Below, piece by piece: positions 1 through 64,000 of a stretch of 64,000 nt of DNA. Position 1 is the stretch's first letter; each line of letters starts with the position of its first letter. The notes under the pieces were generated by a model. That model ran no database searches, had not been told where the DNA came from, and saw nothing but the letters and a program-made list of their open reading frames with translations. The stretch covers positions 1 through 64,000 of the forward strand of contig CAJWZD010000003.1 in the NCBI GenBank assembly GCA_913049685.1. The letters run 5' to 3'. The position numbers and the translations under genes were made by a program. This DNA comes from an uncultured Fidelibacterota bacterium. Lineage in GTDB: Bacteria > Fidelibacterota > Marinisomatia > Marinisomatales > TCS55.

Positions 1-2
1 TA

Positions 3-110
3 ATATTTTTTGGAGAAACCAGTTTTATTTGGGTTGCTATTTCAATAGCTTTATCACTTTTATGGGTTTTTCTTAACTCATTATTTTTAAAGAATAAATT
101 AAACCAATGA
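3..110 (+). CDS. C-terminal fragment of a membrane protein (5' end outside window)
   Basis: An open frame enters from the left edge and stops at TGA 108-110. Its last 35 codons contain one hydrophobic segment of about 20 residues rich in Ile, Leu, Val and Trp, followed by a short Lys/Asn tail. This looks like the last transmembrane helix of an integral membrane protein. The stop overlaps the ATG of the next gene in an ATGA arrangement, which suggests one transcript and translational coupling. Too little remains to name a family. Confidence 0.6.
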   Translation: MFFGETSFIWVAISIALSLLWVFLNSLFLKNKLNQ

Positions 111-583
111 AAGCTTATTTGTCAGGTGCGATGGAATTTGCTCACGATGAAGGTGCTTCATGGAGGAATGACCTTGCTCTTTGGCTCAAAAATACAATTG
201 ATCATGAGGCAATAGACCCAGTAATTGAATCTGCCAATCTAATTAAAGACAATAATGCTCAAAATTATCGTGAATGGAAAGTAAGTGATCCAAAAAAATA
301 TGCCAGCTTCATTCAATTGTGTGTCAAAAATGATATCGAAATCGTAAGAGAAAAAGCAGATTATTTAATTTGTCTATGGGATCATAACGTTATTAAAGGG
401 GCTGGTACGCACGCTGAGGTAACTTTTGCTTATGATTTAAAAAAACCAGTTTTTTTAATAAATAAGTTACCGTTTAATGACCTCAGTGGATGGATAATGG
501 CTTGTTCTTCTAAAATTTTTTCAAATTTTGACGAATTAAAGAAATTTTTGATCAAAGAGTATGGGTATAATGATAGGTCCTAG
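107..583 (+). CDS. Nucleoside 2-deoxyribosyltransferase-like protein
   Basis: This 158-residue soluble protein has the outline of the nucleoside 2-deoxyribosyltransferase superfamily. It opens with a short beta strand and a SGAME turn (residues 6-10). A WD pair follows at 91-92, and GAGTHAE ends at Glu104, the position of the nucleophilic Glu in the family. Family members cleave or exchange the base of deoxynucleosides; related proteins hydrolyse nucleotides, so the substrate is uncertain. The start codon overlaps the preceding stop by 3 nt, and the 3' end overlaps the alanine racemase frame by 23 nt. No signal peptide is visible. The superfamily is fairly secure, but the exact reaction is inference. 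Confidence 0.7.
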   Translation: MKAYLSGAMEFAHDEGASWRNDLALWLKNTIDHEAIDPVIESANLIKDNNAQNYREWKVSDPKKYASFIQLCVKNDIEIVREKADYLICLWDHNVIKGAGTHAEVTFAYDLKKPVFLINKLPFNDLSGWIMACSSKIFSNFDELKKFLIKEYGYNDRS

Positions 584-1676
584 GGTGGTAATTCATATTG
601 ATCGGTTAATTAAAAATTACGATCAAATTAAAAATAAACTAGGCAGATCTAATCTCATGGTGGTCGTTAAGGCAAATGCATACGGTCATGGCAGCGCGCG
701 TTGCGCTAGCGCCCTTGAAAAACATGGCTGTAAATCCTTCGCGGTTTTTTCAATAGAAGAAGGTATCGAGCTTAGAGATGCTGGAATATCGTCAGATATT
801 TTAATTTTTAGCAAACTAGATATTTCATATCTAGAGTTAGCTGTAAAAAATAATTTTATTTTGAATATATCAAATCTTAAAGATTTTGACATCCTAAAAA
901 GCTTTTCAAGTAAAAATAAGAACTCTCCAAGGTTTCATGTGAAGTTCGATACAGGAATGACTAGATTAGGTTTAAATATTAATGAAGCTGATAGAGCTTT
1001 TAAAATTCTTTCTCATAACGATGAATTGAAATGCGAGGGACTGTATTCACACTTTGCTACAGCTGACGAAGGAGAGCTTTCCTTTGCACATGAACAAGCT
1101 GGTAAATTTAAAGAAATTTTAAAAAAAGCTTATTCTTTTGGACTAGAATTCAAAACAGTTCACTTTTCAAATAGTGGTGCTGTGCTAAATTTGGATCAAA
1201 ACGATTTTGACATCGTTCGCGTAGGAATGTTGATATATGGCGCTTTTCCATCTAATGAGGTTCCAAAAGATATTGAAATTTTACCTGTTATGGAATTTGT
1301 TGCCCCTATAGTTGAGGTTAGAAGAGTTGAAAAAGGGACACAAATAAGCTACGGCGGTGTGTATAAAACGGAAAAGGAGTCAAATATTGGTGTAATTCAA
1401 TGTGGCTTTGCTGATGGTATTCCTAGATCGTGGTATAAAAATGGCTATGTTGGCTATAAAGGAAAGCATTACAAAATAGCTGGTAGAATATGTATGGATC
1501 AATTTATGGTTAATTTTGAAGATGATTTGCCGAATCAAGGAGATGAGGTTCTGATATTTGGTTCAAACGATTTCAATTCGATTTCAATGGAAACTATTGC
1601 AGAAGAAATAGAGTCCACACCTTACGTCATAGCTACCGGTATAAATGGAAGAACTAAACTATCTTATCAAAATTAA
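561..1676 (+). CDS. alr: Alanine racemase
   Basis: This PLP enzyme interconverts L- and D-alanine and supplies D-Ala for peptidoglycan. The N-terminal barrel carries the VKANAYGHG signature, with the PLP lysine at Lys37. The catalytic tyrosine of the other face is Tyr264, in a SYGG motif in the C-terminal beta domain. The length of 371 residues is normal. A second ATG at 570 is possible, but the one at 561 has a slightly better purine stretch upstream (AAAGAG). The gene overlaps its predecessor by 23 nt and is followed after 1 nt by a NamZ-type muramidase, making a small cell-wall group. A D-Ala-D-Ala ligase gene lies further along at 31825. Confidence 0.95.
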   Translation: MGIMIGPRVVIHIDRLIKNYDQIKNKLGRSNLMVVVKANAYGHGSARCASALEKHGCKSFAVFSIEEGIELRDAGISSDILIFSKLDISYLELAVKNNFILNISNLKDFDILKSFSSKNKNSPRFHVKFDTGMTRLGLNINEADRAFKILSHNDELKCEGLYSHFATADEGELSFAHEQAGKFKEILKKAYSFGLEFKTVHFSNSGAVLNLDQNDFDIVRVGMLIYGAFPSNEVPKDIEILPVMEFVAPIVEVRRVEKGTQISYGGVYKTEKESNIGVIQCGFADGIPRSWYKNGYVGYKGKHYKIAGRICMDQFMVNFEDDLPNQGDEVLIFGSNDFNSISMETIAEEIESTPYVIATGINGRTKLSYQN

Positions 1677-1677
1677 A

Positions 1678-3000
1678 ATGTATGTATTGAAGAGAAAATT
1701 TATTTGTAATTCTATTTTACATTATATCGTTAGGATTATTGTTATATATCCGTCGTTTCTTATGGGTCAGACTTTTAATCATAGCGTAGTAATGCCTGTT
1801 CCAGATCTTTCTTTTCATCCATCCACTTTCTACGGCTTAGATGTAATAGAGCAAATGGATTTTAAACCACTGTATGAAAAATCCGTCGGTGTATTTACAA
1901 ACAAGACCGCTATTAATCGCAAAGGTCGTCATTTACTTGATTTATTGAAAGAGCATCCAAAAGTCAAAGTTGATGTGATATTCACCCCACAATTTGGTCT
2001 TTTTGCAGATCAAGATAAGCGTTTTAAGATGCGTGATGGAGAAAAATACGACCCAGACCATAATGCTAGAATTGTAGAGGTTTTTGGCAGAAATATGAAA
2101 CCTCCAGCTTGGTCCGTTCGTGATTTAGATTTAATTCTTATTGATATACAGGATACCGGAGTTCGATTTTCTACATATATTTCAACAATGACAAAAATAT
2201 TAGAAGTTGCAAGCGAATGGAGTCTACCAGTAATAATTTTAGATCGCCCAAACCCTTTAAGAGGTGATAGGGTAGATGGCCCAGTTATTCGAACGAAATT
2301 TCAATCGCTGGAAGGTTACCATATTATTCCTATAAGACATGGCCTTACGATCGGAGAGCTAGCTATCATGGCAAATGAGATGGGATGGATTAAAGACTTA
2401 AAAAGAGCAAATTTGACTATTATTCCAATGGCGAATTGGAAAAGATCTGATTGGCTTGATAATTCTGAGCATCCCTGGATAAATCCGCATCCATCCATAA
2501 TATCTATTCGCACAAACCTTTCTTTTGTTGGTTTTGGCCTTTTAGAGGGTACAAACATGAACGACGGAAGAGGTACAGATAGACCTTATTTGCGTGCAGG
2601 TGCACCATGGATGTCGGGGTATCATTTAGCAGAAAAACTCACCAAGCTTAACCTACCTGGTATAAAAATTTCTCCTGTAGACTATATTCCACGAATGAAG
2701 CAAACAGATAAAATAGTTCCACTTTATGTAGATGAGCTATGCAGTGGAGTTGATATTAAAATCATTGACCCAAATTTATACGATCCTATAGCTACTGCAA
2801 CATCTATAATAATACTATCTAGCCAACTATATCCGCGAGAGTTTAAATGGGCAGAATTTAACAGAATAGATATGCTGTATGGACATAGTCAGCTACGTAT
2901 TTTCTCCGCGCAGGGAAAACCAGCTAATTACCTTCCGCCGTTGTGGCTTAAGGATGTTATAAAATTCAATCAATTCAGACAGCGTTTTTTGATATATTAA
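1678..3000 (+). CDS. namZ: Exo-beta-N-acetylmuramidase NamZ family protein (DUF1343), exported
   Basis: This protein belongs to the DUF1343/NamZ family, whose characterised member removes MurNAc from the non-reducing ends of peptidoglycan fragments. Family marks include the VGVFTNKTA region near the N-terminus, FTPQFGLFADQD with the family's acidic residues, DIQDTGVRFSTY and an ILDRPNPL strand. The GFGLLEGTNMNDGRGTDRP stretch follows later. The ATG at 1678 gives a basic start and a hydrophobic stretch ending near a Gly-Gln pair, consistent with a signal peptide and periplasmic or surface location. An in-frame ATG at 1645 would lie inside alr and add non-signal residues. The length of 440 residues suits the family plus leader. 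Confidence 0.87.
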   Translation: MYVLKRKFICNSILHYIVRIIVIYPSFLMGQTFNHSVVMPVPDLSFHPSTFYGLDVIEQMDFKPLYEKSVGVFTNKTAINRKGRHLLDLLKEHPKVKVDVIFTPQFGLFADQDKRFKMRDGEKYDPDHNARIVEVFGRNMKPPAWSVRDLDLILIDIQDTGVRFSTYISTMTKILEVASEWSLPVIILDRPNPLRGDRVDGPVIRTKFQSLEGYHIIPIRHGLTIGELAIMANEMGWIKDLKRANLTIIPMANWKRSDWLDNSEHPWINPHPSIISIRTNLSFVGFGLLEGTNMNDGRGTDRPYLRAGAPWMSGYHLAEKLTKLNLPGIKISPVDYIPRMKQTDKIVPLYVDELCSGVDIKIIDPNLYDPIATATSIIILSSQLYPREFKWAEFNRIDMLYGHSQLRIFSAQGKPANYLPPLWLKDVIKFNQFRQRFLIY

Positions 3001-3005
3001 ATTAA

Positions 3006-4148
3006 ATGAAGCCTATATTATCTTTTCTGGTTTTGTTGTTTACTGTTAAAACTACAGCTCAAACGCACTTTACAATTCCGCAAAATGTTTGGAGGTTCTC
3101 ATTGAATTCAGATTACACATCTGCTAATTGGAGATCAAAAAATCTTTCAAATACAGGTATAAAGCACAGTTATACAATCTTTCCGAAGGTTTATTCTATT
3201 AATCAGTATTTTAAGAGGACTATATCGACAAATAGAATAAATATTGAATATGGCTTTACTGATAGAACTACACTAGTATTTAAGATACCTTATATTAATA
3301 AAATCACCCAGAACCATTCATGGTCTGTATCAAATGATTCATCCTCTGCAACTCTTGATAGTCTTTTTAAATTTTACTACCCTTTAAAAAATACTAACAA
3401 AGGTTTGTCGGACATAACGATTGGTATAAATTTATTAATGAAAGGATCTCCAGCATGGAGAGGTGGAAAGCAAAGATTTTCTTTTTATTCTGGACTTGAT
3501 ATGATATTTCCATTTGCTGAAACATTAAAAAGGTATGACTCAGCTGATGTAGGAAGTGACGGTATACCTAATCAGTTTAAACACGTCCCGCTAGGTGAGG
3601 GATTAACAGAAATTAGACTTAGACTTTTTGGTGAGTTTTATAGAAAAAAATGGGGACGGTTGTTCAATATTAATTGGAAAGTTGGATTGTCAACTTTTCA
3701 AAAAGCTGCAGTTAACCCTCGTATAACTTTTCTATGGATTCAAGATGCATCAGCAGACTCTATTGCAAATTCTATTGGAAATACTTTTCAAAAAAGACCT
3801 ATTAAGCTGAACGGATTGATAAGTGCTCAACTAGAATTGGTTCCTAAAAAAGTTTTTGTTACAACCGGTGCTGATTGGATATTTTCTGGGAGAGATGAAT
3901 TTTTCTCAAGTAATAACGTTTGGAATGTTTGGATGAGAAAACACACTGGATACGATTCTCAAAAAATGCTGACTTCCCAATTTGTTAAAGTTAATCTGTT
4001 TAATTTAGACCCATATCAAATGGTTGGTCCAATACCATTTGAATTAGAAATTGGTGCAAGATGGTTTCTTCCTTATCCTCTTACATTTAATACGTATGGA
4101 AATATATCATCGTGGATTCAATTTAGTACGTATTTTCAAGCATGGTAA
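3006..4148 (+). CDS. Predicted outer-membrane beta-barrel protein
   Basis: This 380-residue protein begins with a clear signal peptide: Met-Lys, a Leu/Val core, and Ala-Gln near residue 19. The rest alternates aromatic and polar residues in short strands such as INIEYGFTDRTTLVFKIPY and ends in an aromatic residue (Trp380), typical of outer-membrane barrels. It resembles the loosely defined transporter or DUF3187-like barrels common in FCB bacteria, but I cannot assign a substrate. It lies 5 nt after the muramidase and 4 nt before the MFS carrier, so all three are probably co-transcribed. Confidence 0.6.
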   Translation: MKPILSFLVLLFTVKTTAQTHFTIPQNVWRFSLNSDYTSANWRSKNLSNTGIKHSYTIFPKVYSINQYFKRTISTNRINIEYGFTDRTTLVFKIPYINKITQNHSWSVSNDSSSATLDSLFKFYYPLKNTNKGLSDITIGINLLMKGSPAWRGGKQRFSFYSGLDMIFPFAETLKRYDSADVGSDGIPNQFKHVPLGEGLTEIRLRLFGEFYRKKWGRLFNINWKVGLSTFQKAAVNPRITFLWIQDASADSIANSIGNTFQKRPIKLNGLISAQLELVPKKVFVTTGADWIFSGRDEFFSSNNVWNVWMRKHTGYDSQKMLTSQFVKVNLFNLDPYQMVGPIPFELEIGARWFLPYPLTFNTYGNISSWIQFSTYFQAW

Positions 4149-4152
4149 ATAA

Positions 4153-5421
4153 ATGTTTAAAAAAAATAAAGAAATAATATCTTGGTCCCTATATGATTGG
4201 GCAAATAGCACTTTCTCTACTACTGTTATGGCTGGCTTTTTCCCGATCTTTTTTAAACAATATTGGTCTACTGCTAGCGAAGTCACTATTAGTACTTGGT
4301 ACCTTGGATTGGCAAATTCAATGGCTTCAATAATAGTGGCCTCACTTGCACCTTTTCTTGGAGCAATTGCTGACAAGGCATCGGTTAAGAAAAAACTATT
4401 AATCCTTTTTGCTTATATTGGTGTAATAAGTACCGGCTCTCTTTCTATGGTGAGTCAAGGTCAATGGAAAATTGCAATAATTTTTTATGTTGCAGCTTCA
4501 ATAGGGTTTATGTCTGCAAATATATTTTACGATTCTCTTTTACCGAGCGTAGCGCCTAAAGAAAAAAGAGAATTCGTATCTTCTTTGGGCTATGCTTTGG
4601 GATATATAGGAGGAGCAATTTTATTCTTAATTAATGTCACGATGTATTTAAATCCACAATTTTACGGAATTACTGATGCTCCAACTGCAATTAAATTATC
4701 TTTTTTGACCGTAGCGATATGGTGGGCAGTTTTCTCAATACCTGTAATAATCTTTATAAAAGAACCAACCGTACAAAATGATATTGGTGTATTAAGATCT
4801 ATTAAAATGGGAATGAGTCAGTTAATAACCACCATCCAAAGCATAAGAGAATTAAAAATAGTAACATCGTTTCTGATAGCATATTGGCTGTATATCGATG
4901 GAGTTGATACGATGATACGCATGTCTGTTGATTATGGAACAAGTTTGGGTTTTTCATCTTCTTCATTAATCACAGCACTTCTAATGGTTCAATTTATTGC
5001 ATTTCCAGCTACACTAGTATACGGGTGGTTTGCAGGTAAAATTGGAGTCAAAAGAGCTATTTTAGTGGGAATTATTGGCTATGCATTAATATCTGTCTTA
5101 GGATCTATGGTTTCTAAGGAATGGCATTTTTATGTACTTGCAGTTTTTATAGCATGCTTTCAGGGTGGAATTCAAGCGTTAAGTCGCTCTCTATATTCTC
5201 GAATAATTCCAGAATCAAGATCTGCTGAATTTTTTGGTTTTTATAATATGTTTGGAAAGTTTGCTGCAATAGTTGGACCTCCGCTAATGGGCTATGTTGG
5301 TTTAATTACGGGCAATCCCAGGTATGGCATCCTCTCAATCATAATTTTATTTATATTAGGTGGTTATTTTCTAATGAAGGTTGATGTTGAGGAGGGTGAA
5401 AGGCTTGCGAGTAAATACTAG
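4153..5421 (+). CDS. MFS transporter, UMF1/Atg22-like family
   Basis: This 422-residue protein has about twelve hydrophobic segments and a cytoplasmic linker near residue 210. The N-terminal SWSLYDWANSTFSTTV stretch is characteristic of the UMF1 (Atg22-like) branch of the major facilitator superfamily. It would sit in the inner membrane and export or import a small solute; the yeast homologue releases amino acids from the vacuole. Its position after the muramidase and barrel genes might mean transport of cell-wall breakdown products, but that is only a guess from context. Start ATG at 4153 follows the preceding stop by 4 nt. Confidence 0.85.
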   Translation: MFKKNKEIISWSLYDWANSTFSTTVMAGFFPIFFKQYWSTASEVTISTWYLGLANSMASIIVASLAPFLGAIADKASVKKKLLILFAYIGVISTGSLSMVSQGQWKIAIIFYVAASIGFMSANIFYDSLLPSVAPKEKREFVSSLGYALGYIGGAILFLINVTMYLNPQFYGITDAPTAIKLSFLTVAIWWAVFSIPVIIFIKEPTVQNDIGVLRSIKMGMSQLITTIQSIRELKIVTSFLIAYWLYIDGVDTMIRMSVDYGTSLGFSSSSLITALLMVQFIAFPATLVYGWFAGKIGVKRAILVGIIGYALISVLGSMVSKEWHFYVLAVFIACFQGGIQALSRSLYSRIIPESRSAEFFGFYNMFGKFAAIVGPPLMGYVGLITGNPRYGILSIIILFILGGYFLMKVDVEEGERLASKY

Positions 5422-5475
5422 CCACACATTTTAAAAATTTGTTAAAAATTTTAATCATTTATAGGATATAAAATC

Positions 5476-5874
5476 ATGTCTCAAAATATAGCGAAGTACT
5501 CACAGTTTGTGATGCCAGATCATATCAACGTTGTTGGTACATTGTTTGGTGGTCAAATGATAGCCTGGATTGATCTTGCAGCTGCAAAAGTTGCACATAG
5601 GCTTTTGAAAGGCTCTGAGGCGGATGGAGCAGTTACTAGAACCATTGAGCAAGTAGAGTTCAAAGAACCCGTTTATCTTGGGGACTGGGTAAATTTCACT
5701 GCGAAGATTACATCAACAGGGACAACTTCAATTCATATTGAGGTCAAAGCTTATGCCGAAGGTGCCAAAACAGATCCTAGACTAGCTTGTTCAGCCTCTT
5801 TAGTTATGGTCTCTGTTAAAAAAGATAAAAAAGGTAAATACACTAAACATCCCCATGGTAAAAAAATTATTTAG
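5476..5874 (+). CDS. Acyl-CoA thioesterase, hotdog fold (YciA/acyl-CoA hydrolase type)
   Basis: This 132-residue protein is a hotdog thioesterase that hydrolyses acyl-CoA to free acid and CoA. The GTLFGGQMIAWIDLAAA segment (about residues 22-38) is the hotdog helix signature with the catalytic Asp, and the VEFKEPVYLGD strand follows as in the YciA/BACH group. The C-terminal end is Lys- and His-rich. A 54-nt gap with an AT-rich stretch precedes it, and AGGAT lies 9 nt before the ATG, so it may start its own transcript. It overlaps the next gene by 20 nt. The chain-length preference cannot be read from sequence. Confidence 0.88.
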   Translation: MSQNIAKYSQFVMPDHINVVGTLFGGQMIAWIDLAAAKVAHRLLKGSEADGAVTRTIEQVEFKEPVYLGDWVNFTAKITSTGTTSIHIEVKAYAEGAKTDPRLACSASLVMVSVKKDKKGKYTKHPHGKKII

Positions 5875-6790
5875 CGCACTCGCTCTTATGCTAGCCTATG
5901 GTTTTAGCCAAGAGCTTGATTCTTTAAAAAATAGCAAATTACTTGCTGGTCCACAAGAATCAAAAGTAGTCGCAATTAACGCAAATGTTGTATTGGGAGA
6001 ATATAAACCGAGTGCATTTAAAATAAGTATTTTCCCAAGAAACAGCCCATCTGAAGTTTTTATTTCTAGAATGTTTTTTCCGGGCGATACCATTCAAATC
6101 ATTTTACCAGAAGATATACTAAATCCGGATACTCTCGGAAATATTGCAAGCTTAGAACCAATTGGAGGATCTTATGAAAAAATATATCGACTTTTTTCAA
6201 AATCGTCTGAGAGCATCGACCTAGGTAGTTTTAAAATTGAAGCAAAGTCAGATATAATTAAACTAAGCATTATTGATGGAATAAGCCTTAGTCCTGTTTC
6301 TATGGCAGGGTTAAAACTGCTTCATGATGGGAAAATTATTTTCTCTGGAAATGCTGATTCTATGGGTTACAAAAGATTAAGGATCCCTGAGGCACGAGAT
6401 AACCTTAAACCAATAAGCCTCCGCATCGAAACTAGTAAAAGTTATCCTGCTTGGCAGGAAATCATCGAAGTGCCCAAAGGAATTTCGTCTAAAACAATTT
6501 CCCTTTATCAACTCCATACCAACAAAGGCGAATCTCTCTATAGAGTCATTAATGATTTAACTCCATTTCGTAAAGGTCCCGAAAATGGATCAGAAACACT
6601 TTTTTTACTAAATATTGGTGACCTGATTGCTGTTAGCAAAGTAGCAGGCGATAGAATGTATGGAACAGTTCGAATAGATCTATATGATAAACGGTCATTT
6701 AACTACTTTCAAGGATGGGTTTTAAGTAAGCACACTATTCTCGTTCATAACAATTTATCAGTCAAAACGCTGGAGCAAGTTGATGAATAA
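5855..6790 (+). CDS. Exported protein with C-terminal SH3-like region, function unknown
   Basis: I do not recognise a named family for this 311-residue protein. It starts with a signal peptide (Met-Val-Lys-Lys, hydrophobic core, possible cleavage after Phe-Ser near residue 18). The middle looks like beta-sandwich sequence similar to PEGA or carboxypeptidase-regulatory modules (about 120-210). The last 80 residues, with a [16 protein letters not shown] turn and [11 protein letters not shown], resemble a bacterial SH3 domain, a fold often used on cell-wall ligands. It overlaps the thioesterase gene by 20 nt and the acetyl-CoA synthetase start by 8 nt. A role at the cell wall is inference from fold only. 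Confidence 0.5.
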
Positions 6791-8723
6791 AAAAAAATAT
6801 AATCCACCTCAAAAACTTTCTTTAAATGCAAACTATAAATCTCTAAAAGATTATAGTGAAGAACATAAAAGATCTTTAAAGGAAAATGACGTTTTTTGGA
6901 GCGAAAAAGCGGAGAGAATAGAATGGTTTAAAAAATGGAAAAAAGTAAGCGATATTGATTTTACTTTACCAAAGATAGAATGGTTTATAGGTGGAAAACT
7001 TAATGTTAGTTATAATTGTATTGATAGGCATATTAAAAACGGAAAAGGTGATGCAATAGCTTTTTATTGGGAGGGTAATGATCCATCCGAAAGTAAGAAA
7101 TTAACATATAATCAGCTTTATGATAAAGTTTGCAGATTTTCCAATGTTTTAAAAAATTTAAATATATCAAAAGGAGACAGAGTTTGTTTGTATATGCAAA
7201 TGATTCCTGAGCTACCAATAGCTATGCTCTCATGTGCACGAATTGGTGCTGTGCATTCTGCTGTTTTTGGAGCTTTTAGCTCAGATTCATTGCGAGACAG
7301 AATCAATGATTCAAAATGTAAATTACTTATCACGCAGGACACGGGAGTGCGCGGAACCAAAAACAACATTCCAATGAAGTCAAATGCTGATGTAGCCATT
7401 GAACAATCCCCTTCAATAGAAAATACGATTGTCGTTATGCGGACAGGTGAAAAAGTCCATATGAAAAATAAGCGAGACCATTGGTGGCATGAACAAATTG
7501 ACAGTGTTAAGCCACATTGTGAACCTGAACATATGGATGCAGAGGACCCTTTGTTCATTTTATATACTTCTGGATCAACAGGAACACCCAAAGGAGTTAT
7601 GCATACTACAGGCGGATATCTTTTATACGCTGACTATACCTTCTCAAGCATATTTGACCATAAAAGCAGTGATATTTATTGGTGCACAGCGGATATTGGA
7701 TGGATAACTGGACATTCCTATATAACATACGGGCCATTGTCAAATTGTGCAACTTCAGTAATTTTTGAGGGAGTGCCAAACTATCCTGACTTTGGAAGAT
7801 TTTGGGATATTGTTGATAAATACCAAGTTTCACTTTTTTATACAGCACCTACCGCACTTAGAGCTCTTATGAAAGAAGGAGACAGTTGGGCTCAATCAAG
7901 AGATCTAAGTAGCCTTCGAGTTTTAGGTACAGTTGGAGAACCAATAAAAGAGCCTGAATGGAAATGGTATTACAAAATAATTGGTTCAAAAAAATGTCCT
8001 ATAGTTGATACATGGTGGCAAACAGAAACAGGCGGAATTATGATCTCTCCATTACCGGGAGCAACACCGACAAAACCTGGATCAGCAACTCTTCCATTTT
8101 TTGGTGTTGATCCGGTGTTACTTGATGAAAATGGAAATGAGATAATTGGAAATAACAAAAACGGATTACTAGCAATGAAATCATCATGGCCAGGCCAAAT
8201 GCGAACAGTGTACGGAGATCATCAACGATTCAAGGAAACATACTTTACTCAATTTAAAGGGTACTATTTTACTGGAGATGGGGCTAAAAGAGATGAAGAT
8301 GGCTACTATTTTATTACGGGACGGGTTGATGATGTTTTAAATGTTTCAGGTCACCGAATAGGCACTGCAGAAGTAGAAGGGGCCATTGGAAAAGCTGATG
8401 GAGTCGCTGAAGCAGCAGTAGTTGGTTACAATCATGACATTAAAGGTCAAGGAATCTATGCATTTGTTACCCTTATGACGGGAATTGAGGTTAATTCAGC
8501 AATAGAGATGTCCATCTTTAAAACTGTAACTAAAGAAATCGGCCCCCATGCTAAGCCAGACAAGATTCAATTTACTTCGGGTCTTCCCAAAACACGATCA
8601 GGTAAAATTATGCGAAGAATTTTGAGAAACATTGCAAACAGTAATCTTGAAGATATGGGAGATATTTCTACTCTTGCTGACCCTTCTGTGGTTGATAAAT
8701 TGATAAAAGGTGACCAGAAATAA
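6783..8723 (+). CDS. acs: Acetyl-CoA synthetase (acetate-CoA ligase, AMP-forming)
   Basis: This enzyme activates acetate with ATP and CoA to acetyl-CoA through an acetyl-AMP intermediate. The adenylate-forming P-loop [11 protein letters not shown] lies near residue 263, the WWQTETGG motif near 413 and the [18 protein letters not shown] hinge near 500. The regulatory and catalytic lysine in [10 protein letters not shown] is near residue 608, matching the acetylatable lysine of the enterobacterial enzyme. The length of 646 residues is that of full-size Acs. I chose ATG 6783 over the TTG at 6780. The stop abuts the stop of the convergent cupin gene with no gap. Confidence 0.97.
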
Positions 8724-9089
8724 CTATACCCATTGATCATTTTTTACGGTCATTTCGCTAATAATATTTCCAGTATTAACTGTCTCTTTAGGTTCGATTA
8801 GCATTATTTCGCATTCCTCTTCAGCAAAAGGTCTATGCTCTACTCCACAAGGTATAACAACCATTTCTCCTTTTTCAAGAAATACTTTTTCTTCCTTCAG
8901 CTCAATGGTTAGTCGACCATTTATGACAAAAAAAGCTTCATCTGTCTCTTCATGTTTATGCCATATAAATTCATCTTTGACTTTTGCAAGCTTAAACTGG
9001 TAGTCATTCATTTCCGCAAATACTCTTGGAGACCAGTGTTCATTAATTTTTTTTAGTTTTTGATCTATATTAATCTTTTCTATTTTCAT
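8724..9089 (-). CDS. Cupin-domain protein
   Basis: This small single-domain cupin has the two motifs of the fold. Motif 1 is HKHEETDEAFFVINGRL, offering His and Glu metal ligands, and motif 2 is GEMVVIPCGVEHRPFAEE, giving the last His. Such proteins bind a divalent metal and act as isomerases, dioxygenases or ligand-binding proteins; the specific role cannot be told here. I chose ATG 9089 (121 residues) because GGAG lies 6 nt upstream; an ATG at 9101 would add four residues without a site. It is divergent from pepA, with a shared 108-nt intergenic region holding an inverted repeat. Confidence 0.8.
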   Translation of the reverse strand: MKIEKINIDQKLKKINEHWSPRVFAEMNDYQFKLAKVKDEFIWHKHEETDEAFFVINGRLTIELKEEKVFLEKGEMVVIPCGVEHRPFAEEECEIMLIEPKETVNTGNIISEMTVKNDQWV

Positions 9090-9134
9090 AATCTTCTCCA
9101 TGAAAGCGAATTTTCCATATCATTATTTGTTTCT

Positions 9135-9166
9135 ATTGTTAATGATGATAATTTTAAGTTAACAAT
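9135..9166. promoter_or_regulatory. Inverted repeat in the divergent cupin/pepA intergenic region
   Basis: ATTGTTAA at 9135-9142 is repeated inverted as TTAACAAT at 9159-9166, with 16 bases between. The spacing of half-site centres, about 24 bp, is close to two helical turns. It sits between two divergent genes, where an operator would be expected, but the sequence is AT-rich and such repeats also occur by chance. No regulator gene is adjacent. Confidence 0.3.
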
Positions 9167-9197
9167 CTATCAAGTTTTTCAATAAATAAGGATATAA

Positions 9198-10667
9198 ATG
9201 GCAAATCTTTTAAAAATTAAACATATCGAAAGCGACTGGCAGAAAACAAAAGATGGTGCAATATCAGTTGGCATTTACAATAGTTTGCAATTAAGTCGTC
9301 AATTACAAGGGGTTAATAAAAAATTAGGCCAAGCAATATCGCATTCAATTTCAGCGGGGATAATTAAAGGTAAAACTGGTGAAGTTAACAGAGTCGTTGG
9401 GAAAAAAGGCCTAGTCGTGTATGTCTATGGAATGGGCAAAAAAGGAAATCTTAATCCAGAATCTTTAAGAGTTTCTAGTGCTGCAGTAGCTAAAGCATGT
9501 ATCAACGATAAAATCAATTCAGTAGCATTCTTAATGCCAGCTGAGGCAAAAGATCTTGCCTCATCGCAAGCTACCGCAGAAGGACTGGTTTTGGGAAGCT
9601 ATCAATTTAATGAATTTAAAACAACTCGTGATGATATCTCATTGCTTGAATCTGCATCAATTGTTGGTGGTGATAAGAAATCAATAGAAAAAGGATCAGT
9701 TATAGCTAATTCAGTGTGTTTTGCTAGAGATCTTGAGAATAGGCCTGGAAATATTGCCACCCCATCTCATTTAGCTGAGCACGCCACGAAAATAGGAAAA
9801 TCCTCATCAGTAAAAGTCACTATTTTTGAAAGAGATAAATTTACTAAGATGGGTATGGGGGCTTTAGCTGGAGTTGCTTCTGGCACAGAAGAACCTCCAA
9901 AATTCATTATCATGGAATATTTTAATGGACCGAAAAATGAAAAACCAAAAATATTGGTTGGCAAAGGTTTGACATTTGACAGTGGAGGTATATCTATTAA
10001 GCCAGCTGCGAAAATGGACGAAATGAAGTATGATATGTGCGGATCTGGAGTTGTGCTTGGTGCAATGAGAGCAATTTCCCTATTAAAACCTAAAATGAAT
10101 GTTGTTGGAATAGTACCCTCAACGGAAAATATGAGCGGAGACAAGGCATATCGTCCCGGAGATATTTTAACAGCGTACAATGGAAAAACCATTGAGGTTT
10201 TGAATACTGATGCAGAAGGAAGATTAATTTTAGCAGATGCGCTTGCTTATGCTAGCAAGCATTATGATCCTGAATATATACTAGATTTCGCCACCCTAAC
10301 AGGAGCGGTAGTAGTTGCATTAGGACATGTTGCATCAGGTATAATGGGTACTGATCCGAAACTTATTTCTTATATTCAAAAATCTTCTAGCGTGACTGGA
10401 GAAAAAGTATGGGAATTTCCTCTTTGGGATGAATATCTTGAGCAGGTTAAGTCAAAGATTGCAGATGTTAAAAATTTGGGCTCACCCGGTCAAGCTGGTA
10501 CAATTGCAGGCGGTGCGTTTTTAAAGGAATTTGTTAAGAATGAAATCCCTTGGTGCCATTTTGATATTGCCGGTTCTGCATGGGGTGATAAAAAGTTATC
10601 TTATCAAAATCCAGGATCAGCAACAGGAGAAATTATACGCTTAGTTTTAGATCTTCTTAAAGTTTAA
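9198..10667 (+). CDS. pepA: Leucyl aminopeptidase, M17 family
   Basis: This cytosolic two-metal aminopeptidase releases N-terminal residues from peptides. The C-terminal catalytic domain contains GKGLTFDSGGISIKP with the metal-binding Lys256 and Asp, then MKYDMCGSG. The family signature NTDAEGRL follows at 336-343, with Asp338 and Glu340 as metal ligands and Arg342 as a catalytic residue. The length of 489 residues is standard. A good AAGGAT site lies 7 nt before the ATG. Its stop codon shares one base with the ATG of rmuC. In some bacteria PepA also binds DNA, but nothing here tests that. Confidence 0.96.
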   Translation: MANLLKIKHIESDWQKTKDGAISVGIYNSLQLSRQLQGVNKKLGQAISHSISAGIIKGKTGEVNRVVGKKGLVVYVYGMGKKGNLNPESLRVSSAAVAKACINDKINSVAFLMPAEAKDLASSQATAEGLVLGSYQFNEFKTTRDDISLLESASIVGGDKKSIEKGSVIANSVCFARDLENRPGNIATPSHLAEHATKIGKSSSVKVTIFERDKFTKMGMGALAGVASGTEEPPKFIIMEYFNGPKNEKPKILVGKGLTFDSGGISIKPAAKMDEMKYDMCGSGVVLGAMRAISLLKPKMNVVGIVPSTENMSGDKAYRPGDILTAYNGKTIEVLNTDAEGRLILADALAYASKHYDPEYILDFATLTGAVVVALGHVASGIMGTDPKLISYIQKSSSVTGEKVWEFPLWDEYLEQVKSKIADVKNLGSPGQAGTIAGGAFLKEFVKNEIPWCHFDIAGSAWGDKKLSYQNPGSATGEIIRLVLDLLKV

Positions 10668-11761
10668 TGAGTTTTATACCAATCATTATATTCATTTGTG
10701 GCTGTTTTTTTGGTGCTAGCATATTTTGGTTCTTTAATAAGTCGCAAAACTCCCTAAACAAAGATAGCCAAGCGAGTCTAAAGGCAGAGTTTGGAGACCT
10801 TTCAAAACAAGCTTTAGATCAAAACCTTGACAGTTTTCTCAAGTTAGCTGAAAATAAATTTTCAGAACTTCTCAAGACTTCTGATTCTCAGCTGAATCAG
10901 AAAAAAGAATTGATTGACCAATCAATAGTCGAGATGAAATCAAAACTAGAAGGCTTAGATAAATCAACGAATGAATTAAAAGGGCATGTAGAAAATTCAC
11001 AAAAAGGAATCGGTAATCTTGCTGAAACCACAAATCGACTTTCAAGAATACTTTCAAGTTCACAAGAGCGAGGCCAATGGGGTGAAAGAATGGTTGAAGA
11101 TATTTTAGGATTTATGGGTCTTGTTGAAGGGATAAATTTTGAGAAACAACTACAAGCAGGAGACGGAAGGCCGGATTTTACGTTTAAGCTACCTAATGAC
11201 AAACTGATTAATATGGATGTAAAATTTCCATTGGTACACTATGAAAACTATCTCAACACTGATAATGATAATGAAAAATTGAATGAGAAAAATGCATTTT
11301 TAAGAGATGTTAGGAATCATGTAAAAGCAATTGAAAAACGTTCGTACATCAATCCAGCAGAAGGAACTGTTGACTACGTACTCATGTTTATACCGAATGA
11401 AAGTGTTTATGCATTTTTAAATCAGGAAGATAAAGATCTTATAGATTTTTCTTTATCAAAAAAAGTTCTTTTGTGTTCGCCCATTACATTGTACGCGGTT
11501 TTATCCTTGATTAGGCAGGCCGTATCAAATTTTGCCATGGAGCAGAAAGCAGGTGAAATGCAAGACCTGGTTGGTGTTTTTAGAAAACAATGGGAACAGT
11601 TTAGTGAAAAGATTCATGCTATGGGAAAATCCATTACAGCCCTAACTAATCATTACGATGATTTAAAAGGTCCAAGATTTCGAGCTCTTGAAAAGCCAAT
11701 GGATAAAATAAACGAATTGCAATTAGGTCAAGATTCAAAAAATAAAACTCTTGAAGAATGA
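10667..11761 (+). CDS. rmuC: RmuC family DNA recombination protein
   Basis: The protein begins with one transmembrane segment (about residues 3-23). A long coiled-coil region rich in Lys, Glu and Gln follows (about 30-125). The RmuC domain comes next, starting at SSQERGQWGE and including GDGRPDFTF and the MDVKFPL strand that resembles the PD-(D/E)XK nuclease core. RmuC limits inversion of short repeats in enteric bacteria; its biochemical activity is poorly known. The length of 364 residues is somewhat short but complete. It overlaps pepA by 1 nt and the downstream lipoprotein gene by 4 nt. Confidence 0.93.
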   Translation: MSFIPIIIFICGCFFGASIFWFFNKSQNSLNKDSQASLKAEFGDLSKQALDQNLDSFLKLAENKFSELLKTSDSQLNQKKELIDQSIVEMKSKLEGLDKSTNELKGHVENSQKGIGNLAETTNRLSRILSSSQERGQWGERMVEDILGFMGLVEGINFEKQLQAGDGRPDFTFKLPNDKLINMDVKFPLVHYENYLNTDNDNEKLNEKNAFLRDVRNHVKAIEKRSYINPAEGTVDYVLMFIPNESVYAFLNQEDKDLIDFSLSKKVLLCSPITLYAVLSLIRQAVSNFAMEQKAGEMQDLVGVFRKQWEQFSEKIHAMGKSITALTNHYDDLKGPRFRALEKPMDKINELQLGQDSKNKTLEE

Positions 11762-12168
11762 GAAAAGCGTTTACAGCTTCTTTGCTTGTTTTTATTTCTT
11801 GTGTTGGGCCTGCAGATCCAGACCATGGGTTAGTTGAAAATCTACCTGCAATTGTCAATAAAAGTGATGCTTTTACATTTTCGTTGAGAGCAGATAACTT
11901 TAATTACAATGAGTCTTTTCCTCTTTCGCTTTCAATTTCATCAAACAAGAAAATGTTATCAACGCTAATTATCACTGATTTTAGTAGCAATGATTCATCT
12001 ATTATTCAGATTTTAGGTGATAATGATTCTGTTGTTTTTAATTATTTAATTAATTTAAATAAAACGCATTCAAGCTCCATTAATTATACAAACCCAAAGA
12101 CAGCGTCATTGAGATTAAATAGCTTCTCAGGAATTTTAAATTGGGTTATTACCGAATCTTCAGAATGA
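11758..12168 (+). CDS. Small predicted lipoprotein, function unknown
   Basis: This 136-residue protein has a short lipoprotein signal: Met-Arg-Lys, a hydrophobic core and Phe-Ile-Ser-Cys with Cys15 as the lipidated residue. The remainder is rich in Ser, Asn and Leu and looks like a small beta-sandwich. I recognise no family. The ATG overlaps the rmuC stop as ATGA, so it is probably in that operon. Its stop lies 4 nt from the stop of the convergent metalloprotease gene. Confidence 0.6.
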   Translation: MRKAFTASLLVFISCVGPADPDHGLVENLPAIVNKSDAFTFSLRADNFNYNESFPLSLSISSNKKMLSTLIITDFSSNDSSIIQILGDNDSVVFNYLINLNKTHSSSINYTNPKTASLRLNSFSGILNWVITESSE

Positions 12169-12172
12169 AAAA

Positions 12173-14593
12173 TTAATGCATTTGAGAACATTGAAATGAA
12201 GCACCTATTGGTGATCCAGGTGGAGCAATAAGAGTCTCAGCTACTTTAAAGTTTTTTGGATTTTTCTCAAAGTCTTTTAACCTTTTCTTTAATGCACTCT
12301 GATGAGCCCTCTCGCGAAAATCTCTACTGTTTTTTCGGATAATCTTATTTGAAAGTTCACTAATTGAAAGCATTGCTATAGATTTTACAGAAAGTGAACT
12401 CTTCTCATTTACAGCTAAGTTCATTAAATGATCAAGAATAACAAAATCAACACTTCGCTTAACCTCACCCTCAAGGCCTGTTAATGTCTTTTTTAGTAAT
12501 GTCTCCTCAACAATTGAATCAATTACCTTTTTCAGCCCTGGCTGAGAGCTGTCTCGTGAGTGATACTCAATTAATCTTGCCGCTCTCTCTGGGTTAAAAA
12601 GCATCTTTGCAGTCATTGTTGCTGCTGTTTCAGCTAAACTTATTGCGTCAAATGTTAACCCAGTTCTTGATTTAAAAGATTCTCTAGTTTTTCCTCTACC
12701 AGAAGCTCTTGGAGGAATAAGTTCAATAATATCTTCACTAAGCGTAAGAAAGTCCGGTTGTAATGTTTTAATAAGCACGTTTAAGGATTCTAGCTGCGAG
12801 TCTTCATCAAGCATCTCAGTTATCAGCTGTCCGTCACCTCTCAAAGCATAGCTATAGTTTAAACCTCCAATTATCTTAGCAGCAGCTTCAATTTGATAGC
12901 GATGAAGAAGGTATATGGGAACAATGACATCACCTAAATCGCTATATGGCTCTCCATATCGTATGTTATTTTCTCCAAAATTGCTAAGAGCGACCTCTCT
13001 AATGTTTATTATATTTTGAAGCTCTAAAGTAGGATTTTTACCATTGTCCCATAAATGACTTCCAGGATGCGCGGACCCTGGAGGTCTCGAGTCTTGATCG
13101 GTTATAAAAGTAATTCCGCGCTTTATTCCATTCTGAATTATTTCTTCTAAAGCCATATCTTCATCAACATTACTTGAAAAATCCTGATAGCCGTATGCTA
13201 CAGATATCTTATCCCATTCACCTATTCCAACATCGTATGCATTTTTCCATTCGATTTGATTTGAGTTATTAAGAGTTAGAGTAGGGTGCGGGTAGTCCAT
13301 TACTGATGCACGATCAAAAGTGCTTGCAAGGAAATTATGCTGTATCCCTATTGTGTGACCTATTTCATGAGCCACGAGTTGCCTGATCCTTGCTAAGGCT
13401 AGTTGTCGCATCGAGCCGGGTGTCGAGTTTTTATCCTTGTATGGAGCCAAAAGTCCTGCGGCAATTAAATAATCTTGCCTGAGCCTAAGTGATCCCAAAG
13501 ATACATTCCCCTTAATAATTTCACCAGTCCTGGGGTCTGAGATCCATCCTCCATATGACCATCCTCTTGTTGCGCGATGCACCCAATGTATCATATTATA
13601 TCTAATATCCATAGGGTGTGCCCCATCTGGAAGTATTTTTACTTGAAATGCATCTTTAAAGCCAGCTGCTTCGAAAGCCTGGTTCCACCATTTCCCACTT
13701 TCAATCATTGCGGTTTTAATAGGCTCAGGAACTCCTGGATCAATGTAATATACTATTGGTTCTTTTGCTCTGCTTATTTGAGCGCTAGGGTTTATCTTCT
13801 CTAGTCTATGTCGCTGAATATATCGGACATAAATAGATTCATCTAGTTCAGCAGAATAATCCTGAAAACTTAAAGGGTAAAATCCCGCTCTTGGGTCATG
13901 GGATCTGGGCGAATAATTTTTATCAGGAAGCTCCACCATTGAATGATGAAGTCGTACAGTTATTGCGCTAGGTGTGGGTGTAACTTGACGGATATATCTT
14001 CCTGGCTTTGAACCAACATATGTTATTATAGACTCAACATTACTATTTTTAGGAAAACTTAAAGTTTCACTTATGTTTATAGCTGAACGAGATTTATCAA
14101 CAGAATAATTTCCCATTTTTTGCGCTTTCAATTTATCAATAACCCCATGCGCATCACGCAAAAAGAAGTCGGTTACATCAATTAGCACATTTCCATTTTG
14201 TTCCGCTGCAATTTTAAATCCCCATAGCGTGGATTTAGCAAAACCATCTGCAACGGATTGTCGCTCTTTGACATCCTTTGTATCTGCTCTGAAGGAATAA
14301 TTCGGTTGTACCATTAATATCTTTGGACCAAAACGTTTGAAATAAACTATCCTCTCATTGCCTAATTGACCTCGATCGAGCCCTATGTCGTTTGAACCAA
14401 TTCCGGCAGTTAGCGAGTTCACGTAGAGAAACTCTTTCTCAAAATTCTTTACTTCAATCCAGAGCTTACCAGATGTGTTCTCCCAATACATATTGAAGTA
14501 TCCAGGTAATTTTTTCATATTTTTAGTTTTATCTGAAATTGATTCTGATAAACCCACGCTTATTATAAAAATAAGTAAAAATAATTTTTTCAT
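12173..14593 (-). CDS. Secreted zinc metalloprotease (DUF5117/DUF4953 type)
   Basis: This large exported protease has the extended metzincin zinc motif HEIGHTIGIQH, with His409, Glu410, His413 and His419 (numbered from the chosen start). A VMDYPHP Met-turn-like sequence follows. The N-terminal half matches the DUF5117-type domain seen in FCB and proteobacterial metalloproteases, and the zinc site lies in the DUF4953 part. I chose ATG 14593 because GAGG sits 8 nt upstream and it yields a clean signal peptide; an ATG at 14608 adds five residues. The length of 806 residues is typical. It is transcribed opposite to its neighbours, probably with the Gp157-like gene just upstream (21-nt gap). Confidence 0.88.
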   Translation of the reverse strand: MKKLFLLIFIISVGLSESISDKTKNMKKLPGYFNMYWENTSGKLWIEVKNFEKEFLYVNSLTAGIGSNDIGLDRGQLGNERIVYFKRFGPKILMVQPNYSFRADTKDVKERQSVADGFAKSTLWGFKIAAEQNGNVLIDVTDFFLRDAHGVIDKLKAQKMGNYSVDKSRSAINISETLSFPKNSNVESIITYVGSKPGRYIRQVTPTPSAITVRLHHSMVELPDKNYSPRSHDPRAGFYPLSFQDYSAELDESIYVRYIQRHRLEKINPSAQISRAKEPIVYYIDPGVPEPIKTAMIESGKWWNQAFEAAGFKDAFQVKILPDGAHPMDIRYNMIHWVHRATRGWSYGGWISDPRTGEIIKGNVSLGSLRLRQDYLIAAGLLAPYKDKNSTPGSMRQLALARIRQLVAHEIGHTIGIQHNFLASTFDRASVMDYPHPTLTLNNSNQIEWKNAYDVGIGEWDKISVAYGYQDFSSNVDEDMALEEIIQNGIKRGITFITDQDSRPPGSAHPGSHLWDNGKNPTLELQNIINIREVALSNFGENNIRYGEPYSDLGDVIVPIYLLHRYQIEAAAKIIGGLNYSYALRGDGQLITEMLDEDSQLESLNVLIKTLQPDFLTLSEDIIELIPPRASGRGKTRESFKSRTGLTFDAISLAETAATMTAKMLFNPERAARLIEYHSRDSSQPGLKKVIDSIVEETLLKKTLTGLEGEVKRSVDFVILDHLMNLAVNEKSSLSVKSIAMLSISELSNKIIRKNSRDFRERAHQSALKKRLKDFEKNPKNFKVAETLIAPPGSPIGASFQCSQMH

Positions 14594-14614
14594 GGAATCC
14601 CTCAACATTTTAAT

Positions 14615-15106
14615 TTATTTAATATCCAACCTGGTTTCTTGTACCAGCCTTGCGCCCTGAACAGAGGCTCCTTTTTTCAGCTCTTCCTTAACCTTATTTA
14701 CATTTACTTTTTCGATAACCTGCGTATCTATAAAATCTTTTGGGATCATTTCTTCATCCTCAATAATTGCTTTTGGAGGATTTTTTCGAATACTCAGATC
14801 AAAATGTACAGTTTCAATCTTATTAATTTGATTTTCCTCCATTACATTTTTGACATATTTTTTGATACCTAATACTTTTTTCTCTAATCTTTTTCTTCGA
14901 TCAGCCATATTTTTTTCAGCTTCCTTCATTGCTTGAATTGTTCCATTTAAATTTTGAGTATATTTGATAATGTTCTCAGATTTGGTTTCTAAAGTTCCTT
15001 TAAGGCCTTCAAGGGTATCAACTACAGCTTCATCTTCAATGTCTGTAAGTTCTTCAAGTGCATCTTTATAATCTTTTGCTATCTCGTATAATACTGGCAA
15101 TGCCAT
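14615..15106 (-). CDS. Siphovirus Gp157-like family protein
   Basis: This 163-residue protein has the complete outline of the Gp157 family first described from streptococcal phages. It opens with a leucine-rich start and a DTLEGLKGTLE segment (about 29-39). A long coiled coil follows, rich in Lys and Glu (about 40-105). The family C-terminal block has SIRKNPP near residue 107, IPKDFI, a Val-Lys-Glu-Glu-Leu-Lys-Lys-Gly stretch and GARLVQ. I chose ATG 15106 because AAAGGA lies about 7 nt upstream; an upstream ATG at 15160 lacks a site. The family is normally found in phages and prophages, where its function is unclear, but no other phage gene is adjacent here. Confidence 0.82.
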   Translation of the reverse strand: MALPVLYEIAKDYKDALEELTDIEDEAVVDTLEGLKGTLETKSENIIKYTQNLNGTIQAMKEAEKNMADRRKRLEKKVLGIKKYVKNVMEENQINKIETVHFDLSIRKNPPKAIIEDEEMIPKDFIDTQVIEKVNVNKVKEELKKGASVQGARLVQETRLDIK

Positions 15107-15298
15107 GTTTTTATCCTTTCGCTCATCATATATAAGTTGTAAAATTAAATTATAACTCAAACTGAATATACTAAAAGAATAATTGAAAATTAATGGCTTG
15201 TGAACATTTAGCTCTTGCTATGTAATAATTAATTTTAATTAATATTAAGAATTGTATTTTTTTGAAAAAAAGAAATTATAAGAAGGGGGAAGTTTATT

Positions 15299-15835
15299 AT
15301 GAGAATTAGGAAAGGCGATAAGATTTCATCTTTAAATCTACCGTCAACCAAAGGCGAAGATTTTACTATTAATGAGCTTGAAGGAAAAAAAGCATTAGTT
15401 ACGTTCTACCGTTTTGCTAGTTGCCCCTTTTGCAATCTTCGCATTAATGAGCTTACCAAAAGATATGACGAGCTTGGTGAAGGTTTTCAAATGGTCGCAA
15501 TATTTGATTCACCTATTGAAAATTTAAAAAAATACACAAATAAACATGATGCTCCATTTTGGATACTCGCAGATGAAAAAAATACATATTTTAATAAATA
15601 TTCAGTTGAGAAATCTTTTTTTAAGTTTCTCAAAGGTACAACTATTCGCTTTCATAGACTGCTATTTGCGATGATGAAGGGTTATATACCATCTATGATT
15701 CCTAAAGGCAGTTTTTCTACAATACCGGTAGATATCTTAATTGGTAAAGATGGACTTGTTGAGGAAGTATATTATGCAAAAGATACAAGCGACCATCTTT
15801 CATTTGATACGGTAAAAGAATTTTCTAAAAATTAA
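15299..15835 (+). CDS. Peroxiredoxin-like thioredoxin-fold protein with CxxC
   Basis: This 178-residue thioredoxin-fold protein belongs to the AhpC/TSA-like group. The active-site segment is FYRFASCPFC with Cys42 and Cys45, a CxxC rather than the single peroxidatic Cys of ordinary peroxiredoxins. This resembles the PRX-like2 subgroup. It would reduce peroxides or disulfides in the cytosol, as no signal peptide is seen. A strong purine-rich site (AAGAAGGGGG) precedes the ATG. It is followed after 25 nt by a small membrane protein and probably heads a short operon reading to 16459. Confidence 0.8.
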   Translation: MRIRKGDKISSLNLPSTKGEDFTINELEGKKALVTFYRFASCPFCNLRINELTKRYDELGEGFQMVAIFDSPIENLKKYTNKHDAPFWILADEKNTYFNKYSVEKSFFKFLKGTTIRFHRLLFAMMKGYIPSMIPKGSFSTIPVDILIGKDGLVEEVYYAKDTSDHLSFDTVKEFSKN

Positions 15836-15860
15836 TTAAAAATGAAACAAGGAGTAAAAT

Positions 15861-16274
15861 ATGAACTTTAAAAAATTAGGAATCGCAGGAGTCCTGGGAT
15901 TTTTTACTATGGGGCTTGTTGGTGGAGTCACTTTTGAATTATTTCACAAAGGCCACTTCGCGTCAATCGTTGAAAAATATCCTGACGTTATAACATTTCC
16001 TCCTAACATGGCCCCGGCTATGCTTGGAGGCATTTTTTATATGTTTGTAATGGTCTATATTTATGATAGAATGGGTGTTAATAGCTTAAAAGCTGGAGCT
16101 CTTACTGGTGCATGGTTTGGTGGTGCAAAATGGTTATTTATTAATACCCAATGGATGGCAATGATGCCAAATCTTTTTGATCCAAGCTATGTTGCTGTTG
16201 ATGTAGCACTCTCAGCAATTATGTATGGCGTATCAGGTGCAGCTATCGGATGGGCTTTAAATCGTTTTAATTAA
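15861..16274 (+). CDS. Small integral membrane protein, function unknown
   Basis: This 137-residue protein has about four hydrophobic segments (near 7-27, 48-68, 76-98 and 112-133) separated by short loops, with many Gly and Met residues. I recognise no characterised family; it looks like the DUF-type four-helix proteins common in marine bacteria. AAGGAG is 7 nt before the ATG. The stop shares one base with the ATG of the next small membrane gene, so the two are probably made together and may associate, though that is inference. Confidence 0.6.
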   Translation: MNFKKLGIAGVLGFFTMGLVGGVTFELFHKGHFASIVEKYPDVITFPPNMAPAMLGGIFYMFVMVYIYDRMGVNSLKAGALTGAWFGGAKWLFINTQWMAMMPNLFDPSYVAVDVALSAIMYGVSGAAIGWALNRFN

Positions 16275-16459
16275 TGATATCTTGGTTAAAAAAGAAAAAA
16301 GTTCTACCCCGATGGAAGCTTTTAGCAATGCTCCTCATTGGGATTTGGTCAGGATTAATGCTTTCAAATGGATTGAGCTTTTCAAATATATGGATAATCA
16401 TTTTTTGGGCCTATTATGGTCTTCGGGAATTTATTTTTACATCAGATTGGAATAAATAG
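16274..16459 (+). CDS. Small two-helix membrane protein, function unknown
   Basis: This 61-residue protein has a Lys-rich start, two hydrophobic segments (about 16-33 and 36-50) and a short polar tail. It is coupled to the preceding membrane gene by a 1-nt TAATG overlap. I recognise no family. The tight coupling and clear membrane pattern make it a likely real gene in spite of its length. Confidence 0.55.
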   Translation: MISWLKKKKVLPRWKLLAMLLIGIWSGLMLSNGLSFSNIWIIIFWAYYGLREFIFTSDWNK

Positions 16460-16533
16460 AGTATTGATTTTAGAAGATAATTTTAAACAAGCTTTGAATT
16501 GATTAAATTGTTACATAAACAAGGCTACTTTAT

Positions 16534-17703
16534 ATGAAAAAAATAATTTTATCTATTTTAATATCATTTATCTTTACTGCTTGCGAAGAAGATTCTTCTG
16601 CGATTGATGGAGTGGTAGGTGTATGGTATATGCCGCAATCGCTCAACAGGGTGACAGCTGGTCTATCTGCCGATCAGCTAGGCGGGTCTAGTTTGAACGC
16701 TTGGAATTATTCCATGATGGTGACAACCAATTCCGATCAAAAATTAGTCGATCAATTATCAGAGGCGAATGGCAGTATAAATGTATCTGGATTTATAAAT
16801 GGTGAATTAAAGTTTATGCAAGGCCACTTTGATGATTACAATGACGCATCTAATGTTCATGTCACAAATTACAACTGGATGTCGATGTTTGAGGGATCTG
16901 AATTAAATAATGATGTTTTTATATCATTAAGTTTGAATAATTATCCCCAAGGAATAAACATTGAACAGCCAGGAGATTCAGGATTTTTTGACTACGATAA
17001 TGACTTTTTCTATGCGCATACGAATGATGGCGATTATTTTGAAGTATCTCAAGATATTGAATATAATTATGATGGAAAAACACTTACTGTTCCATCCCAA
17101 CAGCTTAAAGACAGTCAAGATTCTTCACTTACTATTGCTGGAACGCTAACTCACTCCACGATTGACATTCAAGCAAATACCCCAACAGAGATTATGAGCT
17201 ATGATGGAGATATTTCGTGGAATTACGGCTCATGGGCAATACATATCAAGGAGAATGGAACGTGGGTCGAGGTTTATACTTTTGAAGAACAGCAAGACCC
17301 AAGCGGCTGGTCAAATGTATATGTTGACTCTACGATAGCAGAATGGGAAATAAAGGACGATTTGATTGTAGTAACCTATCGATATGAGGATGTCTGGCCA
17401 GATGTAGGTGGAGGTCCAGGCATTGGTCAAGGCACTTGGCTTTATCAAGTAGCATATACTTACGAGATTGATAACGACAATTTAAAGCTTTTGAATGAAT
17501 TCAATATGTGTGAATATGAAGAGGGCTTTTGCCTTGAGATGTTTGAAGGACAATATGGTCTAGATTATGGTAGCTTGGATGAAATTAAAATGGTTTGGAA
17601 ATTGGAATTTTCAAAAACACCGGGCCTTCGCAAACTTCAAAAGCATCATTATTTGATACAAAAAAGCTTAGCACGGCATTCAAAGTTTTCTTATAGAAAA
17701 TAA
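16534..17703 (+). CDS. Predicted lipoprotein, function unknown
   Basis: The protein opens with Met-Lys-Lys, a hydrophobic core and Phe-Thr-Ala-Cys, so Cys17 is the likely lipidation site. The body is acidic and rich in Asp, Asn, Ser, Tyr and Trp, with beta-type alternation. A GVWYMP segment near residue 30 is reminiscent of lipocalin-like lipoproteins. No known family is recognised. The last 28 residues or so are strongly basic and unlike the acidic body. The gene ends 25 nt before a hairpin terminator shared with the convergent peroxiredoxin gene. Confidence 0.65.
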   Translation: MKKIILSILISFIFTACEEDSSAIDGVVGVWYMPQSLNRVTAGLSADQLGGSSLNAWNYSMMVTTNSDQKLVDQLSEANGSINVSGFINGELKFMQGHFDDYNDASNVHVTNYNWMSMFEGSELNNDVFISLSLNNYPQGINIEQPGDSGFFDYDNDFFYAHTNDGDYFEVSQDIEYNYDGKTLTVPSQQLKDSQDSSLTIAGTLTHSTIDIQANTPTEIMSYDGDISWNYGSWAIHIKENGTWVEVYTFEEQQDPSGWSNVYVDSTIAEWEIKDDLIVVTYRYEDVWPDVGGGPGIGQGTWLYQVAYTYEIDNDNLKLLNEFNMCEYEEGFCLEMFEGQYGLDYGSLDEIKMVWKLEFSKTPGLRKLQKHHYLIQKSLARHSKFSYRK

Positions 17704-17728
17704 AACTAATTACACTACTAAATATTTA

Positions 17729-17756
17729 CTCCAGCACACATTATTGTGTACTGGAG
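17729..17756. terminator. Hairpin terminator between convergent genes
   Basis: CTCCAGCACAC at 17729-17739 pairs with GTGTACTGGAG at 17746-17756 with a single C-A mismatch and a 6-nt loop. A-rich sequence follows on the plus strand and an ATATTTAGTAG tail follows on the minus strand. It lies exactly between the stops of two convergent genes, so it may serve both, though neither side has a long T run. Confidence 0.65.
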
Positions 17757-17768
17757 AAAATATATTGA

Positions 17769-18239
17769 TTATCCCAAATCACTTACCTTGGCTAAGACTT
17801 CATCGTAATTTGGCTCAATTCCTGGATTTTCAGCTACCCATTTGTATTGAATAACATGATCAGAGTCAAGAATGAAAACTACCCTATTAGCAGAGACATA
17901 ACCATCAAGACCTCCCAAGCCAGTGAAGGTTGCATCGTAGGCGGCAATAACGCTTTTATCATAGTCTGATAAAAGCTCAAACTCAATACCATATTTATCT
18001 TTAAAGGCTCCATTTGACCAAGGAGAATCCACACTAATACCCAAAACTGTGGCATTTGAATCATTTAGCTTTGAAAGATTGTCGTTGAAAGTGCATATCT
18101 CTGTATCGCACACTCCAGTGAAAGCTCCAGGATAAAACACCAACACAACAGTTTTCCCTTTATAGCTGTCTAATGAAACAGGTTCTTTTTTTGTATTTTT
18201 AAGTTCAAAGCTTGGTGCTTGATCATTTACATTTGCCAT
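17769..18239 (-). CDS. Peroxiredoxin (AhpE/Prx5-like)
   Basis: This 156-residue thiol peroxidase reduces hydrogen peroxide and organic hydroperoxides. The peroxidatic site is PGAFTGVCDTE with Cys44; another Cys at 49 could act in resolution. The downstream ISVDSPW and NRVVFILD segments fit the family. I chose ATG 18239 because AGGAG lies 8 nt upstream (18248-18252); an ATG at 18284 would add 15 residues with no site. It is a single gene facing the lipoprotein at 16534, with a terminator between them. Confidence 0.92.
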   Translation of the reverse strand: MANVNDQAPSFELKNTKKEPVSLDSYKGKTVVLVFYPGAFTGVCDTEICTFNDNLSKLNDSNATVLGISVDSPWSNGAFKDKYGIEFELLSDYDKSVIAAYDATFTGLGGLDGYVSANRVVFILDSDHVIQYKWVAENPGIEPNYDEVLAKVSDLG

Positions 18240-18247
18240 TAATATTT

Positions 18248-18252
18248 CTCCT
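18248..18252 (-). promoter_or_regulatory. Shine-Dalgarno site fixing the peroxiredoxin start
   Basis: On the minus strand this reads AGGAG, with 8 nt to the ATG at 18239. It supports the internal start over the longer frame beginning at 18284. Confidence 0.75.
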
Positions 18253-18379
18253 AATACTTGGTTTAAAATTTTATAAAAAAACAATAATTGTATTTAAAAT
18301 TTAAAAATTAATTTTCATAATTTTTCTTTTAAGATTCAATTTAAATTAAATAAGAACAACAATTAAAAATAAACTATAT

Positions 18380-18937
18380 ATGAGCTTTTCGATGTGTGTT
18401 TTACTTATGCTATCATCTTGCAATGAGAAAGTAGCGCAAGATGATGATGATATGCACATTCAGCATGCAAATATAGTCGAAATCTATTTAATTGACTCTT
18501 TGGATGAGCCTAGAGGGTTTTGCCTAGATATTAAAGGCTATAAAGAATCTGCTGATATAAAAAAAGGGCTCCAAGCGCATACTTGCTATTCATATCAGGG
18601 AAGTATAGCCGTCGATCAAGGTTTTAGTCTTGAGCAAATTAATATTGGAGAATTTTATTTACCAAACTTTGATGTTTGCATGGAAGCTAATCTAGCAGAT
18701 TCTGATGCAAGCGTTAAGCTGGAAAAATGCTCTAAAAATGCTATGCAAAAATTTATTTTAAATAGCAACGGAAGCATTTCTCTTCAAGATAATCAAAATT
18801 TATGCCTAACAATTTCTAGTGAAAGGTCACAAGAAGGTGGCGGTGGAAACCCCCCTCATTTAATTAGAAATTTGACATTAGAAAATTGTGATTTAACTCA
18901 ACTCAATTACCAAGCCTGGGCAATAAGAAAGCATTAA
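18380..18937 (+). CDS. Lipoprotein with ricin-type (beta-trefoil) lectin-like domain
   Basis: The first ATG gives a hydrophobic leader ending in Leu-Ser-Ser-Cys, with Cys14 as the lipidation site, but this leader has no basic residue. Codons just upstream in the same frame encode Lys-Asn-Lys, so translation may begin earlier at a non-ATG codon near 18362. The mature part contains repeated Cys pairs (GFCLDI, DVCMEA, NLCLTI) and a final QAW motif, the pattern of QxW beta-trefoil lectin repeats. Such domains bind sugars. It is followed after 20 nt by a beta-propeller lipoprotein, probably in the same operon. Confidence 0.6.
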   Translation: MSFSMCVLLMLSSCNEKVAQDDDDMHIQHANIVEIYLIDSLDEPRGFCLDIKGYKESADIKKGLQAHTCYSYQGSIAVDQGFSLEQINIGEFYLPNFDVCMEANLADSDASVKLEKCSKNAMQKFILNSNGSISLQDNQNLCLTISSERSQEGGGGNPPHLIRNLTLENCDLTQLNYQAWAIRKH

Positions 18938-18957
18938 GCATAAAAGAAGGAATGCAA

Positions 18958-20163
18958 ATGAAAATCAATCCAATAATTTTAGTCTTATTTTTTTCGTTAT
19001 CATGCGAAAAATCAATAATCACTCAAGACAATAGTTCATACATATTTGCATGGACAAAAGATGAAAATGGTTTTAATTCAGATTTTCTAAGTGTTATAAA
19101 TACAGATCCCAACGATAGAGCCTATGGTTCTTTGATAGCTACACTTCCCGTTGGTTTCAATAACATCAATGCGCATCATTCAGAGCACCGTTTTCATTCA
19201 AGCAGGCAGTTGTTTACAAATGGATTTTCTGGAGGACGATCATTCATCTTTGACTTGAAGGATCCTACGATACCAAAATTAAAAACAAATTTTACCAATA
19301 TTAATGAGTTTACATTTCCTCACAGTTTTGAGAGACTACCAAATGGAAATGTTTTGGCTACCTTCCAAACTATTGGGCAAGAAAATAAAAAAGAAGGAGG
19401 ATTGGTGGAGATAGATACTGAAGGTAAATTTGTTCGCTCTGCAATTGCATCCGATCCTGATATCGCGGATTTTATACGTCCTTATAGTTTAGCTATACTT
19501 CCAAAAATCAATAGAGTTGTTTCTACAAGTGCCGATATGAAAGAAGCAGATCATAGTAATGTTATACAAGTATGGAGATTATCTGATCTTTCTTTGATTA
19601 AAACTATTGTACTTGAGCCGGGTCCAAGAGGAAATGAACATCTGGATCCAGCAGAGCCTCGTGTTTTAGTTGACGGGAAAACAGTTTTAATCTCTACTTT
19701 TTATTGTGGGCTTTATAAAATAGATGATATTGAAAGCGATAACCCAAGCGCAAAATGGGTATATTCATTTGAATTTAATCAAAAGTACGATTGCGCAATA
19801 CCTGTAGTTAGCGAGAATTATTGGATTCAAGCATTAGGCTCTAAAACTGCCTTAATAAGTTTAGATATATCTGACCCAAATTCGCCTAAAAAAGTAGATC
19901 AGCTGAATTTTAAAACCGGTGAATGGCCGCACTGGATAGCTTTAGAGCCAAACGGGAAGCGAATTGTTGTTACTGGTAATAATAGATTAAAAAATACTCT
20001 ATTAATGGTAAAATTTGACAAAAATAACGGCTCTATGTCTTTTGATTATAGATTTAGAGATAAACGCACAGGAAAGCTAGGGTTCAGCTTTGATCGGTTT
20101 GATTGGCCTCATGGCAATACTGATAGCGGTGTACCGCATGGCTCTGTATTTAGTTTAGATTGA
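18958..20163 (+). CDS. Lipoprotein with beta-propeller resembling selenium-binding protein/methanethiol oxidase
   Basis: The protein has a lipoprotein leader ending Ser-Leu-Ser-Cys (Cys16). About 380 residues follow, with propeller-like repeats. Among these, FPHSFERLPNGNVLATF, a GGLVEID strand, RPYSLAILPKINRVVSTSADM, a VWRLSDLSLIKTI blade and PHWIALEPNG recall the SBP56/methanethiol oxidase family. Several His residues (HHSEHRFH near 59-66, later PHS, PHW, PHG) could bind metal as in that family. I chose ATG 18958 because AAGGA lies 8 nt upstream; the ATG at 18952 is too close to it. The oxidase activity is not proven by these motifs. Confidence 0.6.
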   Translation: MKINPIILVLFFSLSCEKSIITQDNSSYIFAWTKDENGFNSDFLSVINTDPNDRAYGSLIATLPVGFNNINAHHSEHRFHSSRQLFTNGFSGGRSFIFDLKDPTIPKLKTNFTNINEFTFPHSFERLPNGNVLATFQTIGQENKKEGGLVEIDTEGKFVRSAIASDPDIADFIRPYSLAILPKINRVVSTSADMKEADHSNVIQVWRLSDLSLIKTIVLEPGPRGNEHLDPAEPRVLVDGKTVLISTFYCGLYKIDDIESDNPSAKWVYSFEFNQKYDCAIPVVSENYWIQALGSKTALISLDISDPNSPKKVDQLNFKTGEWPHWIALEPNGKRIVVTGNNRLKNTLLMVKFDKNNGSMSFDYRFRDKRTGKLGFSFDRFDWPHGNTDSGVPHGSVFSLD

Positions 20164-20266
20164 AAATTAATCTAAATTTTATTTTAACTCACTATTGAGT
20201 CTTTGTAAATTTTTTTAGGTATTTTGAATAAAAATTTAATAAAAAAACTAACCAAAAGGGGTAATT

Positions 20267-20683
20267 ATGAATTCTAAAGTAATAGACAGTTTTTTTGAAG
20301 CTATGTCTTCAGGGGATCTTGATACAATTGAAAGCTTATTTGATGAAAGAGCTGAATTCGTTGACATGGGTACCGGTCAAACAATGAGTGGTATTGAAGA
20401 AAACATGAAAGATGTGAGAAGTTGGAAAAGTACTTTTTCAGATATGAAAGTTACTGCATTAAGACATGTTGAGTCAGAAAATGTTGTTGTTACAGAAATG
20501 CAATTTGAAGGTACAAATACCGGTGAGATGGAAATGCCGGATGGCTCTAAATTACCTGCCACTGGAAAAAGTGTTAAGATGCAAGGATGTCAGGTTATTG
20601 AAGTCGAAAATGGTAAAATGGTAAAAGGTACGCAGTATTACAACCCAATGGTAATGATGGAGCAGTTGGGTTTAGGTCAATAG
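20267..20683 (+). CDS. SnoaL/NTF2-like family protein
   Basis: This 138-residue cytosolic protein has the cone-shaped NTF2-like fold pattern. It starts with a helix containing FFEAMSSGDLDTIESLFDE, continues with a short strand around EFVDMGTG, and then has a curved sheet with EMQFEGTNTGEMEMPDG. This is the SnoaL-like polyketide cyclase or ester cyclase group, although most members have unknown substrates. AAAGGGG precedes the ATG by about 6 nt. The preceding 103-nt gap probably holds its promoter. It is followed by a strong hairpin terminator. Confidence 0.8.
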   Translation: MNSKVIDSFFEAMSSGDLDTIESLFDERAEFVDMGTGQTMSGIEENMKDVRSWKSTFSDMKVTALRHVESENVVVTEMQFEGTNTGEMEMPDGSKLPATGKSVKMQGCQVIEVENGKMVKGTQYYNPMVMMEQLGLGQ

Positions 20684-20694
20684 AAATATTTTTA

Positions 20695-20740
20695 TGAGCC
20701 AAGCTTAAGCTAATGTTTTAGCTTGGCTCAGTTAATGTTT
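20695..20740 (+). terminator. Rho-independent terminator after the SnoaL-like gene
   Basis: TGAGCCAAGCT at 20695-20705 pairs perfectly with AGCTTGGCTCA at 20720-20730 around a 14-nt loop, and a T run follows at 20736-20742 on the plus strand. It sits between the stop of the SnoaL-like gene and the stop of the convergent ABM-like gene. The minus-strand flank is less U-rich, so termination is clearest for the plus strand. Confidence 0.85.
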
Positions 20741-20742
20741 TT

Positions 20743-21033
20743 TTAACTCTCTTTTAAATATTGCCAGACAACTTCACCTTCTTTGAATTCTGGAGGTGAG
20801 TCCATTTTATCTTTAAACATCGACATCAGTTCTTGTACTTGGCTTTCTGCATTTTGAAAAGCTTCTTTGCTTTCCCATACTGGAATGCCTAGGAACTCGC
20901 GATCACTGATTTTAATATATATTACTGTTTGTAGGCCCTCCATAGCGTCATATTTAGCCTTTTGTGAGCGCAACTTTTCAATAATTTCTTCAGTATTACC
21001 ATTATGTTTTATATTTCCAACTCTACTATACAT
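20743..21033 (-). CDS. Antibiotic biosynthesis monooxygenase-like (dimeric alpha-beta barrel) protein
   Basis: This 96-residue protein has the pattern of the ABM/dimeric ferredoxin-like fold. It has an N-terminal strand (SRVGNIK), a helix, a central strand with YIKIS, and a helix beginning WESKEAFQNAE, which is a common motif in ABM proteins. Members act as small oxygenases, heme-degrading proteins or proteins of unknown role; the sequence does not single one out. The ATG at 21033 has AAAAGGGG upstream on the minus strand. Confidence 0.7.
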   Translation of the reverse strand: MYSRVGNIKHNGNTEEIIEKLRSQKAKYDAMEGLQTVIYIKISDREFLGIPVWESKEAFQNAESQVQELMSMFKDKMDSPPEFKEGEVVWQYLKES

Positions 21034-21136
21034 TTTGATACCCCTTTTTATATTATAAGTTTTAAAAATTAATTATCAACCAGAATATAAACGATGACTA
21101 TTTTAGAAGGCAATGAATCTTTGTAGATTTGTAACA

Positions 21137-21853
21137 ATGAAAACACTAATTATATCTCCGACCTACAATGAAAGCAAAAATATTTCAACACTCGTTGAAA
21201 CTGTTTTTACTAGAAACCCGGAGTCGCATTTATTAATAGTCGATGATAGCTCGCCTGATGGAACGGCAGAAATTGTAAAAAATTTGCAATCAAATTATCC
21301 TAACTTATTTTTAGAAATCAGGGAAGTCAAAAATGGGCTAGGAAAAGCTTATCTTTTCGGTTTCAAATGGGCTCTAGATAGAAAATATGAAACAATTGTA
21401 CAAATGGATGCTGATATGTCTCATCATCCTAAAGAAATTCCTGCAATGATTGATCTTCTTAAAGAAAATGATTTGGTGATTGGAAGTCGTTATATAAATG
21501 GAGTAAGTGTAATCAATTGGCCGCTCGAAAGGCTATTTTTGAGTTTTGGCGCTAATATTTACTCTAGGGTTGTTACTGGAATGCCGATCAAGGATGCAAC
21601 TGGGGGTTTTAAGGTTTGGTCTGCAAAGGTATTAAAATCAATATCGCTTGATGAAGTGAAGTCTTCTGGTTATTCGTTTCAAATTGAAATGAACTTTAGA
21701 TGTTGGCACAAAGGATTTAAGCTTGTCGAGCACCCCATTATTTTTATTGATAGAACGGTTGGAGAGTCAAAAATGAGTAAGTCTATTATGTTCGAAGCGG
21801 TCTGGATAGTTTGGAGATTACGATTATGGAGGATTTTTCGAATAAACAAATAG
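21137..21853 (+). CDS. Polyprenol-phosphate mannosyltransferase-like glycosyltransferase, GT2
   Basis: This family 2 glycosyltransferase resembles dolichol- or polyprenol-phosphate mannose synthase. The nucleotide-sugar site starts with the ISPTYNES strand. IVDDSSPDGTAE (about 34-45) carries the DD pair, QMDADMSHHP carries the DAD metal motif, and IGSRYINGV follows. It would transfer a sugar from a nucleotide sugar to a lipid phosphate at the inner face of the membrane. I chose ATG 21137 because family members begin at this Met-Lys-Thr; an ATG at 21113 would add eight residues. There are no membrane segments at the C-terminus. Confidence 0.9.
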   Translation: MKTLIISPTYNESKNISTLVETVFTRNPESHLLIVDDSSPDGTAEIVKNLQSNYPNLFLEIREVKNGLGKAYLFGFKWALDRKYETIVQMDADMSHHPKEIPAMIDLLKENDLVIGSRYINGVSVINWPLERLFLSFGANIYSRVVTGMPIKDATGGFKVWSAKVLKSISLDEVKSSGYSFQIEMNFRCWHKGFKLVEHPIIFIDRTVGESKMSKSIMFEAVWIVWRLRLWRIFRINK

Positions 21854-21855
21854 TG

Positions 21856-21885
21856 TTTCATTCTTAATGAAAATTATTATTTTAA
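21856..21885 (+). terminator. Weak AT-rich hairpin after the glycosyltransferase gene
   Basis: TTTCATT at 21856-21862 pairs with AATGAAA at 21866-21872 around a 3-nt loop, followed by ATTATTATTTTAA. It lies just after the GT2 stop. The stem is short and AT-only apart from one C-G pair, so termination would be weak. Confidence 0.35.
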
Positions 21886-21905
21886 TTGAAGTATATTAAG
21901 ATTAT

Positions 21906-22856
21906 ATGGCTAATTATTATTTAGATTTTGAGCAACCCCTCAAAGAAATCGATCAAAAAATTTTGGAACTTGAAGGAGATTCAAGTTCGCACAAAGAAGA
22001 ACTTTCATTGCTAACTTCTGAAAGAGAGGATTGTTTAAAGCAAATTTTTTCAAAACTAACTCGCTGGCAAAGAGTGCAATTAGCAAGACATCCACAGCGA
22101 CCTTTGTCTATGGATTATATTTCATCTTTATCTCCAAACTTTATTGAATTGCATGGTGATCGTTATTTCGGAGATGACTCTGCAATTGTATGTGGCCTGG
22201 GGTCAATAGATGATGTTAAGGTAGTTTTTCTTGGACAGCAAAAAGGTAAAAACACAAAAGAAAATATTTATAGAAATTTTGGTATGATGAGACCAGAGGG
22301 ATATCGTAAAGCGCTCAGAGTAATGAAATTAGCCGAAAAATTCAAACTACCCATTATTTCACTGATTGATACTCCCGGTGCTTATCCTGGAATTGGAGCA
22401 GAAGAAAGAGGGCAAGGTGAGGCAATTGCGCGAAACCTCTTTGAAATGTCTAGCTTAAAAACACCAATCATTGCAATCGTGATAGGTGAAGGTGCGAGTG
22501 GCGGTGCTTTAGGAATAGGAGTGTGCGATAAAATGTTTATGCTTGAAAATACATGGTATTCTGTTATTAGCCCAGAAGGTTGTGCGTCTATACTTTGGCG
22601 TGATGCTGCGAAAGCACCAGAAGCTGCCGATGCAATGAAAGTAACTCCAGAAGACCTAGTTGAGATGGAAATCTGCGATGAGATTGTTAAAGAGCCAATT
22701 GGTGGAGCGCATAGAGATTTTGACGAAACAGTAAAATCTTTAAAAACATCTATTTTATCAGAGATTGATAATTTAAAATCTGTAGACCCTGAAAGTTTTC
22801 TTGATAATCGAATTGCTCGTTATGAGAAAATGGGAAATATATCTGATTTAAAATGA
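21906..22856 (+). CDS. accA: Acetyl-CoA carboxylase carboxyltransferase subunit alpha
   Basis: This is the alpha half of the carboxyltransferase that makes malonyl-CoA, the first step of fatty-acid synthesis, working with AccD and biotinylated AccB. The N-terminal helix pair (residues 1-60) is followed by the crotonase-like core with FIELHGDRYFGDD, the GRxxG-type region, TPGAYPGIGAEERGQ and GEGASGGALG. The length of 316 residues is typical. accD is not in the window. The stop overlaps the next gene as ATGA. Confidence 0.97.
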   Translation: MANYYLDFEQPLKEIDQKILELEGDSSSHKEELSLLTSEREDCLKQIFSKLTRWQRVQLARHPQRPLSMDYISSLSPNFIELHGDRYFGDDSAIVCGLGSIDDVKVVFLGQQKGKNTKENIYRNFGMMRPEGYRKALRVMKLAEKFKLPIISLIDTPGAYPGIGAEERGQGEAIARNLFEMSSLKTPIIAIVIGEGASGGALGIGVCDKMFMLENTWYSVISPEGCASILWRDAAKAPEAADAMKVTPEDLVEMEICDEIVKEPIGGAHRDFDETVKSLKTSILSEIDNLKSVDPESFLDNRIARYEKMGNISDLK

Positions 22857-23266
22857 TATCCCATACTTTTAAAACTAAAATATATTATAAAGATATTGAT
22901 CAAATGGGTATTGTGTATTATTCGAGATACTTTGAATTTTTTGAATCTGCTAGAACTGAATTGCTCAAATCAATTGGAATTGCAGTTAGGGACATAGAGA
23001 AGAATGATATTTTTTTACCAGTCGTAAGCGCAACATGCGACTATCAAAAAAGTGCAAAATTTGAAGATGAGTTAATCATTATTGCATCAATATCGAAATC
23101 TCCTTCCTCTCGATTATTTATTGAATATAAGGTATTGGCTGATGACAAATCAGTTTTAGCTACTGGAAAAACTATACATGGCTTCATCGACAAGTCTGGA
23201 AAGCCAAAAAGGCCACCGAGGCTTTTAATTAGCAAAATTAATTCACTGATAAACAATGAAAGCTAA
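22853..23266 (+). CDS. ybgC: Acyl-CoA thioesterase, YbgC-type hotdog protein
   Basis: This 137-residue hotdog protein has the 4HBT signature YYKDIDQMGIVYYSRYFEFFE near residues 10-30, including the catalytic Asp of the YbgC/FadM group. It hydrolyses acyl-CoA or acyl-ACP esters. It overlaps accA by 4 nt and lies upstream of yebC. In many proteobacteria ybgC is linked to tol-pal, but no tol genes are seen here, so its link in this genome is with fatty-acid synthesis. Confidence 0.88.
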   Translation: MISHTFKTKIYYKDIDQMGIVYYSRYFEFFESARTELLKSIGIAVRDIEKNDIFLPVVSATCDYQKSAKFEDELIIIASISKSPSSRLFIEYKVLADDKSVLATGKTIHGFIDKSGKPKRPPRLLISKINSLINNES

Positions 23267-23276
23267 GGAGTGAATA

Positions 23277-24008
23277 ATGGCCGGTCATAGTAAATGGGCA
23301 AATATTAAACATAAAAAAGCAGCTCAAGACGCTAAAAGAGGGAAGGTCTTTACAAAAATAATTAAAGAGCTTATGGTTGCTGCAAAAACTGGTGGAAGTG
23401 ACCCCGAGGCTAATCCCCGATTGCGTCAGGCTATCTCAACAGCTAAAGCTGCAAATATGCCAAGTGATACAATCTCAAGAAATATTCAAAAGGGAGCTGG
23501 TGAACTTGAGGGAGTAGATTATGAGGAATTATCGTACGAAGGCTTCGGTCCGGAGGGTGTAGCGATTATGATGGATGTAATGACAGATAACAAAAATCGC
23601 ACTGTTGCTGAAATAAGACACCTAATGACAAAATTTGGTGGAAATCTAGGTGAAAACGGTTCTGTTTCTTGGATGTTTGAAAAGCTCGGTCAGATAATTG
23701 TTGAATCTGAATCAACAAATGAAGAAAATTTATTTAATGATGCCCTTGAAGCTGGAGCCGATGATTTTAATAAGGAAGAGCTAGATTTTATAATTTCAAC
23801 AAACCCTGCTCTTACTGCTGAAATAGCAGAAAATCTTGAAAAAAAAGGATACAGTATAGTTTCATCAAAGGTTGAGATGGTTCCAAAAAATATTATTGAA
23901 GTACCAGAGTCTGATTCTTCTAAACTCATTAATCTGATGGAAAAGCTGGAGGAGCATGATGACGTTCAGAATATAGCGTCAAATTTTCAGTTAACGTCTC
24001 ATAGCTAA
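23277..24008 (+). CDS. yebC: YebC/PmpR family protein (TACO1 homologue)
   Basis: This 243-residue protein begins with the family hallmark AGHSKWANIKHKKAAQDAKRGK. It continues with the three-domain YebC pattern, including GFGPEGVAIM and the GGNLGENGSVSWMF stretch. Members are described as transcriptional regulators and more recently as ribosome-associated factors that help translate difficult sequences such as polyproline. It has AAGGAG 7 nt before the ATG. It immediately precedes ruvC, a very common bacterial linkage (yebC-ruvC-ruvA). Confidence 0.96.
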   Translation: MAGHSKWANIKHKKAAQDAKRGKVFTKIIKELMVAAKTGGSDPEANPRLRQAISTAKAANMPSDTISRNIQKGAGELEGVDYEELSYEGFGPEGVAIMMDVMTDNKNRTVAEIRHLMTKFGGNLGENGSVSWMFEKLGQIIVESESTNEENLFNDALEAGADDFNKEELDFIISTNPALTAEIAENLEKKGYSIVSSKVEMVPKNIIEVPESDSSKLINLMEKLEEHDDVQNIASNFQLTSHS

Positions 24009-24013
24009 CTATA

Positions 24014-24502
24014 TTGAATAGCATTCAAAGAACAATTGGCGTAGATCCAGGTTTAAATAATACTGGATTTGGGATTCTTGATTATAGAGGAAGTAAGATA
24101 AAAGTAGTTGCATACGGTTTAATTACACCTCCAGCCAAACAATCTGTACCGAATAGGCTTGAGTATTTAAATAGCCATATGAATGATTTAATTGATAAAT
24201 TCAGTCCTATGTCTATGGCCATTGAAGATTCTTTTTACAGTCAAAATGTGAAATCAGCTATCCTTTTAGGCCAGGCTAGAGGCGTGCTTTTGCTCTCAGC
24301 TTCTTCTAAGGGTATACCTTCTATGGTCTACGCACCTCGCAAGGTTAAACAATCTGTCACGGGGAGCGGGTCATCATCAAAAAAACAAGTCAAGTATATG
24401 GTTGAAAAAATTTTAAAAATTGACAAAAATATTTCTTCTCTAGATATTACTGATGCTCTCGCTATAGGCCTATGCCACATTAATCAAAATAAGTATCTAT
24501 GA
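24014..24502 (+). CDS. ruvC: Crossover junction endodeoxyribonuclease RuvC
   Basis: RuvC cuts Holliday junctions resolved together with RuvAB. The RNase H-like core begins with IGVDPGLNNTG, placing catalytic Asp11. A second acidic residue lies in MAIEDSFY, and the final pair is in DITDALAIGLCH. The length of 162 residues is normal. The start is a TTG at 24014, which puts IQRTIGVDPG at the usual distance, but no good Shine-Dalgarno site is seen, so the start is less sure than the gene. Its stop overlaps ruvA as ATGA. Confidence 0.95.
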   Translation: MNSIQRTIGVDPGLNNTGFGILDYRGSKIKVVAYGLITPPAKQSVPNRLEYLNSHMNDLIDKFSPMSMAIEDSFYSQNVKSAILLGQARGVLLLSASSKGIPSMVYAPRKVKQSVTGSGSSSKKQVKYMVEKILKIDKNISSLDITDALAIGLCHINQNKYL

Positions 24503-25101
24503 GTTTGATAGAATCAATATCTGGAATTTTAATAGCTAAAAATCCAACCGGCGTTCAAGTCCAAATAGGTGGTATTGTTTATAATTTAAGTATTTCAATT
24601 TCTACTTTTGAAAAGCTTCCAGATTTAAACCAACCGGTAACTTTACTTGCACATTTACATGTAAAAGAGGATATTTTAAATCTTTATGGTTTTGAGCTGC
24701 TTTCTGAAAGAGCTCTTTTTTTAAATTTAAACACTATAAGTGGAATTGGACCAAGGTCCGCAATGAATATTTTATCAGGAACAACTCCAAGCGAATTCAA
24801 GCAAAAAATAATTAATTCTGATGTACAGTCCTTAACATCAATCCCAGGCATTGGGGCCAAAACTGCAAAGAGAATTATTGTCGAATTAAAAGAAAAGTTT
24901 TCTATTTCGGATGAAAATGATGACGGATTAAGTTTTTCTGATCAACCAGATTCTCTAATTTCTAAAGATGCAAAAAATGCACTTAAATCTTTGGGTTACA
25001 AGGCTAATCAGATTTCAAAAGCTTTTTCTGAGATAAGCAAAGATGGCAAAGTAATCGACAAACTTGAAGATATTATACGAGAAGCGTTAAAAAGGATGTA
25101 G
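24499..25101 (+). CDS. ruvA: Holliday junction branch migration protein RuvA
   Basis: RuvA forms the tetramer that binds Holliday junctions and loads the RuvB motor. The N-terminal OB domain (about 1-63) is followed by two helix-hairpin-helix motifs: TISGIGPRSAMNILSG near 78-93 and LTSIPGIGAKTAKRIIVELK near 110-130. The C-terminal RuvB-binding three-helix domain spans about 150-200. The gene overlaps ruvC by 4 nt. ruvB is not adjacent; an aminotransferase gene follows instead. Confidence 0.96.
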   Translation: MSLIESISGILIAKNPTGVQVQIGGIVYNLSISISTFEKLPDLNQPVTLLAHLHVKEDILNLYGFELLSERALFLNLNTISGIGPRSAMNILSGTTPSEFKQKIINSDVQSLTSIPGIGAKTAKRIIVELKEKFSISDENDDGLSFSDQPDSLISKDAKNALKSLGYKANQISKAFSEISKDGKVIDKLEDIIREALKRM

Positions 25102-25107
25102 TGTAAT

Positions 25108-26301
25108 ATGAAATATTCAAACCAGCTTCAAAACCTAGGAACAGAAACGGCTTTTGCTGTTTCTTCACAGGCCAAGCAATGGGCAAATCAAGGAAACAAA
25201 GTATACCCCTTTCATCTTGGCGACATAAATCTACCTACCCCTGAAAATATTGTTGAGGCAACTATTAAAAGCATTAAGGACGGACTCACAGGGTATTGCC
25301 CTTCTGAGGGTATTTTACCATTAAGAGAGGCTTTAGCGAATGATGTTGGAGCAAAAAGAGAAGTTGAGTATCATCCTGATAATGTAGCGGTTCAGCCAGG
25401 CGGAAAGCCAACAATAGGAAAATTTATTAGCTCAGTTATGGATCCAGGCGATGAAATTTTATATCCTAATCCAGGATACCCAATTTATGAATCCCAGATT
25501 GAATATCAGGGCGGTAGAGCAATTCCATATTCTTATGTTCAGACCGATTCAGGTTTTGATATTGATATCGAAAAACTTAGAGATTCTATCAATAAAGATA
25601 CTGTTGCAATCATTTATAATAATTATCAAAATCCAATGTCAGCTGAATCTTCTAAAAAAGAAATGCACGATATTGCTCAAATTGCAATTGAAAACGATCT
25701 ATGGGTTCTTTCTGATGAGGCCTACTTTGAAATAATCTATGAAGGTGATGCTAATTCAATTGTGTCAATACCTGGCATGAAAGAAAGAACAGTAATCCTT
25801 TATACATTTTCAAAAAAATTTGCTATGACCGGTTGGAGGGTTGGTGGGTCAATTGGTCCTAAGGAGATCATTAAGCGCATAGCGAAGTTCAATGTAAACG
25901 CTGAGTCTTGCACTACTCATTTTATTCAAAATGCTATGGTTGAAGCGCTCAATGGAGACCAGAGTGGCAGTATTGAAATTTTAAAAACTTTAAAAAGCAG
26001 AAGAGACGCAGCTGTTAGAGGTTTAAATGCGATTGATGGTATTGATATTTTAACTCCTAGAACAACCTTTTATCTATTTCCAAATGTAACCAAAATCATG
26101 AAAAGAAAAGGATTAATAAATATAGAAGATTTGCAAAACAATGCATTAACAAGGGCTAATGTTTCTTTTTGTACTCGTGAACATTTTGGAAGAGCGCAAA
26201 AAGATGAAGTTGATTCTTATATTAGGCTGGCATATTCAGGAATATCAACTGAAGATATTGAGGATGGATTAATTGCTTTGAAAAACTATTTTGAAGAATA
26301 A
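25108..26301 (+). CDS. Class I/II PLP-dependent aminotransferase (aspartate aminotransferase-like)
   Basis: This 397-residue fold-type I aminotransferase has the PLP lysine at Lys236 in TFSKKFAMTGWRVGG. The upstream NYQNPMS and SDEAYFEI segments place the Asn and Asp that hold the cofactor, and a C-terminal RLAYSG gives the substrate-carboxylate Arg. The best match is the group of aspartate and related amino-acid aminotransferases; the true amino acid cannot be decided. It shares one base with the start of gcvT, suggesting co-translation with a glycine-cleavage component. Confidence 0.88.
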   Translation: MKYSNQLQNLGTETAFAVSSQAKQWANQGNKVYPFHLGDINLPTPENIVEATIKSIKDGLTGYCPSEGILPLREALANDVGAKREVEYHPDNVAVQPGGKPTIGKFISSVMDPGDEILYPNPGYPIYESQIEYQGGRAIPYSYVQTDSGFDIDIEKLRDSINKDTVAIIYNNYQNPMSAESSKKEMHDIAQIAIENDLWVLSDEAYFEIIYEGDANSIVSIPGMKERTVILYTFSKKFAMTGWRVGGSIGPKEIIKRIAKFNVNAESCTTHFIQNAMVEALNGDQSGSIEILKTLKSRRDAAVRGLNAIDGIDILTPRTTFYLFPNVTKIMKRKGLINIEDLQNNALTRANVSFCTREHFGRAQKDEVDSYIRLAYSGISTEDIEDGLIALKNYFEE

Positions 26302-27383
26302 TGAAAAAGACTTCACTATATAATGAGCACGTAAAACTCAAAGCAAAAATTGTTGATTTTGCAGGATATCAAATGCCCATTCAATATAGTGGTATTATTC
26401 AAGAACACCTTGCGGTAAGACAATCATGCGGAATTTTTGATGTAAGTCATATGGGTGAATTCATTATTTCAGGTCCTGGAGCAACAAAATTTTTGAATGA
26501 AATTACCATAAACGATGTATCTAAAATAAATGAATGGCAGGCACAATACTCAGCAATGTGTTATGAAGATGGAGGCATAATAGATGATATTTTAGTTTAT
26601 AAGTACCCAAAGCACTACATGCTAGTTGTGAATTGCTCCAACATCGAAAAGAATTTTGATTGGATTATTGCAAACAAAATAGAAAACGTAGATTTTGCAA
26701 ATGTCAGTAGCACAATAGACCTAATTGCGCTTCAAGGTCCAAAGTCTAAAGATATTTTAAGTAAGTACACAGATGTTGACTTAAATGATCTTGATTATTA
26801 TCATTTCTGTATCGCAAATATTTGTGGCTCTCCTGTAACGGTATCTAGGACTGGCTATACTGGAGAATTGGGCTACGAAATTTATGCAGATGGAAATGCT
26901 ATTAAAAATATCTGGAAATCTTTACTTCAATTTGAAAATGAATTAACGCCTGCTGGTCTCGGATGCAGAGATACGCTAAGAATGGAAATGAAGTATGTTT
27001 TATACGGCAACGATATTAATGAAAAAACAAACCCAATTGAAGCAGGTCTTGGATGGATAGCTAAAACAAATAAAGCAAGCTTCATTGGCAAAGAAAAACT
27101 ATTAGATTTTCAGCTTTCTCATTCAAAAAAATTAGTTTGTTTTGAGATGATCGATAGGGGTATCCCTAGACCGGGATATTCAGTTTCTAATGATTCAAAT
27201 GCTATAGGCATTGTTACAAGCGGAACCCAATCTCCTTCTTTGAAGAAAGGAATTGGTCTTGCGTATGTAGATAAGAAATATTCAAAAACTGGAACTAGTT
27301 TATTTGTAGATGTAAGAGGAAAGAAGTTGAAATGCGAAATTGTCAAACCTCCTTTCTATAAGAAAGGCTCTGTATTTAGTTGA
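26301..27383 (+). CDS. gcvT: Glycine cleavage system aminomethyltransferase (T protein)
   Basis: The T protein releases ammonia from aminomethyl-lipoyl-H protein and makes methylene-tetrahydrofolate. The conserved start HVKLKAKIVDFAGYQMPIQY, the GIFDVSHMGE segment and GGIIDDILVY with the catalytic Asp are all present. So is SRTGYTGELGYEIY. The length of 360 residues is normal and argues for true GcvT rather than YgfZ. gcvH and gcvP are not in the window. No glycine riboswitch is possible directly upstream because the start overlaps the aminotransferase stop by one base. Confidence 0.96.
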   Translation: MKKTSLYNEHVKLKAKIVDFAGYQMPIQYSGIIQEHLAVRQSCGIFDVSHMGEFIISGPGATKFLNEITINDVSKINEWQAQYSAMCYEDGGIIDDILVYKYPKHYMLVVNCSNIEKNFDWIIANKIENVDFANVSSTIDLIALQGPKSKDILSKYTDVDLNDLDYYHFCIANICGSPVTVSRTGYTGELGYEIYADGNAIKNIWKSLLQFENELTPAGLGCRDTLRMEMKYVLYGNDINEKTNPIEAGLGWIAKTNKASFIGKEKLLDFQLSHSKKLVCFEMIDRGIPRPGYSVSNDSNAIGIVTSGTQSPSLKKGIGLAYVDKKYSKTGTSLFVDVRGKKLKCEIVKPPFYKKGSVFS

Positions 27384-29731
27384 TGGAAATGACAAAGGAT
27401 AAGCGATTTGAAATACTAGGGATTTTGATAATAACAGTTTCTCTATTAGTTTTATTAAGTTTTTTTGGGCATAATCCCAGTGAAGATCCAGGTATTTCGC
27501 CAAACGTAAAAGTTGAAAATCCAATGGGCCTACTAGGTGTATGGATATCTTATTTATTTATAAAGCTTGGTTTTGGATATAGCTCTTTTATTTTACCTGT
27601 TTTAACTGGTATTTGGGGGATTTGGTTTTTTATGCATAAGGACTTTCAGTCAATTGGAAGACCTTCAGTATTTATTTTGGCCGCTACTGCTCTTGCATCA
27701 ATTACGCTAGGGTATTTGCAAATTGTTTATTATGGTTTAGATAGCCTATCATTCACATTTAGTGGAATGACTGGAGGGGTAATTGCCATCCTTTTTCATG
27801 ATTTTGTTGGTGGGATAGGCTCTTTTCTAATAATCGCTGCATTATGGCTAGTTTTAATAAGAAGCTATTTTAATCTTAGCTTTTATGTCCCATTTAAAAA
27901 AATGTATTCCTCATACGAAAAAAAGCGCCAAAAAAAACAACTAATCTCAGATGACATTCAAGCTGAAAAAGAAAAAAAAGAGCATACACAAAACTTGTTA
28001 AATAAAATCGATGAACAGAGAAATAAAGAATTACCTATTCCTCCAGCACAAATGAGTTCAAGTGAAATAGATAATGAAAAACAAGCTGAAGATTCAGGTA
28101 ATGAAATTCAATCTATTGAAGATCAAGATGAATTTGATGATAAATTGGAAACTTTGGATGAGTATAAAAATCCTGATAAAATAGATGATTTAGATGATAA
28201 TCAAGAAAAAATTGAAGTCGAAGAAATGATTCAAGAAAAAGAGGTTGATTTAGATACGGTCGAAGATCGCAAGCTTCCAAAAAAAGAATTTCAATTACCC
28301 TCACCAGAACTTTTAACAAATCCTATAAGCGTTCAAAGCGATATAAGCAAAGATGAGCTTGTTGAGCGCGCTAATTTCCTTCAACAATCTCTTGAAACAT
28401 TTGGAGTTATAGGAAAAGTGGTTAACGTAAGCCCTGGACCTGTAATTACACTTTTTGAAGTTGAGCCTGCAGAAGGTGTGAGGGTCAATAAGTTTGTTGC
28501 GCTTTCAGATGATTTGGCGCGCGTTATGGAGGCAAGCAGAGTTAGAGTAATAGCGCCTATCCCAGGAAAATCCTCAGTAGGCATTGAAATTCCAAATCGC
28601 AATCCTGATATGGTTTATTTTAAGTCCGTCATAAACTCAGAAAAATTTGCTAAATCAGAATCAAAATTGACTTTAGCCATAGGGAAATCAACTAATGGAG
28701 AAATTGCTACTTTAGATTTAGCGCAAATGCCACATCTTTTGATAGCCGGAACTACGGGTTCAGGGAAATCAGTTTGCATGAATACTATTCTTGCAAGCAT
28801 CCTTTATCAGGCAACTCCGGACGAGGTAAAATTTGTAATAGTTGATCCTAAAAAAGTTGAAATGGCAGTGTACAAAGATCTTTCAAAATACCATTTATTG
28901 AAAATTGAGGACATCGATGAACCCATAATAACTACTCCTGAAAATGCAGTAATTGCCCTAAGAGCAGTTGAAAAAGAGATGGGAAAAAGATACGATATTC
29001 TTGCTGATGCAGGAGTAAGAAATATAGCAGAGTACAATCAAAAAAAATCTGATGAAAAAGTTATGCCTTTTATTGTTGTATTAATTGATGAATTAGCTGA
29101 TTTAATGATGTTGAACGCTAAGGAGGTAGAGGCTCCAATAGCTAGACTTACTCAGCTTGCCAGAGCTGTTGGTATTCATTTGGTTGTTGCAACACAAAGA
29201 CCATCAGTTGACGTGATTACCGGAGTAATCAAAGCTAATTTCCCGTCAAGAATCGCTTTTCAAGTAGCTACAAAAATAGACTCTCGAACTATTATAGACA
29301 GTCCAGGCGCTGAAAAACTTATTGGTAAAGGTGATATGCTCTATTTAGGCTATGGATCATCTGAGCCAAGCAGGCTTCATAACGCATTTTTGAGTTTGGA
29401 TGAGATACAGTCCTTGATGAATTATATAAAAAGTCAATCAGAGGCTGATGATCTTGTTTTAGAAAGTCCACGAGAAGTAGCTGGAGCAGGTGGCCTGGTT
29501 ACAGATAATGGAAGCGGGGGTTTTGATGCGCTTTTTGACGAAGCTGTAAAATTAGTAGTTATGCATCAGCAAGGCTCAATATCTTTAATTCAAAGAAGAT
29601 TGAAAGTGGGTTATTCTAGGGCAGCTAGACTAATAGATGAAATGGAGCAAGCTGGAATAGTGGGAGCATTTACAGGTAGTAAGGCTCGCGAAGTTCTTGT
29701 AGATGAGTCCTACCTTGATTCTATTGATTGA
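27383..29731 (+). CDS. ftsK: DNA translocase FtsK/SpoIIIE
   Basis: FtsK sits at the division septum and pumps chromosomal DNA to clear it and to support dimer resolution. Four hydrophobic segments fill about residues 10-165. A highly acidic, low-complexity linker follows (about 200-300). The motor contains the Walker A motif AGTTGSGKS, the Walker B strand FIVVLIDELADL and ATQRPSVDVITG. The C-terminal gamma winged helix (about 720-782) includes ISLIQRRLKVGYSRAARLIDEME. I chose ATG 27383 rather than TTG 27380. The linker is short compared with enteric FtsK. Confidence 0.97.
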   Translation: MEMTKDKRFEILGILIITVSLLVLLSFFGHNPSEDPGISPNVKVENPMGLLGVWISYLFIKLGFGYSSFILPVLTGIWGIWFFMHKDFQSIGRPSVFILAATALASITLGYLQIVYYGLDSLSFTFSGMTGGVIAILFHDFVGGIGSFLIIAALWLVLIRSYFNLSFYVPFKKMYSSYEKKRQKKQLISDDIQAEKEKKEHTQNLLNKIDEQRNKELPIPPAQMSSSEIDNEKQAEDSGNEIQSIEDQDEFDDKLETLDEYKNPDKIDDLDDNQEKIEVEEMIQEKEVDLDTVEDRKLPKKEFQLPSPELLTNPISVQSDISKDELVERANFLQQSLETFGVIGKVVNVSPGPVITLFEVEPAEGVRVNKFVALSDDLARVMEASRVRVIAPIPGKSSVGIEIPNRNPDMVYFKSVINSEKFAKSESKLTLAIGKSTNGEIATLDLAQMPHLLIAGTTGSGKSVCMNTILASILYQATPDEVKFVIVDPKKVEMAVYKDLSKYHLLKIEDIDEPIITTPENAVIALRAVEKEMGKRYDILADAGVRNIAEYNQKKSDEKVMPFIVVLIDELADLMMLNAKEVEAPIARLTQLARAVGIHLVVATQRPSVDVITGVIKANFPSRIAFQVATKIDSRTIIDSPGAEKLIGKGDMLYLGYGSSEPSRLHNAFLSLDEIQSLMNYIKSQSEADDLVLESPREVAGAGGLVTDNGSGGFDALFDEAVKLVVMHQQGSISLIQRRLKVGYSRAARLIDEMEQAGIVGAFTGSKAREVLVDESYLDSID

Positions 29732-29735
29732 TTAG

Positions 29736-30314
29736 ATGATATTAAAGATATTTATATTTTTTTTATTTTCATTTTCTTCAAATTTAGACAAAAATAAATG
29801 GTATTCTAAATTTCTAGAAGCTATGTACACACCCTCTGGCGTTAGTTTCAATGCAATTATTAATCAAAAGCAATTTGATATGAACTCTAAAATTTCAGCT
29901 TACGTTGAAGTCGTTGATTCATTGCATTTATTGATTGAGATTAATAAGGAAACAATAATTTTGAGAGGTGACACTATTCAAACCTACAATAAAGAAACAA
30001 ACCAACTTATTATTGATAGATTGATAGATAGTGATATTGGAATATTTTCTCTTTTATCTGGAAATTTGCGGGAGATTAACATTATCAAGACTATTCCCTT
30101 TAAAAATACAATCCAAATTAATTTTTCAATACCATCTATGAACTATAAGGGCTTCGTTGAAATTTTAAAATCTGGAGAACCAAAACGCATGAGGCTGGCT
30201 TTTTCAAACGATCAATATATAGATATATCAATAAAGGATTTTAAAGAAGGCAGATTATTTAAATTCAATAGGTTCAATCCAAGTCCAACAGAAATCATTA
30301 ACCTTTATGAGTAA
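29736..30314 (+). CDS. LolA-like outer-membrane lipoprotein carrier (divergent)
   Basis: This 192-residue protein has an N-terminal hydrophobic leader, then KWYSKFLEAMYTPSGVSFNAIINQ, the helix-plus-strand start typical of LolA. Alternating strands follow, forming the open half-barrel pattern. LolA ferries lipoproteins from the inner to the outer membrane. Sequence identity to known LolA is clearly low by eye, but the position 4 nt after ftsK is the same as in proteobacteria, which strengthens the call. It overlaps the next gene by 8 nt. Confidence 0.65.
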   Translation: MILKIFIFFLFSFSSNLDKNKWYSKFLEAMYTPSGVSFNAIINQKQFDMNSKISAYVEVVDSLHLLIEINKETIILRGDTIQTYNKETNQLIIDRLIDSDIGIFSLLSGNLREINIIKTIPFKNTIQINFSIPSMNYKGFVEILKSGEPKRMRLAFSNDQYIDISIKDFKEGRLFKFNRFNPSPTEIINLYE

Positions 30315-31299
30315 ATGGCTTAAACTATTACTGGGTTTACTTCTAAGCTTTTTGGGATTGTATTTTGCTTTCCAAAACATAGATTTAAATGATTTAGTTA
30401 AAAGCTTTGAATCAATAAAATATTTTTGGATTTTTGTCGCAACTACTCTATTAATTCTTTACACATATTTAAGATCTTTTCGATGGAGACTTTTGTTGTT
30501 TTCGCTCAAGCCGGTATCTATAAAGGATCTTTTCGCATCAAACATGGTTGGCTATTTTGGAAATTCTATACTTCCTTTTAAAATGGGTGAAATACTTAGA
30601 GGATATGCTATTTCAAGCAATAATAATTTAAAAACATCAACAGTGTTAGGCTCAATAGTACTCGAGAGAGTTTGTGATTTGGGAGGGCTTTTAATCTTAC
30701 TTTTGTTCGTCGCGTTATTTTATTCATTCCCATATGATATTGGTTTGTCTTTAATAATTTCTTCTGCGGTCATACTGCTAATTCTATTTCTTTTATGGTT
30801 TATTTCATTTAAAAAAGAATACATTATGAAGAGGATCGAAGGAACCCAGCTAATGGATTTTAAAACAGTGATATCCTTTATCAAAACATTAAGCTCATTT
30901 AGCATAGGCTTTTCATCTCTTAAGAGCTTTAAATCGTTCATCTATGTATCATTATTAACAATCATATCCTGGTTTATTCTATATCTCGTAACCTATTATA
31001 CTTTGTTGTCACTAAATATTCAAATTGGTTGGGTTGAAATAGCTGTAGTTCTTTTACTCACGTCAATGGCAATGTCTGTTCCTGCAGCTCCAGGAGCAAT
31101 AGGAACACATCATTTTGCAACCTATTATGTTATGAATAGCCTGCTTGGTTTTAATAGCATTGATTCTCAAACTTTTGCAATTGTTCTTCATGCAGTAAGT
31201 TATTTACCACTAGTCGCTATAGGAGCCTTTTATTTCCTTAAAAGTTCAATTCAAATATTTGATGTTTTTGATAAGGATTTGTCTGATGAAAAAATATGA
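30307..31299 (+). CDS. Flippase-like membrane protein (LPG synthase transmembrane/UPF0104 family)
   Basis: This 330-residue polytopic protein has about eight transmembrane segments. Its family marks are RSFRWRLLL near 56-64, a NSILPFKMGEILRGYAIS segment near 88-105, a GSIVLERVCDLGGL stretch near 117-130 and PAAPGAIGTHHFA near 258-270. These fit the lysylphosphatidylglycerol synthase transmembrane family, whose members include lipid flippases; there is no catalytic C-terminal domain here. It would move a lipid or lipid-linked sugar across the inner membrane. It overlaps both neighbouring genes. Confidence 0.85.
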   Translation: MSKWLKLLLGLLLSFLGLYFAFQNIDLNDLVKSFESIKYFWIFVATTLLILYTYLRSFRWRLLLFSLKPVSIKDLFASNMVGYFGNSILPFKMGEILRGYAISSNNNLKTSTVLGSIVLERVCDLGGLLILLLFVALFYSFPYDIGLSLIISSAVILLILFLLWFISFKKEYIMKRIEGTQLMDFKTVISFIKTLSSFSIGFSSLKSFKSFIYVSLLTIISWFILYLVTYYTLLSLNIQIGWVEIAVVLLLTSMAMSVPAAPGAIGTHHFATYYVMNSLLGFNSIDSQTFAIVLHAVSYLPLVAIGAFYFLKSSIQIFDVFDKDLSDEKI

Positions 31300-31828
31300 C
31301 GCAATATTCTTAGACAGAGATGGAACGATCAATCTTGATCCAGGATATATTAACTCGCTTAATAATTATGAATTCTATGAATATACGTTTGAAGCGCTAA
31401 AAAATTTAAAAAAATTAACTGATCGATTTTGCATTATAACAAACCAATCTGGTGTAGCTAGAGGTATAATTGACCCTGATGACTTGAGCATGATACATGA
31501 CCATATTTTAAATCAGTTTTTTAATCACGATTTAAATTTAATTGGCATATACTATTGCACTGATCATCCTGACAATCCTACATCAAACCGAAAGCCAGGT
31601 ATTGGTATGTACGATGAAGCAGCCAAGGAGCACAAAATAGATCTTAAAAAATCGCTAATGATTGGGGATAGTTTTTGTGATATTGAAGCTGCAAAGTTAT
31701 GTCAAATGGAAAGCATGCTGGTTTTGACCGGCAATGGATCAAAAACAAAAAAAATGACAAATATCAATCCGACTTATTTTTCTAAGAATCTCCTTGAAGC
31801 ATCATTATTCTTAAGTGATGCTCAATGA
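31286..31828 (+). CDS. gmhB: HAD-IIIA phosphatase, D-glycero-heptose-1,7-bisphosphate phosphatase type
   Basis: This 180-residue HAD phosphatase has the nucleophile motif FLDRDGTIN, with Asp10 and Asp12, followed by a PGYI turn as in GmhB. Motif II is ITNQSGVARG and the late acidic motif is IGDSFCDIEAA. GmhB makes heptose-1-phosphate for LPS core or glycoprotein heptose. The four Cys of the enteric zinc loop are reduced here (Cys-Thr-Asp-His type), so the exact substrate is less sure. I chose ATG 31286, with AAGGA upstream; it overlaps the previous gene by 14 nt. Confidence 0.85.
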   Translation: MKKYDAIFLDRDGTINLDPGYINSLNNYEFYEYTFEALKNLKKLTDRFCIITNQSGVARGIIDPDDLSMIHDHILNQFFNHDLNLIGIYYCTDHPDNPTSNRKPGIGMYDEAAKEHKIDLKKSLMIGDSFCDIEAAKLCQMESMLVLTGNGSKTKKMTNINPTYFSKNLLEASLFLSDAQ

Positions 31829-32727
31829 GAATTGGGCTTTTAGTTGGCGGAGACTCAGCCGAAAGAAAAGTTTCATTGTCGAGTGGGAAGGCAATAAGCA
31901 AAGCCCTTGAAGCGTTGGGTAATAGAGTGGTTATTCTAGATCCCAAAGATGGAATCAATCTACTCAAAGATAAAATAATAAGTGTTGATTTAATTTTTAA
32001 TGGACTTCATGGTGGAGATGGTGAAAATGGAAATATTGCAAAATATCTAGAATCTCTTGGGGTTTTATTTACAGGCTCTGATAAAGATTCATCAAAAATT
32101 TGTATGGATAAAGATTTATCAAAAAAAATAGTAAGCAAAAATGGAATAAATACCCCAAAATGGCTAAAAAGCCAAAAGCTTCCAAATGACAATATCCTGG
32201 ATGATTTAGGTCTTCCAATGGTGGTAAAACCTAATGATCAGGGTAGTACAATTGGATTATCAATGGTAAAAGATAAAAAAAGGCTCGTTGATGCTTTTAA
32301 AAATGCCTCAATGTTTGCTAATTCGATAATATTTGAATCATTCATTGATGGTAGAGAAATTACAGTACCAGTAATTGGCGATGCTGCTTTCCCAATAGTT
32401 GAGATTCTTCCGAGTCATGATCTGTATGATTATGAGTGTAAATATACCTCTGGAATGTCAGATTATTTCTGCCCAGCAAATATTGATGATGAAACAACAA
32501 AAAACATAAAGAGCATTGCATTGAAAATTCATAAGCTGTTAAAATGCAGACACTACTCGAGAGTGGATTTTCTTCTTGATAAGAACAGCAAACTATGGTT
32601 TTTAGAGATAAATACGCTTCCAGGAATGACTGAAACAAGCTTGCTTCCAAAATCATTAGATGTTGCCGGTTATAATTTTAATGATGTTATTCAAATGATA
32701 ATAGATGAAGCTATAAAAAACAAATGA
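31825..32727 (+). CDS. ddl: D-alanine--D-alanine ligase
   Basis: This ATP-grasp ligase joins two D-alanines for the peptidoglycan stem. The N-terminal domain has LVGGDSAERKVSLSSG and the FNGLHGGDGENG loop. The ATP-grasp core has MVVKPNDQGSTIGLS and the metal-binding end has FLEINTLPGMTETSLLPK. The length of 300 residues is typical of the short DdlB type. It overlaps both gmhB-like and cysS genes by 4 nt. With alr at 561 it completes the D-Ala-D-Ala branch within this window. Confidence 0.97.
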   Translation: MRIGLLVGGDSAERKVSLSSGKAISKALEALGNRVVILDPKDGINLLKDKIISVDLIFNGLHGGDGENGNIAKYLESLGVLFTGSDKDSSKICMDKDLSKKIVSKNGINTPKWLKSQKLPNDNILDDLGLPMVVKPNDQGSTIGLSMVKDKKRLVDAFKNASMFANSIIFESFIDGREITVPVIGDAAFPIVEILPSHDLYDYECKYTSGMSDYFCPANIDDETTKNIKSIALKIHKLLKCRHYSRVDFLLDKNSKLWFLEINTLPGMTETSLLPKSLDVAGYNFNDVIQMIIDEAIKNK

Positions 32728-34097
32728 TAAAGCTTTATAATTCACTAACACAAAAAAAGGAAGAATTCGTACCTATTCAAAAGGGTAAGGTTGGACTATA
32801 TACTTGTGGACCTACTGTATATGACTTTTCGCACATAGGTAACTTCAGAACCTTTCTGTTTGAAGATCTTCTCAAGAGAGTTTTGTTGGCATTCGATTAT
32901 AAGGTGCATCATGTAATGAATATTACAGATGTAGACGATAAAACTATTAAAAAGGCAAATGATGAAAAAAAAGAGCTGAATGAAATTACAAATAAATACA
33001 CTAATGCTTTTCTAGATGACTCAAAATCACTAAGAATCTTAGAAGCGGATGACTACCCAAAAGCAACGGATCACATAGCTGAAATGATTCAAATGATTGA
33101 AGTTCTCGTTAGTAAAAAATTTGCTTATATATCAAAAGATGGTTCAGTTTTTTTTAAAATTTCAAAATACTCTGATTACGGAAGATTAGTAAATTTATCA
33201 AATTCAACAATATTAAATGAACAGCAATTGTCCGATGAATATGATTTAGACAGTGTAAATGATTTTGCTTTGTGGAAATCGCATAAAAACAATGATGGAA
33301 AAGTGGCATGGGATTCACCTTGGGGAAAGGGCAGGCCTGGCTGGCATATTGAGTGCTCAGCCATGTCAACAAAGTTCCTTGGGGCTCATTTTGATATTCA
33401 TTGTGGAGGTGTGGATAATAAATTTCCACATCATGAAAATGAGCTAGCACAATCTACATGCTCTCTAAATACTCCATTTGTAAATTATTGGCTTCACTCA
33501 GAATTTTTAACTGTTGAAGGAAAAAAAATGAGTAAATCGTTAAATAATTTTTATATTATTTCAGATTTAGTTAAAGAAGGATTCACTTACGAAGACTTTA
33601 GATTTATAGTTCTGAGCGCACATTACAGATCTAAAGTTAACTTTAGCATCAAAAGAAAAGATGAAGCAAAATCTGCAATCAGACGAATTGAGGAGATAAG
33701 ACAGCGCTTATTAGGTATTTCAAACGAAGTTTCCAATACTCTGCCGGATGTAGTTAATGATTTTAATGAGTCGCTTATGGATGATCTTGATACTCCAAAA
33801 GCGCTTGCAATCTTTTTTAACTGGGTGCGATTAACAAACCAAAATATAGACCAAAAAAATATCTCTGAAAATGAAGCCAAAGCTGGAAATGCCTTTGTAG
33901 AGTATTTTAACTCAATTTTTGCCATTTTAGACAGTCCAAATGTATTGCCAGATGAAATAAAATCTTTAGTAGATAGTCGAGAAGACTATCGAAAAAACAA
34001 AGAATGGAAAAAGTCAGACAGTATTAGGGAAAAGTTACTTTCTTTGGGTTGGAAGCTAAAAGATACTAAATCAGGCACTAAAGTAACAAAAATATAA
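32724..34097 (+). CDS. cysS: Cysteinyl-tRNA synthetase
   Basis: This class I synthetase charges tRNA-Cys. The signature HIGN motif is at residues 37-40, just after TCGPTVYD, whose Cys28 is a zinc ligand. WHIECSAM and GGVDNKFPHHENE complete the zinc and amino-acid site, and KMSKS lies near 270. The C-terminal anticodon-binding region is present. The length of 457 residues is normal. It is the last gene of a run of ATGA-overlapping genes; a hairpin follows 40 nt after the stop. Confidence 0.98.
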   Translation: MIKLYNSLTQKKEEFVPIQKGKVGLYTCGPTVYDFSHIGNFRTFLFEDLLKRVLLAFDYKVHHVMNITDVDDKTIKKANDEKKELNEITNKYTNAFLDDSKSLRILEADDYPKATDHIAEMIQMIEVLVSKKFAYISKDGSVFFKISKYSDYGRLVNLSNSTILNEQQLSDEYDLDSVNDFALWKSHKNNDGKVAWDSPWGKGRPGWHIECSAMSTKFLGAHFDIHCGGVDNKFPHHENELAQSTCSLNTPFVNYWLHSEFLTVEGKKMSKSLNNFYIISDLVKEGFTYEDFRFIVLSAHYRSKVNFSIKRKDEAKSAIRRIEEIRQRLLGISNEVSNTLPDVVNDFNESLMDDLDTPKALAIFFNWVRLTNQNIDQKNISENEAKAGNAFVEYFNSIFAILDSPNVLPDEIKSLVDSREDYRKNKEWKKSDSIREKLLSLGWKLKDTKSGTKVTKI

Positions 34098-34130
34098 ATA
34101 AAATTATTTTTTCATCCGTTACAAAAATCA

Positions 34131-34159
34131 TTGAAACTCTACGAATTATTAATTAATTT
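34131..34159 (+). promoter_or_regulatory. Candidate promoter for the tRNA-tuf operon
   Basis: TTGAAA at 34131-34136 and TAATTT at 34154-34159 are separated by 17 bases, a good spacing for the housekeeping sigma factor. The same bases also nearly fit the TTG and TAnnTTTG pattern of Bacteroidetes, with TAATTTCG. The region overlaps a hairpin that may end cysS transcription, so the two readings compete. The 17-nt segment starting at 34153 recurs almost exactly upstream of rpsL. Confidence 0.4.
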
Positions 34160-34172
34160 CGTAGGCTTTTTT
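34139..34172 (+). terminator. Hairpin with T-run after cysS
   Basis: CTACGAA at 34139-34145 pairs with TTCGTAG at 34158-34164 around a 12-nt loop, and GCTTTTTT follows. This has the form of an intrinsic terminator for the ddl-cysS operon. The stem is short, and part of it could instead be promoter sequence for the tRNA genes downstream. Confidence 0.5.
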
Positions 34173-34298
34173 CGATATTCATTTAGCTCGGTACGTACAG
34201 TTGAGCTATTGAAATCGACACGCTATTTGAATTTGTTTTGCAATAATTTCAGGCTAATCTGAGTTATTGCATGAGATGATGAGAGTTAAATCCGACTT
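34173..34298. other. Gene-free leader before the tRNA cluster
   Basis: No open frame, repeat or recognisable RNA structure is visible in these 126 bases. It probably belongs to the leader of the tRNA-tuf transcript if the promoter near 34131 is used, or it contains another promoter that I cannot identify with confidence. Confidence 0.4.
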
Positions 34299-34371
34299 GC
34301 CGGTGTAGCTCAGTTGGTAGAGCAGCTGATTTGTAATCAGCAGGTCGGGGGTTCGAGTCCCTTCGCCGGCT
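34299..34371 (+). tRNA. trnT: tRNA-Thr (anticodon TGT)
   Basis: The 73-nt cloverleaf has acceptor arms GCCGGTG and CGCCGGC, an anticodon stem GCTGA/TCAGC with loop TTTGTAA, and the T-loop TTCGAGT. The anticodon TGT reads ACA and other ACN codons. The 3' CCA is not encoded, so it must be added by the CCA-adding enzyme. It is the first of four tRNAs ahead of tuf. Confidence 0.97.
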
Positions 34372-34414
34372 CAGATGTAGTTTAGTATAAGTTAAAATAC
34401 TTAATAATCACATC

Positions 34415-34497
34415 GGGGACATGGCCGAGCGGTCAAAGGCAGCAGACTGTAAATCTGCCGACGTATGTCTACGGAGGTTCGAATCCTTCTGTCCCCA
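34415..34497 (+). tRNA. trnY: tRNA-Tyr (anticodon GTA)
   Basis: This 83-nt class II tRNA has acceptor arms GGGGACA and TGTCCCC, discriminator A, anticodon loop containing GTA between CAGA and TCTG arms, a long variable arm and T-loop TTCGAAT. The long variable arm is usual for bacterial tRNA-Tyr. No CCA is encoded. Confidence 0.97.
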
Positions 34498-34501
34498 CAT
34501 T

Positions 34502-34572
34502 GCGGGTGTAGTTCAATGGTAGAACTCCAGCCTTCCAAGCTGGTAGTGTGAGTTCGATTCTCATCACCCGCT
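34502..34572 (+). tRNA. trnG: tRNA-Gly (anticodon TCC)
   Basis: The 71-nt cloverleaf has acceptor arms GCGGGTG and CACCCGC, an anticodon stem CCAGC/GCTGG with loop CTTCCAA, and the T-loop TTCGATT. The anticodon TCC reads GGA and GGG. Only 4 nt separate it from tRNA-Tyr. No CCA is encoded. Confidence 0.97.
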
Positions 34573-34578
34573 CGAAGT

Positions 34579-34650
<72 letters not shown>

Positions 34651-34685
34651 CTCTTTCAACAGTAAATTAATTAATATTAATCATC

Positions 34686-34691
34686 AGGAGG
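34686..34691 (+). promoter_or_regulatory. Shine-Dalgarno site of tuf
   Basis: A full AGGAGG lies 11 nt before the tuf ATG, the most complete such site in the window. This suits the very high expression expected of EF-Tu. Confidence 0.8.
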
Positions 34692-34702
34692 ATTAATAAA
34701 AA

Positions 34703-35893
34703 ATGTCTAAAGAAAAATTTGAACGAAGTAAACCTCACTTAAATATTGGAACTATTGGTCATGTAGATCATGGTAAGACAACTTTGACTGCGGCAATAAC
34801 CATGACTCAGGCAAATAAGGGGCTTGCAGAGAATCGCTCCTTTGACAGTATCGATAATGCTCCAGAAGAGCGTGAACGCGGTATTACCATTCAAACAGCT
34901 CATGTTGAGTATGAGACGCCAAATCGTCACTATGCGCATGTTGATTGCCCTGGCCACGCTGACTACATTAAAAATATGATCACGGGTGCTGCACAAATGG
35001 ATGGAGCAATTCTAGTTGTTAATGCAGCAGATGGACCTATGCCTCAGACTCGTGAACACGTTTTGCTTGCTAGACAAGTCAACGTCCCCTCAATAGTTGT
35101 ATTTATGAACAAGATTGATCAAGTTGATGACGAAGAGCTAGTTGAGCTTGTAGAAATGGAACTTAGAGATTTATTGAATGAATATGAGTTTCCTGGAGAT
35201 GATATCCCTATTGTCAAAGGCTCAGCCCTTAAAGCTCTAGAGAATGTTTCAGATGATTCTGCTACAGCCTGCATAACTGAGCTTATGGAAGCTTGTGACA
35301 GTTTTATTCCTGAACCTAAAAGAGATATTGACAAACCCTTCTTGATGCCGGTTGAAGACGTTTTTTCAATTACTGGTAGAGGTACAGTTGGAACCGGAAG
35401 AGTAGAAAGCGGAATAGTTAAAGTTGGTGATGAAATTGAGATGATTGGAATGGGTTCTGATAAAAAGACTACTGTTACTGGGGTTGAAATGTTTCGCAAA
35501 TTACTAGATGAGGGTCGCGCTGGTGACAATGCAGGTCTTTTGTTGAGAGGTATTGACAAAGAAGATCTTACTAGAGGAATGGTTCTTGCTGCGCCAGGAT
35601 CTATTACTCCTCATACTAAGTTTAAAGCAAGTGTTTATGTCCTTAAAAAAGATGAAGGTGGTAGACATACCCCTTTCTTTAATGGCTATAGACCTCAATT
35701 TTACTTTAGAACGACAGATGTGACAGGAGTAGCCACATTGCCAAGCGGCACTGAAATGGTTATGCCTGGTGATAATGTTGAGTTAGAAGTTGAATTAATA
35801 ACACCAATTGCTATGGATAAAGAATTGCGTTTTGCTATTCGCGAAGGCGGTCATACAGTTGGCGCCGGTGTTGTAACAGAAATTGTTGAATAA
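34703..35893 (+). CDS. tuf: Elongation factor Tu
   Basis: EF-Tu brings aminoacyl-tRNA to the ribosome with GTP. The G domain carries the P-loop GHVDHGKT (19-26), the switch motif RERGIT, DCPGH (near 80) and NKID (near 135). Domains 2 and 3 are complete, ending in [10 protein letters not shown]. The length of 396 residues is standard. It follows four tRNA genes and precedes rpmG. No second tuf lies between fusA and rpsJ, so this may be the only copy, at least in this region. Confidence 0.98.
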
Positions 35894-35908
35894 TTAGGTA
35901 CCTCTTAT

Positions 35909-36073
35909 ATGGCTGGCAATAGTAAACGAGAGATCATTCAGTTAGAAAGTACTGCTGGTACAGGCTATCGTTACACGTTTGCGAAAAGCAAGCGAACGCA
36001 TCCTGAACGATTAGAATATCGTAAGTATGATCCTCTAATACGCAAACATGTCATCTTTAAAGAGACAAAGTAA
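35909..36073 (+). CDS. rpmG: 50S ribosomal protein L33
   Basis: This 54-residue protein translates as a standard L33: [18 protein letters not shown], then [17 protein letters not shown], and an HVIFKETK end. It lacks the two CxxC pairs of zinc-binding L33, so it is the zinc-free (C-minus) form. It lies between tuf and tRNA-Trp, the usual place in many bacteria. The gene has only 15 nt between the tuf stop and its ATG. Confidence 0.96.
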
Positions 36074-36122
36074 TTTTGAAATTTAAAGTTTTCTTTATTT
36101 TTCAATATTAACATTTAAATAT

Positions 36123-36195
36123 AGGAGTGTAGCTCAATTGGTAGAGCACCGGTCTCCAAAACCGGGGGTTGCAGGTTCAAGTCCTGTCACTCCTG
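36123..36195 (+). tRNA. trnW: tRNA-Trp (anticodon CCA)
   Basis: The 73-nt cloverleaf has acceptor arms AGGAGTG and CACTCCT, discriminator G, an anticodon stem CCGGT/ACCGG with loop CTCCAAA, and T-loop TTCAAGT. The anticodon CCA reads UGG only, so UGA is not decoded by it. It sits between rpmG and secE, as in many bacterial genomes. No CCA end is encoded. Confidence 0.97.
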
Positions 36196-36220
36196 CGATT
36201 GGTTACTGATTAGTTTTTTT

Positions 36221-36400
36221 ATGAATAGGATAAAAAATTTTTTTTCTGATGTTTCAGTTGAAATGAAAAAAGTTTCATGGCCAAAATGGGATGAGTTAAA
36301 GGGTTCGACTTGGGTTGTTGTTTCTTTTTCTATCATAATTAGTGCTTTCTTATTCTTTATTGATAGAATATTGTCAAGTGTAATGCAGGTAATTCTATGA
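36221..36400 (+). CDS. secE: Preprotein translocase subunit SecE
   Basis: This 59-residue protein matches the short single-helix SecE form. An amphipathic helix with [15 protein letters not shown] (about 14-28) is followed by one transmembrane segment (about 29-50). The VSWPKW motif is the family signature. SecE clamps SecY, whose gene lies at 58942. The stop overlaps the nusG start as ATGA, the conserved secE-nusG pair. Confidence 0.96.
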
Positions 36401-36924
36401 ACTGGTATCCATTAAGAGTTATTTCAGGAAAAGAGTCTAAGGTTAAAGATAATTTGCTTTTCGAGCTTGATTATCAGAACTTAATTGAAGAAGTCACAGA
36501 TATACTAATCCCTTCTGAAAATATTGTTGAAATGAAAGATGGTAAGAAAAAAGTTAAGAATAAAGTCTTTTTTCCTGGATATATTCTTGTACAAATGTCT
36601 GATTCAAAAGAGGCACGCCATATAATCGAAAATATGGATGGTGTTATTAGTTTTGTCGGTCCCAACGGTAGCCCACAAGCACTCAAAGAAGATGAAATCA
36701 CACGCATACTTGGTGAGGTTCATGGTAGGGAAGGTAAAGAAATTGTTGTTGCCCCTTATAAAGTGGGTGATTCTGTTAAAGTAATCGATGGACCTTTTGC
36801 AGATTTTAATGGTTTTGTTAATGAAGTAAATGAAGAAAAGCAAAAAGTCAAAGTTTCTGTAAGCATATTTGGCAGATCAACTCCAGTTGAACTTGATTTT
36901 TTACAAGTAGAATTAGAAAAATAA
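36397..36924 (+). CDS. nusG: Transcription termination/antitermination protein NusG
   Basis: NusG binds RNA polymerase and links it to Rho or the ribosome. The NGN domain starts [18 protein letters not shown] and contains the [10 protein letters not shown] strand. The KOW domain (about 120-170) starts [19 protein letters not shown]. The length of 175 residues is normal with no insertion. It is coupled to secE and is 7 nt ahead of rplK. Confidence 0.98.
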
Positions 36925-36931
36925 ATAAAAT

Positions 36932-37363
36932 ATGGCAACAAAAAAAATATCTAGCTATATCAAATTGCAAATAGCCGCTGGTCAAGCAAATCCTGCTCCC
37001 CCTGTTGGTCCAGCATTAGGTCAGCACGGCGTTAATATTATGGAATTTTGCAAAGCCTTTAATGATGCGACCAAAGAACAGACAGGAATGATTATTCCTG
37101 TGGTTATATCAGTCTATGCAGATAGAAGCTTCTCATTTATAACAAAAACGCCTCCAGCTGCTGTGCTATTAAAGAAAAAAGCTGGAATACCTAAAGGCTC
37201 AGGTGAGCCAAATAGAGAAAAAGTTGGCAAGGTTTCCAATGAAGACTTAAAAGAGATAGCTGAGATGAAAATGAAGGATTTAAATGCCAATTCTATTGAA
37301 ATGGCTATGGAGATGATTAGAGGCACTGCGAGAAGCATGGGCTTAAAGGTTGAAAATAAATGA
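36932..37363 (+). CDS. rplK: 50S ribosomal protein L11
   Basis: L11 forms part of the GTPase-associated centre on 23S rRNA. The N-terminal domain has [33 protein letters not shown] with the conserved Pro-rich loop, and the C-terminal RNA-binding domain ends in [11 protein letters not shown]. The length of 143 residues is typical. Its stop overlaps the start of rplA by 4 nt. Confidence 0.98.
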
Positions 37364-38043
37364 AATTAACAAAAAATAGAAAAAATATCGATTCCAAGTT
37401 TAATAGAGACGAAAATTATTCTGTGCAAGAAGCTATAAAGCTCCTTAAGTCTGCAAAATTTACTAATTTTGATGAATCTGTAGATCTGGCAATCAATTTA
37501 GGTGTTGATCCAAGACATGCTGACCAAAATATTAGAATAACTACAACTCTTCCTCATGGTACGGGTAAAGATATAAGGGTATTAGTTGTAACTCAAGGAC
37601 CAAAGGAGCAAGAAGCAAAAGATGCTGGAGCTGATTATGTTGGAAAAGAATTTCTAGAAAAACTTAAATCAGGTTGGGATGACCTTGATAAGATTGTTGC
37701 GACTCCAGATATGATGCCTGAGCTTGGTAAACTTGGAAAAGTATTAGGGCCCAAAGGATTAATGCCAAACCCTAAGAGCGGCACTGTTACTACAGATATA
37801 GCTGGTTCTGTTCGAGATTTGAAGTCAGGCAAGATAGAGTTAAGAGTAGAAAAAAACGGTATTGTGCATGCTCAATGCGGTAAAAGTTCATTTGAACAGA
37901 ATGCTCTTGAAGAAAACGTAAAAACAGTTTATGATTCAATTATGAAAGCTAAACCTGCATCAGTTAAAGGCACTTACCTTAAAAAAATGACGATTTCAAC
38001 TACCATGGGCCCTGGAATTAAAATAGATCACGGAAATATTTAA
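37360..38043 (+). CDS. rplA: 50S ribosomal protein L1
   Basis: L1 forms the mobile L1 stalk and in enteric bacteria represses its own operon. The protein has the family core [17 protein letters not shown] and the closing TMGPGIKID. The length of 227 residues is typical. It is coupled to rplK by a 4-nt overlap and followed after 1 nt by rplJ, so there is no room for a separate rplJL leader as in E. coli. Confidence 0.98.
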
Positions 38044-38044
38044 A

Positions 38045-38563
38045 ATGCCTAGTTCAAAAAATATTAAACAATTAGAAGAATTATCGGAAAAGCTTGCTCG
38101 CGCAAAAGCTGTCTATGTTACAGAATACTTGGGATTAAATGTTGATGAAATAACTGAACTAAGAAAAGAGTTCTTTTCAAATCAGGTTGAATATAAAGTA
38201 ACTAAAAATACACTATTAAAGTTAGCCGCCGAAAAGAACGAGCTTAAAGGTCTAGATGATTTTTTGAATAAATCTACTGCTATTGCTATATCTTATGATG
38301 ACCCTACTTCTCCAGCAAGGGTAATTAAAAATTTTACCAAAGAAAACGATTTACCTCAGGTCAAGGGCATAGTTTTTGAAGGCGAAGTTTTTGATGGTAG
38401 CGAATTTAAAAGATTTGCCAATGTACCTTCTAAGGAAGAATCTTTAGCGAAGCTAATTGCCTTACTTCAATCACCATTAACAAAGCTAGTATTGACGTTG
38501 AAGTCACCTATGTCAAATGTGGGCAATGCATTAAATAATTTAAAAGAAAATAAAAGCGATTAA
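38045..38563 (+). CDS. rplJ: 50S ribosomal protein L10
   Basis: L10 is the base of the L7/L12 stalk. The N-terminal domain has [24 protein letters not shown] and [12 protein letters not shown]; the C-terminal helix that holds L7/L12 dimers is at about 135-170. The length of 172 residues is normal. It starts one base after the rplA stop, and AAGGAG for rplL follows its end. Confidence 0.97.
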
Positions 38564-38573
38564 GGAGCAAAAA

Positions 38574-38954
38574 ATGGCTGAAACAAAAAGAGCCGATGTA
38601 TTATCATACCTCGAAAATGCAAATATGTTAGAAATTTCTGAACTGATTTCAGAAATAGAAGAAAAATTTGGCGTTACTGCTGCAGCGCCAGCTGCCGCTG
38701 CAGCGCCAGCTGCAGGTAGCGGTGATGCGCAGGCTGAAGAAAAAGATGAATTTGATGTTACATTGACTTCTGCTGGTTCATCCAAGATTAATGTAATTAA
38801 AGCAGTAAGAGCTATAACAAGCCTTGGATTAAAAGAAGCGAAAGAGTTGGTTGACGGAGCACCGAAAGTACTTAAAGAGTCTGTAGCAAAGGCTGAGGCT
38901 GAAGAAATGAAAAAACAGCTTGAAGAAGCTGGTGCATCTGTAGAGTTAAAGTAA
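38574..38954 (+). CDS. rplL: 50S ribosomal protein L7/L12
   Basis: This stalk protein recruits translation GTPases. The N-terminal dimer domain (1-33) is joined by an Ala-rich hinge (about 36-52) to the C-terminal domain with [26 protein letters not shown]. The hinge is coded by two exact copies of a 17-nt unit at an 18-nt period. AAGGAG precedes the ATG by 6 nt, stronger than most neighbours, as expected for the one stalk protein made in several copies per ribosome. Confidence 0.98.
38679..38713 (+). repeat. Tandem duplication in the L7/L12 hinge
   Basis: A 17-nt unit beginning GCTGCAGCGCC occurs at 38679-38695 and again, identical, at 38697-38713. The period of 18 nt keeps the frame and encodes two Ala/Pro-rich six-residue units. 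Synonymous positions are identical, which points to recent duplication or conversion within the hinge. Confidence 0.8.
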
Positions 38955-39007
38955 AAAACTTTAATTCTTATTTATTTCTTATCTACATCATTAAATAATT
39001 TACTAAT

Positions 39008-39012
39008 GGAGG
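39008..39012 (+). promoter_or_regulatory. Shine-Dalgarno site deciding the TTG start of rpoB
   Basis: GGAGG lies 5 nt before TTG 39018. The frame has no ATG that would retain the conserved N-terminal residues, so the TTG with this site is the most likely start. Confidence 0.8.
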
Positions 39013-39017
39013 CTTAA

Positions 39018-42000
39018 TTGGCTACCAGGACCAATACGTACGCAGATCACATATCATTTGAAAAGACTAAGGCAGAAATTGAATTTCCCGATCTTTTAGC
39101 AGTTCAAATTGACGCTTTTCAATCTTTCATTCAAGAACATGCTCCTGAAGATGAAAGATTGGATATCGGTTTAGAAGAAGTTTTTAAATCAGTTTTCCCA
39201 ATTGAAGACTCACATAAAAATTATGTTTTGGAATACAAAAGCTATTTCTTGGGTTTGGCAAAATATACTGCTGAAGAATGTATGGATAGAGGTCTCACTT
39301 TTTCAGTTCCATTAAAAGTTAGGTTGGTCCTTCATATAACAAATGAAGATGATAGAAGTAAATACGATCAATCAATTGAGCAAGAGGTATATTTTGGCAA
39401 TATTCCTTATATGACCAATAAAGGAACTTTTGTTATAAATGGTGCTGAGAGAGTCATTGTTTCGCAATTACAACGCTCACCCGGAGTTTTCTTTGATCAG
39501 TCGGTTCATCCAAACGGGACTAAACTCTTTCAGGCTAGAATTATACCTTTTAGAGGTTCTTGGGTTGATTTTACAACAGATATAAACGACTGCCTTTTCT
39601 GTATAATTGATAGAAGAAGAAAATTTCCTGTAACAATGCTTCTTCGCGCTCTTGGATATTCAACAAATGCTGATATTTTTAAAGCGTTCAACTGTATTGA
39701 AGAAGTCAAGCTTCGCAGTAAAAAAACAGATTCATTTATTGGTTCAACTGTCATTGAGGATGTTATAGATCAAGAAACAGGTGAAATTTTTCTTGAAGGC
39801 GGTGTTGAATTAACTAGTGAAAATTTGAATGACCTAAGACAAGCTAAGGTTAGGTCAATAGAAGTAGTAAATCAAAATAAAGATTTTCATTCAATGATGC
39901 TTTTAAATACCATGATCAAGGACCCAAGCAAAAATACTGAGGAAGCATTAAGCATTGTTTATCAATTGCTTCGATCTGGAGAACCTCCTAATCTTGAGAC
40001 TGCACAAAAGTTTATTGAAAGAATTTTCTTCAATCCTAAGAAATACGATTTGGGTGAAGTAGGAAGATATCGCCTCAATCAGCAATTTGCTCTTAAGGTG
40101 CCCGTTGAAAGCACTGTTCTTACAATGGATGACATTATACAGGTTATAAACTTCCTTGTTGATATGCGAAAAGGCGAAAGAGGCTCTGATGATATTGATC
40201 ACCTAGGAAATAGAAGAGTCAAATCAATTGGAGAGCAATTGACAAATCAATTTTCAGTGGCACTAAGCAGAATGCTTAGAACTATTTATGAGAGAATGAA
40301 TCTTAGGGAACAAGAATCCATTACACCACAAGATCTCATTAATTCTCGTGTTGTAACTACTGTAATAAACACTTTTTTTGGGACTAGTCAATTATCACAA
40401 TTTGGCGACCAAACAAACCCGCTAGCAGAGGTTACTCATAAAAGACGTATTTCTGCACTAGGTCCGGGTGGATTAACTCGCGAGAGGGCTGGTTTTGAAG
40501 TAAGAGATGTTCATTATACTCATTATGGAAGACTTTGCCCTATAGAAACACCTGAAGGCCCTAATATTGGCCTTATATCTTCACTAGCGCTGCTTGCAAA
40601 AGTAAATCGTCACGGTTTCATTGAGGCTCCCTATAGAAAAGTTAAAGTTAAGGATGGAATTGCTTACGCAACTCATAAAGTTGACTATCTTTCAGCTGAT
40701 GACGAAGATAGGGTAATGATAGCTCAGTCGGATGAACCGCTCGAGGGTCAAGATGAAAAATTAACCAATGATCATATTCGAGCAAGAATCAAGGGAGATT
40801 TCCCCATTGTTTCTCCGGAAAACATTGAATATATGGATGTTGCTCCAAACCAGATTCTGTCAGTCGCTGCATCTTTAATACCGTTTTTAGAGCATGATGA
40901 TGCAAATAGGGCGTTAATGGGATCAAATATGCAACGCCAAAGTGTACCTTTGATGAATCCTGATGCTCCTGTCGTTGGAACAGGTATTGAAGCAAAAGTT
41001 GCAGTTGACTCAAGAGCCGCAGTTGTTTCACCTGTATCTGGAAGGGTGCATTATGTAGATTCTGAAAAAATTGTAATTAGAACATATGATGTTCCTGAAG
41101 ATTTGACGCTAATTGAAGGGGAAAACCTTGTATCGATAAAATTGCGTAAATATAAAAGAACTAATCAAAATACCGCACAGAATCAGCGCCCCATTGTTTC
41201 AGAGGGTGACAAAATTCAAATTGGTGACCCTATTGCTGACGGTACATCCACAAGCAACGGTAAGTTGGCTCTTGGAAAGAATGTAACAGTCGCATTTATG
41301 CCTTGGAGAGGATATAATTTTGAAGATGCTATTGTAGTTAGTGAAAGGATGGTCAAGGAGGATCTCTTTACAAGTGTTCATGTTAATGAGGTAGAGCTTG
41401 AAGTTAGGGATACAAAGAGAGGTCAAGAAGAATTGACACCAGAAATTCCAAATGTTGGAGAGGATGCAACAAAAGAGCTTAATGAAAATGGCATTATAAG
41501 GGTTGGCGCTAAAGTCAAAGAAGGTGATATTATAATTGGTAAAGTAACACCTAAGGGTGAAACTGATCCAACACCAGAAGAAAAGCTTTTAAGGGCAATT
41601 TTTGGCGAAAAAGCAGGTGAAGTTAAAGACGCTTCAAAAAGAGCTGACCCCGGCTTAAATGGAGTAGTGATTGGTACAAAGTTATTTGAAAAAAGAAGTA
41701 AGAGTGCAAGAGCTGAAGAGAAAAAAAATATAATTGAACTCCAGAAGGCATCTGCGGTTCAGAAAAAAGAATTAAAAGAGTCTAGAGACATTAAGCTCCT
41801 AGATCTTTTAAAAAATGAAGTTTCCAATGGCATTAGAGACATGTCTTCAGGGAGAACCCTCATTAAAAAAGGCACTAAACTAACCTCTAAAAGATTGGGT
41901 AGTTATAATTTAGAACGCTTTAATCAAGATGAGGCTTGGGTAGAGAATCCACAAAGCTGGAGAAAATTAAAAGCTGTATGGAGGTCTTTTTGGAAAGAGT

Positions 42001-42797
42001 GGAGAATAATTGAAGAAACACTCGAAAGAGAAGTGTTTAAGCTCAGAATCGGCGATGAGCTTCAACCTGGAATTTTAAAACTTGCTAAGGTTGATATTGC
42101 GCAAAAGCGAAAATTACAAGTAGGTGACAAAATGGCGGGAAGACATGGTAATAAAGGTATTGTAGCAACTGTTGTTCCATCTGAGGATATGCCGTTCCTT
42201 GAGGACGGGTCCCCTGTTGATGTAATTTTAAACCCCTTAGGCGTTCCCTCAAGAATGAATCTTGGTCAATTATATGAAACCATGCTTGGTTGGGCTGGGG
42301 ATATTCTTGGAGTATCTTACTCCACTCCTGTTTTTAACGGAGCAACACCTGATGAAGTAGAAGCTGAGCTGAAAAAGGCAGGACTTCCTCTTACTGGAAA
42401 AGCCCAACTAATTGATGGAAGAAGCGGAGAAATGATAGATAATCCAGTTACTGTTGGGAAAATATATATGATGAAATTAAGTCATATGGTAGAAGATAAG
42501 ATGCATGCTAGATCTACGGGTCCATACTCATTGGTAACACAACAACCTCTTGGTGGTAAAGCTCAATTTGGCGGACAGAGATTTGGTGAGATGGAATGCT
42601 GGGCTTTAGAAGCATACGGTGCAGCTCATACATTACAAGAAATTTTAACAGTAAAATCAGACGATGTTGAAGGTAGATCTAAGGTTTACAATGCTATTGT
42701 AAAAGGTGAAGATTTGCCGCCCTTTGGAGTCCCTGAATCCTTTAATGTTCTTATCAAAGAGCTTCAAGGATTAGGTTTAGACTTAGAATTAGATTAA
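39018..42797 (+). CDS. rpoB: DNA-directed RNA polymerase subunit beta
   Basis: The beta subunit of RNA polymerase has 1259 residues. It starts at TTG. The rifampicin pocket near 458-485 reads SQLSQFGDQTNPL, then HKRRISALGPGGL, where E. coli has Met at the third residue after Gln-Phe; this Gly (463) is unusual. Further marks are RLCPIETPEGPNIGLI, PWRGYNFEDAIVVSE, GRHGNKG and the C-terminal KAQFGGQRFGEMECWALEAYGAA. The ribosomal stalk genes lie upstream with a 63-nt gap; rpoC starts 12 nt after the stop. Confidence 0.98.
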   Translation: MATRTNTYADHISFEKTKAEIEFPDLLAVQIDAFQSFIQEHAPEDERLDIGLEEVFKSVFPIEDSHKNYVLEYKSYFLGLAKYTAEECMDRGLTFSVPLKVRLVLHITNEDDRSKYDQSIEQEVYFGNIPYMTNKGTFVINGAERVIVSQLQRSPGVFFDQSVHPNGTKLFQARIIPFRGSWVDFTTDINDCLFCIIDRRRKFPVTMLLRALGYSTNADIFKAFNCIEEVKLRSKKTDSFIGSTVIEDVIDQETGEIFLEGGVELTSENLNDLRQAKVRSIEVVNQNKDFHSMMLLNTMIKDPSKNTEEALSIVYQLLRSGEPPNLETAQKFIERIFFNPKKYDLGEVGRYRLNQQFALKVPVESTVLTMDDIIQVINFLVDMRKGERGSDDIDHLGNRRVKSIGEQLTNQFSVALSRMLRTIYERMNLREQESITPQDLINSRVVTTVINTFFGTSQLSQFGDQTNPLAEVTHKRRISALGPGGLTRERAGFEVRDVHYTHYGRLCPIETPEGPNIGLISSLALLAKVNRHGFIEAPYRKVKVKDGIAYATHKVDYLSADDEDRVMIAQSDEPLEGQDEKLTNDHIRARIKGDFPIVSPENIEYMDVAPNQILSVAASLIPFLEHDDANRALMGSNMQRQSVPLMNPDAPVVGTGIEAKVAVDSRAAVVSPVSGRVHYVDSEKIVIRTYDVPEDLTLIEGENLVSIKLRKYKRTNQNTAQNQRPIVSEGDKIQIGDPIADGTSTSNGKLALGKNVTVAFMPWRGYNFEDAIVVSERMVKEDLFTSVHVNEVELEVRDTKRGQEELTPEIPNVGEDATKELNENGIIRVGAKVKEGDIIIGKVTPKGETDPTPEEKLLRAIFGEKAGEVKDASKRADPGLNGVVIGTKLFEKRSKSARAEEKKNIIELQKASAVQKKELKESRDIKLLDLLKNEVSNGIRDMSSGRTLIKKGTKLTSKRLGSYNLERFNQDEAWVENPQSWRKLKAVWRSFWKEWRIIEETLEREVFKLRIGDELQPGILKLAKVDIAQKRKLQVGDKMAGRHGNKGIVATVVPSEDMPFLEDGSPVDVILNPLGVPSRMNLGQLYETMLGWAGDILGVSYSTPVFNGATPDEVEAELKKAGLPLTGKAQLIDGRSGEMIDNPVTVGKIYMMKLSHMVEDKMHARSTGPYSLVTQQPLGGKAQFGGQRFGEMECWALEAYGAAHTLQEILTVKSDDVEGRSKVYNAIVKGEDLPPFGVPESFNVLIKELQGLGLDLELD

Positions 42798-42798
42798 T

Positions 42799-42802
42799 GG
42801 AG
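42799..42802 (+). promoter_or_regulatory. Shine-Dalgarno site of rpoC (TTG start)
   Basis: GGAG is followed by 7 nt and then TTG 42810. The site falls in the 12-nt gap between rpoB and rpoC, and supports the TTG start. Confidence 0.7.
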
Positions 42803-42809
42803 TATTAAA

Positions 42810-45800
42810 TTGACATTTATTCAAACAAATAAAATAGATACTAGTAAAGCCTTTACATCAATAACAATAGGCCTCGCCTCCCCAGAAAGCATTTTACAAA
42901 AATCCTATGGCGAAATTATTAAGCCTGAAACTATCAACTACAGATCCTACAAGCCTGAAAAAGATGGTCTTTTTTGTGAGAAGATATTTGGTCCTGTAAA
43001 AGACTATGAATGTCATTGTGGTAAATATAAAGGAATTAGATATCGCGGTATAATTTGTGATCGATGTGGAGTTGAGGTAACTAGAAAAAAAGTTCGTAGA
43101 GATAGGATGGGGCATATCACACTTGCAGTGCCTGTTGTACATATTTGGTATTTAAGATCTATACCTTCAAAATTGAGCTATTTAGCTGGTATTTCAACTA
43201 AAGATCTAGAGAAAATTGTCTATTATGAGCAATTTCTAGTTATAGAGCCTGGCAAAAGCGATGCTGAACAATTCTCTATTATCGATGAAGATGAATATAT
43301 TGAATATGAACGAAATTTTGGCTTTGATGCAGTTTCAGAGGAAGACAGGGACAACGAAGACTATTTTTACGCTGCGATGGGAGGTGAAGCTCTTAGGGAA
43401 ATGCTATCTAGAATGAATTTAGTGGAATTAAGAAGAGAGTTAGAAGATGTTTTAAAAAATTCAAAATCCAAGCAAAAAAGAGAGGAAGCTCTCAAAAGAT
43501 TAAAGGTTGTAAAGTCTTTTCTTGTAGATATTTCCACTGTTAAGAAAATAAATAAGCCAGAATGGATGGTAATTTCTATTCTTCCAGTAATTCCCCCAGA
43601 GCTTAGACCGCTAGTTCCGCTTGATGGTGGTCGTTTTGCTGCCAGCGATTTAAATGATTTATATAGAAGAATTATAATTAGAAATAATCGTTTAAAAAAC
43701 TTGATGGAGATAAAGGCACCAGATGTGATTCTTAGAAACGAGAAAAGAATGCTTCAGGAATCTGTAGATGCACTCTTTGATAATAGTAGGCGTAAAACTG
43801 CAATACGAAGTGGAACACGTCGCCCACTAAAATCTATCTCTGATATGATCAGAGGTAAAACTGGTAGATTCAGACAAAATCTTTTAGGTAAACGTGTCGA
43901 CTATTCAGGTAGATCTGTTATAGTTGTTGGTCCAGAATTAAATCTGCACGAGTGTGGAATGCCTAAAAATATGGGCTTAGAGCTTTTTAAACCACATATG
44001 ATTAGTGAATTAATGGCGCGGGGATATGCTCAAACACCTAGAAGCGCTAAGCTTATGATTGAGGATAAAGATCCTATAGTTTATAAGGTCTTAGAATACG
44101 TTGTTAAAGATCACCCTGTTTTACTTAATCGAGCACCAACTCTTCATAGATTAGGCATTCAAGCCTTTCAGCCTGTTCTTGTTGATGGAAAAGCTATAAG
44201 GATTCATCCTTTGGTGTGTTCTGCTTTTAATGCAGATTTTGATGGCGATCAAATGGCAGTTCATGTACCTTTATCATTGGCTGCCCAGATGGAAGCTAGA
44301 ATATTAATGCTTTCTAGTCACAACATTTTGCATCCAGCCAATGGCAAACCCCTAGCTCTTCCTTCTCAAGATATGGTTCTTGGAACTTATTATTTAACTA
44401 GAAAAAAAGAAGGCTGTAAGGGCGAAGGTAAGACTTTCGGATCCTTTAATGAGGTACTATTAGCATATGAAGGTAAAGCTGTAGATGTGAATGCTATAAT
44501 AAACGTTAGATATAATGGTAAATGGTATAAAGAGACATCCGTTGGAAGGGTTATAGTAAATTCTATCATTCCTTCAGAGATTGGATATGTCGATGATCTT
44601 ATTGACAAAGGTCGCCTAAGTAAACTTGTCAATGAAATATATTTATTAGCCGGAAACAAGAAAACAGTTACCTTTTTAGATAATCTTAAAACTCTTGGTT
44701 TTAATGCATCAACCCAAGCTGGGCTATCAATAGCTATAAGCGATATTCTAATACCTGACTCTAAAGATGAGATTATTAATGAAGCTCAGGGGAAAGTAGA
44801 CGGTATCAAGGATAAATATAAAAGACATGTACTAACTGATGGTGAAAGATATAATAAGGTAATCGATGTATGGACACATGCAACAAATGATGTAGCATCA
44901 AAAATGATGGATGCTATGCAATCTAGCGATCAAGGTTTTAATCCTGTTTACATGATGGCTGATTCTGGTGCAAGAGGATCTCAAGACCAAATAAAACAGC
45001 TTGCTGGTATGAGAGGTTTAATGGCTAAACCTCAAAAATCAATGACTGGCGGAAAAGGTGAGATTATTGAATCTCCAATTACATCTAACTTTAAGGAAGG
45101 TCTATCAGTCCAGGAATATTTTATATCTACCCATGGCGCAAGAAAAGGTTTAGCAGATACGGCTCTTAAAACAGCTGATGCTGGATATTTAACTCGAAGA
45201 CTAGTTGATGTTGCCCAGGATGTTGTTATATCTGAGATTGATTGTGGCACCATAAATGGTATAGTAGCAGCTGATCTCAAAGAAGGTGAAGATATTATCG
45301 AACCTTTGTCAGAGAGGATTTTAGGAAGAACTCTTCTAGAGGACTTTATTGAAGATGGAAAAGTTTTGATTAAATCCGGTACAATGATTAGAGATGAAGA
45401 GGCTAAATTAGTATCTGAGAGCAATATTGAATCACTTCGCATAAGATCTGTTCTTACGTGTGAATCTTTGAGAGGTGTTTGCGCAAAATGTTATGGATGG
45501 AATCCATCAAACCATAAGCTTGTAGATTTGGGTACTTCGGTAGGAATTCAGGCTGCGCAAAGCATAGGAGAGCCAGGTACTCAGCTAACTCTAAGAACAT
45601 TTCATATAGGTGGAACAGCTACTAGAATTATTGAGCAATCCGAAATGCAAACTAAAAGAGCTGGTACTGTTAAGTATTCAGAAAATCTTGAGACTGCTGA
45701 CGCTAAAGATTCCTCTGGAATAAATGTTACTAGGTGTATGGTAAGACATGCTAAAATCACAATTACAAGTAATGATGGAAAAGTTAACAGTGATTACAAT

Positions 45801-47084
45801 GTTCCTTATGGTGCGAATCTTAATGTTTCAGATGGAGATAAAGTTAATGCCGGAACTATACTTTTCCAATGGGATCCCTATACAGATGTTATTCTAGCAA
45901 GACAGTCAGGAATTGTTGAGTTAAAAGATTTCATTGAAAACGAGACCTATCAAGTAGAGGCGGTTGAGGGTGGTAAGAAGCAAATGGTTATTGTAGAATC
46001 AAAAGATCGAAATTTAAGTCCTCATATTGAAATCGTTGATTCAAGTGGTTCTATTCTAGCTGGAGGAACTATACTTCCAGTTACAGCCAATCTCACGGTT
46101 AGACAGGGCGACAAGGTAAAAAGGGGTCAAACTTTAGTTAAAATACCAAGAGCTATTGGTAAAACTCGTGATATAACAGGAGGTCTTCCGCGAGTTACGG
46201 AATTATTTGAGTCCCGCAAACCTGCAGATCCTGCTGTTGTTACTGAAATTGATGGAACAGTGAGTTTTGGAGAAACAAAAAGAGGTATTAGAAAAATAAG
46301 TATCACAGGAGTTGATGAAGTCATAAAGACATACTCAATCCCTTATGGTAAACATGTAGTAGTTCATGAAGGTGATAAGATAACTGCTGGTACTTCGTTA
46401 TGCGAAGGAAGTATTTCACCAATTGACATTCTTAGGATACTTGGTCCGAACAAAGTAAGAGAGTATCTTGTCAATGAAATTCAGGAAGTTTACAGACTTC
46501 AAGGTGTTAAAATTGATGATAAACACATTGAGGTTATTGTTAAGCAGATGATGCAAAAGGTAAGTATTGATGAAGCAGGTGATTCAAATTTTTTAGCAAA
46601 AGATAGAATTAATAGAGCAGAATTTTTTGAAACAAATGAGAAGCTAAATTCTATGATCGTAATCACTGATTCAGGCGACTCTGAGTACGAAGAAGATATG
46701 TTGGTTGACAAAAAAGAATATCTTGATACAAATAAATCACTTAAGGAAGATGGAAAAAAACCTGCAAAATCTAGGAAGTCTAAACCTGCTACCTTTGAAC
46801 CACTTCTCATGGGCATTACTCAAGCATCGCTAAATACAGAAAGTTTTATATCTGCCGCATCTTTTCAAGAGACGACCAGAGTTTTGACTGATGCCTCAAC
46901 ATCAGGAAGAACAGACTACCTAAGAGGATTAAAAGAAAATGTTGCTGTTGGCAGACTGATTCCTGCTGGTACCGGTGCACCTCATTTAAAGAACATTTTT
47001 GTTGAAAATCCTGAATCTGTTAACATAGAAAATGGTGATGAAGTTAAAAAACAGCCAGATAAAGAAGTGGAAAATTTGAAATAG
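42810..47084 (+). CDS. rpoC: DNA-directed RNA polymerase subunit beta-prime
   Basis: The catalytic subunit has 1424 residues. The N-terminal zinc ribbon uses Cys68, Cys70, Cys83 and Cys86. The magnesium motif NADFDGDQ is at 474-481 with Asp476, Asp478 and Asp480. The second zinc site has Cys812, Cys884, Cys891 and Cys894. The trigger-loop region [19 protein letters not shown] is present. The C-terminus has an extra acidic, Lys-rich segment (near 1290-1325) before the conserved [11 protein letters not shown]. It starts at TTG with a GGAG site. A hairpin and possible promoter follow before rpsL. Confidence 0.98.
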
Positions 47085-47097
47085 ATTAAAAAAACTT

Positions 47098-47144
47098 TAC
47101 AAAATTAAAATTTTTATTATAAAAAAAAAATTGTTAATTTTGTA
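47098..47144 (+). promoter_or_regulatory. Inverted repeat and candidate promoter between rpoC and rpsL
   Basis: TACAAAATTAA at 47098-47108 pairs exactly with TTAATTTTGTA at 47134-47144 across a 25-nt AT-rich loop. The right arm contains TAATTTTG (47135-47142), matching the TAnnTTTG element of Bacteroidetes promoters, with rpsL starting 20 nt later. The short T run (3 T after GGC) argues against a strong terminator. The right arm plus GGCTTT nearly equals the segment at 34153-34169 before the tRNA cluster. Confidence 0.45.
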
Positions 47145-47162
47145 GGCTTTAATGGAAATGAA

Positions 47163-47540
47163 ATGCCGACGATAAATCAACTAATTAGACAAGGTAGAAA
47201 AAAAACTGCCAAAAAAACAACTACTCCAGCATTGAAGGGTAACCCTCAGAAGCGTGGAGTATGTACTCGCGTTTATACTACTACACCTAAAAAACCTAAT
47301 TCAGCGCTGAGAAAAGTAGCTAGGGTTAGATTGACTAATGGTATGGAGGTAAATGCCTATATACCTGGGGAGGGTCACAACTTACAAGAACACTCCATAG
47401 TTCTTATTGAAGGCGGAAGAGTCAAAGATTTGCCAGGTGTTCGTTATCATGTGGTTAGAGGTACTTTAGACACTGCTGGTGTTTCTGATAGAACAACTAG
47501 TAGATCAAGGTATGGGGCAAAAAAGGCTAAGGCGCAGTAG
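47163..47540 (+). CDS. rpsL: 30S ribosomal protein S12
   Basis: S12 monitors codon-anticodon fit in the decoding centre. The protein has [14 protein letters not shown]-like start, [18 protein letters not shown] with the two lysines tied to streptomycin response unchanged, and [13 protein letters not shown]. The length of 125 residues is normal. It heads the str part of the cluster with the longest gap (78 nt) of the ribosomal region before it. Confidence 0.98.
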
Positions 47541-47543
47541 ACC

Positions 47544-48008
47544 ATGAGAAGAAGAAGACCTGAAAAAAGAAAAATTTTGCCCGACCCTATTTACAATGAT
47601 TTAGAAATTGCAAAGTTTATGAATTATCTCATGCTCGATGGCAAAAAAGGCGCGGCTGAGCACATTTTTTACAAAGCAATGGATTATGTCAAAACACGAA
47701 CCAAGAAAGAAGGTAAGGAAATATTCCAACTTGCTATCAAAAACACAGCTCCTTCTTTAGAAGTTAAATCCAGGCGTATCGGTGGTGCAAATTATCAAGT
47801 TCCTATTGAAGTACCTAAGCAAAGACAGTTTTTTCTTGCTTCTCACTGGATAATTAATTCTGCAAGATCTCGTTCAGGTAAATCCATGGCTGATTGCTTA
47901 GCTCTTGAGCTTATTTCTGCTGCGAACAATGAAGGTGGCGCAATTAAAAAGAAAGAAGATACCCATAGAATGGCTGAGGCAAATCGTGCCTTTGCTCATT
48001 TTAGATAA
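47544..48008 (+). CDS. rpsG: 30S ribosomal protein S7
   Basis: S7 starts assembly of the small-subunit head. It has the [18 protein letters not shown] start, an [10 protein letters not shown] helix and the [12 protein letters not shown]-type loop seen here as [12 protein letters not shown]. The C-terminal [14 protein letters not shown] is typical. The length of 154 residues is normal. It lies 3 nt after rpsL and 5 nt before fusA. Confidence 0.98.
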
Positions 48009-48013
48009 TCATT

Positions 48014-50104
48014 ATGAAAAAAATCTCATTAGAAAACGTTCGAAACATTGGTATCATGGCACATATTGACGCAGGTAAAACTACCCTGACAGAGCGAGTG
48101 CTTTTTTATACTGGAAGAACACATAAAATTGGTGAAGTTCACGATGGTGGTGCTACTATGGATTGGATGGAACAAGAAAAAGAAAGAGGTATAACTATAA
48201 CCTCAGCTGCAACCACCGCTATTTGGGACAATCATAGAATAAATATCATTGATACCCCAGGACACGTAGATTTTACAGTAGAGGTTGAGAGATCCCTTAG
48301 AGTTCTTGATGGATCTTGTGCTGTTTTTTGCGCCGTTGGCGGAGTTGAGCCACAGAGTGAAACCGTTTGGAGGCAAGCTGATAAATATGGTGTTCCAAGA
48401 ATCGCCTTTGTTAATAAGATGGATAGAACAGGTGCTGATTTTTATAATGTCCTTGAAATGATCAAAGAGCGCTTAGGCGCCAATCCCCTTCCTGTAGTTC
48501 TGCCCATAGGGTCAGGTGACATGTTTACTGGTATCATTGATTTAATATCAATGAAAGCAATACTTTACAATGATTCCTCTTTAGGTGCTCATTTTGAAAT
48601 AGGTGATATACCATCTGACATGAAAGATGAGGCTGAGAAGTGGCGACATCATCTCATAGAGGAAACAGCAGGCTACGATGAGGCACTTCTTGAAAAATAT
48701 TTAGATGAACAGGAAATCACTGAAAATGAATTGAAAAATGCTATTAGAAAAGGCTGCCTGGACAATACTTTTGTCCCCACTTTTTGTGGTTCGGCTTTCA
48801 AGAATAAAGGAGTTCAACGTTTATTGGATGCTGTAAATGATTTTTTACCATCACCATTAGATATTGGGGCTGTAACAGGTTACGATCCAAATAATTCAGA
48901 TGTCGAAATGAATAGACAGCCAAGCGAAGAAGAGCCTTTTAGCGCATTAGCATTTAAGGTAATGACTGATCCTTATGTTGGCAAATTAACATTCATGAGA
49001 GTTTATTCAGGAAAGCTTGATGCTGGTTCTTACATTATGAATCCTAATACCGGGAAGCGGGAGAGAATCAGCAGGATTTTACTGATGCATGCAAATAAAA
49101 GAGAAGAGTTAGAGCAGGTAGTAGCTGGAGAAATTGTTGCAGCTGTTGGGTTAAAAAATTCTCATACTGGACATACTTTGTGTGAAGAGAAAAAAGAAAT
49201 TTTATTAGAATCTATGGAGTTTCCTGAGCCCGTAGTTGAGGTTTCTGTTGAACCAGCAACTAAAGCCGATCAAGACTCTCTTTCTAAGGGTCTTGCAAAG
49301 CTAGCTGAAGAAGATCCCACTTTTAAAGTTTCAATAAATCAAGACACAGGTCAAACTATAATCGCTGGAATGGGTGAGCTTCATTTAGAGATACTTGTAG
49401 ATCGTTTGCTGAGAGAATTTAAAGTAGAAGCTAATGTGGGAACCCCTCAGGTAGCTTACACTGAAGCAATTACCAAGAGGGTAGAAAAAGTTGACGTAAA
49501 ATTTGTACGTCAATCTGGCGGTAGAGGTCAATACGGTCATGTTGTTATCAATGTAGAGCCTAACGAACCTGGAAAAGGATACCATTTTGAAAACAAGATT
49601 GTTGGTGGAGTAATACCAAGAGAGTATATCCAGCCAGTTAATGAAGGCATACAAGAGGCATTAAAAAATGGCGTTATAGCTGGTTACCCAATTGAAGATG
49701 TCAGAGTAGAGCTTGTATTTGGTTCTTATCATGATGTTGATTCTTCTGAAATTGCTTTTAAAGTTGCTGGATCTATGGCGATTCAAGATGGATGTAAGAA
49801 AGCTTCGCCAGTACTTATGGAGCCAATGATGAGTGTAGAAGTAGTAGTTCCTGAAGAGTATTTAGGTGATGTAATGGGAGACATTAATTCTAGACGTGGA
49901 AACATTGATAAGATGGATCAAAGAAAAGATGCCCATGTCCTTAACGCTACTGTTCCTCTTGCCAAAATGTTTGGATATGCAACAGATTTAAGATCAATTA
50001 CACAGGGAAGAGCAGTTTTTCACATGGAATTTTCAAACTTTAAAGAAGTGCCTAGCTCAGTAAAAGAAGAGATAGTTGAGCAGGTTCACGGTAAGGCTTC
50101 ATAA
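48014..50104 (+). CDS. fusA: Elongation factor G
   Basis: EF-G drives translocation. The P-loop AHIDAGKT is at 16-23, followed by the ERGITITSA switch, DTPGHVDF and NKMDR motifs. Domains II-V follow and include GMGELHLEI in domain III and the domain IV segment [12 protein letters not shown]. The length of 696 residues is standard. The gene ends 4 nt before rpsJ, so the second tuf common at this position in other bacteria is absent. Confidence 0.98.
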
Positions 50105-50108
50105 TTAT

Positions 50109-50417
50109 ATGGCAAATCAAACAATAAGAATCAGTTTAAAAGCATACGATCACTCTCTTATTGATAAGTCTACAGAAAAGATAGTCAAAACTGCTAAATC
50201 TACTGGTGCGATCATTTCTGGTCCTATTCCACTTCCAACCAAAAGAACTATTTACACTGTATTGCGCTCACCCTTTGTTGATAAGAAGTCTAGAGAGCAA
50301 TTTCAAACTAAAATTCATAAAAGACTGATTGATATATTGAATTCTACCCCCAAAACAGTAGAGGCATTAATGAAGTTAGATTTACCTGCTGGTGTTGATA
50401 TAGAGATTAAGGTATAA
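50109..50417 (+). CDS. rpsJ: 30S ribosomal protein S10
   Basis: This 102-residue S10 has the [15 protein letters not shown] start and [28 protein letters not shown] core. I chose ATG 50109, which gives the usual N-terminus; an in-frame start at 50076 would lie inside fusA. S10 is also the NusE antitermination factor. Only AT-rich sequence, with no clear Shine-Dalgarno, precedes it, so coupling to fusA is likely. Confidence 0.97.
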
Positions 50418-50418
50418 G

Positions 50419-51036
50419 ATGCGCGGCTTAATTGGGAAAAAAATAGGAATGACACAAGTTTTTAGCGATAATGGATCATTGCTTCCGGTTACAATTGTAG
50501 AGGCTGGTCCTTGTGTGGTAACTCAAGTTAAAACTACAATTAGAGATGGTTATAATGCTGTTCAGATTGGGTATAGCGATCTTAAGGAAAAGCATTTAAA
50601 TAAAGCGCAATCAGGTCATTTTAATAAAGGTAATTCAACTGCAAAGAGATATTTAGCAGAGTTTAAACCTGTTTCAAATTATGACTATAAGACAGGGCAA
50701 GAATTTGGTGTTTCCTTATTCAGGGAAGGTGAACTTGTCTCTGTTTCTGGTACATCAAAAGGTAAAGGCTTTTCTGGCGTTATGAAAAGACATGGTTTTG
50801 GTGGCGGCCCTAAAACACACGGCCAAAGAGAGCATCCAAGATCGCCAGGATCAATAGGTCAGGCTTCTGACCCTTCCAGAGTTTTTAAAGGAATGAAGAT
50901 GGCAGGTCAATACGGCAATAAAAAGGTCTCCTCAAGAAATTTGGAGATTATTTCAGTTTTAAAAGAAAGCAATCAATTGCTTATTAAAGGGGCTATTCCA
51001 GGCGCAAACAACGGAATTGTATATATTTCTAAGTAA
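50419..51036 (+). CDS. rplC: 50S ribosomal protein L3
   Basis: This early assembly protein of the large subunit has the MRGLIGKKIGMTQVF start, the KGKGFSGVMKRHGFGGGPKTHGQ loop that reaches the peptidyl transferase centre, and GSIGQASDPSRVFKGMKMAG. The length of 205 residues is typical. It starts one base after the rpsJ stop. Confidence 0.98.
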   Translation: MRGLIGKKIGMTQVFSDNGSLLPVTIVEAGPCVVTQVKTTIRDGYNAVQIGYSDLKEKHLNKAQSGHFNKGNSTAKRYLAEFKPVSNYDYKTGQEFGVSLFREGELVSVSGTSKGKGFSGVMKRHGFGGGPKTHGQREHPRSPGSIGQASDPSRVFKGMKMAGQYGNKKVSSRNLEIISVLKESNQLLIKGAIPGANNGIVYISK

Positions 51037-51037
51037 A

Positions 51038-51667
51038 ATGAAGTTAAAAGTATTAAATATAGATGGCTCTAAAGGTTCTACGGTTAATTTAGATGACTCA
51101 GTTTTTGGTATTGTGCCAAATCAACATGTTGTTCATCAAGCTATCATTAGTGAGCTTTCAAATAGTAGACAAGGCACACATTCTTCAAAAAATAGATCAG
51201 CAGTCCGCGGGGGTGGAAAAAAACCTTGGAAGCAAAAAGGTAGAGGTGTGGCAAGAGCTGGCACAATTAGATCGCCATTATGGAAAGGCGGAGGTGTCGT
51301 TTTTGGGCCTGAGCCACATAAGTACATCAAAAAAACTACGAAAAAAATGCGAAAGTTAGCTAGAAAATCAGTTTTATCTGATAAAGCTAAAAATGGAAAG
51401 CTTATTATCATTGATGATATAGTATTAAATGAGCCAAAAACAAAACTTTTGGTCAAGCTTTTTGAATCATTAAAACTTTCAAGCAGTAAAATTACACTGC
51501 TTGTAAATTCAGAAAAAAACAATCTTTTCTTAGCGGCTCGAAATTTGCCAAATGTCTACTTAGTGGAGTCTACTAGTGCTAGTACATATGATTTAATCGA
51601 TTGCGAGGTAATTGTTGCTGAAAAATCAGGACTTGAACTTTTAAATAAACAACTTATGGTTAATTAA
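51038..51667 (+). CDS. rplD: 50S ribosomal protein L4
   Basis: L4 lines the exit tunnel with L22. The protein has RQGTHSSKNRSAVRGGGKKPWKQKGRGVARAGTIRSP in fragments typical of the tunnel loop, and KNGKLIIIDD afterwards. I chose ATG 51038 (209 residues), one base after the rplC stop; an in-frame ATG at 51017 lies inside rplC. In enteric bacteria L4 represses the S10 operon, but no leader is present here. Confidence 0.97.
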   Translation: MKLKVLNIDGSKGSTVNLDDSVFGIVPNQHVVHQAIISELSNSRQGTHSSKNRSAVRGGGKKPWKQKGRGVARAGTIRSPLWKGGGVVFGPEPHKYIKKTTKKMRKLARKSVLSDKAKNGKLIIIDDIVLNEPKTKLLVKLFESLKLSSSKITLLVNSEKNNLFLAARNLPNVYLVESTSASTYDLIDCEVIVAEKSGLELLNKQLMVN

Positions 51668-51672
51668 CTTTT

Positions 51673-51996
51673 ATGTCTACAGATTATAATAAAATTTTAA
51701 TTCGCCCAATCTTTACTGAGAAAATGAGCAGACTCGAAGAAGATAGCAAATATTCTTTTCAGGTTATGGTAGGTTCTAACAAGCTTGAGATAAAGAAAGC
51801 TGTTGAGGCAATGTTCAATGTTAGTGTAAAAAAGGTTTCAACAAGCAATCGTTCTGGTAAGAAAAAAAATATGACCGTTAAAAGTGGAGGAAGAACCATT
51901 AGAACTAATGGCAAAAGATCCAATTGGAAAAAAGCAATTGTTACTTTAAAAGAAGGTGATGTTATTGATTTATTAGATTCAGAGGCAGCTAGCTGA
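51673..51996 (+). CDS. rplW: 50S ribosomal protein L23
   Basis: L23 lies at the tunnel exit and docks trigger factor and SRP. The 107-residue protein has [42 protein letters not shown] and the basic loop, as in the family. It shares one base with the rplB start. Confidence 0.97.
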
Positions 51997-52820
51997 TGGG
52001 TATTAGAAATTTAAAACCTACTTCTCCAGGCAGTCGTTTTGCATCCCGTAATGATTTTTCAGAAGTTACAAAACATAGCCCTGAAAAAAATCTCACAACT
52101 GCTCTAAGGAAAACAGGCGGGAGAAATAACAATGGCAGGATAACCTCAAGACATATTGGTGGAGGTCATAAGCGTCGTTATAGGATTATTGACTTTAAGA
52201 GGGATAAATATGATATCCCTGCAAAGATTGCTGCTATTGAGTACGATCCTAACCGTTCCGCTAACATTGCCCTTCTTTTTTATGCAGATGGTGAAAAAAG
52301 ATATATTATTGCTCCTTCTGATATCAGTGTAGGAGATGAGGTGTTATGTGGTGAAAATGCCCCCTTAAAAGTTGGAAATGCGCTTCCTCTTGGAAAGATA
52401 GCCACGGGTATGTTCGTACATAATATCGAATTAATTCCTGGCTGTGGCGGGAAAATGGCTAGGAGCGCTGGATCAGCTGCCCAAGTAATGGCGCATGATG
52501 AAGGCTTTACCACATTAAAACTACCATCAGGTGAAGTAAGACTGATAAGGCAGAATTGCTATGCTACAGTTGGTGAAGTTGGGAACAAATCTCATGAGCA
52601 AATAATCTCTGGTAAGGCGGGTAGGACCCGTTGGCTAGGAAGACGTCCAAAGGTTAGGGGTGTTGTTATGAACCCTGTAGATCATCCACATGGAGGTGGC
52701 GAAGGTAAAACTTCTGGAGGAAGACATCCAGTTTCACCCTGGGGGCAACCTGCTAAAGGTTTTAAAACACGTCGAAAAAATAAAAAATCAAACGAATTTA
52801 TTATCAAGAGGAGAAAATAG
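51996..52820 (+). CDS. rplB: 50S ribosomal protein L2
   Basis: L2 is essential for subunit joining and peptidyl transfer. Marks are the [23 protein letters not shown] segment, [20 protein letters not shown] and the C-terminal [15 protein letters not shown] with the conserved His. The length of 274 residues is normal. It is coupled to rplW by a one-base overlap, and rpsS follows after 2 nt. Confidence 0.98.
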
Positions 52821-52822
52821 TT

Positions 52823-53092
52823 ATGGCCCGCTCATTAAAAAAAGGACCATATGTCGACCCAAAGCTTGTAAAAAAAATCGACAAAATTAATGAAGCTGGA
52901 AAAAAACAGGTTATCAAAACCTGGTCTAGAAGGTCTACAATTACTCCTGATTTTGTAGGGCATACATTTGCTGTGCATAATGGCAATAAATTTATACCTG
53001 TTTTTGTTTATGAAAATATGGTTGGTCATAAGTTAGGAGAATTTTCTCCAACAAGAACATTTAGACTTCATTCGGGTGATAGAAAGAATTGA
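52823..53092 (+). CDS. rpsS: 30S ribosomal protein S19
   Basis: This head protein of the small subunit has [14 protein letters not shown] at the start and [22 protein letters not shown] plus [13 protein letters not shown], all standard. The length of 89 residues is normal. GAGGAG lies upstream at the end of rplB. Confidence 0.98.
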
Positions 53093-53094
53093 TT

Positions 53095-53442
53095 ATGGAA
53101 GCAAAAGCAATTACTCGACATATTCGTCAGTCTCCAAGAAAGATAAGAATTCTTCTTGATGATTTAAGAGGCGTAAATGTTGAAAGTGCATTGAATTATC
53201 TTCATTTTTCAAAAGCAAAAGCAGCTTATCAGATTGAAAAAACTTTAAGCTCAGCTGTAGCAAACCTAATGAATAAAATTGACAATAAAGATGTTTCAGT
53301 AAATAGTGTTTATGTTAAAGAATGTTTCGCTGATGGTGCACCACATTTAAAACGATTTAGAGCTGCATCAATGGGCCGTATTTCTCGAATAAATAAAAAA
53401 TCATCACACCTGACTATTATAGTCTCAACAGAAAAGAAATAG
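53095..53442 (+). CDS. rplV: 50S ribosomal protein L22
   Basis: L22 lines the exit tunnel at the constriction. It has AKAITRHIRQSPRKIRILLDDLRG and, at the end of the tunnel hairpin, RFRAASMGRISRINKKSSHLTI. I chose ATG 53095 (115 residues); a TTG at 53089 would overlap rpsS. The tag stop overlaps the Shine-Dalgarno site of rpsC. Confidence 0.97.
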   Translation: MEAKAITRHIRQSPRKIRILLDDLRGVNVESALNYLHFSKAKAAYQIEKTLSSAVANLMNKIDNKDVSVNSVYVKECFADGAPHLKRFRAASMGRISRINKKSSHLTIIVSTEKK

Positions 53443-53445
53443 GAG
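53441..53445 (+). promoter_or_regulatory. Shine-Dalgarno site of rpsC (TTG start)
   Basis: AGGAG begins within the rplV stop codon and stands 5 nt before TTG 53451. It supports the TTG start of rpsC. Confidence 0.75.
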
Positions 53446-53450
53446 AAATT

Positions 53451-54104
53451 TTGGGTCAAAAAACACATCCCGTTGGATTTAGATTGCAAATGAATAAAAA
53501 CTGGAGATCTACATGGTTTACTGAAAAATCCTTTGCCACTGAATTAGAAAGTGATGTCAAAATACGTAAGTATCTTAAAGCCCGACTTCCTAATGCAGGT
53601 ATTTCTAAGGTTGACATAAGTAGGACATCAAAAAATATTACCATAACTATTTATACTGCTAGGCCTGGAATAGTTATTGGTAAAGGAGGTGAAGAGGTAA
53701 ATAGGCTTAAAGATGAAGTTAAGCAGCTTACTAACGATTCAACCAGCCCAAAAGATAATTCAAAAACTGTACAAATTAATATTTCTGAAATAAAAAGACC
53801 TGAGCTTGACGCTGCTTTAGTTGGAGCAAATATAGCTCATCAATTACAAAAAAAAGTTTCTTATCGTAGAGTTGTAAGTAAAGTCATACAATCTACTATG
53901 AGGATGGGTGCAGAAGGCGTTCGTATTAATGTGGCTGGAAGACTTGGCGGAGCTGAAATTGCCAGAAGTGAGAAATTTTCCGAAGGGAGAGTCCCTCTTC
54001 ATACACTCAGGGCTGATATAGATTATGTTTTAACAGAAGCTTTTACACAATATGGCATTATTGGTATTAAGGTTTGGATATGCAATGGTGAGTCTGGAAA
54101 ATAA
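53451..54104 (+). CDS. rpsC: 30S ribosomal protein S3
   Basis: S3 forms part of the mRNA entry channel. It begins, from a TTG codon, with [22 protein letters not shown], the invariant N-terminus. It includes the KH-domain [11 protein letters not shown] loop and the C-terminal [27 protein letters not shown] in the usual order. The length of 217 residues is normal. Confidence 0.98.
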
Positions 54105-54109
54105 TTATT

Positions 54110-54523
54110 ATGCTAGAACCTAAAAAAACAAAATATAGGAAACATCACAGAGGCAATCGAAAGGGTATGGCGAAAGGTGGAAGCTATGTTGCCTTCGGAT
54201 CATACGGTCTTAAAGCTATTGAATCTGGTTGGATTACTAGTCGACAAATTGAAGCTTGTCGTATTTCGATTACTCGAGTTGTAAGGAAAATTGGTAAAAT
54301 GTGGATACGCATTTTTCCAGACAAGCCAATAACTAAAAAACCTGCTGAAACTAGAATGGGTAAAGGTAAAGGATCGCCTGAATACTGGGTTGCTGTTGTT
54401 AAGCCAGGCAGAATTTTATTCGAAGTTGATGGTGTTGATAGAGAGGGAGCTGAAAAAGCTTTTCACAATGCCTCTAATAAGCTTCCAATTAAAACAAAAA
54501 TTGTTAGCCGAAGAGAGCTCTAA
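54110..54523 (+). CDS. rplP: 50S ribosomal protein L16
   Basis: L16 shapes the A-site tRNA region of the large subunit. The protein has [21 protein letters not shown] at the start, [23 protein letters not shown] and [24 protein letters not shown]. The length of 137 residues is normal. No clear Shine-Dalgarno is present, only AT-rich sequence, and it shares one base with rpmC. Confidence 0.98.
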
Positions 54524-54738
54524 TGAAGAAAAGCGACCTTCGAGATTTAAATATGGCAGATATTGATGTTAAAATTGAAGAGAATCAATCTAAATTGCAA
54601 AAATTGCGTTTTCAAAAAGCATTACAGCAACTAGAGGACCCACTTGAAATTAGATCGTTAAAAAAAGAAATTGCCCAGTTATTGACATTAAAGAGCGAAT
54701 ATTCAAAAGGAATAAGATTGGATAAGGAAACAGGATGA
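54523..54738 (+). CDS. rpmC: 50S ribosomal protein L29
   Basis: This 71-residue two-helix protein at the tunnel exit has LRDLNMADIDVKIEENQSKL and the LRFQKALQQLEDPLEIRSLKKEIA helix typical of L29. It overlaps rplP by one base and rpsQ by four. Confidence 0.95.
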   Translation: MKKSDLRDLNMADIDVKIEENQSKLQKLRFQKALQQLEDPLEIRSLKKEIAQLLTLKSEYSKGIRLDKETG

Positions 54739-54998
54739 CTGATAGAAGAAAGCAAGTTTTAGTTGGAGAAGTTGTTAGTGACAAGATGGATAAAACAGTT
54801 GTTGTTCAGGTTACCAGAAGAATAACTCACCCAGTTTATGGTAAAATTTTAAAAAGATTTAAAAAGTATAATTCTCATGTTGCCTCAGTTGTTCCAAAGG
54901 TAGGTGATATTGTTAAAATATCATCTGTACGCCCAATAAGTAAGACAAAAAGATGGCAAGTAAGCGAAATTGTAAGAGAATCAGTTAAAATAGGCTAG
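54735..54998 (+). CDS. rpsQ: 30S ribosomal protein S17
   Basis: This OB-fold protein has KQVLVGEVVSDKMDKTVVVQVTR, the HPVYGKILKRFKKYNSH loop and VGDIVKISSVRPISKTKRWQV. The length of 87 residues is normal. It is ATGA-coupled to rpmC. Confidence 0.97.
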   Translation: MTDRRKQVLVGEVVSDKMDKTVVVQVTRRITHPVYGKILKRFKKYNSHVASVVPKVGDIVKISSVRPISKTKRWQVSEIVRESVKIG

Positions 54999-55004
54999 TA
55001 TAAA

Positions 55005-55373
55005 GTGATTCAACAAGAAACAAGATTGAAAGTTGCGGATAACTCAGGTGCAAGAGAAGTTCTCTGTTTTAAGGTGTTAGGTGGAAGCAGAAGAAGATAT
55101 GCTTCTCTTGGAGATATAATTGTTGTGACCGTTAAACAGGCTATACCAGATGGTATAGTAAAAAAAGGGCAGGTATCAAGAGCTGTAGTTGTTAGAACTA
55201 GAAAAGAAGTTCGAAGGGCAGACGGGTCTTACATAAGATTTGATGATAATGCAGCCGTTCTTTTAAATGATGCAGGAGAACCACGAGGAACCAGAGTTCT
55301 TGGTCCAGTTGCAAGAGAGCTTAGGGATAGTGGTCACATGAAGATAGTTTCAATGGCTCCGGAGGTACTCTAA
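55005..55373 (+). CDS. rplN: 50S ribosomal protein L14
   Basis: L14 bridges the two subunits. It starts at GTG 55005 with [23 protein letters not shown], and contains [14 protein letters not shown]-like sequence and [13 protein letters not shown]. The length of 122 residues is standard. No strong Shine-Dalgarno precedes the GTG, and the 6-nt gap suggests coupling to rpsQ. Confidence 0.98.
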
Positions 55374-55682
55374 ATGAGAATAAAATCAGGAATGAACGTC
55401 AAAGTAATCAGGGGAAACCATAAAGGAAAAGAAGGTAAGGTTTTAAGAATTATTAATGATAAGGATCGTGTTATCGTTGAAGGTGTAAACTTAATCAAGA
55501 AACACACCAAACCCTCGCAGGAAAATCCCAAGGGCGGTATAGTTGAAAGAGAAGGCTCTCTCCATATATCAAACGTAATGTTTGTTCACGGTGGGGCTCC
55601 AACAAGAATCGGATATAAAAGACTTGAAGACGGCTCAAAAGTTAGAATTGCAGTAAAAAATGGTGAGGAGATTAAAAGCTGA
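55374..55682 (+). CDS. rplX: 50S ribosomal protein L24
   Basis: L24 starts folding of the large-subunit rRNA. The KOW region reads MNVKVIRGNHKGKEGKVLRI, and VEGVNLIKKHTKPSQENPKGGI and the C-terminal LEDGSKVRIA follow. The length of 102 residues is typical. It abuts rplN directly and overlaps rplE by one base. Confidence 0.97.
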   Translation: MRIKSGMNVKVIRGNHKGKEGKVLRIINDKDRVIVEGVNLIKKHTKPSQENPKGGIVEREGSLHISNVMFVHGGAPTRIGYKRLEDGSKVRIAVKNGEEIKS

Positions 55683-56287
55683 TGTCAAAAAAAGATACAG
55701 CTAGGCCTGATGCGCCAAACTTTAGAAAAAAATACTTAGAAATGGTAATTCCTGCTATGATGAAGCAGTTTGACTATAAAAATGTTATGGAGGTTCCTAA
55801 AATTACTCATATATCAATTAATATGGGTATTGGCGATGCTAAAGACAATCCAAAAAAGCTTGAAAGTGCCCTCAGTGAACTTACACTTATTTCTGCTCAA
55901 AAACCTGTAGTTACCAGATCAAGAAAAGATATTTCTAATTTTAAAATAAGAAAAGGATATCCTGTCGGTTGCAAGGTTACTATTAGAGGCAATAGAATGT
56001 ATGATTTTATTGAGAGATTAGTTTCTGTTGCGCTACCAAGAACTAGAGATTTCAGAGGTTTATCCTTTAAGTCATTTGATGGAAGAGGTAATTTCTCATT
56101 TGGTGTCAAAGAGCAAATTATTTTTACTGAGATAAATTACGATAAAATTGATAGCATAAGAGGAATGGATATCAATGTCTCTACTACCGCCAAATCTAAT
56201 GATGAGTCTTACTGGTTGTTAAAATATTTAGGCTTACCATTGCGTGAAAAGCCAAACAAAATAGAAGAAAGTGTAGAGGTGAATTGA
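55682..56287 (+). CDS. rplE: 50S ribosomal protein L5
   Basis: L5 binds 5S rRNA. It has [21 protein letters not shown], the [26 protein letters not shown] loop and the [23 protein letters not shown] region. The length of 201 residues is slightly longer than usual because of an extended N-terminus (about 20 residues) and a short tail. Confidence 0.97.
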
Positions 56288-56472
56288 TGGCAAGAAAATC
56301 ATTAATTGTCAAATCGCGAAAAGATCCAAAATTTAGCACAAGGCAATATAATCGCTGTTTTAACTGCGGTAGGTCAGATGGTTATATGAGGAAATTTGGG
56401 TTATGTCGTATCTGTTTTAGGGAAATGGCGCTGAAAGGTGAGATTCCTGGTGTAATTAAGGCCAGTTGGTAA
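56287..56472 (+). CDS. rpsN: 30S ribosomal protein S14, zinc-binding short form
   Basis: This 61-residue S14 is the short type Z form with four zinc ligands: Cys24, Cys27, Cys40 and Cys43 in [21 protein letters not shown] chose ATG 56287, overlapping the rplE stop by one base; a TTG at 56284 would add one residue. The gene sits in its usual place between rplE and rpsH. Confidence 0.97.
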
Positions 56473-56481
56473 GGAGTATCT

Positions 56482-56880
56482 ATGTCAATGACTGACCCAA
56501 TATCTGATATGTTAACTAGAATACGAAATGCTATGGCAGTAGACAAAAGATTTGTTGATATTCCCGTTTCAAATATGAAAAAACGCATTGCATTCGTACT
56601 CAAACAAGAAAGCTACATTGAAGATTTTGTTTTTATTAAAGATGGTATTAATACCAAAATTAGAATTTTTTTAAAATACGATATTAAAGGCAATGCTGTT
56701 ATTACAACCATTGAAAGAGTAAGTAAGCCTGGTCGAAGAGTCTATGTTAATCAAAATCAGCTTCCTAGAGTTCTTGATGGATTAGGTATATCAATTCTCT
56801 CTACTTCAAAAGGAGTTCTATCTAATAAAGTTGCAAAGCGTTTTGGCGTTGGTGGAGAAGTTATTTGTAATGTTTGGTAA
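56482..56880 (+). CDS. rpsH: 30S ribosomal protein S8
   Basis: S8 is a primary 16S rRNA binding protein and in enteric bacteria represses the spc operon. It has MTDPISDMLTRIRNAMAV and the C-terminal GLGISILSTSKGVLSNKVAKRFGVGGEVICNVW. The length of 132 residues is typical. GGAG lies 5 nt before the ATG. Confidence 0.98.
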   Translation: MSMTDPISDMLTRIRNAMAVDKRFVDIPVSNMKKRIAFVLKQESYIEDFVFIKDGINTKIRIFLKYDIKGNAVITTIERVSKPGRRVYVNQNQLPRVLDGLGISILSTSKGVLSNKVAKRFGVGGEVICNVW

Positions 56881-56886
56881 AAAATT

Positions 56887-57432
56887 ATGTCAAGAATAGG
56901 TAATAAAAATATAGAAATACCAGAAAAAGTCACCGTTGAATTATCATCGGGATTTGCGAAAATTAATGGCCCTAAGGGAAGTATTGACATTCCTGTAAAT
57001 TCAGAAATGACAATTAATATTAGCGATGATTTAGTAAGCGTTGAGAGACCTTCGGATTCGCGGACTCACAAGTCTATTCATGGAACTACCCGTCAATTAA
57101 TCGCTAACGCTGTAAATGGAGTATTTGAAGGTTTTCAGAAAGAGCTTGAAATTAGAGGTGTAGGTTATCAAGCTAATATGGATGGAAGGTATTTAGTTTT
57201 GCAGCTTGGATTTTCTCACGATATTTACTTTGAGCCACCAGTTGGAATTGAAATTAAAACCAATAAAACAGAAATAGTTGTTTCGGGGATCAATAAACAA
57301 CTGGTTGGAGAAGTCTCTGCAAAAATTAGATCTTTTAGAAAACCTGAGCCTTATAAAGGTAAAGGTATTAGGTATAAAGATGAATATGTTAGATCGAAAC
57401 AGGGTAAAACCGTAGGTGGTGCAACAGGATGA
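56887..57432 (+). CDS. rplF: 50S ribosomal protein L6
   Basis: L6 lies near the factor-binding site. It has SRIGNKNIEIPEKVTVEL at the start and the C-terminal PEPYKGKGIRYKDEYVRSKQGKTVG. The length of 181 residues is normal. Only AAAAAATT-type sequence precedes the ATG. Confidence 0.98.
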   Translation: MSRIGNKNIEIPEKVTVELSSGFAKINGPKGSIDIPVNSEMTINISDDLVSVERPSDSRTHKSIHGTTRQLIANAVNGVFEGFQKELEIRGVGYQANMDGRYLVLQLGFSHDIYFEPPVGIEIKTNKTEIVVSGINKQLVGEVSAKIRSFRKPEPYKGKGIRYKDEYVRSKQGKTVGGATG

Positions 57433-57803
57433 TAAAAAATTTAACATCAAAAGAAATACGCAACCAACGCAGAACAAATCGAAGTAAGCGAAATAATATC
57501 GCACATCCAACCAAATTTAGAATGGTCGTATCGAAATCATTAAAAAACATTAACGTGCAAATTGTTGATGACCATAAGATGAAAACATTGGTTTCAGCGT
57601 CATCCCTAGATAAAGATTTACAAAATAAAGTTAAAAAGGCAAAAAATAAAACAGAAATAAGTGCGATAATCGGAAGCTCTATAGCTGCTAAGGCTATAAA
57701 AGGTAAAATAAAAGAAGTTGTTTTCGATAGAAATGGCAATCGTTATCATGGTAGAGTTAAAGCTGTAGCCGATGCCGCGCGTGAAGCTGGTTTAAAATTT
57801 TAA
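57429..57803 (+). CDS. rplR: 50S ribosomal protein L18
   Basis: L18 binds 5S rRNA. The 124-residue protein has a basic N-terminal tail, HPTKFRMVVSKSLKNINVQIVDD and the C-terminal VFDRNGNRYHGRVKAVADAAREAGL. It overlaps rplF by 4 nt. Confidence 0.97.
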   Translation: MIKNLTSKEIRNQRRTNRSKRNNIAHPTKFRMVVSKSLKNINVQIVDDHKMKTLVSASSLDKDLQNKVKKAKNKTEISAIIGSSIAAKAIKGKIKEVVFDRNGNRYHGRVKAVADAAREAGLKF

Positions 57804-57812
57804 AGAGAAAAT

Positions 57813-58310
57813 ATGATAAATCCTGCAGAATTAGACTTACAAGAAGAAAATGTAATTAGAGTCACCAGAGTAGCAAAAGTTACTTCAAGAGGTAAAAATT
57901 TTCGTTTTGGTGCACTCGTAGTGATTGGAGATGGAAAAGGTCATGTTGGTGTAGGTCAAGGAAAAGCTGGTGAAGTTATGTCTGCTATTAATAAGGCAAA
58001 AGAGGAAGCAAAGCAAAATATTGTTAAGATTAATTTAGTTAATGGCACTATTCCTCATAAGATTGTTTCTAGATACAGTGCTAGTAAGGTAATGCTAAAG
58101 CCTGCAGCTCCTGGTACCGGTATAATTGCTGGAGCAGCTGTTAGAGCTGTTATGGAGCAGGTTGGTGTAAAGAATATTCTAACTAAGCGATTTGGTTCAA
58201 ATAATCCTCTTAATGTTACAAAAGCTACCATGAAAGCTTTAAATGATCTTCAAGACGCAGTAGCAGTTTCAAGTAAGAGAGGTATTTCAATTAAAGGTGT
58301 TTTTAATTAA
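57813..58310 (+). CDS. rpsE: 30S ribosomal protein S5
   Basis: S5 is part of the decoding fidelity system. The double-stranded RNA-binding-like core has VIRVTRVAKVTSRGKNFRFGALVVIGDGKGHVG and the GTGIIAGAAVRAVMEQVGVKNILTKRFGSNN helix region. The length of 165 residues is normal. AAAGAG lies before the ATG. Confidence 0.98.
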   Translation: MINPAELDLQEENVIRVTRVAKVTSRGKNFRFGALVVIGDGKGHVGVGQGKAGEVMSAINKAKEEAKQNIVKINLVNGTIPHKIVSRYSASKVMLKPAAPGTGIIAGAAVRAVMEQVGVKNILTKRFGSNNPLNVTKATMKALNDLQDAVAVSSKRGISIKGVFN

Positions 58311-58312
58311 TT

Positions 58313-58498
58313 ATGACTAAAAACAACAAACTTAAAATTAGACAAATTAAAAGCCCTATTGGCTACAAGAAAAAAGCGAAATCTACTCTAACTGCCCTAG
58401 GTTTGAAAAAAATTAATCAGGTTGTTGAGCATAATGATACTCCTCAAATAAGAGGAATGCTTACCGTGGTCAATTATTTAGTAAGAATAGAGAAATAA
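58313..58498 (+). CDS. rpmD: 50S ribosomal protein L30
   Basis: This 61-residue protein has LKIRQIKSPIGYKKKAKSTLTALGLKKINQVVEHNDTPQIRGML, the standard pattern of bacterial L30. It starts 2 nt after rpsE and abuts rplO. No clear Shine-Dalgarno is visible. Confidence 0.96.
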   Translation: MTKNNKLKIRQIKSPIGYKKKAKSTLTALGLKKINQVVEHNDTPQIRGMLTVVNYLVRIEK

Positions 58499-58939
58499 AT
58501 GAAACTCGGAAATTTAAAACCAGCTAGTGGATCAACTCATTCTAAAAAAAGAGTGGGCAGAGGTCATGGTTCAGGATTAGGTAGAAGCGCTGGAAGAGGT
58601 GATAAGGGTTATCATTCAAGGTCCGGTTCAAAACATAGACCGTGGTTTGAAGGTGGTCAAATGCCCTTGCATCGAAGAGTCCCTAAAAGAGGTTTTTCAA
58701 ATTTTTTATTTAAGAAGGAATATCAGATTGTTAATATTTCTGATTTAGAAAATGTAGATGTTCAAGATGTCAACCCTACTATATTAAAAGAAAAGGGTCT
58801 AATTAAGTACGCACTTCGTCCCATTAAAATTTTAGGCAATGGAGACCTAAATAAGAAAATTAATATAACAGCTAGCGCATTTAGCTCATCGGCTGTCAAA
58901 AAAATTGAGAAGGCTGGCGGTACTGCTACCAAACAATAA
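58499..58939 (+). CDS. rplO: 50S ribosomal protein L15
   Basis: L15 has the Gly-rich N-terminal tail KRVGRGHGSGLGRSAGRGDKG, the FEGGQMPLHRRVPKRGF turn and a conserved C-terminal globular domain. The length of 146 residues is normal. It begins immediately after the rpmD stop. Confidence 0.97.
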   Translation: MKLGNLKPASGSTHSKKRVGRGHGSGLGRSAGRGDKGYHSRSGSKHRPWFEGGQMPLHRRVPKRGFSNFLFKKEYQIVNISDLENVDVQDVNPTILKEKGLIKYALRPIKILGNGDLNKKINITASAFSSSAVKKIEKAGGTATKQ

Positions 58940-58941
58940 AT

Positions 58942-60270
58942 ATGATTGATAAATTTAAATCTATATTTATTATCCCAGAGCTCCGCAAAAGAATCTTGTT
59001 TACTTTAGGCGTTCTTATTGTTGCTCGCTTAGGAGCACATATCCCAATACCTGGTATAAATGGTGAAGCGCTTAGTGCTGCTTTTCAGGGCTATCAAAAT
59101 ACATTACTTGGTCTTTACAATCTCTTTGCTGGGGGCGCATTTGAAAAGGCAACTTTATTTGCTCTTGGGATTATGCCTTATATATCAGCTTCAATTATAA
59201 TTCAATTAATGAGTACTGTTGTTCCATATTTCCAAAGACTTCAAAAAGAAGGAGAAGCTGGTAGAAAAAAAATAACCCAAGTTACGCGTTATTTAACTGT
59301 TCTTATATCAGCTATGCAGGCATATGGTATCGTAGCGGTATTCCTTCCATCAATGTCATCAGCTGGCCAGTCTGTAGTTATAAATCCAGGTTTTTCATTT
59401 ATTTTTACTGGAACAATTTGTCTTATTACTGGAACTATTTTACTTATGTGGCTTGGCGAAAGAATAACTGAGCGCGGAATTGGTAATGGAATATCTCTTA
59501 TTATTATGATTGGTATTGTTTCTCGACTGCCAAATGTTGTTGTAAGTGAAATTGCACTTGTTAATGAAGGAGTTAGGAGCATTCTTAGTGAGCTTATTTT
59601 ATTAGCTGTTATGCTTGCAGTAATTTGTTTTGTTGTGCTTTTGACACAAGGTACTAGAAAAATTCCAGTGTCCTATGCGAAGCGCGTAGTAGGTAGAAAA
59701 GTATATGGTGGTCAATCTACCCACATACCCTTGAAGGTGAACACTGCTGGAGTTATGCCTATCATTTTTGCACAATCAATTATGTTTATTCCAAGCACTA
59801 TAGCAACATTTTTTAGTGAAAGCAGTTTTATGCAAACTGTTATGAGATGGTTTTCTTTCGATCATCCGTTTTATTGGATTGTTTTTGGTCTGATGATTGT
59901 ATTTTTTACCTATTTCTATACAGCTATTGCTTTTGATCCAACTCAGGTTTCGCAACAAATGAAACAGCATGGTGGATTTATACCTGGAATAAGACCAGGC
60001 AAGAAAACAGCAGAATATATTGACAATATACTTTCCCGCGTAACCCTTCCAGGATCATTTGCATTAGCAGCTGTTGCAGTTTTCCCATATATATTAATGC
60101 AAATAATGGATGTCAGCTATGACTTAGCTTCTTTTTTTGGAGGCACTAGCCTTTTAATTATTGTTGGTGTAGCTCTTGACACATTACAGCAGATTGAATC
60201 CCACCTAATGAGTCGACATTACGATGGATTTTTATCCAAAGGTAAAATTCGAGGCAGAAGGAGGATTTAA
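58942..60270 (+). CDS. secY: Preprotein translocase subunit SecY
   Basis: SecY forms the protein-conducting channel of the inner membrane. Ten transmembrane segments can be followed, and family marks include RLGAHIPIPGING near residues 29-41, FALGIMPYISASIIIQLM near 71-88, ERITERGIGNGISLIIMIGI, and HGGFIPGIRPGK near 346-357. The length of 442 residues is typical. It starts 2 nt after rplO. adk, which follows secY in many genomes, is absent; map follows instead. Confidence 0.98.
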   Translation: MIDKFKSIFIIPELRKRILFTLGVLIVARLGAHIPIPGINGEALSAAFQGYQNTLLGLYNLFAGGAFEKATLFALGIMPYISASIIIQLMSTVVPYFQRLQKEGEAGRKKITQVTRYLTVLISAMQAYGIVAVFLPSMSSAGQSVVINPGFSFIFTGTICLITGTILLMWLGERITERGIGNGISLIIMIGIVSRLPNVVVSEIALVNEGVRSILSELILLAVMLAVICFVVLLTQGTRKIPVSYAKRVVGRKVYGGQSTHIPLKVNTAGVMPIIFAQSIMFIPSTIATFFSESSFMQTVMRWFSFDHPFYWIVFGLMIVFFTYFYTAIAFDPTQVSQQMKQHGGFIPGIRPGKKTAEYIDNILSRVTLPGSFALAAVAVFPYILMQIMDVSYDLASFFGGTSLLIIVGVALDTLQQIESHLMSRHYDGFLSKGKIRGRRRI

Positions 60271-60272
60271 TT

Positions 60273-61031
60273 ATGGTGAATATTCGATCTGAAAAAGAAA
60301 TTCAACTCATTGCTGATAGCTGTCAAATCGTTGCTGACACTCTTGACATGCTTACAGCTCAAGTTAAACCTGGTGTAAAAATATCTGACCTTGATAAGCT
60401 AGCAGAGGAGTTTATCGTCTCTAAAGGTGCTCGTCCTGCATTTAAGGGTTATATGGGTTTTCCAGCAACCCTATGTGTATCTGTAGACGATGAAGTAGTT
60501 CACGGTATACCAACCGATAGATACCTTGAAGAAGGTCAAATTGTTGGAATTGATTGTGGCGCTGAAAAAGAAGGTTATTATGGTGATCATGCAAGAACTT
60601 TTTCTATTGGAAAAATTTCTGATAGCAAACAAAAACTTATGGATATTACTAAAGATTGCTTATTAATAGGAATTTCTAAAGCAAAGCCAGGAAACTATGT
60701 TTCTGATATTGGCCATGCAATCCAGTCGCTTGCAGAGTCAAATGGTTTTTCAGTTGTTCGGGAGCTAGTTGGTCATGGTATAGGATCTAGTCTTCACGAA
60801 GAGCCCCAAGTACCAAATTATGGAAACCCCAGACAAGGATATAGGCTAACTGAAGGAATGTGTATTGCTATAGAGCCAATGATTAACATGGGCAATAAAG
60901 AGGTTATGACAGATTCAGATGGATGGACTATCCGCACAAAAGATGGAGAGGTTTCTGCGCATTTTGAACACACAATCGCAATTACTTCCAATGGTCCAAA
61001 AATTCTCAGTAAAAGCAGGTTGTATGGCTAA
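60273..61031 (+). CDS. map: Methionine aminopeptidase, type I
   Basis: This enzyme removes the initiator methionine. The metal ligands fall in [21 protein letters not shown], with its two Asp residues, then [13 protein letters not shown] with His, AIEPMINMG with Glu, and HFEHTIAIT with the last Glu. The length of 252 residues is that of type Ia. GGAGG lies 9 nt before the ATG, inside the end of secY. It overlaps infA by 8 nt. Confidence 0.98.
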
Positions 61032-61251
61032 AGAAGAAGCAATACAAGTTGAAGGAGTAATTAAGGAGACATTGCCAAATGCGATGTTTCGAGTAGAGGT
61101 TGAAATCGGTGATGATAAACATGAGGTTTTGGCTCACGTAAGCGGGAAGATGAGAATGCATTTTATTAAAATACTTCCAGGTGATATTGTAAAACTAGAG
61201 ATATCTCCATATGATCTAACTAGAGGACGAATAACATACCGAAATAAATAA
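61024..61251 (+). CDS. infA: Translation initiation factor IF-1
   Basis: This 75-residue OB-fold protein reads [30 protein letters not shown] at the start and continues with [39 protein letters not shown], in the family order. I chose ATG 61024, eight bases inside the map gene; an in-frame ATG at 60919 would encode non-family sequence. It is followed by rpmJ after 1 nt. Confidence 0.97.
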
Positions 61252-61252
61252 T

Positions 61253-61366
61253 ATGAAAGTAAGAGCTTCAGTTAAAAAAATATGCGATAAATGCAAAATT
61301 ATACGTCGCAAAGGCGTTGTTATGGTTATCTGTGAGAACCCTAAACACAAACAAAGACAAGGTTAG
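61253..61366 (+). CDS. rpmJ: 50S ribosomal protein L36, zinc-binding form
   Basis: This 37-residue protein reads [19 protein letters not shown] and ends NPKHKQRQG. Cys11, Cys14, Cys27 and His32 form the complete zinc site, so this is the C-plus form. It lies between infA and rpsM, its standard position. Confidence 0.96.
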
Positions 61367-61369
61367 GAG
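61365..61369 (+). promoter_or_regulatory. Shine-Dalgarno site of rpsM (TTG start)
   Basis: AGGAG overlaps the rpmJ stop codon and lies 6 nt before TTG 61376. It supports the TTG start of rpsM. Confidence 0.75.
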
Positions 61370-61375
61370 TAGATT

Positions 61376-61750
61376 TTGGCACGTATTTCAGGTGTAGATA
61401 TCCCTAGAGAAAAAAAAGTACCATATTCTCTTTGTTATATTCATGGAATTGGATTGACATTAGCTAAAAATATTTGTGAATATGCTAAAGTTGATGAAGA
61501 TAAAAGAGTTAGCGAATTAACTGATAATCAGGTTGCATCAATTAGGGACGCCATAACTGCTTTGCAAATAAGAGTTGAGGGAGAGCAAAGAACCCAGGTT
61601 TCAATGGATATTAAAAGAAAAAGAGATATAGGCTGCTATCAGGGACTTAGGCATAGAAGAGGTCTCCCCGTTAATGGACAAAGAACTAAAACAAATTCAA
61701 GAACACGTAAAGGTAAACGTAGAACAATAGGCCTTGGAAAGAAAGTGTAA
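61376..61750 (+). CDS. rpsM: 30S ribosomal protein S13
   Basis: S13 sits in the subunit head and contacts the P-site tRNA. It starts, from TTG, with ARISGVDIPREKKVPYSLCYIHGIG, and ends with the basic tail RHRRGLPVNGQRTKTNSRTRKG in the standard order. The length of 124 residues is normal. Confidence 0.98.
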   Translation: MARISGVDIPREKKVPYSLCYIHGIGLTLAKNICEYAKVDEDKRVSELTDNQVASIRDAITALQIRVEGEQRTQVSMDIKRKRDIGCYQGLRHRRGLPVNGQRTKTNSRTRKGKRRTIGLGKKV

Positions 61751-61756
61751 AAATTT

Positions 61757-62152
61757 ATGGCTCAACCAACTAAAGATTCAAAAAGACGAAAAAAGAAAGG
61801 AAGTGTAGATCCTTCTGGGGTTGCTCATATTAAAGCAACTTTTAACAATACTCACATTACATTGACAGATAAGTTTGGTAATGTTGTAGCATGGTCTACA
61901 GCGGGAACAAGTGGCTTTAAAGGTTCCAGAAAAAGCACAGCTTTTGCAGCAACATTAGCCGCAGAAAAAGCAGCGCAAGAAGCTATTCAAATGGGTATGA
62001 AAACTATTGACGTTAGAGTTAAAGGTCCAGGCGCTGGCAGAGAGTCAGCTATTAGGGCTCTTGCAGTTGCCGGTTTAGAGGTAATGTCAATTAAAGATGT
62101 CACGCCATTACCTCATAATGGTTGCAGACCTCCTAAAAGAAGAAGGGTGTAA
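61757..62152 (+). CDS. rpsK: 30S ribosomal protein S11
   Basis: S11 is in the platform near the E site. It has the [27 protein letters not shown] core, and the C-terminal [14 protein letters not shown] tail that contacts rRNA. The length of 131 residues is normal. An AAAAATTT leader without Shine-Dalgarno precedes it. Confidence 0.98.
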
Positions 62153-62160
62153 AATTATAT

Positions 62161-62778
62161 ATGTCTAAAGTTGATATACCTAAAGGTAAGCTGGTCAGAA
62201 AGTTTGGAGAAAATATATTTGGAAATCCAAAATATGATACTTTGTTGAATAAAAAACCTTATATGCCTGGGCAGCATGGACCAAATAGAAGAAGAAGGCT
62301 TTCAAACTATGGTGTTCAGTTGCAAGAAAAGCAAAAAATAAAGGCTATGTTTGGAGTATTAGAAAAACAATTTCGTAACTATTTTCATAAGGCTGAAAAG
62401 ATGGATGGAGAAACTGGTACCAATCTTTTACAGTTACTTGAATGTAGATTGGATAATGTTGTTTATCGATTAGGTTTTGCTTCGACAAGATCTCAATCAA
62501 GACAATTAGTTTCGCATGCACATTTTTTGCTCAACAATCGTAAGTGCAATTTTCCATCAGCTTCAATAAAGCCAGGTGACGTAATTCAAGTGCGAGACAA
62601 GTCAAGAAAATTAGATGTTATTCTTGATTCAATTAAAAATGTTAAAGGTGATATTTCCTATTCGTGGCTTGAACTTGACAAGGCTAAAATGAAAGGATCA
62701 TTTATTGCTGTTCCAGATAGGGAAGAAATGCTGTTAACCGTAAATGAGCAATTAGTAGTTGAGCTTTACTCAAAATAA
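62161..62778 (+). CDS. rpsD: 30S ribosomal protein S4, zinc-free form
   Basis: S4 starts small-subunit assembly and in enteric bacteria represses the alpha operon. It lacks the N-terminal Cys cluster of zinc-binding S4. The S4 domain includes LECRLDNVVYRLGFASTRSQSRQLVSHAHFLLN (about 95-128), in line with the family. The length of 205 residues is normal. rpoA follows 21 nt after its stop. Confidence 0.98.
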   Translation: MSKVDIPKGKLVRKFGENIFGNPKYDTLLNKKPYMPGQHGPNRRRRLSNYGVQLQEKQKIKAMFGVLEKQFRNYFHKAEKMDGETGTNLLQLLECRLDNVVYRLGFASTRSQSRQLVSHAHFLLNNRKCNFPSASIKPGDVIQVRDKSRKLDVILDSIKNVKGDISYSWLELDKAKMKGSFIAVPDREEMLLTVNEQLVVELYSK

Positions 62779-62799
62779 AAAAATAAGGTTATTAATCCA

Positions 62800-63774
62800 A
62801 TGTCAAAAAAAGAATATAAATTAAAAATTAAAACTGAAAAAGATTCACTTACTGATACTTATGGTAAATTTGTTCTTCAACCACTGGAAAGAGGGTATGC
62901 TGTAACAGTAGGAAACGCTTTAAGGAGAGTGCTCTTAACCAGCTTGCCTGGAGCTGCAATAACAAATGTAAAAGTAGACGGTGTTTTGCATGAATTTTCA
63001 ACTATTCCTGGCGTCAAAGACGACATGGCTGATATTATTCAAAATTTAAAGAGTGTTAGATTTAAACTTTCAGATTCTGATGTAGATAACGTTAAAGTGT
63101 CTCTTAAGGGTAAAAAAGTATTTACAGCTGCTGAGATACAAAAGGCTACCGATCAATTTGAGGTCTTAAATCAAGATCAGTATATTACCGAAGTTAATAC
63201 AAATGGAAAGTTTGAGATTGAATTAAGAATTGGTGTAGGAAAAGGATATGTTCCTTCAGAAGAAAATGAACTTCCTAATGCTCCAATTGGAACGTTAGCC
63301 ATGGATAGTATTTTTAACCCAGTAACAAAAGTAACTTACAATGTACAACCTGTGCCAGGAGCAAAAGATCCTATCGAAATACTTTCTGTAGAGGTTGAAA
63401 CCGATGGTTCGGTAACTCCGCAGGACGCTATAAGTTACTCAGCAACTGTACTCATGGATCATCTAAAGCTTGTTGAGGCAATAGCAAAACCTGAAGTTCT
63501 TGAAGTTACTGAGAAAATCAGTGAAGAAATTATAAAAGTAAGGAACCTGCTTAATCTTACAATTGATGAGATGGAACTTTCTGTTAGAAGTCATAACTGT
63601 TTGCAAGCAGCAGGCATAAAACATATCTATGAGCTTGTAAGCAAAGAAGAAAGTGAAATGCTTAAATATAAAAATTTTGGGAGAAAATCGCTTACAGAAC
63701 TTGTAGAAAAGTTAGACGATATGGGGATTAGTTTTGGTATGGATGTAGATAAGTATCTTAAGCTTGAAGTTTAA
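62800..63774 (+). CDS. rpoA: DNA-directed RNA polymerase subunit alpha
   Basis: The alpha subunit starts RNA polymerase assembly. The N-terminal domain has FVLQPLERGYAVTVGNALRRVLL and the VDGVLHEFSTIPGV loop. The C-terminal domain (about 245-324), which contacts promoter UP elements and activators, is complete, including RSHNCLQAAGIKHIYELV and FGRKSLTELVEKLDDMG. The length of 324 residues is normal. rplQ follows after 5 nt. Confidence 0.98.
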   Translation: MSKKEYKLKIKTEKDSLTDTYGKFVLQPLERGYAVTVGNALRRVLLTSLPGAAITNVKVDGVLHEFSTIPGVKDDMADIIQNLKSVRFKLSDSDVDNVKVSLKGKKVFTAAEIQKATDQFEVLNQDQYITEVNTNGKFEIELRIGVGKGYVPSEENELPNAPIGTLAMDSIFNPVTKVTYNVQPVPGAKDPIEILSVEVETDGSVTPQDAISYSATVLMDHLKLVEAIAKPEVLEVTEKISEEIIKVRNLLNLTIDEMELSVRSHNCLQAAGIKHIYELVSKEESEMLKYKNFGRKSLTELVEKLDDMGISFGMDVDKYLKLEV

Positions 63775-63779
63775 AAATT

Positions 63780-64000
63780 ATGAGACATCAAAAAAAAGGT
63801 AGAAAGCTCGGTGTAAACCCTTCTCATAGAAAAGCTATGTTGCGTAATCTTGCATCAAATTTGATCAAGCATAAACGCATTCAAACCACTGATTCTAGAG
63901 CAAAAGAGTTGCGTACTTTTATAGAGCCATTAATCACAAAAGCTAAAAAAGCTGATTTAAATTCCACTAGACAGATTCTTAAAAAACTACCTTTTAAAGA
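63780..64000 (+). CDS. rplQ: 50S ribosomal protein L17 (3' end outside window)
   Basis: The first 73 codons of L17 are present: MRHQKKGRKLGVNPSHRKAM and then LRNLASNLIKHKRIQTTDSRAKELR, which match the family. The frame remains open at the right edge. It ends the alpha operon in most bacteria, and it follows rpoA by 5 nt. Confidence 0.96.
   Translation, partial: MRHQKKGRKLGVNPSHRKAMLRNLASNLIKHKRIQTTDSRAKELRTFIEPLITKAKKADLNSTRQILKKLPFK

Follow-up and report, generated by a model that had tools for sequence, protein, structure and literature searches.

Why would the chromosome of an ocean bacterium keep a phage-type gene of the Gp157 family, and what does this gene do there? The window considered here, i.e., the whole 64,000-nt stretch of DNA analysed, comes from a member of the Marinimicrobia (SAR406) and encodes a 163-aa protein that matches the profile Sipho_Gp157 (PF05565) over its full length (147.5 bits vs a cut-off of 28.6, profile positions 2–162 of 162) as well as PHROG 253, “Mu Gam-like end protection” (134 bits), confirming the family membership given in the original prediction. 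Its start was placed at the ATG at 15106 rather than at the TTG at 15160, where the mechanical ORF list begins, because relatives show the 163-aa form, and the Shine-Dalgarno sequence already claimed for it, AAAGGA, precedes this ATG. The gene and its surroundings read as follows.

9198–10667, plus strand: leucyl-aminopeptidase-like gene, which we take to be pepA (synteny); syntenic marker and source of the marker tree
10667–11761, plus strand: RmuC family protein (PF02646, 218.4 bits); syntenic marker
11758–12168, plus strand: conserved 136-aa protein w11758, without Pfam match (synteny); syntenic marker of the slot
12173–14608, minus strand: met-zincin-type metalloprotease, DUF5117-DUF4953 (Pfam: DUF4953, 214.6 bits; DUF5117, 143.7 bits)
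14615–15106, minus strand: Gp157/Gam-like protein, 163 aa (PF05565, PHROG 253, AlphaFold model)
15114–15119, minus strand: Shine-Dalgarno AAAGGA (sequence)
15299–15835, plus strand: AhpC/TSA-type protein, far side of the slot (profile search, synteny)

A gap of 6 nt separates the Gp157 gene from the metalloprotease gene that follows it on this strand, the arrangement originally described, and in the sister genome G002 the two overlap in an ATGA stop/start; the two genes are probably co-transcribed. None of the nine neighbours of Gp157 scanned with Pfam belongs to a phage family (including integrase, tail, terminase, and replication genes), and in four sister genomes the ~20 kb around the gene keep their synteny and consist of ordinary chromosomal genes, so that the non-phage setting first reported for this gene stands. 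On the far side of the slot, three of these genomes (G001, G002, and G004) hold other genes and a sigma factor, with no AhpC/TSA-type gene there. The genome of the window itself (79% complete, 52 contigs) has a single Gp157 copy, and a search of it for the annealing family PF13479, in line with a check suggested with the original prediction, returned only sub-threshold matches (19.1 bits). Further along the same contig, beyond the window (G000:C3, ~75.7–84 kb; L015:11762–20001), lie at least five tandem paralogues of ~225–234 aa with N-termini like M(K)N(T/I)LARGGIEFLAVLLGI.

How firmly is the gene established in the chromosome? In the labels used here, g denotes a genus, f a family, and G a genome, the window genus being g1 within family f1. 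All five g1 genomes carry Gp157 at one syntenic place, with the metalloprotease beside it and w11758, RmuC, and pepA further along; none was found in the 35 other f1 genomes. The gene is under strong purifying selection in g1, with a dN/dS of 0.025 between the window copy and its nearest relative; silent sites are unsaturated in no other comparison with the window, and saturated in most of the other g1 pairs. The nine phage-free neighbours, the synteny in sister genomes, and this ratio together rule out a prophage or prophage remnant. Of the origins initially proposed, a domesticated copy thus agrees with a gene kept under selection at one place in every g1 genome, and a “remnant of transfer” does not.

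Outside of f1, Gp157 was found in 23 of the 24 genomes of f15, a family of strongly reduced genomes (0.4–1.0 Mb), where its neighbourhood runs from pntA to pepA, and RmuC also lies between these two in two of the four f15 loci mapped. In genus g26 (family f8), diverged copies occur in G086, below the Pfam cut-off, and in G085, detected with an own profile; the protein at L081 scores 23.5 bits against PF05565 (cut-off 28.6) and 30.8 bits against PHROG 253 (E 4.9e-7), and the g26 copies are probable members of the family on these matches. Seven genomes in parts of f16, which belongs to another order, exceed the PF05565 cut-off and show conserved chromosomal surroundings; profile A3 for this family was built with four of these seven carriers, and all seven exceed the Pfam cut-off as well. 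Phylum-wide, 40 of 245 genomes pass this cut-off, and IMG/VR yielded one partial relative. Further Gp157-type matches lie near an integrase (G155), along with ERF, DnaB-like, and methylase genes (G136), or next to DUF932-type genes (G132 and G215, that of G215 identified by blast to G132). A match in G042 was set aside as a coiled-coil match within an 849-aa frame, presumably topoisomerase-like. One contig labelled SAR202 (Chloroflexota; L054, RQOS01000049.1) carries a pepA and a Gp157 that fall inside Marinimicrobia f15, and is probably misbinned or mislabelled.

Comparison with non-carriers revealed a feature that the original prediction had missed: the carriers have no RecBCD-class helicase-nuclease, and Gp157 sits in the slot of this enzyme. 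In non-carriers, the gene in the slot encodes ~1000 aa, in which N- and C-domains of UvrD are followed by a PDDEXK nuclease at the C-terminus; we assign this protein to the RecBCD/AddAB class by architecture only, since its scores do not come near the NCBIfam equivalog thresholds for addA and recB. The slot and the orientation are identical between Gp157 carriers and non-carriers in the g1 map: the order in G002 is sigma factor (−), Gp157 (+), metalloprotease (+), w11758 (−), RmuC (−), pepA (−), compared to helicase-nuclease (+), metalloprotease (+), w11758 (−), RmuC (−), pepA (−) in g5 and sigma factor (−), helicase-nuclease (+), w11758 (−), RmuC (−), pepA (−) in g3. Across 19 mapped RmuC loci of non-carriers, the enzyme was in the slot in 14, four contigs end before the slot, and in one genome (G037) the enzyme sits on another contig. 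The metalloprotease, adjacent to Gp157 in all g1 loci, adjoins the helicase-nuclease in genera g5 and g8 of f1 and g15 and g28 of f8. Similarly, g26 has RmuC, a 308-aa gene, Gp157, and a sigma factor where g15 and g28 have RmuC, a homologue of the 308-aa gene, the metalloprotease, and the helicase-nuclease. In f16, Gp157 adjoins a DUF3228 gene in three of seven carriers, the other four (g40) holding Gp157 elsewhere, and the DUF3228 gene of both g45 loci is adjoined by the helicase-nuclease. No chromosomal locus among those read contained both genes. The helicase-nuclease is split in G043 into a 680-aa helicase frame (C14:102134–104101) and a 312-aa nuclease frame (104145–105065), and G089 and G090 each carry a nuclease frame of this class that is 310 aa long.

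This alternation extends to whole genomes. Within the 130 genomes of the order, the enzyme (PF12705 PDDEXK at 128 bits or more, among the matches listed, which reach down to ~71 bits) was present in none of 30 Gp157 carriers and in 81 of 100 non-carriers (Fisher 7e-17, kinship ignored), five of these 81 being represented by frames of 267–312 aa at contig edges or in split genes. Of the 30 carriers, 28 exceed the Pfam cut-off; the two from g26 are G086, whose score falls short of it, and G085, which came up only with an alignment that includes its congener, and leaving these two out makes the count 0 of 28. None of the eight carriers with at least 90% completeness, which all belong to f15, has the enzyme. 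A full-length enzyme query against 31 genomes, including 21 carriers, yielded PcrA-sized or smaller frames, or nothing, in the carriers. In the second order (41 genomes), the enzyme was absent from all seven Gp157 carriers and present in 20 of the 34 others (18 at 118 bits or more, and two variants of ~915 aa). The exclusion thus holds for mapped chromosomal copies in the sampled genomes; truncated Gp157-like genes at contig edges in G189 and G191 (f20) occur in genomes in which the enzyme is also present.

Weak PDDEXK matches were obtained in 20 of the 24 f15 genomes (E 9e-11 to 4e-7), and in the carriers G004 (7e-8) and G085 (3e-15). Those of G050 and G060 correspond to a Cas4-like PDDEXK gene of 237/238 aa close to Gp157 (L009:11682–12395 and L014:10574–11290). 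We considered the 237-aa gene as a possible remnant of the enzyme, which two comparisons (27.3 and 18.1 bits) did not support. With this gene close to Gp157, the f15 cluster resembles a phage exonuclease-plus-Gam module without an annealase.

What could a Gp157 protein do in such a slot? We read the window protein as a phage-type Gp157 that is fixed in the chromosome and passed on vertically, and whose branch probably belongs to the Gam family. Intermediates support this probable kinship with Gam: a G155 protein (L076:9576–10142) exceeds both Pfam cut-offs on the same residues (Mu Gam PF07352, 61.5 bits; PF05565, 37.1 bits), and a G215 protein (L080:3059–3682) passes for PF07352 (56.0 bits) and nearly does so for PF05565 (27.2 bits), a pair that could help to join the two families. 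The Gp157 of Listeria phage PSA reaches 25.7 bits against PF07352 (cut-off 28.3), and the window protein itself has no match to PF07352 at E 0.001. Profile comparison of Gp157 and Mu Gam with hhalign was weak (probability 23%, E 9e-4), and further comparisons gave 0.0059 vs 0.16 for a reversed control, and 0.097 with a chromosomal-only alignment. The AlphaFold model (mean pLDDT 81, pTM 0.41) consists of a long helix (26–91), a beta hairpin (96–105), and a small C-terminal helix; it matched viral Gp157 models in BFVD (11 matches at E 0.001, best 1.8e-7), while a Foldseek search of the PDB returned nothing at E 0.001 and VIA rows included coiled coils only, up to Z 4.7. The solved Gam structure 2p2u was absent from both the Foldseek and the VIA rows for this model of pTM 0.41. 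The acidic pI of the window protein (5.5 vs 7.8 for Mu Gam) counts mildly against DNA binding.

In eight of the 11 phage records viewed, hand-picked among 215 for neighbours and tree, an annealing protein is adjacent to Gp157: Sak4 in phages PSA, 187, and CHPC1148, an ERF-type gene in Abouo, phiCD27, and, with a weaker match, phiBB, and RecT in Vibrio 1.247.A and mEpX1. The neighbour is an exonuclease in MPK9, and a protein without assigned function in E2 and ctTUS972. For Firmicutes phages, the available part of one paper describes homologues of Mu-gam and orf157 that take the same position ahead of erf-ssb and sak4, from which an analogous function was inferred (PMC8093625). Mu Gam dimers, according to the accessible sections of two other papers, bind DNA ends and block RecBCD loading (PMC12407980), and are reported to promote end joining (review, PMC8987985). 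In the portions of the literature searched, we found no tested function of Gp157, and the open-licence papers searched included none joining SAR406 with RecBCD or Marinimicrobia with AddAB.

On this basis, we lean towards a reading in which a domesticated Gam-like DNA-end protector, with end binding presumed from Gam, stands in for, or permits the loss of, the helicase-nuclease that its carriers lack. Gp157 may work like Gam: it would bind broken DNA ends, putatively as a coiled-coil dimer, and shield them, and the capped ends, in place of resection by the helicase-nuclease, would enter RecFOR/RecA repair or be annealed or ligated. Since RecO is kept (20 of the 22 genomes examined, the exceptions being G003 and G004) and Ku was found in none of the 22, whether carriers or not, the routes left for capped ends would be RecFOR/RecA, annealing, or simple ligation, and Ku-type end joining was discarded as a missing partner. 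A Sak4 partner elsewhere in the genome was discarded as well, as only three of the 22 genomes have matches over the cut-off, the strongest (G004, 172 bits) on a phage-like contig and the other two at 27.8 and 30 bits. This phage-like contig of a g1 genome (L148, G004:C76:1–11436) carries Sak4-like and Cas4-domain exonuclease genes, with an uncharacterised 149-aa protein directly upstream of Sak4. The swap in the slot ties Gp157 to DNA-break processing as a predicted function, and a phage end protector found in place of an absent enzyme may have taken over part of the handling of DNA breaks. The gain of Gp157 may have caused, followed, or merely accompanied the loss of the enzyme.

The same pattern could arise by coincidence under genome streamlining, with the enzyme lost through genome reduction and a phage-derived Gp157 landing or surviving in a permissive locus, in an unrelated role. 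The small genomes of f15 would fit such a scenario, and enzyme loss does not require Gp157, since 19 of the 100 non-carriers of the order lack both (two with partial matches; three, G034, G097, and G107, at least 90% complete), as do several f16 genomes (G164, G171, G173 at 92% completeness, and G175). However, coincidence does not readily account for a slot and an orientation shared by g1, g26, and part of f16, for the strong purifying selection on Gp157, or for the complete lack of overlap between the 30 carriers and the enzyme, and genome size in g1 is no lower than elsewhere in f1. We consider it unlikely.

An ancestral coexistence, with Gp157 as a regulator or inhibitor beside the enzyme and each lineage later keeping one of the two, appears more doubtful still. 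In the tree of Gp157 proteins, one clade unites g1 with f15 (100/99), and f16 (100/100) and g26 (100/98) form separate clades; these chromosomal clades lie among phage rows in a tree whose deep nodes are weak and whose branches are long, and one of the three rows labelled mobile is the G155 protein, which is nearer to Mu Gam. A single clade of all chromosomal copies was not rejected (p-AU 0.092; 0.221 without g26), which, together with a slot that is identical everywhere, speaks for coexistence. Yet it would need many separate losses, no chromosomal locus read retains the pair, and a quick pepA tree nests g1 within f1 among enzyme-bearing genera (96 SH-aLRT) with f15 outside f1. From this placement, g1 and f15 imply two events, a transfer, or an ancestral coexistence followed by losses.

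Finally, an anti-phage or superinfection role of a domesticated prophage gene is highly improbable: the accessible text of two papers connects Gam-type proteins with RecBCD/Gabija biology (PMC12407980) and lists Gp157 among the immunity genes of cryptic prophages (PMC6356513), but PADLOC returned no family at E 0.001, and Gp157 is distributed as a fixed core gene rather than in a variable island. The “defence-related” label thus found no backing, and the link to phage resistance first put forward has a thin basis: in the same available text the transcript goes down, to 0.4-fold, on phage challenge, and the link itself is drawn by comparison with an origin element of phage Sfi21 that is non-coding (PMC6356513).

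Beyond the window genus, we tentatively raise the possibility that the RecBCD-class enzyme of Marinimicrobia has repeatedly been displaced, at its own chromosomal locus, by an end protector of the phage Gam family, a non-orthologous swap of a nuclease for an anti-nuclease in which breaks would be capped and not resected. If so, abundant ocean bacteria, including ones with reduced genomes, would use a phage-type end protector instead of a RecBCD-class enzyme, with a bearing on break repair, DNA uptake, and phage encounters in such cells. The informative feature is the positional and phyletic alternation of Gp157 with the helicase-nuclease.

Among known systems, the window protein shares with the siphovirus Gp157 (PF05565; orf157, Streptococcus phage Sfi21 type) its full-length match, length, and layout; the window gene differs in being chromosomal, single, and fixed, without adjacent annealing or replication genes, and in sitting in a helicase-nuclease slot. 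With Gam of phage Mu (PF07352), the ties are the PHROG label, the intermediates that match both Pfam families, and the place beside annealing genes in phages, whereas the window protein has no direct PF07352 match and the host copy lives without the nuclease that Gam blocks. The enzyme of the slot, for its part, combines a UvrD helicase and a C-terminal PDDEXK nuclease in ~1000 aa as do AddA/RecB/AdnAB-type helicase-nucleases, from which its scores against the equivalog models set it apart, and it is a positional alternative to Gp157, to which it is not related.
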